Of a stretch of DNA of 28,282 nt, positions 1-28,282 are shown piece after piece. The notes beneath the pieces were generated by a model that was not told the origin of the DNA, did no database searches, and was given only the letters and a program-made list of their open reading frames with translations. The DNA is taken from NCBI GenBank assembly GCA_008704415.1, contig VXIS01000467.1:1-28282 (forward strand). The letters are read 5' to 3'. The position numbers and the translations under genes are program-made. This stretch comes from Sphaerosporella brunnea. Lineage: Eukaryota; Ascomycota; Pezizomycetes; Pezizales; Pyronemataceae. How positions within the stretch are numbered: position 1 is the stretch's first letter; every line of letters begins with the position of its first letter.

Positions 1-51
1 CGTCTCCCGCAATCCGCTCACGATGTCTCGCTGAATGGTCCAGTACTAGTA

Positions 52-586
52 CAGTAGAACCTGTCTATAAGAATACCTCGGGACCAGGGGAGCGTAGCCT
101 TATAAAGTGGGGATTCTTACATAGAGGTTGGCTTGGCATACGAGTGATGACCAGTGATGCTCTGGGGGCGGGGTGCACGCTCCTCAGCGCACAGTTCTAT
201 AGTTTTGTCTAAGACTACACTGGAGTACACTCTACATAGCCCCGTAGCCAAAGAAATCCTCCAAACGTGTCTGCTGCATACTGTTCACTACCCTCAGGCG
301 ACATCGATGGAGGTCTCCCTGTAAGGTCTTTAGAGCGCGGGATACTTTTGGGTCCTGGTCTTTTGGATCCTGCTGCTCATCCCAAATCAAGACAAAAAGG
401 ACGATAATTGCTTTCCCCAGCCGCAGTTTTTATAAGAATACCATACAAAATTTTCGCGTTTTGATAAGAATATTCTAATAAAAAAAATATTCTTATTTCC
501 CATACAAAAACCGTCGAGACCGGGGCCACGCAGCCTTATACAGAGGTTATTCTTATAAGGGGGATTCTTATAGAGAGGTTCTACTG
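52..586. mobile_element. Pogo-type non-autonomous element (MITE), 535 bp
   Basis: The ends are inverted repeats: CAGTAGAACCTGTCTATAAG at the left, and on the opposite strand at the right end CAGTAGAACCTCTCTATAAG, matching at about 24 of the first 26 positions. Both ends are flanked by TA (50-51 and 587-588), the Tc1/mariner target duplication. The CAGTAGAACCTC terminus resembles pogo-group MITEs such as plant Emigrant/Lemi1 (known family resemblance). Inside each end is a second inverted motif (GATTCTTAYAKAGAGGTT type). The interior is AT-rich around 430-510 and has no coding capacity, so it must depend on a transposase encoded elsewhere. Confidence 0.8.
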
Positions 587-605
587 TAGTAGGAGCGCGA
601 GTTGC

Positions 606-850
606 TTGGCGGTTGTGCGGGGTCAGTTGAACCCCGCTCGCACATGCAGAGACTTCCTGCAGGCAGGTTGTGGTGGATGGGAACCATTACTGGCACAACA
701 AAAAACTAGCAGTTGTGCGGAGTCAGTTGAACCCCGCTCGCAAGACTGTATTCATGCAGATTGCGAGGTTTTTCGTGGTCAGTTGACTGTATTCATGCAG
801 ATTGCGAGGTTTTGTGGGGTCAGTTAAACCCCGCTCGCCCACGCAGAGAC
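606..850. repeat. Short direct repeats with a GGGGT/ACCCC hairpin
   Basis: Three copies of a unit reading roughly GGGGTCAGTTGAACCCCGCT occur at about 617-640, 717-740 and 816-838. Each contains a GGGGT...ACCCC inverted repeat able to form a hairpin. Copies 1 and 3 are both followed shortly by CAGAGAC. A 41-bp tandem duplication starting GACTGTATTCATGCAG is present at about 744 and 785. An open frame through this stretch has no protein character and is not called. Confidence 0.65.
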
Positions 851-1020
851 ATACGTTGTTCCGGCACGGGGTTCCTGATTCTACCAGACGCCGGGAGAGG
901 AATCCTGCTCAGCTTTTGCATAGAGGGTTCATCCTGATTTCGGTGGTGGAAGATTGCCGAATCCATCATATAAGGAGGCATATCCTCCCATCCTCCCGGC
1001 TGGACCAGAGCGCACTCAAC

Positions 1021-1080
1021 ACCTATCCCAGAACACTGCTACCTATCCCAGAACACTGCTACCTATCCCAGAACACTGCT
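1021..1080. repeat. Perfect 3 x 20-bp tandem repeat
   Basis: The unit ACCTATCCCAGAACACTGCT occurs three times without change, about 40 bp upstream of the Tet-like gene start at 1123. Perfect identity suggests recent expansion. It lies in the likely 5' leader or promoter of that gene; any regulatory effect is speculation. Confidence 0.95.
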
Positions 1081-1122
1081 ATCCCTAATTCAGCTCCTTC
1101 CAACCATCCCAAACCACCTACG

Positions 1123-2392
1123 ATGTCGAACCCATCTCGCTCCGACTCAATCTCTGAATCCCAAGAGGCTCGATCTGACGAGGTCGAATATTCATCATCC
1201 GATGCCGAGTCCGACACCGAGTTCGAAGTTCAACCGTTGACAAGTAAGGACAGGAAATTGGCCCTGTGGAAAGAGAAAAAAAGACAAAATAGACGCGAGC
1301 ATGCCTACAAGCGACAGAAGGAGCAACGGGTGCAGGAGGCTCTGTCTGTCATTGGGGAGGGGTCTTCCAAGCATGTAGCTGTCATAAAGCTGCAGCGGAG
1401 ACCCGAGCTCGCACGGGAGATGGAAGGCAAAAGGTTTGATCATACTGATCCTATCTTTGACGATTTTAAGCGGATTGGCGGTAAAGGCAGCGGCACAGTG
1501 GTCGTCCTGGACGAGGATACCGACGAGGTGGTTTTTATTGCAAAAATCACCTAACACCAGGACATGACCCAAGAAGACCTCGACACCTTCAACTATGTCT
1601 TTACCTACTTTCGCAAAGATCAACGTCTCCACCTCCCCGTGAAGAACAACCACGCAATGATCAAAGGCCAAATGACGGCAATCGGCTGGCGCGTGTGCAT
1701 GGAGACCGGACAGGCTGTTGGCACTTATGCCCCTTCACCCGCAGGCAAGAAGCATATCGAGGCGTGGTTGGAGCACAGGAAAGGTGCTATAGAGGTTCAC
1801 CGCATCTATGCGAACAGTTTCTGCAATCTTGCCCCCAATATGTACAGGAGCCAAGTTCAGCAACGTGCTAAGCTTGGAGTTCCGGCCTTGGGGGTAGATT
1901 ATGAAAACAACAATCTCCCATTTCTGTTCTGTTCAAATCTTGCTTATACGCATAGTATGCTTTTCTTTTTTCACTCGGCCCTGGAGTAAATGTGCTGATA
2001 TCAGTATAGATGATTTCGAGAACCTTGGCCACCTGGACAACGACGTTTCCACTTTCACCCATGGCATGGGTGGTAACGTCGACAAGGCGACGGGAAGGCT
2101 GGCTTCGTTTGAAGATGGGTTTCGAATGGAAGGAGCATTTTTTTATGTTGCGGACTATGGCCTCCTTATCGAATATGATAAGATTGATGGGGTGGTTGAG
2201 CAGGTTTGGCAGGGGTCCAAACATGTTTATGGCACAGTTGGAGGTAAGGTGAAGGAGGGATTCACGCGGTATGGCAGTTCAGCCCAGATCAACCAACGCC
2301 TTACTGCAAAAGTTGCCAAGTATCAGGTGGATGGAGAAGGTATCATAGTGGATGACCAGGAATATGCTGCGCGGTATGGAAAGAGGAGTTGA
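1123..2392 (+). CDS. Tet-like 2-oxoglutarate/Fe(II) dioxygenase, one in-frame stop
   Basis: The protein matches the fungal Tet-like 2OG-Fe(II) oxygenase family, relatives of TET/JBP enzymes that oxidise 5-methylcytosine. The start at 1123 opens an acidic, basic-patched N-terminus (ESDTEFEV, then KEKKRQNRREHAYKR). Family landmarks follow in order: AIGWR near 1678, the fold's HxD motif in GHLDND (His codon 2030-2032, Asp 2036-2038), the second iron His in SKHVYGT (2222-2224) and the 2OG-binding Arg in TRYGSS (2267-2269). All ligands are present. Exons 1123-1954 and 2010-2392 join across a clear intron. A TAA at 1552-1554 interrupts the frame, but coding resumes in the same frame (DMTQEDLDTF), so it is probably a nonsense mutation. 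A 93-nt intron 1481-1573 (GTAAAG donor, CTAAC branch, AAG acceptor) would also remove it in frame. Fungal copies are often found with KDZ transposons; no KDZ transposase is visible here. Confidence 0.78.
1955..2009 (+). other. Spliceosomal intron of the Tet-like gene (55 nt)
   Basis: Donor GTATGC at 1955, branch-like GCTGATA at 1994-2000 and acceptor ATAG ending 2009. This acceptor, and not the earlier TCAG at 2004, restores the frame from SNLAYTH directly into NDFENLGHLDND, which fits the family alignment. Acceptors at 1986 or 2004 give a wrong phase. Confidence 0.8.
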
Positions 2393-2399
2393 GCATCTT

Positions 2400-2537
2400 C
2401 CCGGTTCTCTTTTATTTTCTCCAATTTTCTCTCCTGGGTTTCCTTTTCTGGGTCTTTGTGGTTTTCCGTTCTGGGTCTGGGTCTGTTTGGTTCTCTGGGT
2501 CTTTGCGGTTTTCCTTCCTGGGTCTCGGTCTTTGTGA
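2400..2537. repeat. Imperfect CT/GT-rich tandem repeat
   Basis: Directly after the Tet-like stop codon, units such as TCTGGGTCTTTGTGGTTTTC recur imperfectly (about 2445, 2495 and 2518). This is low-complexity 3' flanking DNA with no coding signal. Confidence 0.6.
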
Positions 2538-3177
2538 AAACCCGAAAAAATTTTAAACCACCGACTGAGTGATAAGCCATGATTGGGCGGCGCATTGTGG
2601 AGCAGAGCCGTGGAAGCGTTTTAGCGACGGCACACAATGAAAGTAACTGCGCCGTGTTTTACACACGTACGCCCTGACTGCAACGTACATGTGACCTTTC
2701 ATTTAGTTGCGCTGTACTAATGACTGCACACTGTGTGGTCACCACACGGATGTTCACTTGTCTGGTAATATTTAGAGTCACCGAGGTCTCAGTTGTAACT
2801 GAGAAGGTGAATTCAGACGTCGGGCGCATAGAATCAATGGTGGCCACGATGGTGGGGATGATGCGCGGGTGCCGGCTATGAGCTCACCATCAAATGCCCG
2901 CGCCGCGGCGTGAAATCCTCCACAGCATCACATCACCTCGCGAACCCCGGGCTGCAATCCGGCCGCTGAACGCTACCTAAAATGCGGTGTGGGTATCATG
3001 ATGGGTGCGGCCGCACCGGCAATCAGAACAAAACCCCGGGCCAGCAGGGTGGGCGGCGTGAGAAAAAAGCCCGCGGCCGGCAGGCCGGACATTGCGAGGA
3101 CACAGTTACGGCACCCATAGGAAGGCCAGAATCATAAGTTACATCGCAACACCATTGCTTTAGCGCTGATCCCAGGT
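2538..3177. other. No gene recognised
   Basis: Both strands are broken by stops or give only short, uncharacteristic frames. I see no element termini, tandem repeats or RNA genes in this interval. Confidence 0.5.
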
Positions 3178-3396
3178 ATGGCCCGAGAGGCCTTGCGCTG
3201 TCCAACAGTAAAAGAGACACATGCGCGGACAAAAATACCTTATGATACTTTTCTGGACTCGCGATGGCCAGAAAATCGTGAGAAAATCTTCTCCCGTGCA
3301 GCTGGTTTGCGCCAGATAAGATTAGGCGTCGCAAAATGGCCAGAAATTGAGGATTTGGTGGTCCAGCGAATTTTAGAGGCTCGGCAGCCTGTCTGA
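3178..3396 (+). pseudogene. DNA-binding (CENP-B/HTH) fragment of a pogo- or Tigger-type transposase
   Basis: The 72-codon frame ends RWPENREKIF...RLGVAKWPEIEDLVVQRILEARQ. The spacing of W-x-x-x-R-E-K-I, a glycine/lysine turn and W/YPE-LE-x-x-V-x-x-x-I-x-x-R is that of the second helix-turn-helix of CENP-B-like transposase DNA-binding regions (known pattern for pogo/Tigger/Tc5 elements). Nothing downstream resembles the DDE catalytic domain, and the frame closes just after the domain. It is therefore a truncated relic. The start shown is just the first ATG; the true upstream part is not preserved. Confidence 0.55.
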
Positions 3397-3639
3397 GTGG
3401 AGCTCTGCCTGTGGGAAAGCGGCATCTACCTGAGGCCACTGGGTCTCGCAGGCACGTGTCCATCACTACTCCTGTCAGGGTGTTTTGTTAGAAAGGCTTG
3501 CCGGCGGGTAGTAGAACTTATAAAAAAACCTTTTTTGGCTTTGGTTCGTTGCGTGCACCTGTGGGTAGGCCCATTGGAGTTTTGAGTTTTACCAAGAGTG
3601 TGCTTGCTGGCGGAGTTTTGTGACAACCCAGCTACCCAA

Positions 3640-4075
3640 GAGGTACTACCCCCAGAACCACTGTAGCTGCAATAGGACTCATCCTCGCTTGTGTATTCAG
3701 GGCGAGGGGGTTTACTAATCCCTTTATGCATCAACATTGTCGATTTACGCTTAGTTGGTGTGATGGTGGTTTCTTTTTGGGCGATGGGGTAGCGGTAGAT
3801 TTGGTGGCTGCCCGCTCCTTTTGGCCATAGCTGCAGCCTCTCCCGCAACTCTGTCTTCCCGAAGCTTGTGAAGGTATTTGCCAGCGACTAGAGTAGCCTG
3901 TGTTAGCTGCTTGCGGTTCCATTTGGTCTTTTTGGGCGCTTTTATGTGTTGGGCGGCAGTTCCTTCGGCAATAGCTGCTCTGGTCAAGGCCCCGTCCATT
4001 GTGGAAAAAACTAACGTATCCTCCGGTTTGCCCCTAGCCCCAGCCAGGGCGAGTGAGAGTTGGTGGCCGGATATC
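3640..4075 (-). pseudogene. C-terminal tail relic, probably of a pogo-type transposase
   Basis: On the minus strand an open frame reads GKPEDTLVFSTMDGALTRAA and continues through a lysine-rich helical stretch, KAPKKTKWNRKQLTQ and AGKYLHKLREDRVAGEAAA. After a frameshift near 3780 it passes into a serine/acidic tail (EYTSEDESYCSYSGSGGS). Basic, coiled-coil-prone tails of this kind follow the DDE domain in many fungal pogo/Fot1-like transposases; that link is inference from composition and from the HTH fragment next door. The two relics are on opposite strands, so they do not form one gene as they stand. Confidence 0.35.
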
Positions 4076-4357
4076 GATCTGCGAACTCCAGATCCCCCCG
4101 GGGCAAGCGTAACTCCTGCCAGTCTCGCTCGTAGGCAGAGCTACAGGGAAATAGAGAGCAACAACAGCGGTGGGCGGGGAAGAGAACAGCGAAGACATGA
4201 GATTTGAGGAGAGCACCATGAGAGGGGGGGGATCCGCGGCCTTTAAGGGCCTTCCGTCGCCGCTACCATCCCTTGCCCAAAACCGAACCCAAACCCCTCA
4301 CGCACAGACCCTCCATTTCCACTGGTCCCCTCCGTCGTCACTAGTCCGCAGCCCAAC

Positions 4358-4693
4358 CAGTGTTTCTAATAGCCAGCGCGCCCGTCGGGCTGATCGATAA
4401 GACGGGCGGGCTGTTTGGGCTGCAGCCCACGTCGGGCTGGTTGGCGAGCTTCCAGCGGATGCAGGGATCTAGCGCTATGGGGAATGGAGCAACAGCTACA
4501 GAGAAACACTCGTCAGTTTCTTCAGTTTACGACGTAACAAGATCAAACGGATGGTTGCTTGACAAGCTCACCTCAGTCCCCAGTGCTTGGCAGCCCGGCA
4601 GCCAGCCCGTGGTGATTTGAGACAGCCAGGCTGTCGCCTTTTGGCAGCCCGCCCGCACAGCCGGGCTTTTTGGGCTGGCTATTAGGAACACTG
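4358..4693. mobile_element. hAT-like MITE, family A, copy 1 (336 bp)
   Basis: The terminal inverted repeats are CAGTGTTTCTAATAGCCAGC at the left and, read from the right end, CAGTGTTCCTAATAGCCAGC (19 of 20). They are flanked by 8-bp duplications AGCCCAAC (4350-4357) and AGCCTAAC (4694-4701), 7 of 8 identical. CAGTG ends plus an 8-bp duplication are the hAT signature. Subterminal DNA is dense in GGCAGCC/GGGCTG motifs on both sides, which may be transposase binding sites (inference). No coding capacity. Confidence 0.85.
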
Positions 4694-5082
4694 AGCCTAA
4701 CTACGCCATGCATTACGTGGTGAAAACGTATGGGGCCTTGCGATAGGAGGATGCGTAACTGTGGCTTGCATACCGTGTACTCGAGGCTTCTTTCCTGCAG
4801 TCGAATCTTCAATTGTGGAGGGATTTTAGTTTGCAGTGACGGCATCTATGTGTTGTAACAACCCCTGTTGGGAGTTGAACCGGACTACGTTGTCTTATAG
4901 CAACATAGAGTAATATTGCATGTCAACTTGACACCCTGCCGCAAAGACAGATGACGTTGAGATAGATCAGTTTTTACAGCATGATAACCTCAAGACACTT
5001 TGATTGCACTTGCCTCAGTGCTTTACTCCGCCCTACTGGCACATTGTGGTACCGCCCTTTGGCAGCTGCGCTCTGCTGAAGA

Positions 5083-5343
5083 TCAGACTATTTTCTTTCC
5101 TTTCTTCCTCAAACAATTGAGAGCATTTCTCCGCCAGTATTGCTTCCTGTGGGACTTCTTGGTAGACAAGCAAATGCTGAGGGGCCCCTGGAAACCTGCA
5201 TGCACCCACCACTCTTCTTTGTCCGATAATGCTTCCAACACGTCCGGGAGGTGTTTAGTCAAGATTCTCTGTTTCATCTCAACCGTTGGCCCATTGAAAA
5301 AAAATTTGGTAGCCCATCCCCCTGTTTTTGGCTTCACCAACAT
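5083..5343 (-). CDS. Uncharacterised small ORF (86 codons)
   Basis: An ATG-started minus-strand frame encodes a basic protein with segments such as MKQRILTKHLPDVLEALSDK and EEWWVHAGFQG, ending in a lysine cluster (CLRKKGKKIV). I do not recognise it. It ends in ordinary sequence and begins only 23 bp from the family A hAT-like element at 5366, so an upstream exon or promoter could have been displaced by that insertion. The overlapping plus-strand frame (5000-5356) is less protein-like. It could equally be chance or an old relic. The rest of 4702-5357 shows nothing else. Confidence 0.2.
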   Translation of the reverse strand: MLVKPKTGGWATKFFFNGPTVEMKQRILTKHLPDVLEALSDKEEWWVHAGFQGPLSICLSTKKSHRKQYWRRNALNCLRKKGKKIV

Positions 5344-5365
5344 TGAAAAGCGGTAAGATGGCAGC

Positions 5366-5749
5366 CAGTGTTCTCAACAGCCAGCCAGGCAGCCCGGCTG
5401 GCTGCGTTGAGCGGATGTGGGCTGATCGAAAAGCCTTTCTGGCTGTTTGGGCTGCGGCTCGCGACGGAGACCACAATGACGACAAATACGACCACCATGA
5501 TACCAACTACTGCTATGAGATGAAAAGTACATAAAGATGTTCGCCGTCTGAAATGATGACCAGGAGGCTATCATTTGATAGCAGTTTACTATAACATTAC
5601 AGATCCTGATAAGTTTATCGGCGCCGATTGAACCCCGCCACTCGCAGTGGCTGGTCTTCACCGGAGATCAATCAAGGCCCTGGCAGCCGGGCTGCCCCGA
5701 CAGCCGGCCAAGCCCGTCCGGCTGTTTCGGCTGGCTACTGAGAACACTG
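5366..5749. mobile_element. hAT-like MITE, family A, copy 2 (384 bp)
   Basis: The ends are CAGTGTTCTCAACAGCCAGC at the left and, from the right, CAGTGTTCTCAGTAGCCAGC. They are flanked by 8-bp duplications ATGGCAGC (5358-5365) and ATGGCAGT (5750-5757), 7 of 8 identical. It shares its terminal motif and the internal GGGCTGATCGA motif with the copy at 4358-4693 and with the solo end at 24390-24496. No coding capacity is seen. Confidence 0.85.
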
Positions 5750-5757
5750 ATGGCAGT

Positions 5758-6218
5758 ACTAATCGCAGTTGGAAGCATGGGTGATTTGCGCACCTCAGGT
5801 CGTGAGCCACCTCCTCCTACCGGTACTTCCAAACACACCAGAAAAAAGAACCGGTTGAGCGTCGCACCGGCAGGCAAGCCCGCGCTGGGAAGAAAGCGTA
5901 AAAGCCGCTGGCAAGCAAGCGCGTTTGTCCATCTCAAGCGATTCCAAGCGCCAGTTCTTCTTGGAAAAATTTCGCCGTACTTCTCCATGTATTTTATTGG
6001 GCTGATGGACTCTCCCGCAGGCATGCCTGCACTGGAAAGTACGCTGACAAACCGCTTGCAAGCGTGTTGATCAACCTCAAATATTGTCTGTGCCACCTGT
6101 TTCCATTGAAAAGTTGCTTGACGCGGGTGGGTGTAGACCCAAGACGCGCAAAACGACTGGCGCCGGCTCGGCGGTGCGACGGGTTGGTTAGAGCGGGCGA
6201 CCAGTGTGTGGAGATCTT
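5758..6218. other. No supported gene
   Basis: Frames run through both strands (for example a basic plus-strand stretch GRKRKSRWQASAFVHL near 5890), but none has a recognisable domain, start context or splice pattern. No element boundary is visible apart from the flanking MITE and minisatellite. Confidence 0.4.
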
Positions 6219-6597
6219 GGTAACTCTTCCTAACTCGTGCAACTCATCCTTAGTCATCCCCGCTCCTCCTAACTCGTCCAGCTCATCCTTAGTCATCCAG
6301 CTCATACTTAGTCATTCAGCTCTTCCTAACTCGTCTAACTCTTCCTTAGTCATCCAGCTCCTCCTAACTCGTCCAGCTCTTCCTTACTCATCCCGGATCT
6401 GCCTAACTCGTCCAGCTCATCCTTAGCCATCCACCTCATCCTTAGTCATTCAGCTCTTCCTAACTCGTCTCTCTTCCTTAGTCATCCAGCTCTTCCTAAC
6501 TCGTCCAGCTCATTCTTAGTAATCCCCGCTCTTCCTAACTCGTCCAGCTCATCCTTAGTCATGCAGCTCCTCCTACTCGTTCAACTCCTCAAGAGGC
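6219..6597. repeat. Minisatellite of ~20-bp units, ~19 copies
   Basis: Alternating imperfect units close to CTTCCTAACTCGTCCAGCT and CATCCTTAGTCATCCAGCT run for about 380 bp, so the array has a 20-bp period and a 39-40-bp higher-order period. On the minus strand part of it reads as a repeated MTKDELDELGRAG-like peptide. It directly abuts the left side of the gypsy-derived region and may obscure that element's left boundary. Confidence 0.85.
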
Positions 6598-6839
6598 GGT
6601 GTCAGGTGGAATTCCACACTGTCCTCCCTGCCGTCGCCACCTCCGCCGCCCTCTCTGCTGCTGCCGCTCGCCTCTGGGTAATCGGTCTTCGACAACACGC
6701 CGGTACTCAGGGTACCGTCCCTGACACCCTCCCAATCCATCGCCAGGACAACATCCCAGATGGGTTAGTCCGCTCTATCCTCCAGTCATTGTTCCTCTCA
6801 GCGGCCTTCCAGGCCACCGCCGAAGGTCCCTCGCCGACA

Positions 6840-7774
6840 ACTCTGGGAACATCCTTAACACGCAGGGATGGGTAGTAGAGGAAACCGCCAACCTCAAGCC
6901 CATCGCCAGGGTGTTGTACGACGCATCGCTGCTCCCTGGCTACCTCTTCAGGACCTGGCTGATTACACCACTTGCCACGCCAACCAGCTGGAACGCTGGG
7001 GAGCCACCGCAGCCACCCTTATCCCCGGAGCTGACTTCGCTCAGTATCCGAGCCCCGCCGAACTCGCCGCCGCCATTCGGGACTCGATTATTTCCGGCTC
7101 TGGACGGACCTTCCATGTCGGAGACCTCGTCGACGGCATCGCCAATATGTCCGTCCCCTTCGACGTCGCTGTCCCCTCCCTCGCGGCCGCCATCAAACGT
7201 GCCCTTGGCTGGTTCACCGGTAACACGGTGTCCATTGCCAACATCATCCCCGCTGCTACCATCGCCGTCGGTTCCTGGACCAGTTGCTGGAAAACCCTGG
7301 TCGTTCTCCTCGACCAACAACTTGTCTTCCCGACTTCCTGGATGAGGTTACCAGGAAGTATAACGCCGTTCGCCCGTCTGCCAGAGAATCCCCACAGGAT
7401 TTCCGCCTTCGCTTCGCCCTCCTTAATGAGGTTGCGCAAATCATCGACGACGCCGCGTCCATGGATGACCGAGAGGCCGCCTCCGGATAGTCTCTCCGGA
7501 AACTCGCGCAGCCCTCGTGGCTCACCACGGTCTGCTTGGCAAGCTTTCCCTCGCTACAGTCACGGAGTCCCTCGCCTTCGGCTTGGTGGCCTCCAAACGC
7601 CGTGCTGCCCCCGTCCCCGCAGCAAACCCTGCCCCCAATCGTTCCTCAGGTCCTCGCCCTCCCGCCACCAATCCTGCCGGTGCTCCCACTCCCCGTAACA
7701 AGAGTACAGTATCCCTCCGGTACGATGATGCCCCCGCTGCCCCTGCTGAGCTTCGTGGCCCTGTTTCCCGCTAG
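6840..7774 (+). pseudogene. gag-like region of the gypsy element
   Basis: Protein-like stretches are spread over three frames: DLADYTTCHANQLERW and PSPAELAAAIRDSII (about 6950-7090), then LPDFLDEVTRKYNAVRPSA followed by SPQDFRLRFALLNEVAQII (about 7325-7455), then LGKLSLATVTESLAFGLVA and a proline/alanine-rich tail to 7774. The middle piece has the retrotransposon gag pattern of a short helix, a basic turn and S/P-QDF-x-x-R-F. Farther on, around 7830-7900, a Cys/Arg-rich stretch (GVCLCCRRRRAAHG) may be a ruined zinc knuckle. At least three frameshifts and a stop make it non-functional. Confidence 0.55.
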
Positions 7775-8063
7775 GCTGGTAAAGGAAGTGAGCCCTTCTC
7801 GCCCGCGCAAATGGTCGAGAATGAGGCCCAGAATGGTCGCTGCCGTGTTGCTGGTGTTTGCCTCTGCTGTCGTCGCCGCCGGGCTGCTCACGGTCCGGGA
7901 AATACCTTTGCGGAAATGCCCATGTTGGCGTCAGTTGCTGGTGCCCAGGCTGTTTGAGCTGGGCAAGGTGTTGAATATCGGTGCCGCGGTGTTTCTTCTG
8001 GAGGAAAAGATGATGGCTTTTCTTTTGGTTCGTTTCCCTCTCCTCTGCCTCTGATGTCCCTCT

Positions 8064-8498
8064 TTGTGCCCGGCCCTTGTCTTTTACCCCCCCCCTTCCA
8101 CTAGCACTCCAGTGCAAGGGGAGGAGAAATCTAGTCCCATAACATGCTCCCTGTCTTTCAACGGAGAAGCAGAAATCGCTGACGCTTTTGAATCCACAGG
8201 TTCTTTGGAAACTGTGGACGAAGAGTTGTCGGAGGTTTCGGTTTCTTTGTTAAAGCATACGGGTGCGGATTAGAATTTGGTTTCTTCTTTTGTAGCTAGG
8301 TTAAATGGAAAACTCCCTCTCGTGCCTCTCTCCCCTTCGGTTCCCCTGAATGGTGTCAACGGCGACACAGGTAAAACTGTTAGCCACACTGTGAGACTTC
8401 CCTTGCGCCTTGGCAATGATTATTTTTCGAAGGAAGTCTTTGCGGTTGCCGACCTAGGCGTCAGGCAGGATGTTATTCTTGGCCTTCCGTGGTTGTAG
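8064..8498 (+). pseudogene. Retroviral-type aspartic protease, catalytic Asp lost
   Basis: One frame carries SVSLLKHTGAD, a TAG stop at 8271-8273, and then NLVSSFVARLNGK through to DVILGLPWL. This matches the gypsy protease layout: D-S/T-G-A active-site loop, flap, and the closing I-L-G-x-x-W-L motif. The catalytic aspartate position is His (codon CAT at 8256-8258), and three codons beyond the active-site alanine the TAG interrupts the chain. Both changes would inactivate it. It lies between the gag-like region and the RT in the expected order. Confidence 0.75.
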
Positions 8499-8889
8499 AA
8501 TTTCTGCCTGGCAGCTGTCGACTACCTGAGAAATTCTGGAGAGTCGTTGGAAAATCTCCCCGCTGGTAACCTTTCGTCTCTCCGCTGCCCCTGGTTTCAC
8601 TGGTCCCGACACTCCGCTTAGGTTCCCCGCTTCGCAGGATCCGCTGCTTTTTCGGCTGGGGGGGTAATCGCCGCCATCGAAGCCTCAGTTTACCGCCGAC
8701 AGGCTGCGACCGAAAAAGCTGCCACGCGTGTCGCAGTTGACGCCACGGTCTCCGCCCACCTGGAAGATCTTGCCGCCGTTCGCACCATGGTTGCCTCCTC
8801 TGAAGACCCCGGAGTCCGAGGATTGGCGGGAAACGCTGACAACTGGCTGGAAACGATCCCTGCTGTGTTCCAACGCTTCGCCCACACTG

Positions 8890-9801
8890 TTTTCTCGGAC
8901 GAAGCGGCCTCCCGCCGCATCGCCCCGACTACGACTGTGTCACTACTGTCCGGATGGAGAGAAACACTCAACTTCAAAGATCTATGACATGAGCTAAGAG
9001 CAACCCACGACGCTCAAAGCTCTCCTCGATGTCGAGCTGAAAAAGGGATTCATGCGGCCATCGCACTCTGAGTCATCCGCCCCTGTTTTCTTCGTGACTG
9101 ATACACCCTCCGAGAGCTGCAACAAAGGACAACTCCGCTTGGTCGTTGACTACCGCGATTTGAACCGCAAAATCGAGCTGGACGAGTACCCGATTCCCCA
9201 CACGCGAACCGCCATAGCCCGCCTTCCGAAGGCCAAGAGCTTGACCAAGTTTGACGTCTGCTCCGGGTTCTCCAACATCCGCGTTGCCGCTGGTGCTGAA
9301 GCCGTTACCGCCTTCAAGACGCCTTTCGGTCTGCTCGAGTATCAGGTCATGCCCATGGGTCTCGCCACCGCGCCTTCAGTTTTCCAACGGTTCATCCACT
9401 CGGTTCTCGCCCCCTTGTTGGACATCTTCTGCTTCTCCTACCTCGATGACATCATCTTCTCAGACTCCGAGGAAGAGCACCGCGAACACGTCTGCCAAGT
9501 CCTCGAGGCCCTAGAACGCAACAAGCTTCACCTGAAGTCGGCCAAGTGCGTTTGAATCGTGGAGGTCAGCTTTCTGGAATATACTGCTGTTGCTGGGAAA
9601 GGGATCCGGATGTCCAAAGACAAGGTCACCAAAATGGCTGCCCTGGAATCGCCAAATAATGTCCATGAACTCCGTAAAGCCCTCAGCCTGATCAATGTCT
9701 ATGCCGGCTTGATTGCCCATTACTCGGACATGATTGCCGTTCTAACACGTTTAACTGCTAAGGACGTTCCCTGGGATTGGTCGCCAGCTTGCACCACCGT
9801 C
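8890..9801 (+). pseudogene. Ty3/gypsy reverse transcriptase with connection region
   Basis: An upstream segment (VFSDEAASRRIAPTTT) resembles the pre-RT linker. The RT follows: GQLRLVVDYRDLNRKIELD, TKFDVCSGFSNIRV, TAFKTPFGLLEYQVMPMGL, APSVFQRFI and the catalytic box FSYLDDIIFSD (YLDD codons 9439-9450), then NKLHLKSAKCV. A TGA at 9553-9555 stops the frame, but the same frame resumes with FLEYTAVAGKGIRMS and the connection-region pattern NVHELRKALSLINVYAGLI to 9801. Stops also lie upstream near 8985. The catalytic residues are kept while the frame is broken, so this is a moderately old dead copy. Confidence 0.88.
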
Positions 9802-10589
9802 CAGGGGTCCCAATAGTCCGGGCGCCCGCTAGTCCAAACGGGGCCCAACAGAGTGGGTCAGGTCGGGCCAACGGTTGGTGCAGCCTGATAGGTTCGAGCC
9901 GAGGTTCACAAAGCCTGGATATCTGATAGGTGCCGCCCGGGCCTGGTTATCCAGGGCAACGCTAAAAGCGCAGATCGTCGTCATGTTCGGGCTCTCCCGA
10001 CGGTTCACAAAAATGTGCGGTGCCGATCGCAATCAAAAACCTTGTTGATCCCCCGCACTTTTGCCGTCGGCAGCATCCTGCGCGACCGAAAGGGCATGGC
10101 GGACGGCATCTTGCACCTTCCGGCGAATTTTACTGGTGAAAAGCTCGTATTTTTTGTTCGTACTTTTGGAGATTTCGCGGCGGTTTGAGAAGATTTCCAA
10201 TCCTGGCGTGATGCTCACAAATCTAAAGGTTCCCGCAAGCCCAGAGAATAGTGTTTGCACTCGATCAAAGCTCTGTTAGACGAGCGTCCTGTTGGTGTGT
10301 CGGATTGTTCCATCCTCAGTTACGATGGTTGATTTGGAACAGCGGGCCGCGGAAATGGCGGTATAATTTCTTTATGTAGCCCTATCCTGTTTGTTAAAGC
10401 AATGGTTCGTCAGGTGCCTGGCGGGCCCTGTAGGCGCCAGAATTTTCTTGCCCTGATCGGGCCCCGTAGGCACCTGGGTCTAGCTCGACAAAGCCTGGTC
10501 CAAACGGGCCGGAATTTCAAAAGCCCGTTTCAAACAGTCCGGTTCAGGGGAGACTAAAAGCTGGACTGGACGGACTATTGGCACCCCTG
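9802..10589. mobile_element. hAT-like non-autonomous element, family B (788 bp)
   Basis: The ends are CAGGGGTCCCAATAGTCCG at the left and, from the right, CAGGGGTGCCAATAGTCCG (18 of 19). They are flanked by a perfect 8-bp duplication CCACCGTC (9794-9801 and 10590-10597). Deleting the element and one duplication rejoins the gypsy pol frame, DWSPACTTV into WTKIIVASQEE. The interior has a minus-strand stretch (SKIRRKVQDAVRHALSVAQD, about 10050-10200) that might be coding, but no transposase. AGTCCG and CCAAACGGGCC motifs recur near the ends. Confidence 0.92.
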
Positions 10590-10597
10590 CCACCGTC

Positions 10598-10722
10598 TGG
10601 ACCAAGATTATCGTCGCAAGTCAGGAAGAAGTCTTCCCCCCCGCCTAAGACTGGGAACTTTCAACGACTCTGGAAACGGATGCCTCTGACGTCGCCTACG
10701 GAGGAGTAATTTCGCAACTCCC
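10598..10722 (+). pseudogene. Gypsy RNase H N-terminus, continuing after the hAT-like insertion
   Basis: Right of the target duplication the sequence reads WTKIIVASQEEVFPP and then ETDASDVAYGGVISQLP (ETDASD codons 10673-10690). ETDAS is the first catalytic motif of Ty3/gypsy RNase H, here directly downstream of the RT connection region once the insertion is removed. A frameshift or stop lies between the two pieces (about 10648). The domain is cut off after about 40 residues. Confidence 0.75.
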
Positions 10723-10759
10723 TATGTAATGACTACTTTCCTATTTCCGTCTTTACCTA

Positions 10760-10905
10760 GTGCGATTTCCATTGTTCATTTCCTCAGAAAGGCCGCAGGC
10801 TCCGGTAGCGGGCCCTCTGTGGTCCGGGGGTAGCATAGTCTCTTCTTTCACATATGTCATGGCCGCAAGCGGGCGAATACAATATTGATAAAACAAAAAA
10901 AACAA
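10760..10905 (+). mobile_element. 5'-truncated LINE 3' end, copy L2
   Basis: This is one of four copies of the same 3'-terminal segment in the window. The shared landmarks in order are GTGCGATTTYC, GCCGCAGGC, GTAGCATAGTCTCTTC, then ATGTCATGGCCGCAAGCGG, CGAATACAATATTG and an A-rich AAAACAAAAAAAAC tail. The copy at 14315-14470 directly follows a LINE RNase H/C-terminal region, which identifies it as LINE 3' UTR. This copy has no coding part and sits at the broken end of the gypsy RNase H. Confidence 0.7.
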
Positions 10906-10964
10906 AGAGGTTCTCTTTCGTGATGCTGATCACCAGCTTGTGCAAGGAGCAACGGGGAGCGCAG

Positions 10965-11034
10965 AAAAAGTCCGGTTGGCTGTTTGATATGCTGGTTCCA
11001 GCGCCACGCTGCCAGCCCGACTCCCTGGCTAAGC
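10965..11034. mobile_element. Possible degenerate family A hAT-like end
   Basis: Read on the minus strand from 11034, the sequence is TAGTGTTCCGCTTAGCCAGG followed by CGGGCTGGCAGCG and later CAAACAGCC. This loosely resembles the family A terminus CAGTGTTYCTAATAGCCAGC with its CGGGCTG and GGGCTGTTTG motifs. No partner end or duplication was found. The following 11043-11508 holds nothing I can support. Confidence 0.3.
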
Positions 11035-11508
11035 GGAACACTACCGACAGCCGGCTATTGGTGCGTGTAGACGTGTGACGCTCACACGTTGAGATTTGCA
11101 AAAGCGATAAAGTGACGAAGGCATTTCTGCAGGTTACAACTGCAATTCTGTGGCCATACGCACCTCAGGCTCTCCCACATACAGATTTTGACAAAGCGGC
11201 GATTCCCCTGCGTTGTTGAAGAGCGAGTGAAAACAGTAGGAAGCCTATTTCTCGCTCATACAGAGGCAAGGTAAAAGTAGTGCGGTAACAGGGGTATGGG
11301 GAGGAGCGGGGGCCGGAGGAAGCGTTTTTGACCACACCAGGTAAACGCACAAGGTTAAACAGAGTTTGCAATAATTAGCAAGAGTTAGGAAGTATTACGA
11401 TAGTGAAATATCCATACGGAATGACAATGGAGGACAACCGGGACTGGAGTGGTGTAAACTGCGCCCCACAACGAGAGTTAAGAAGAGTTATTGAGATACG
11501 TCCACAGG

Positions 11509-12326
11509 GGAGTGATGGACATAAGCCGGCTCAAGCTGAGCCGTGGGGTCGGCTCGTGCAGGATCGGCTCATCACGACTTCGGCTCGCTGAGCTGAGCCG
11601 ATCGAGCCACCATACTATTTGCCATGCGCAAGCCGGTGTAAAAGGAGCAGGTCGAAGGACGTGAGATTCCGCGCGCTTCTATCTACAAATCAAACCTCAC
11701 GGGCATCCGAGTCCTCCACTCATCATTCAATGTCTGACAACTCCGACCCGGAATCAAGGCCTTCAAGTTTGAGCGCAGCTTCTGGCTGTGCGTCCATTCC
11801 CTCGGCCTTTCCGTCCCCCTCCAGGTCCCCATCGAGGTCTCCCTGCACCACTGCCTCCTGGTGAGCCTCGCCGCCACCGTAGATGTCCCAGCCGCTCTCA
11901 CCCTTGTGCTTGAGCCAGCTTTTAAGTAGCACAACGCGGACGGGGAGTCAACACAAACTTACCCCAACTTCAAGACATCTTCGTGTACAGGTCTTGAATT
12001 TGGTCTGCTACTCCGCCAGCAGCATAGCGGCGAGGGGGGTGTGTGGCCATGGTTCATGAGAGTGGTGGTTGACGGGGCGTTGATGGCGGAGGTGGGTGCA
12101 AGAGGACAGGTTATTTGCTTCAGCAGACCATAGAATTGGGTCGCTCAACCCACCGGAACTTTGTATGTTCCAACCTCTCGCAGCTCAAGCCAAAAGCTCG
12201 AGCCAAAGCTCGACTGACGGGGTAACCGGCTCGAGCCAGCTCGGCTCACACGCGATTCGGCTCATACCGGCTCAGCTCGTGGCTCAAGCCAAAAGTTCAA
12301 GCCGGCTCGGCTCATGTCCATCACTA
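11509..12326. mobile_element. Small hAT-like cargo element, type E, copy E1 (~818 bp)
   Basis: The left end reads AGTGATGGACATAAGCCGGC. The right end, on the opposite strand, reads TAGTGATGGACATGAGCCGA. Flanks TCCACAGG (11501-11508) and GCCACAGG (12327-12334) match at 7 of 8 positions, as expected for a hAT-type duplication, although the left end carries an extra G. Both subterminal regions are crowded with GAGCC/GGCTC motifs (11520-11610 and 12180-12320). The interior carries a degenerate copy of the small cargo gene on the minus strand. Confidence 0.72.
11723..12050 (-). pseudogene. Broken cargo-gene copy inside E1
   Basis: From an ATG at 12050 the minus strand reads MATHPPRRYAAGG, then ADQIQDLYTKMS, a TGA (11970-11972), then SWG. 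The 27257-27345 copy has NEIQALNKKMAGSWG at the same place, so the TGA probably replaces a glycine codon. Immediately after SWG lies GTAAGT, then a gap relative to the intact copy, and then LLKSWL (about 11912-11929). The frame continues to 11723 through a Gly/Asp-rich stretch ending GMDAQPEAALKLEGLDSG and a short acidic end. The region between SWG and LLKSWL is only about 30 nt here against roughly 80 nt in the intact copy, so part of the gene is deleted. Confidence 0.6.
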
Positions 12327-12878
12327 GCCACAGGTTAATGATATAGGCCATGCTCTCCCACCGCTCGAGCTTGGCTCCCAGGGCAACAAGCTTGAGCTGG
12401 CTTGGCTTGACTGGTGTCCTTTACTATCTATACGGGTATAAATGCTGTTCCGAGTTTCAACGTTGAAGACCGACCTCGTAGCTGTGCAGGATGGTTCTTG
12501 AATTTCCTCCTGCGTGACCATATTGGCATTTTACGACTGACAAACAAAGGAGAACAATTGCCTAGACAGTATTGACGAGCAGTTATCAACTTTATGCGAT
12601 TCTGGAGACGTAATAGTAAGGCTACTCAAGGTTGTTTTTCATCAGCATTAGAATAGAAAAGACAAGGAGCGGTCGCACATGCCTGTGGCCAATGAGAAAG
12701 GCCGATTCGCTTTGTAAATTTGAGCGACCCAGTTGGTGCATGTTGTAGAATGGTAGTACCGAGTGACGGATGTTTGCTCATTCGCGAAGGACGCCGGCAC
12801 CACCGAAGACGACGCGTTGCAAGCAGGCTTGTGGCGACTCCCTGCCGGCGACCGCATACGCCGACAGCCTCCCTCTGA

Positions 12879-13812
12879 ATGCGGTCACGCCTGTTACGAC
12901 AGCACAACGCCTCCTCCGCTTTGTCAGTACCCACTCGCTCGGTGAATCCCCACCAACACCCTGACCCACCAAACACGCTGATGGGTAAGCTCGCCGCCAG
13001 GATCCCGGGTCACCCAGTAGCCACCGAGCGCTGTGCACCCTCTGTTCCCTGTCCATCCGGGAGGGTCATCGTGACGGACCAGGACGCAGCCCTTGCAGCC
13101 GCTGTCGTACATCAGACGCCCTCCGCCGAAGCCATTGCAGAATACTCAGACGGCTCACGCCTGGACAATGGCGACTGCGGGTACGCAGCCGTGACCCAGA
13201 TCGACCCGCAACAGAACAGCTGGAAACGCACATCCGCATATATTGGCGACAACAAGGAGACATACCGCACGGAGCTCTTCGGCATCGCCGCCGGTCTCGA
13301 AATGGCCCTCACGCACACCCTGGTCCGAAGCAACTCAACAGGGCGCGTCCGCCTCTGCACATATGCGCGAAACGCCTACAGCACGACACACCCGGACTCG
13401 GACAATGACTGCTACCCCGCATTACACGCGCGGAAGCTGCCCTGAGAGCCCAAGGGTGATCAGTGAAATACTACTGGGTGCCAGGCCACGCCGATGCAAC
13501 ACGATGGCAGACCACGTAGCGAAGGAGGCAGCGGGTGGCCGCATCAAATCCCTGACCGTGGACCTTCTATGCACCACTTCGCTCGCGAAGGTTGACCGCA
13601 AAGTCAGCAAGGCCAAAGCACACAACAGGGAGGCATGGCTAATCACGCATTGCAAACCCAAAGGGGACTACAGACGGAGGAAGACGGGTGACCCCATCGT
13701 TAGCAAGACCAGAAAGGCCCTCGCGTCTCGCTTCTACCAGCTGCGAGTAGGCAAGGCCCCTACCGGCCCATACATTCACCGGACTGGCCGCCGACAGGAC
13801 GACAGGTCCTGA
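12879..13812 (+). pseudogene. LINE RNase H and C-terminal region (L1), frameshifted
   Basis: The frame at 12879 runs through LAARIPGHPVATE (the linker typical upstream of RNase H) to AIAEYSDGSRLDNGDCGYAA and TYRTELFGIAAGLEMAL. These carry the first Asp and the catalytic Glu of RNase H. Near 13340-13440 the frame decays, and a second frame picks up with MADHVAKEAAGG, the RNase H end. It continues through LASRFYQLRVGKAPTGPYIH and RTGRRQDDRS to 13812. After 13815 further LINE sequence is readable (FKFCKKWKNEQRILWKEVLD), and beyond the type F insertion FADERCTKAVMDFLSTTKVG. Tad1-clade fungal LINEs have this domain order. Confidence 0.75.
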
Positions 13813-13922
13813 TGGTGCCTTAGCGGCGCCGTCCAGACACGACCACCTTTTCAAGTTCTGTAAGAAGTGGAAGAACGAGCAGAGAATCCTCTGGAAGGAG
13901 GTTTTGGATGCTAGAGGGAGAA

Positions 13923-14140
13923 TAGTGTTCAGCATGAGCCGAGATATCTCGGTACTCCTCTCGGGCCTAAATGACGAGCGAGACGAACCTTCGTTCTGGA
14001 CGAGATGAGATATCCCGGGACGGATCTGATTAGGCGGCGATCAGGCCCGCGTACCGGTGAGTGATAAGTTATGATGTGCTGAGCGTGTTGAATAGGTCCG
14101 TGTTCAGATCTCGCCTCGCATCGTCTCGTGCCGAACACTA
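13923..14140. mobile_element. Type F hAT-like MITE, copy F1 (218 bp)
   Basis: The ends are TAGTGTTCAGCATGAGCCGA at the left and, from the right, TAGTGTTCGGCACGAGACGA. The flanks are AGGGAGAA (13915-13922) and AGGGATAA (14141-14148), 7 of 8 identical. It contains only subterminal sequence shared with F2 and F3 (GAGATATCTCGG, GGGCCTAAATGACGAGCGAG, GATCAGGCC, GAGTGATAAGTTATGATG) and no cargo gene, so it is an internal-deletion derivative of F2-like elements. It splits the L1 LINE coding region: the reading passes from VLDARGR on the left to QKRWPA on the right. Confidence 0.85.
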
Positions 14141-14479
14141 AGGGATAAGGGGCAGAAGCGGTGGCCAGCCATGGCCACCTCTGCTTTTTTGCAGATGAAC
14201 GATGTACGAAGGCGGTGATGGATTTCCTTAGCACCACCAAAGTTGGGGCCTGCCTGACAAAGGTTTCATGTCTTGAGAACCTCTGTCAATGATGTGTTAC
14301 GAGTTGCCTGGGTGCGCTTATCTTACATGGTGCGATTTTCTTGGTCCTTTTCTTTCGAGGAGCCGCAGGCCACAGTAGTCGGCGTTGCCGAACGGGTAGC
14401 CCACTCTCTTCCTGTTATTGATGTCATGGCCGCAAACGGCCGAATACAATATGGTTAAAACAAAAAATGTGACGGATGT

Positions 14480-14980
14480 GTTTCGCGAGGTTTTTTTTTT
14501 GTTTTTGCAGCCGCAGTCGGGACGGGACGTCCACGCGACGTTCAAAAAGTCACTAACAAGAGCGCCCGGCCAATGGAGGAACCTTGTTGTGGCCCTGGAT
14601 TCAACTGCATTTCCTAATGAAATCAGACTTTGAGTACCCTTAATGATCCTGAATATCGTCAGAGTCCCGCGTCACGGGTCCATCTCGGCAATGACAGCAC
14701 CCAACCCATCGTCGCAGTGGAATGCCTCTACCTGCAACGGATATTGTTTTACCAGACATCTTGGCTGCTCTATTTCCTGGTTTGATATGTGTTCTATCGT
14801 GGATACAAAGAAATGCGACCGTACACTCCAGCATCTATCTGTTCTATTGACAAAGCCATATAGGTGTGGCGAATGCCGTTCTTCTTGTCGTGGACATTGG
14901 CTACAATGCGACCTTGCCCGCCCATTATCTGGCCTGCGTTGACTCGCGTCCAGACCGGCCTCGCTTTCCTAGACGCAATG
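14480..14980. other. No gene recognised between two LINE 3' ends
   Basis: The stretch between the L1 tail and the tail of the opposite-strand L3 contains only short unremarkable frames. No element ends or repeats were recognised. Confidence 0.4.
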
Positions 14981-14982
14981 TT

Positions 14983-15496
14983 GTCGGTTTTTTGTTTTTC
15001 TTTTACTCATACTGTATTCGGCCGCTTGCGCCTATGACATATGTAGACAAGAAGAGACTATGCTACCCCCTGGGCCATTGGAGACCCACTCCACTACTGC
15101 CGGCAGTGGCCCTTCTAAGAAAAATGACAAAGCAAAGGGAGCAGATATACTCGCACCAAGCACACTCGTCAGATAGCTAGGAAAAAGTGGTCTTTACATG
15201 ATTCCCTTATTGGGCCAGCCGCCAACTCTGGTCGTGCAGAGGAAATCCAATACTGCTCTCGTACCTCTGTCATCCGCCAACAAAGCAACCAACGAAGTTG
15301 CCGGCCAGCGTTTTGTACCCCCATTGTCTCTGGTGGCGTCCTTCACTGCCTTATAGCACCATCTTCTTGGCTTTCCACCTCTTGCAGAACCGCGAGTCTG
15401 CACTGCGCCCTTTCCGCACCTCCAGCACTTGTCATGTGGCCGCCTCCCGGTCTTGTAGCGGTATGGCCCTGTTACACCCACCTCCCACAGTACCAT
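14983..15496 (-). mobile_element. LINE C-terminal region and 3' UTR, copy L3
   Basis: On the minus strand a frame from 15496 to 15194 reads WEVGVTGPYRYKTGRRPHDK and CWRCGKGAVQTRG, then KRWPATSLVALLADDRGTRA and VLDFLCTTRVGG. This matches the end of L1 (GPYIHRTGRRQDDR; ADERCTKAVMDFLSTTKVG) and shows the Cys-x-x-Cys zinc motif that is lost there. The shared 3' UTR follows (GGGGGTAGCATAGTCTCTTC, CATATGTCATAGGCGCAAGC, GAATACAGTATGAG) with an A-rich tail near 14985-15010. The Cys/His cluster lacks later ligands and the frame has no upstream catalytic domain. Confidence 0.72.
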
Positions 15497-16488
15497 TTCT
15501 GGTACCCCCTTACGAGTTATGGCTACATTACCTTAAGGGCTACATAACGGTTTATTGACGGTGATGATTATCAACAGTGAGGCTGTATAATCATCTATAA
15601 GTCCACTCTATTAGGAAGTGTCCTAAGAGTTACAAGACTTACGTCATAATGGCAATGGTGAAGTTAGTTGCCGGTTCCCATAGAAAAATAGTTTTTTCCA
15701 GGGTACAAAATAACTCACCATTCGTGCGCATACAAATGAATAATGACAACTATGTTGGTCTAACACCTTGCAGTTGTCACAGGTTATTCACCATGAGTTA
15801 TATGGCAAAAAGTGGTTAGTTGCCGGTTCCCATAGAAAAATAGTTTTTTCCAGGGTACAAAATAACTCACATCACGTTGCGCCCGACCGTTATACCGGAA
15901 CGTACCCGGTGGGTATATGAGGGGAGCACCTGTGACAAGACTTGATAAGTACCAAAGTCACTTCGGTAATTGGTCATCACGTCATAGCTACTGCGGCACT
16001 TCAATAGGGCATTCTAGGCATCAAAGCTTACGCGTTCAATCACGCCATAGCTGCAAAAGAGTGTCCAAGTTGGAGTGGGAGTTATCTATAATCCCTGGCT
16101 AGTCAAAGAAGCTCGGTACCCTTACGTGGCAATAGGGGCAATTGTTCGTCCGAGGATTGGAAATCAACTTTGAGGCTCAAAGGCGAATCCGTCAGGATAT
16201 AACCTGCGAGATTTCCCTCGAGTTGAGAGACCACCAGAGTTAGCAGACATCATCGTTAGGATATTGTGAGGTTCAGCCTTAACAATATTGTCGTTTATAC
16301 AATCTATATTCGTTTCGAAATCTTTATTCTATTTTCCCTTCGGTACGAATATACTCGTACCATTAGCGAATCTTTCCCGATCCCGTATCTGAAAGCTCTT
16401 CGCCCAACAAGTGTCTTTTCCTTAGAAAAGGATTACTGTTTGGCCTATCTTCCTTGTACGCGGTTTAGTGAACCTAGTGGTTTTACAG
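15497..16488. other. Unidentified ~1-kb segment between two minus-strand LINE pieces
   Basis: AT-rich DNA with many stops on both strands. It contains the perfect 56-bp direct repeat described separately and a GGTACGA...TCGTACC inverted repeat at about 16341-16360. L5 on its right ends at NKAPTG and L3 on its left starts at VGVTGPY, adjacent positions in the LINE protein. It could therefore be an insertion that split one LINE, but I cannot find inverted ends or a target duplication. Confidence 0.4.
15663..15870. repeat. Perfect 56-bp direct repeat, copies 152 bp apart
   Basis: Identical 56-bp units lie at 15663-15718 and 15815-15870, each beginning GTTAGTTGCCGGTTCCCATA and ending AAAATAACTCAC. 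The upstream flanks are also loosely alike (ATGGCAATGGTGAA against ATGGCAAAAAGTG). No function assigned; they could be the ends of a small element or an unequal duplication. Confidence 0.92.
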
Positions 16489-17175
16489 ACCCCGTGGGAG
16501 CCTTATTCATCTTGAGCTGGAAGAAACGTGCGGCCAAGGATTTCGTGGCTCGGAATGCAGTCCTGTCGGCATGTTTTGGCCTCTTGTAGTAAGCCTAAGG
16601 TCGGCAATGTCTGAGAAGCCAAGCGTAGTGGTCTTGGCTCTTTGCCAGGCCGCGACCGACGTCACGTTGAGCATTTCCTCGTCCAGCGTTCTATCAGGGG
16701 GGTCTCGCTGCTTCTTTGGCCAGCCTGCCGGCCGTCTCGTTGCCCGGCACGTCCAGTTGGCGTGGGACCAAGCGGAACTCGGCTTTCCACGCTTCCGCGT
16801 TCCGGGCGGCCTCCGCTCGGCATATGCGTAGAAGCAGGTGTTGGCCGGGTCCGGGGGAGCCGTTCTGTAGCCTTCTCACGGCCGCTTGCGCGTCGATGGA
16901 GATCCGTATCGTACCCTGATTGCTCCGGATGGGCGGATGAAGGAGGGCGAGCTCTAGGCCAGCAGCAATACCGAACAACCCTGCGTCATAGGCTTCCTTG
17001 TTGCAACCGATGTAGGCGGCGTCGTTGAAGCACCGGTCCTGTTTGTGGCGGTCGCGCGTCGCGGCCGAGTAGTCGCAGTTGCCGTTCTCCAGTCGCCGTC
17101 GGTGTATATTGATAGTGAGCGTGCGGTTAGTTCTTGCCACATGACAGCTGTCTGAAGAGCTCGACAATGGTAAGG
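16489..17175 (-). pseudogene. LINE RNase H fragment (L5), frameshifted
   Basis: On the minus strand SIYTDG (about 17098-17115) is followed after a frameshift by RLENGNCDYSAATR, CNKEAYDAGLFGIAAGLELA and ISIDAQAAVRRLQNG, ending LVPRQLDVPGNETAGRLAKE-AA at about 16700. These are the RNase H motifs of Tad1-like LINEs (YTDG, E-AYDAELFGIAAGL, DAQAAVRRL, VPGHxxVPGNExAxxLAKEA), with several key positions altered. After another frame change KSLAARFFQLKMNKAPTG (about 16490-16543) aligns with RFYQLRVGKAPTG of L1. Sequence then diverges abruptly. Confidence 0.7.
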
Positions 17176-17544
17176 TCGTCGGTGGCGACTTACATAAATT
17201 TGTCTCAGCGGCCTCATCAATTTCAAAGACGTCAATTGGGAGAAAACTCTCATCATACAAGCGACCTTTTCCGGCCTGCGACAGGACAGTGCTTTTTCGT
17301 GTCACGTGATGTTCCCTGGCCATTGTGCGTTCAAAAACCCGCCACAACCAGACAAACCGCACCTTTTTCCGCGTTTTCGCCTTCTCTCGGCATCCACCGC
17401 TCCCGTTTCATCTCGGCGCTTGTAGGGTTGTCTATAGGGTTGTGTATAGGGGTGAGTGAGAAGGGGTGCTGGAACGTAGATAGACCTACCCGAACGCCTC
17501 ACCACCGCCCTGGTGCTTTCCTTGGCGTTCCTGCCAACCCCTTT

Positions 17545-17860
17545 ACCCGCTGTTGGTCCAGTTTCCATCCAATTGACACGGACGTTGGTTTGCCAGAATC
17601 CCCGCAGTCCGCTGCATCAGCCTACTGCCCCCCCGTTTCTCTGTCCGCCCACTGCTCCCGTTTCGTCTCGGTGCTCCTCACTGTTTCGGCGGAAGTTGGT
17701 TTGCCAGAATGCTCGCAGTCCGCTGCATCGATCTACCTCTCCTGTTTCTCCATCTGCTCACCGCTCCCGCTTCCGCCCGCCGCTTCCGTCCACCGCTGCC
17801 ATTTCCGCCCACCCCCCATATCCATCCACCGTCCACTACTCCCTTTTTGCGCAATGATGC
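17545..17860. repeat. Imperfect ~110-bp duplication in CT-rich DNA
   Basis: GTTGGTTTGCCAGAAT followed by CGCAGTCCGCTGCATC occurs at about 17584-17620 and 17694-17730, separated by pyrimidine-rich DNA with recurrent CCACCGCTCCCG/TTTC motifs. A similar motif lies near 17395-17420. A long open frame through here (17134-17955) reflects low complexity and has no domain. Confidence 0.5.
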
Positions 17861-17959
17861 CACGCCTAAAGAAACGCCGTGCAAGCATTCATCATCAACC
17901 TGATGGCAAACGGTACCAAAAGACTCGGAAGGAGGAAAGGGCCATTGTCTGGTAAGCAT

Positions 17960-18587
17960 TCTCTCCAGAATACCGAATCACCTAGCAGCAGCTATAGATG
18001 GTAGAGGGCTATCATCAAGGGGTTCACTGGTCTCTGGTGGCCTGCTGGCGTGTATTTAGGCAGTGCGCTCGGGTGGTCCAGGGAGCTTGCAGTACGCAGT
18101 TTACTGGGCTATGATGGGCCTTTCGATGTTGTATGCTAGTAGTTCTCCATGCACAGTATCCTCCAGGTGTCGCCAGCTCGCTGAGTATGCTTTCAACAAC
18201 AGTTGCTGGCCTGTATGCGTGATGTAGGAAGATTCTAGACAATATTGTCAGCCGAATTAATGAGTACACAGGCTATCCTCGGGAAGACGATTTTCCTAAT
18301 TCGGGACCCAATATACGAAGATTCCTTCCAGACGGTCGGTTGGAACACCCTCGATCACCCGACCTGGATCGACAAAAATTCGTGCCCTGAATCGCTGAAG
18401 AGGACTGATGCTAGATGCACTCGAGCCCGATGAAATAGTATTGCTGAGCATCAAAGGGCCATGCAATAGCACACTGTAATTGAACGTTTTGTTGGCTGGA
18501 AATAAGTGTGGCAATCATGTAAGAGCTGTGGTACTGGTAAAAGGATGAATACTTGGAAGATCTGGGGTTGCATTGTCGGAGTAAAAA
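17960..18587. other. No supported gene; one unplaced minus-strand frame
   Basis: The only protein-like stretch is a 72-codon minus-strand frame at 18296-18514, including SPLQRFRARIFVDPGRVIEG and VPTDRLEGIFVYWVPN. It has an ATG but no recognised domain, splice partner or promoter. I would treat it as a possible gene fragment only. Confidence 0.25.
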
Positions 18588-18993
18588 TCCACAAACTCAA
18601 CAACATCTACTTATACATATATTAGGTATTATCTCGGCCGATTATATTGATAGAAGTATTTACTAAACAGCCAAACAGCTTTGGCTCCGAGCCTTCTGGA
18701 ACTGCAGCACACAATTCTATCACAGGTTTCTACTGTGGCCTCTACCCGATAGATAGAGCTTTCTAAAACTAATCGCACCAGCCTCTCCAATAATTTTCGG
18801 CTGACTGGTGTTTCGAACACTCGCCTCTCAATCCAGGAACCGATTTTCTTTTGTTGATTTTTTTGTGAGCTTCTACAGCGAGTAAAATCATGTTCCCCAC
18901 GCTTCTAGAACTACGCGTGCCCCTGGTTTCCCAACCCATTCTCAATCGGTCCTCCAAACTCTCCAACATCTACCTACTTACATATATTACATA
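18588..18993. repeat. Short AT-rich direct repeat pair
   Basis: CAACATCTACTTATACATAT at about 18601 and CAACATCTACCTACTTACAT at about 18964, each followed by ATATTA and similar sequence (roughly 40 bp in all), repeat in the same orientation about 360 bp apart. They may be relics of a duplication or of related element ends. Confidence 0.4.
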
Positions 18994-19050
18994 TACTAGA
19001 AGATGCGGGTGGAGAGAAGATGGGGAAATAATTATCTGGCCCCTCGCGCA

Positions 19051-19092
19051 AAAAATAAAAAACAAAAAAAAAAAAAAAAAAAAAAAAAAAAA
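19051..19092 (+). repeat. Poly(A) tract, including 29 consecutive A
   Basis: An A-rich run (AAAAATAAAAAAC and then 29 A from 19064 to 19092) lies in non-coding DNA. It could be the tail of a retroposed sequence inserted on the plus strand. No retroelement body or target duplication could be recognised upstream, so only the tract itself is claimed. Confidence 0.9.
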
Positions 19093-19269
19093 CATCAACG
19101 CATAGGAGCATGGAATACCATCATCCATTTGAAGATGGAAGATTGACAGTGTATGCCTTCGCATTCACATTTCTCCCTCTTACTTGCCCGATTCTCTGCG
19201 CCGCACCTCTACAAATGTATCCCTATGCCCATTTAGACAGACACTGATGATTAAAATCTCGTACTGTTC

Positions 19270-19455
19270 CTTTATTCTATCCTATGTTGTTTTGTTTTCG
19301 TTTTAATAATTTTGCATTCGGCCGCTTGCGGCCATGGCATATATAGAGGAGAGAGACTATGCCACCCCCAGGCTCATACGTCCTCTTGTGGGGCCTGTGG
19401 CTCTCTCAACGAAACAAAAATCAAGGAAATCGCAGCTCATATACAGAAATGCCTG
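19270..19455 (-). mobile_element. LINE 3' UTR end, copy L4
   Basis: On the minus strand this matches the L1 and L2 3' ends: GCGATTTCCTTGATT, GAGAGAGCCACAGGCC, GGGGTGGCATAGTCTCTCTC, GCCATGGCCGCAAGCGGCCG, GAATGCAAAATTATTAAAAC, then an A-rich tail. Unlike L1 and L3, the upstream coding DNA here is an ORF1-like coiled-coil protein and not the ORF2 C-terminus. Confidence 0.7.
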
Positions 19456-19631
19456 TGGTTCACTCCCTTGTCCCCGGAGCCCACTGCTCGCCCTCCTTCT
19501 AGTGACCTTCGCCTTCCCCTTCCCGTTCCCCTTCCCCTTCTCCTTCTTCCACTCCCCTTGGGTTTTCGAGGCCTGTGCGGCTTGGTGTCAGGGGCTCCGC
19601 CTATGCAGACGTTGATGCTCACACCACCGCC

Positions 19632-20410
19632 TCAAGCGCGCTTCCCCGGTTGTCTCCTTCGTTGAGTGGCCGGAGGGTTGTCTACGCTTCTTTCATTCAA
19701 CCTCCTTCCAGCCTCCGTCCCTCCACTGGGAGGGGCAGAAGCCTCTGGGCTGCCGGGTGCTGATTGCGCGTCCGGGTCTGGTCGCATCGAGACTAATGCG
19801 GCGGTTGGTCCCGCGTATTTCGAGTGCATAAGAGAGGTGGGAGGGGAGATTATTCTCGCGTATTTCGCAGGCAGCACTGTCGGGCTGGGTGGGCCGGAGC
19901 GGCTGCGCTTCAATCTCGTCGTGACTTCCGGCGGCGGCACGGTCGTCTCCGCTGATGCAAGCGGGGAGGTCGGGGCGGCGACTGAGAGGCCACGTGCGGC
20001 ACCGCCGTGTATCGGAGCGTCCCTCTGAGGCCGACTGAGCTCGGTGTGAAGTGCTCTGTGTTGGACCGAGAGCTGTTCGATCGTTTCCTTCAGTTCCAGT
20101 GCGACCTTGACCAGATTGGCCAAGCTGGTGTCGTATCCTTCCTTGAGGGCTGCGAGATGCCGCCCTAGATGGTCCTCGACCTTGTTTGCAAAATCCGCGA
20201 GAGGGATGGCTGGTGAGGCGTCCTGCAGCTGTGCATCTTGCGTCTGCTTGGCGAGGCCCACAGAGCTTTCCACTCGTCGAGGATGTCGAACCTTGTCGCA
20301 GTCTCCTCATCTGGCGATTCGCTCGTGGCGCGTTTCACCTTGCTCCTGCCAGGTCGCTCATTATGTGTTCCCACATACCACACTCTGTGCAGCAAGATTG
20401 TGGGTGACGG
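19632..20410 (-). pseudogene. ORF1 (gag)-like coiled-coil protein relic, probably of the LINE family
   Basis: On the minus strand a frame to about 20245 reads SKVKRATSESPDEETATRFD and ILDEWKALWASPS. After a frameshift it continues IPLADFANKVEDHLGRHLAA and LELKETIEQLSVQHRALHTE, a heptad-like coiled coil. A Pro/Ser/Arg-rich tail follows, with possible nuclear-localisation clusters (RLKRSRSGPPS, TQRRRQPGKRA), to the stop at 19632. Upstream in another frame is a Cys-rich patch (QSCCTECGMWEH). A helical coiled coil before a basic tail suits LINE ORF1. Its position directly before the L4 3' UTR supports that, giving an ORF1-to-3'-UTR element lacking ORF2. A host gene remains possible. Confidence 0.42.
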
Positions 20411-20769
20411 CAGTCGGGCCTAGGGAAGGCGCGACACGGATGGTTGCCGCCTGGGCGTCGGGTTCTTGGGGCCATTTCGTCGGAAAAATGAGGCAAAGGT
20501 TGTTCGGTTCGTGCTCGAGTCCTTCCTTGGTTGTCAGCTGCTGTGTTGTTTTGCGACGCTGGCCGTTTTGGACTGAGGCACATGCTCGGCTGGAATTTGA
20601 AACATTTCCTCCAGGCCAGCCGACTCGGCAGACAGAACCTTAGTACGTACCACGCAAGACCCATGACGCTTCTGTACTTCCGCACGTGAATCGTCAACAG
20701 CTCAGAGTCACTGTCACCCAGAGTAGGGTTAATCGACCTGGATATATTCGTGTTCGCTGGGATGATACG

Positions 20770-20890
20770 ATGCGGAAGAGAAGTGGCTGTGGAGAGAAGT
20801 GGCTGGACAGAGAAGCGGCCTGGCGAGAGAAGCGTGGGGGAGCGAAGCAACTGGGGAGCGAAGCGACTGGGAAGAGATGCGGCATGGAAG
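20770..20890. repeat. Imperfect purine-rich tandem repeat
   Basis: Units around GGAGCGAAGCGACTGG and GAGAGAAGYGGCYGG recur about seven times with a 15-16-bp spacing. The surrounding 20411-21830 otherwise contains only uncharacteristic frames and no recognisable element. Confidence 0.5.
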
Positions 20891-21832
20891 GGATGCAGCC
20901 AGAAGAGGAACGCGGTGGAGGAAACTACAACGCTCTTCAGCAAATCAGAATTTGGAGAGCGTGGCGCGCGACCACAGAGTGAGATACAGTGAAGCAACAC
21001 CGGGCTGATGACACCGGAGCAACTGCGTAGCAGGCCAGGCTGAGCTGCAAATCACAAAGCCACCTCAATACTGACTACGGTGCAATACGCCTTGTCCAGG
21101 AGACAGGAGACTCGTTGCTGGTCGACTTTGTTGCGGTTGGCCGGCTATAGCCGACGCCCAGCACCATCGCAGGGAACGCCCTCCGTCGGCTCCGGATGGT
21201 AATTCGTCGTGTTGACCAAATTTCTGGCAGCCCGTTGACTGTGGCTTACGGCTATCCTCAGGTCGTACCTATCGCCCACTTCTGCATTTCAGAAATCTAT
21301 ATAGATGTTTGCGGCACCGCCAGCCTCGCCAAAATCTTCGGGGAGGCAACGCTCCGGCAATCTATCAGCGCTCCGGTTCGCTGCAGTGCACAGCGCCAAA
21401 TTCGACGCTATCATCGGTCCAAAGCGCAGCATTCGGAGCCGTATCGCTGGATGGGCCGACGGATAAACGGAACGGACGGTGTTTAGTCTGGTGGCAGCAA
21501 CGACGCTTGCGAGCTTTCCTCAGAGGACAAGCTCGGTTTTGACGAAGGCAAACCCAGATCCTCTGGATGACATGGCGCTGGTATAGTTTCTGTTGCGCCG
21601 GGTGGTGGGGCTGATATTTGCGCGTCACTGTGGGCTGTGCAAAGGGGATTGGGTTACTGCGTGGTGTTCACAATTTAGCAACGTCAATGGAACGAAATAT
21701 ATCGAGTTGGGCGTGCAGAAAAGTCATAGATGATGGATACCGTGTCTAGACTTCGGGTGTAGAGGTGAACGAACGGCTTAAGTAGGTCAAGGTGTGCTTC
21801 ATATACTCCCGTACTTCTTTCCAAATATCAAA

Positions 21833-21920
21833 AAGCCCCCCGTGGCCCAGTGGTACAGACTGCTGGGAGGAATCGGCACCCCTTCACAACTGGGGTTTAC
21901 CGGTTTGATTCCTGGGGCTT
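21833..21920 (+). other. tRNA-like sequence, possibly a SINE head
   Basis: TGGCCCAGTGG (21843-21853) fits the internal Pol III A box consensus, and GGTTTGATTCC (21902-21912) is one base from the B box. A 7-bp stem AAGCCCC/GGGGCTT (21833-21839 with 21914-21920) encloses them. The D arm pairs poorly, the T stem has mismatches and no anticodon arm is convincing, so it is not a functional tRNA gene. A pair of long T runs (22007-22023) follows, which could be terminators. A tRNA-derived SINE or tRNA pseudogene is the best reading. Confidence 0.42.
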
Positions 21921-22150
21921 CCTCGCTGCCCCCTTCACGGCTGGGGGCGGAAGGTTTTGTTCGCGATTTTTTGAGCCTCCCTCCCCCACCCCACCTTCAT
22001 TGTTTTTTTTTCTTTTTTTTTTTCTGGAGGCGTGAAGTTCGTTTTTTCTTGACATTTTTTGGTCAGATTGTGTCCATAAACGCCTAGAGTTGGAAGCGAG
22101 CGAGCGGATATGATGCGGCGAGTGATAGTTTGTGCCCGGACGCACTCAAT

Positions 22151-22560
22151 TAGTGATGCATAAGAGCCGGCTCCTGTCGAGCCAAGGGGTGCGTTCGAGC
22201 TGACTCGGCTCGATGGAGTGCCAGGCTCGTGGAGCCGAGCCGAGCCTGGAAAGCTGGAGCCAAAGCTAGAGCTGCCATACTGTTTTTGATGTGCGAGGCG
22301 GCCCGGGTCAGATTCTGGTTCTTCGCTATGTGCAGATCAAACCTCGCACGCACCGTGTCCATCCTTCGACATATCACTCCATATCCGTCAAATTTGATGC
22401 CGAATTGAAGGCTTCTTCTTGCTGCGCGTCCATTCCCTGGCGCTCCACCTGCATGTCTGTGTCACTCTCCGCAGCATCTGTGGGTATATCGCACCTGGTA
22501 GTCTTATCATTACCAGACCAAAGATTTATGCCTGTTCTTACTCTAAGTACCGTCAAGTCC
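22151..22560. mobile_element. One-ended type E element, copy E2
   Basis: The left end reads TAGTGATGCATAAGAGCCGG, followed by about 110 bp dense in GAGCC/GGCTC. It then shares interior sequence with E1 (ATCAAACCTC, and GCGTCCATTCCC preceded by related DNA). No CATCACTA right end is found downstream, and from about 22560 the sequence belongs to the CACTA-type remnant, so the element is truncated. The right limit is approximate. Confidence 0.6.
22374..22556 (-). pseudogene. Cargo-gene C-terminus inside E2
   Basis: The minus strand carries an acidic stretch containing AAESDTDMQVERQGMDAQQE and ending in a short acidic tail, with the stop at 22374. The E1 copy has GMDAQPEAALKLEGLDSG and a similar acidic end in the same position relative to the element terminus. 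The GNW and KSW segments are absent. This identifies E2 as carrying only the last third of the gene. Confidence 0.5.
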
Positions 22561-22613
22561 GATGCAGAATGGCAGCGGCATCAGGCCAAAAGCGCAGAGC
22601 GACCACGTTTAAT

Positions 22614-23526
22614 CCGCACTTGGCGAAGATAATCCCCCGATATCAACAGCTGCGGGTCCCCAGCGAACTCAAAAATTGTCATTGAGCTTTGGAGAGGAAG
22701 ACAGTGGCTACAATAACACAGCTGCCGAGGATTCAGATGACGAGGATTCGAATGCCGAGGATTGGGATGACGAGATGGTTGACCTTTTTGTAGGTGCTAT
22801 AGGAAACTGATGCAGCGGAAAGTGATGAAGATGAGGAGTGGCCGGGCAATTGTTAAAGCGGCAAGCAGACGGAGGCTGAAGACCAAATAGGGTCTACAAC
22901 AGCGGGTCAAAGAATGGAAGATTCGACACAGGATAATGCAGATCAATGTTTCCAATCTGAGCAGTTCACCTTTGATTACCAAGACCCTTTTGGCGATCTA
23001 AGGAAATTCTGTCCATGTGTATGTACACCCGGCAATTCATGACGCAGCGTTGTTGCATCAACAAAATCCGAGACGTCGTGCGACAAAAGTTGGTGGTGGG
23101 AAACAGGCCTCACGATGATAGAGCGGTCAAAAAGCATGTCAAACAGCGTACTGGACTCATGAGATTATGTATGACTGTTGCCCCACAGGTTACATGTCTT
23201 ATGCCATGTACCCTGAGGACACGGAGTGGCGAGTCTGTCAACATCCTCGGTGGAAGGCTATTACAAACCTTCGCAGTAAAAAAGGGATCGAACGGCGGGT
23301 ACCGCATGCCCCTCGAATTCGCGTATGGTGGAGTAATCCCAAGCGTGCGCAAAAAATCATTCAGTATCGAACCATCACTATGCAAGAAAGCTATGTTTTG
23401 ACTCAATGTAGAAGCGGGCAGGGTGGTTGCGCGAGTGGTGGTTGCGGGAGCGGTGGTTGCGCGAGCACTGACACTGACGGGGCTCATTTCGCCACATTTC
23501 CTCATTACATTCCTGATCATATTTAG
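22614..23526 (+). pseudogene. Tnp2-type (CACTA/EnSpm) transposase N-terminal remnant
   Basis: After a TAA at 22611-22613 an open plus-strand stretch reads SFGEEDSGYNNTAAEDSDDE and DSNAEDWDDEMVDLFVGAIG, an acidic N-terminus. A second acidic stretch (ETDAAESDEDEEWPGN) and QFTFDYQDPFGDLRKF lie in neighbouring frames. From about 23120 one frame runs AYWTHEIMYDCCPTGYMSYA and MYPEDTEWRVCQHPRW, then PRIRVWWSNPKRAQKIIQYR-T to about 23390. THEI-x-YD-C-x-x-G-C/Y-M-x-Y, C-x-x-x-R-W/Y and NP-x-x-A-x-K-I/M-x-YR are landmarks of fungal Tnp2-like transposases just before the catalytic domain. The chain then passes into a Gly/Cys/Ser repeat and stops at 23526; no DDE domain follows. Confidence 0.6.
23420..23470. 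repeat. GGTGGTTGCGSGAG tandem repeat, ~3 units
   Basis: Three imperfect copies of an 18-bp unit (GGTGGTTGCGCGAGTGGT-like) encode CASGG, CGSGG, CAS in the frame continuing from the Tnp2 remnant. It marks the point where transposase homology ends. Confidence 0.6.
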
Positions 23527-23607
23527 GCCAAATGACCATTATCTCCTAAATACCGCGAATCCAGACAGGCCCTCAAATATTTCCCTAACCGTCCAACATT
23601 TAACCCT

Positions 23608-24033
23608 TCATCTTGCCTCCTCCTCGACATCTGCCACCTGATAACCGTCCAAAATAGCGTCGCGATTAGCAATCACCATTTCCCAGGTATGTTCGAAAAT
23701 AGTGTAGACTTGGGGGGAACGCCCTGCGCGCAATCGCAGACCGTTACCGGATCTTCGGAGCCACCAGTGGTGCCACCAAAGCTCCACCAGCACCTTCTCC
23801 ACTTCGTGGTATAGTCTAGGGATATCGTCATTTGGTGCATCTAGGCCAATCTCTGCATGGTGTGGATTAGCGATACTCTATTATGATGCAGGGAGCGGGA
23901 AGGGTAGGAGAATACCTTCCGGTACCAGTTGAATACGGTAAAAGCACCACGACAGCCAGAAGTGGGCGAAAACAAGTTGGCTGGGCTCGCCGGTAATTTC
24001 TACGATCCTTCTCAGGGTAATGGGTCCTGACAT
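23608..24033 (-). CDS. Intact two-exon gene, 120-residue protein of unknown function
   Basis: Exon 1 is 24033-23916 (ATG at 24033-24031) and exon 2 is 23852-23608 (stop TGA at 23610-23608). The 63-nt intron 23853-23915 has a GTATTC donor, a CGCTAATCC branch region and a CATGCAG acceptor. Exon lengths sum to 363 nt, exactly 121 codons, and splicing removes the in-frame stop that ends exon 1 alone. The protein starts MSGPITLRRIVEITGEPSQL and includes FWLSWCFYRIQLVPEE, VEKVLVELWWHHWWLRRS and YTIFEHTWEMVIANRDAILD, with an acidic end (VEEEAR). It is tryptophan-rich, has no signal peptide or clear membrane segment, and I do not recognise the family. The W-x-x-x-WL then R-x-G/L-x-S then W spacing loosely recalls the cargo protein at 25216-25533, which is only a suggestion. 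A TATAAAC motif lies about 165 nt upstream (minus strand, near 24200). Confidence 0.65.
23853..23915 (-). other. Spliceosomal intron of the two-exon gene (63 nt)
   Basis: Reading on the minus strand: donor GTATTC from 23915, branch region CGCTAATCC, acceptor CAG ending at 23853. Removal keeps one open frame (VPE-E-IGLDAPNDDI) over the joint. Without splicing the frame ends after 10 further codons. Confidence 0.75.
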
Positions 24034-24070
24034 CGTGCTGAGCCGTTACAGTGTGGTGTATCGTCGGGTT

Positions 24071-24183
24071 AGGATTGCAGCGAGGAGTGAGATACTGTTT
24101 GAGGAGTTGAGGATTGCAGTGAGGAGGGAAATACTGTTTGAGGAGTTGAGGATTGCAGTGAGGCGGGAGATACTGTTTGAGTG
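24071..24183. repeat. 3 x 39-bp tandem repeat upstream of the two-exon gene
   Basis: GGATTGCAG recurs at 24072, 24111 and 24150 with near-identical units (…GATACTGTTTGAGGAGTTGA…), period 39 bp. As 39 is a multiple of three, a plus-strand frame repeats RIAVRREILFEEL, but this is a by-product. The array occupies the likely promoter or 5' leader of the minus-strand gene starting at 24033. Confidence 0.85.
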
Positions 24184-24389
24184 GCGGAGGATAGGGGGTT
24201 TATATGCATGCGTCGCATTGTTTACATCTTATGGCTGGGGAAAGTTCGCTTCGAAAGTGCATTTGCACAGGCAGGGTTGGTGTTTGCGGTGGAGTAGGTT
24301 TACCCAGCATGTGATGACCGTTTGCGTCAGTTTTTGGGTGGACTGACAGCCGCCTCTGATCCTGTAAAAGCCGGTGGTCTTGGTTGCAT

Positions 24390-24496
24390 CAACGTCGTCC
24401 ACTGCATCCGCTGGAAACCCTACCTGAGCTGTAGCGCAAACAGCCCGTCTGTCTTTTCGATCAGCCCGACGGGCGGGTAGGCTATTCATCACACTG
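24390..24496. mobile_element. Family A hAT-like element, single end
   Basis: Read on the minus strand from 24496, the sequence starts CAGTGTGATGAATAGCCTAC, then CCGCCCGTCGGGCTGATCGA, AAGAC, CGGGCTGTTTG and finally a shared TTTCCAGCGGATGCA-like motif near 24395-24410. This closely follows the left end of the 4358-4693 element over about 100 bp. The other end and a duplication are missing. A CAGTGTG at 24049 was tested as partner and fails the duplication test. Confidence 0.65.
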
Positions 24497-24504
24497 GTCC
24501 CCTG

Positions 24505-25035
24505 CCTTTCCAAATCTTCAACACACCCAAAGGCCACCGGTGATCACCTGCATCACCACCGCTTGAGACAAAGTGCAGTTTGCGGTTGTGTTTGCCATAC
24601 CCGACTTTCCCCGGTGGCGGCGCCAGAAGACTCTGTGAATTCCTCAGCCGTGTTTGCATCATGGGACTTCGAGCCGGCGTGGCTTTCTGGCCTTACTGGC
24701 AGTTACGGCTGTTAATTATTTGTGCTTATGTTGCCCTCCTAATGGGCCGCTCGCTAGATGAAGGTGGGGGGGGGGAACCCGCCTATCTATTGTTGATCTA
24801 ACCGCAGACATAGATCCCCCTGTCAAAAATACCTGATAGATTATAGGAATCTCTCTACCCAGCCTGACACGGGTAACGCCGATTCGTTGATGGTAACGCA
24901 GAAAGTGAAGATACTCACTGCCGACTTTTACACCATTGCAATCATGATGAGGTTTGTATGAGACACTTTGACAAACTGGGCTGGGCGGTGGCATTGCGCA
25001 TGGCTGGCACCTTGTTTTTGGTGGCCGGGCCCGGG
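24505..25035. other. No supported gene
   Basis: Short frames only; the most protein-like is a minus-strand stretch around 24830-24960 (SEYLHFLRYHQRIGVTRVRL), with no recognised domain or splice structure. A G-run lies at 24766-24776. Confidence 0.35.
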
Positions 25036-25215
25036 TAGTGTTGGGCACGAGACGAGACGAGATGAGATCTGAACATGGCCTGGGATGTCTCGTCTCGTGG
25101 AGAGAAAAGTCTCGCGGGCTTGGGACATGGACATCAGGCCCGGCGTGTACCCGGGCCTACCATGCACGTCAGGCCTTGGAGTGAAGTTCGGTCGTTCAAT
25201 TTAAATGCTATTACT

Positions 25216-25533
25216 CTATACATCGTCCCCCGCAGCAGGCCATTCCCCCTCGTTCACCCACTCTGCCACTTCGTCTTCGTATTCGCGCTCCCATTCTTCC
25301 ACATCCGGCTGTCCGATCCAATTCTTCACAAGAAGAAGGATGTTTGCGGTGCTGTCACCCAGCCTGTTTCGCTTTAGAGAATAGCCTTTCAGCTGGTAGT
25401 CTTCGAGCCATTCCTGCTCCCATGAATAGTTACTCCAGTTTCCTGCAATACGTTGCATGAATTCCTTTTTCAGAGCGCCGGAATCTTGGGGCCCCGCATC
25501 TTGGGGCTCGGCGATGGGGTTGGGGTCAGTCAT
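25216..25533 (-). CDS. Intact cargo gene of F2: 105-residue acidic, Trp-rich protein, unknown function
   Basis: A single uninterrupted exon starts at the ATG 25533-25531 (the frame extends upstream only through non-ATG codons) and ends with TAG at 25218-25216. The protein has a Pro/Asp/Gln-rich start (MTDPNPIAEPQDAGPQDSG), a conserved block IAGNWSNYSWEQEWLEDYQL, then KRNRLGDSTANILLLVKNWI and GQPDVEEWEREYEDEVAEWV, and an acidic end (NEGEWPAAGDDV). Relatives within the window share GNW/SWG, NRL, LLLKSWL-type and DVEQWERE segments. No signal peptide, membrane segment or known catalytic motif is visible. At 105 residues it cannot be a DDE transposase. It lies wholly inside F2, with TATA at 25613-25622 about 80 nt upstream. 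It could be an accessory DNA-binding or regulatory protein or captured host sequence; both are inference. Confidence 0.7.
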   Translation of the reverse strand: MTDPNPIAEPQDAGPQDSGALKKEFMQRIAGNWSNYSWEQEWLEDYQLKGYSLKRNRLGDSTANILLLVKNWIGQPDVEEWEREYEDEVAEWVNEGEWPAAGDDV

Positions 25534-25612
25534 ATTGAAGCGCAACGCACGCAGTTGAGGCCAGTGTAATGGTAGAAGAACGGAAGAAAGGAAGCTATCT
25601 GCCGCCCCTGCA

Positions 25613-25622
25613 CCTTATATCC
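25613..25622 (-). promoter_or_regulatory. TATA box of the F2 cargo gene
   Basis: The minus strand reads GGATATAAGG, about 80 nt before the ATG at 25533. The same promoter block (GATCTAGGGTTGAGTGCACG ... GAGGATATAAGGTGC ... GATAGCTTCCTT) is conserved in the opposite orientation at 26878-26952 in F3, so it belongs to the element's cargo unit. Confidence 0.6.
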
Positions 25623-25689
25623 TCTTCTCGCCTCACTTTCGTGCACTCAACCCTAGATCTGAACCGTAACTCATCACTCACGAAGTACC

Positions 25690-26467
25690 TAGTGATGGAC
25701 ACGAGCCGAGACGAGCCGAGCCGAGCCGAGCCTTCGTCCTCTCCGAGCCGAGCTGGCTTGAGCTGAGGGTGGAGGATCGGCTCGAGCCAGCTCGAGTTTT
25801 CACCATGATCGGTGATTGGGGGTTCTGATGGGGCGGGGCGAATGTTATACAATGAAAACCGATAATCATATACACCCACCTACCCATAACTACCAAGTTC
25901 GTGCAGCTATGGCAGACAAATCGTCGGATGCACTGGCCCCGGATGAGCGTGCTGCTTATTTAAAAACGCTATCAGGGAACTGGGGTATACTCACTGAATG
26001 CTTGCTAATATCCCTCTATACCACAAGTATCCTGGCTGAGAGTCTTTTCTTCCAACCTGGAGATCGTATCGTCAAAAAGGGAAACAGGCTCTTAGAAACT
26101 TCAAGTAGCGCTTACTTGTTGCTTAAAAGCTGGTTGGGGCTTGATGATGTGGAGCAGTGGGAACGTGAAAGGTTAAGCAAGGAGGATGCAGGAGAGATTG
26201 ACAGTGGCGATGGGGTTCCTGTTCCCAATACCCATCAGGAATCACTACTAGATAGTGACAATGATGCGGATGCCGAGGAATTGTAGTCAGTTTATATTCC
26301 TAGATATGTTGAATACTATTACAATTATGTGGTAAAGCAGAACAGCTCGAGCTAGCTCGAGCTGACACCCAAGGCTCGGACGCGAGCCCGAGCCTCCACC
26401 TCCACGAGCCGAGCCAGCTCGAGCTGACTTTGGAGGATTGATTCGAGCCGGCTCGTGTCCATCACTA
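25690..26467. mobile_element. Type E hAT-like cargo element, copy E3 (778 bp), nested in F2
   Basis: The ends are TAGTGATGGACACGAGCCGA at the left and, from the right, TAGTGATGGACACGAGCCGG, identical for the first 19 bases. The flanks are CGAAGTACC (25681-25689) and CGAATACC (26468-26475). The homologous unoccupied site in F3 reads CACTCACGAGTACGCAGG, so the original 8-bp target was about CGAGTACC, with one inserted base on the left and one substitution on the right. Subterminal DNA is rich in GAGCCGAGCC and CTCGAGCTGA. It carries a cargo-gene copy on the plus strand. Confidence 0.85.
25909..26286 (+). CDS. Cargo gene of E3: 125-residue paralogue of the F2 protein
   Basis: From the ATG at 25909 (MADKSSDALAPDERAAYLKT) the frame is open to TAG at 26284-26286. 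Shared landmarks with the F2 protein are LSGNWG, KKGNRLLETSSSAYLLLKSW and LGLDDVEQWERERLSKEDAG, ending in an acidic tail (LLDSDNDADAEEL). Between GNWG and GNRL the residues (ILTECLLISLYTTS...) do not match. That DNA begins with GTATAC right after TGGG and contains GCTAAT, so it may contain a 43-nt intron or intron remnant, but no acceptor I tried restores the downstream frame exactly. The protein may thus be read as shown or the gene may be slightly damaged. A TTATACAA motif lies about 65 nt upstream. It lies wholly inside E3. Confidence 0.55.
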   Translation: MADKSSDALAPDERAAYLKTLSGNWGILTECLLISLYTTSILAESLFFQPGDRIVKKGNRLLETSSSAYLLLKSWLGLDDVEQWERERLSKEDAGEIDSGDGVPVPNTHQESLLDSDNDADAEEL

Positions 26468-26667
26468 CGAATACCCGGGCCTGATCGCCGCGTAATCAGA
26501 TCCGTGGCGGGATATCTCGTCTCGTCCAGAAATAACGTTCGTCTCGCTCGTCAGTTAGGCCCGAGACGAGTACCCGGGATATCTCGGCTCGTGCCCAACA
26601 CTAGGCCCGGGGGAGGGGGGGTTCGGATGTGCGATGGCTTGAAGCCAAAGGTATCAGATCTAAGACA

Positions 26668-26997
26668 ATGCCACTTTCGGCACGAGCCGATATATCTCGG
26701 GTACTCGTCTCGGGCCTAAATGACCAGCGAGACCAACCTTTGTCCTGGACGAGACGAGATATCCCGGGACGGATCTGATTAGGTGGCGATCAGGCCTGCG
26801 TACTCGTGAGTGATAAGTTATGATGTTGAATAGATCCGTGTGCTGTGATCTGTTGGCCATCCATTGATGTAGGCGTTGGATCTAGGGTTGAGTGCACGAG
26901 GGCGAGGCAAGAAGAGGATATAAGGTGCGGGGCGGTAGATAGCTTCCTTGCTTCAGACTGGGTGAACAAGGGCGAATGGGCAGCTGAGGAGGACGAT
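26668..26997. mobile_element. Type F element, partial copy F3, inverted relative to F2
   Basis: From CGGCACGAGCCGATATATCT (about 26675) the sequence follows the right arm of F1/F2 (GGGCCTAAATGACCAGCGAG, GATATCCCGGGACGGATCTG, GATCAGGCCTGCGTACTCGT). The cargo promoter block follows (26878-26952, TATA at 26917-26925) and then, directly, the last codons of the cargo gene. The middle of the gene is deleted. The first five terminal bases are degraded, and the far end is hidden by E5 or lost. Confidence 0.7.
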
Positions 26998-27003
26998 CAG
27001 TGA
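26956..27003 (+). pseudogene. Cargo-gene C-terminus in F3, fused to its promoter by deletion
   Basis: Codons read DWVNKGEWAAEEDDQ and a TGA, matching AEWVNEGEWPAAGDDV of the F2 gene. They begin 4 nt after the conserved promoter/leader block, so the start codon and about 85 residues are missing. The last codon (CAG) and the TGA stop come from the terminus of the inserted E5 element (CAGTGATGGACAC from 26998). Confidence 0.6.
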
Positions 27004-27357
27004 TGGACACAAGCCGAGCCGGCACGAGCCAAAGGCTGGAGCTGCAAGCCGAGCCGAGTAGAGCCTGGCCCCCTGACGAGCCGAGCAGGCTCGAACGGGT
27101 TTCCTACCGAGCCGAGCTTTGGCTCGAGCTTTTGGCTCGAGCCCGGTGGTGGGAGAAGACCCTAGATGGCCGTGTGGGGCGGAAAATACAAAAATATGCT
27201 ATCAAATTCCATGATTGCGAAAGCTCAAAGAAAAGGCCACCCACACATCCTCTTCAGCCCCCACCACAACACACTCACGCCGAAAAAATCACCAATGAAA
27301 TTCAGGCATTGAACAAGAAGATGGCGGGTAGTTGGGGTAATTGCTACTTGATATGAC
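26998..27357. mobile_element. One-ended type E element, copy E5
   Basis: The left end CAGTGATGGACACAAGCCGA has C in place of T at the first position. It is followed by about 150 bp of GAGCC/GGCTCGAG-rich DNA, then a broken cargo-gene N-terminus. No CATCACTA right end occurs before the window edge, so the element is truncated or its right end has decayed; the right limit given is only the end of recognised homology. Confidence 0.65.
27233..27357 (+). pseudogene. Cargo-gene N-terminus inside E5
   Basis: The plus strand reads KRPPTHPLQPPPQHTHAEKI and TNEIQALNKKMAGSWG, matching MATHPPRRY...ADQIQDLYTKMS-x-SWG of the E1 copy. The AAGGCCACCCAC here corresponds to ATGGCCACACAC in E1, so the start codon is changed to AAG. 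After SWG comes GTAATT and the frame stops (TGA, 27355-27357). The rest of the gene is missing. Confidence 0.55.
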
Positions 27358-27389
27358 TGTCACAGACACTCCGTGAAATCAACTACCTT

Positions 27390-27404
27390 AAAGTATATAT
27401 ATAT
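27390..27404 (+). promoter_or_regulatory. TATA-like element
   Basis: AAGTATATATATATAGAG sits about 410 nt before the ATG of the right-edge gene, in DNA without other features. It is a good TATA match, but the distance is long unless the transcript has a long or spliced leader. Confidence 0.3.
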
Positions 27405-27684
27405 AGAGTGAAGCCTCTACGACACTGCAACCGCTACGGCTTCTGCCCAGCCACTGATTCCACTACCGCAAAGCTAACCGTTTGAGGCATCCCCGCCCAC
27501 AACCTTACCTCTTGCTTCCTAGCTCCATCAACGCTGATTGCCTTAGCCATATCCATCGCCCACCATCGGTCGTCTCCACCCTTTAGCTGTAGCCGCGCTG
27601 CTGCGGCATCGCGATCACGCTCGCGATCCCTAACCCTTAGCAATGTCGTTGCTCTGCGTCCACCCCTGACATTGTCCTATCCGC

Positions 27685-27795
27685 ACAAATCGCCCGTCGC
27701 TCCCAGCATCGTCACTCTCAGCCATCGTCACTCCCATCCATCGTCACTCCCATCCATCATCACTCCCAGCGTCACTCCCAGCGGCAATTACGCGT
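27685..27795. repeat. Short CATC/TCACTCCCA tandem repeat
   Basis: CCATCGTCACTC, CCATCCATCGTCACTC, CCATCCATCATCACTC and CAGCGTCACTCC follow each other, giving about six imperfect 12-16-bp units just upstream of the right-edge start codon at 27807. Confidence 0.75.
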
Positions 27796-27806
27796 CACTA
27801 CCATCC

Positions 27807-28282
27807 ATGGCCGATCAGCAAGAACCTGTACCTGAGCGTTGGTGCAACAGGTGCAACAAATATCTACCCGTCACCGCTTTTCCCAAACCTCGAGGGAATT
27901 GTCATCGCTGCCGCGCAGGAGAAGTCCGTCGTCAGCATGAAAGAGCCATGCAGCGGCTCCAGAGTGGTAACACTACAGCACGCACTGTTCGAAGGGTCCG
28001 TCTCTACGACTGTTTGTCACTACCAGATACTGACCAGTTTGTTTGTCACTACCAGACGCGTAACACTCCTGTCAGAGTTTTGACTGAGTTTCCTATCGTC
28101 GATGATGTCGAATCATTCAGAGCTATTCTCGGAGCAATTCTCAGCATGCACGCCCCATATCCGGAATACAGCCCTCCCGAAGTAGACGACAAAAACCTCG
28201 CTCCTGAGGTCGACCCTACGGTATATCCAATCTGCGCCGGGAAATGGCAACTGGCTGGCCACTGTCAACTCTACCTGTATGG
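27807..28282 (+). CDS. Zinc-ribbon protein, 5' part (runs off the window)
   Basis: An ATG in context ATCCATGG opens 158 codons without a stop to the edge of the window. Residues 13-35 contain WCNRCNKYLPVTAFP and GNCHRCR, a C-x2-C, 15 residues, C-x2-C zinc-ribbon of the kind found before DNA-binding or nuclease regions (for example in endonuclease VII-like proteins; resemblance only). An Arg-rich helix follows (GEVRRQHERAMQRLQ). The remainder (LTEFPIVDDVESFRAILGAI, then a Pro/Asp-rich stretch and GKWQLAGHCQLYLYG) is unrecognised. Composition and lack of stops suggest a real gene. A start farther upstream is possible because the frame stays open through the short tandem repeat. It might be a host gene or transposon-encoded. 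Confidence 0.6.
   Translation, partial: MADQQEPVPERWCNRCNKYLPVTAFPKPRGNCHRCRAGEVRRQHERAMQRLQSGNTTARTVRRVRLYDCLSLPDTDQFVCHYQTRNTPVRVLTEFPIVDDVESFRAILGAILSMHAPYPEYSPPEVDDKNLAPEVDPTVYPICAGKWQLAGHCQLYLY

Follow-up and report, generated by a model that had tools for sequence, protein, structure and literature searches.

One question raised by this DNA of the ascomycete Sphaerosporella brunnea is whether a small open reading frame (ORF), recurring inside short hAT-like transposons, is a gene in its own right or the residue of something larger. The initial annotation of the window (contig C409, the whole stretch of 28,282 nucleotides analysed here) distinguished two related types of hAT-like element with 8-bp duplications, E and F, and proposed that they carry one conserved miniprotein gene at six places, intact in the element F2, open in E3 and broken in the remaining four. 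Comparison with the genome to which the window belongs (50.57 Mb in 640 contigs) leads to a different picture. The elements are almost certainly non-autonomous hAT transposons, derived through loss of internal sequence from the full-size hAT elements (~2.8-3.2 kb) that this genome contains, and the "conserved miniprotein gene" is, as judged from sequence comparison, the leftover start and end of a transposase and not a gene of its own. F2 and E3 are thus Ds-like internal-deletion elements. The assignment to hAT and the division into two related element types have stood; full-size elements with the same or one-base-different termini contain frames for hAT transposase, the duplication is perfect around F2 and degenerate around E3, and the frames of both are indeed open (Table 1).

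Table 1. Features of the window discussed in the text, with the comparisons on which each assignment rests
Feature	Coordinates	Strand	Description and evidence
E1	11510..12326	.	Decayed E-type element; 11726-11935 (-) is a C161-type transposase C-terminal tail, 40% over 72
E2	22151..22484	-	C161-type element 3' end (22151-22477, 75.9% over 361 columns); transposase C-terminal tail at 22377-22484 (-), 65% over 40
F2	25036..26603	.	F-type non-autonomous hAT element; termini exact at both ends; perfect 8-bp duplication GGCCCGGG on both sides
F2 ORF (105 aa)	25216..25533	-	Open; three collinear blocks vs C377: 88%, 23/23, 81%
E3	25690..26467	.	Non-autonomous hAT element of E-type, 778 bp long and lying within F2; degenerate duplication, left CGAAGTACC, right CGAATACC
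E3 ORF (125 aa)	25909..26286	+	Open; 76% over 92 residues, 62% over 29 residues to L058
F3	26676..26997	+	Remnant of an F-type element; 84.6% to L016 in the 5' terminal region, followed by the 3' end of the F-type gene (44 bp at 26954-26997, 97.7%), interrupted by E5
E5	26998..27354	+	C161-type hAT element 5' end and putative first exon; 26999-27287 is the 5' end, 89.6% over 289; 27295-27354 is the putative first exon, 95% over 60

Full-size hAT elements with the same termini

The termini of both types occur in the genome far more often than expected by chance. The E-type terminus TAGTGATGGACACGAG, at no more than one mismatch, is found 258 times on the forward and 246 times on the reverse strand, the reversed pattern 0 and 0 times; the F-type terminus TAGTGTTGGGCACGAG, common to F2 and a decayed 2.8-kb element on contig C377, is found at up to two mismatches 255 and 262 times, as against 12 and 14 for the reversed pattern. 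A MITE is by definition short, non-coding and of high copy number; the E-type has about 250 termini per strand but also residual coding ends, some of them open.

Full-length hAT elements with these termini are present and contain transposase frames, which counts against an independent miniprotein gene. Three were recovered, all with an 8-bp target-site duplication: C176:54859-58014, of 3,156 bp, has exact E-type termini between two copies of CTTGGGGT and contains open frames of 706 and 107 codons; C161:59511-62629, of 3,119 bp, also has exact E-type termini and is flanked left and right by ATCGCGAC; C179:5043-8054, of 3,012 bp, has termini one base off the F-type, ACTGGAAG on either side and a frame of 803 codons. 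The C179 frame matches the Pfam family Dimer_Tnp_hAT with 75.5 bits (cut-off 21.4) and the chains of the Hermes transposase with an E value of 3.8e-15. Likewise, the 706-codon frame of C176, 66% identical to that of C179, matches Dimer_Tnp_hAT with 45.5 bits (same cut-off), and the C-terminal region of the C161 element does so with 60.2 bits, with one stop inside (C161:61938-62099). The 515-codon N-terminal piece of C161 matched no Pfam family, and a Pfam search of the full-size frames gave no BED match; a zinc-finger-like arrangement, CxxC...HxxxxH, can be read by eye in the 803-codon transposase at about residues 96-126. Positions of start codons in the full-size elements are putative.

These transposases account for the motifs by which the small ORFs had been grouped. 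The series KRNRL...LLLVKNWI or LLLKSWL...DVEEWERE is present as described, but it is the C-terminus of hAT transposases of the S. brunnea genome and does not belong to a separate gene. Both the catalytic core and the part of the transposase with the zinc-finger-like region (read by eye) are missing from the F2 and E3 ORFs.

Two reading frames made by deletion

Once the nested E3 and one copy of its duplication are discounted, F2 is about 782 bp long. Its history is best followed against the element on C377, a decayed F-type copy of ~2.8 kb in which both halves of the F2 ORF are present ~2 kb apart (N-terminal, 66% over 58; C-terminal, 89% over its best 38 residues), with a hAT transposase, broken by stops, between them. 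In DNA, F2 positions 1-294 align to C377 positions 127-416, 292-314 to 2437-2459 (23/23) and 315-653 to 2483-2810; relative to C377, F2 has an internal deletion of ~2 kb joined at a shared 3 bp (TAC), plus a separate 23-bp deletion. The ORF thereby joins ~49 start codons of the transposase gene (codons 1-49) to its last ~52 codons (codons ~54-105). The residues between these halves stem from the stretch that separates the two deletions, which codes for part of the dimerisation domain in the transposase but is read in a different frame in F2. Of the dimerisation region (residues 665-744), F2 retains just the last part, from residue 725 on.

The closest sibling of F2, on C22, has the same large junction and retains the 23 bp; it is out of frame, has ATA where F2 has ATG, and meets a stop after 76 residues. 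F2 owes its read-through to a private 23-bp deletion, and among the matches found the 105-codon frame is peculiar to F2. A genome search with the F2 ORF (150 of 199 candidates scored) gave at least 94 matches; as counted from the 94 listed, the whole ORF is matched once, by the window itself, the N-terminal half 10 times, and the part from residue 41 or later onward 82 times, with a single match, C161:70845, spanning residues 9-91.

The E3 ORF appears to be built like that of F2, in the second family, its N-terminal half being less firmly placed. The related C377 element, which lacks E3, has at the site of the E3 insertion GGTACTCG in gene-strand orientation, equivalent to CGAGTACC. Residues 34-125 of the ORF correspond to the C-terminus of an E-family transposase (part of the Dimer_Tnp_hAT region and the tail) and are 76%, 75% and 76% identical, over 92 residues, to L058, L059 and L061, whereas residues 1-30 or 1-35 are 57-63% identical to a piece lying 5' of the transposase sequence in L055, L058, L059 and L061. 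E3 is collinear with the longer L058, which has the same termini (25712-26001 to 987-1238; 26009-26467 to 1606-2068). L058 (1,130 bp) and L059 (1,048 bp), both with perfect duplications, were already without the central part of the gene, and a further ~370 bp is gone from E3. The N-terminal half of E3 is placed less firmly than that of F2 because these four relatives are themselves deleted and because its match to C176 is weak (11 residues, E 0.094). Among those examined, L058, L059 and L061 are the nearest longer relatives of E3, all of them partial and none full-size; the full-size C176 and C161 elements were rejected as direct parents, for they share the termini of E3 but only ~34-37% identity in the aligned C-terminal part.

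The remaining places in the window

The claim that one gene is copied at six places could not be upheld: when aligned to longer elements, E1, E2, F3 and E5 hold single ends of transposase genes, and the fused ORF is confined to F2 and E3.

Other repeats accompany them in the window. A further F-like element of 218 bp occupies 13923-14140; its flanks, AGGGAGAA and AGGGATAA, are alike at 7 of 8 positions, its sequence is 82-91% identical to F-type terminal regions, and no transposase match was found within it. The segment 4358-4610 matches both flanks of an F-type element on C474 (L070 100-173 and 1627-1801) with the element itself absent, and looks like an unoccupied copy of the repeat that flanks the C474 element. 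The 306 bp at 16185-16490 are 97.7% identical to the start of L067, a flank of the E-type element there, and this degree of identity points to a recent repeat or duplication. By eye, we take 9052-9816 to be a broken Ty3/gypsy-like reverse transcriptase, and 12879-13445 and 16694-17362 to be a related pair of RNase H-like fragments from a LINE-type element.

A graded series of deletions

The F-type elements form a series of lengths (2,803, 1,770, 1,444, 1,337, ~900 and 805 bp) with differing junctions. Among 15 that were extracted, the N-terminal coding half is absent from nine and matching 8-bp duplications from four. For the E-type, 27 elements shorter than 4 kb could be paired from the first 100 of the 504 terminus places, all of these being exact matches. 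The proposal that such elements repeatedly carry the ORF fares poorly here, the whole mini-ORF being present in four of the 27, part of it in nine and no listed E3 match in 14, where the counts without a match are upper bounds, as the comparison is with the E3 matches listed and not with all. In one case, on C133, a pair encloses another, and the part assigned to the outer pair is that of the inner element; at least two of the 14 pairs without a listed E3 match (C161:59511 and C80:15579) hold other transposase sequence. Another of the 27, on C67, encloses an F-type element. This arrangement (L003:1164-2879) is the reverse of the nesting in the window, with the F-type element at 1501-2406 (GTCGCTTC on both sides) inside the E-type element (AGTGACCA/AGTGATCA).

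The coding ends of the transposase genes lie within ~300 bp of the terminal repeats, so that deletions sparing the ends needed in cis will often spare the first and last codons as well. Such deletions would result from faulty repair or replication, with which the 3-bp sharing at the F2 junction is consistent. Where the deletion, or a later small one, happened to be in frame, a mini-ORF of 100-125 codons would be formed by chance. The short elements would then be mobilised in trans by the transposase of full-size relatives, and the E3-type may have spread by virtue of its recognised ends and not of its ORF, the latter probably being without function.

Selection and divergence

A genome search with E3 (150 of 403 candidates scored) gave at least 151 matches, at least 27 of which, counted among the matches listed and including the window, begin by residue 14 and extend to residue 110. 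For the analysis of codon changes we assembled 21 rows: E3, 19 of the other 26 full-span matches, and C459, which covers residues 1-103 only. In ten of the 21 the frame is 110-140 codons long; an eleventh row, L088, is open too but shifts frame locally. Changes confined to single rows comprise 41 synonymous, 171 non-synonymous and 9 stop changes, against 53.1, 157.3 and 10.7 expected without selection; on terminal branches the counts are 61, 232 and 11 against 75.5, 215.4 and 13.2 (omega ~1.33, p 0.046). No purifying selection was thus seen on the terminal branches of these 21 rows, and this apparent neutrality speaks against a conserved miniprotein gene. Because the copies were chosen for long matches, with a bias towards open ones, this neutral result is if anything conservative. 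The internal branches, with 27 synonymous, 47 non-synonymous and no stop changes (omega ~0.61, p 0.046), have a weak synonymous excess, which would follow from transposase-coding ancestors, yet leans the other way: some constraint on the ORF may have acted.

Divergence from E3 averages 10.1% in the ORF and 6.1% in the adjoining 3' non-coding end (18 of 20 copies, the two with fewer than 120 aligned bases being left out); compared with upstream DNA, the mean divergence of the ORF is 0.100 against 0.101 (13 of 20 copies, with at least 100 aligned bases). Against four relatives, the divergence of the F2 ORF does not regularly exceed that of the flanks: 7.5% against 7.2 and 6.5% for L010, 9.1% against 6.1 and 6.2% for L012, 6.8% against 8.9% and 7.7% for L013, and 16.1% against 9.4 and 21.3% for L016. 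Across 24 rows of the F-type C-terminal piece (F2 and 23 of the 82 matches to the C-terminal half), terminal branches give an omega of 0.71 (p 0.063) and internal branches one of 0.48 (p 0.073); transposase-coding ancestors would likewise produce such values, which are not counted in favour of neutrality.

Alternative readings

By analogy with the KP derivative of the Drosophila P element, the mini-ORF might encode a truncated transposase that represses full-size hAT elements, a reading that we regard as very improbable. The amplification of the E3-type (at least 27 full-span matches of 151, as qualified above), the openness of about half of its rows and the internal-branch omega of ~0.61 are compatible with it, and repressors encoded by internally deleted P elements are described in PMC7776569 and PMC12393704. 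P-element repressors, however, retain the DNA-binding domain according to PMC12393704, and the zinc-finger-like region is absent from both ORFs; moreover, F2 keeps the end of the dimerisation region alone, and according to PMC4763223 the hAT domain of Hermes is no independent folding unit. The E3-type terminal branches are neutral and the F2 sibling on C22 is out of frame. A narrower version, that the E3-type ORF was kept open at source copies for part of its history and that its fused ends interfere with the full-size transposase, is hardly more than a few chances in a hundred in our estimation; if true, the E3-type ORF would give a fungus its own self-limiting system, KP-like but lacking a DNA-binding domain.

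That the DNA of the ORF is retained for its own sake, as subterminal transposase-binding sites or as a spacer, and not for a protein, is unlikely as a full account. The lower divergence of the E3-type 3' subterminal DNA than of the ORF (6.1% vs 10.1%) is in its favour, as is the influence of hAT subterminal repeats on transposase activity reported in PMC4763223. Perfect duplications nevertheless also flank elements that were deleted differently and lack one coding end, and the ORF DNA as a whole is on this evidence not needed; the DNA-level reading supplements the main explanation and does not replace it. That the elements captured the ORF from the host, or carry it as an accessory gene, is a proposal to which we give almost no credence. 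Pfam, it is true, calls neither ORF a transposase: neither has a hAT match, E3 has no match at all, and the sole match of F2, to bacHORMA_2, was discarded as sub-threshold (16.9 bits, cut-off 27.3). But one half aligns to the beginning and the other to the end of hAT transposase genes of the same genome, and a search of F2 against 5.8 billion proteins returned four hits among six candidates, each covering at most 50% of F2, the named one being S. brunnea FN846DRAFT_903994 (PF05699, 77% identity over 50%). The genome alignments of both halves and this protein search contradict a captured gene, and in place of a gene of unknown function we see in the ORF a remnant of the transposase gene after internal deletion.

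Significance and comparison with known systems

Internal deletion of full-size hAT elements, the preferred explanation, makes the finding an ordinary one, already understood in kind. Its use lies in clearing up a misleading trail: a small ORF that recurs in short transposons mimics a new gene family, and the likeness disappears on comparison with the ends of full-size transposases. The fused ORFs go unrecognised by Pfam. A by-product is a view of the hAT families of one fungal genome, with full-size copies and graded deletion copies side by side. In the literature searched we found no description of S. brunnea elements of these types.

Ds, the internally deleted and non-autonomous counterpart of Ac in maize, is the familiar hAT example of such an origin, and the P element belongs to another superfamily than hAT. 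Mar of Drosophila has been explained in the same way, as an internally deleted hAT element moved in trans (PMC3517528). The S. brunnea elements are Mar-like and Ds-like in being short, in having the termini of full-size hAT elements and 8-bp duplications, in their internal deletion followed by amplification, and in their longer relic copies. They differ in that Mar is described, in PMC3517528, as having no coding capacity and AT-rich subterminal DNA, whereas some S. brunnea copies retain readable coding ends of a transposase and the subterminal DNA is GAGCC/GAGAC-rich. KP and related P elements of Drosophila likewise owe a shorter open frame to internal deletion (PMC7776569, PMC12393704), but the P-element repressors keep the DNA-binding domain, as stated in PMC12393704, and the corresponding region is lost from the S. 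brunnea ORFs. Among fungi, Restless, Drifter and Tfo1 are hAT transposases according to PMC4763223, which gives 8-bp duplications and a C-terminal hAT domain as features of the family; in belonging to hAT they are like the S. brunnea elements.
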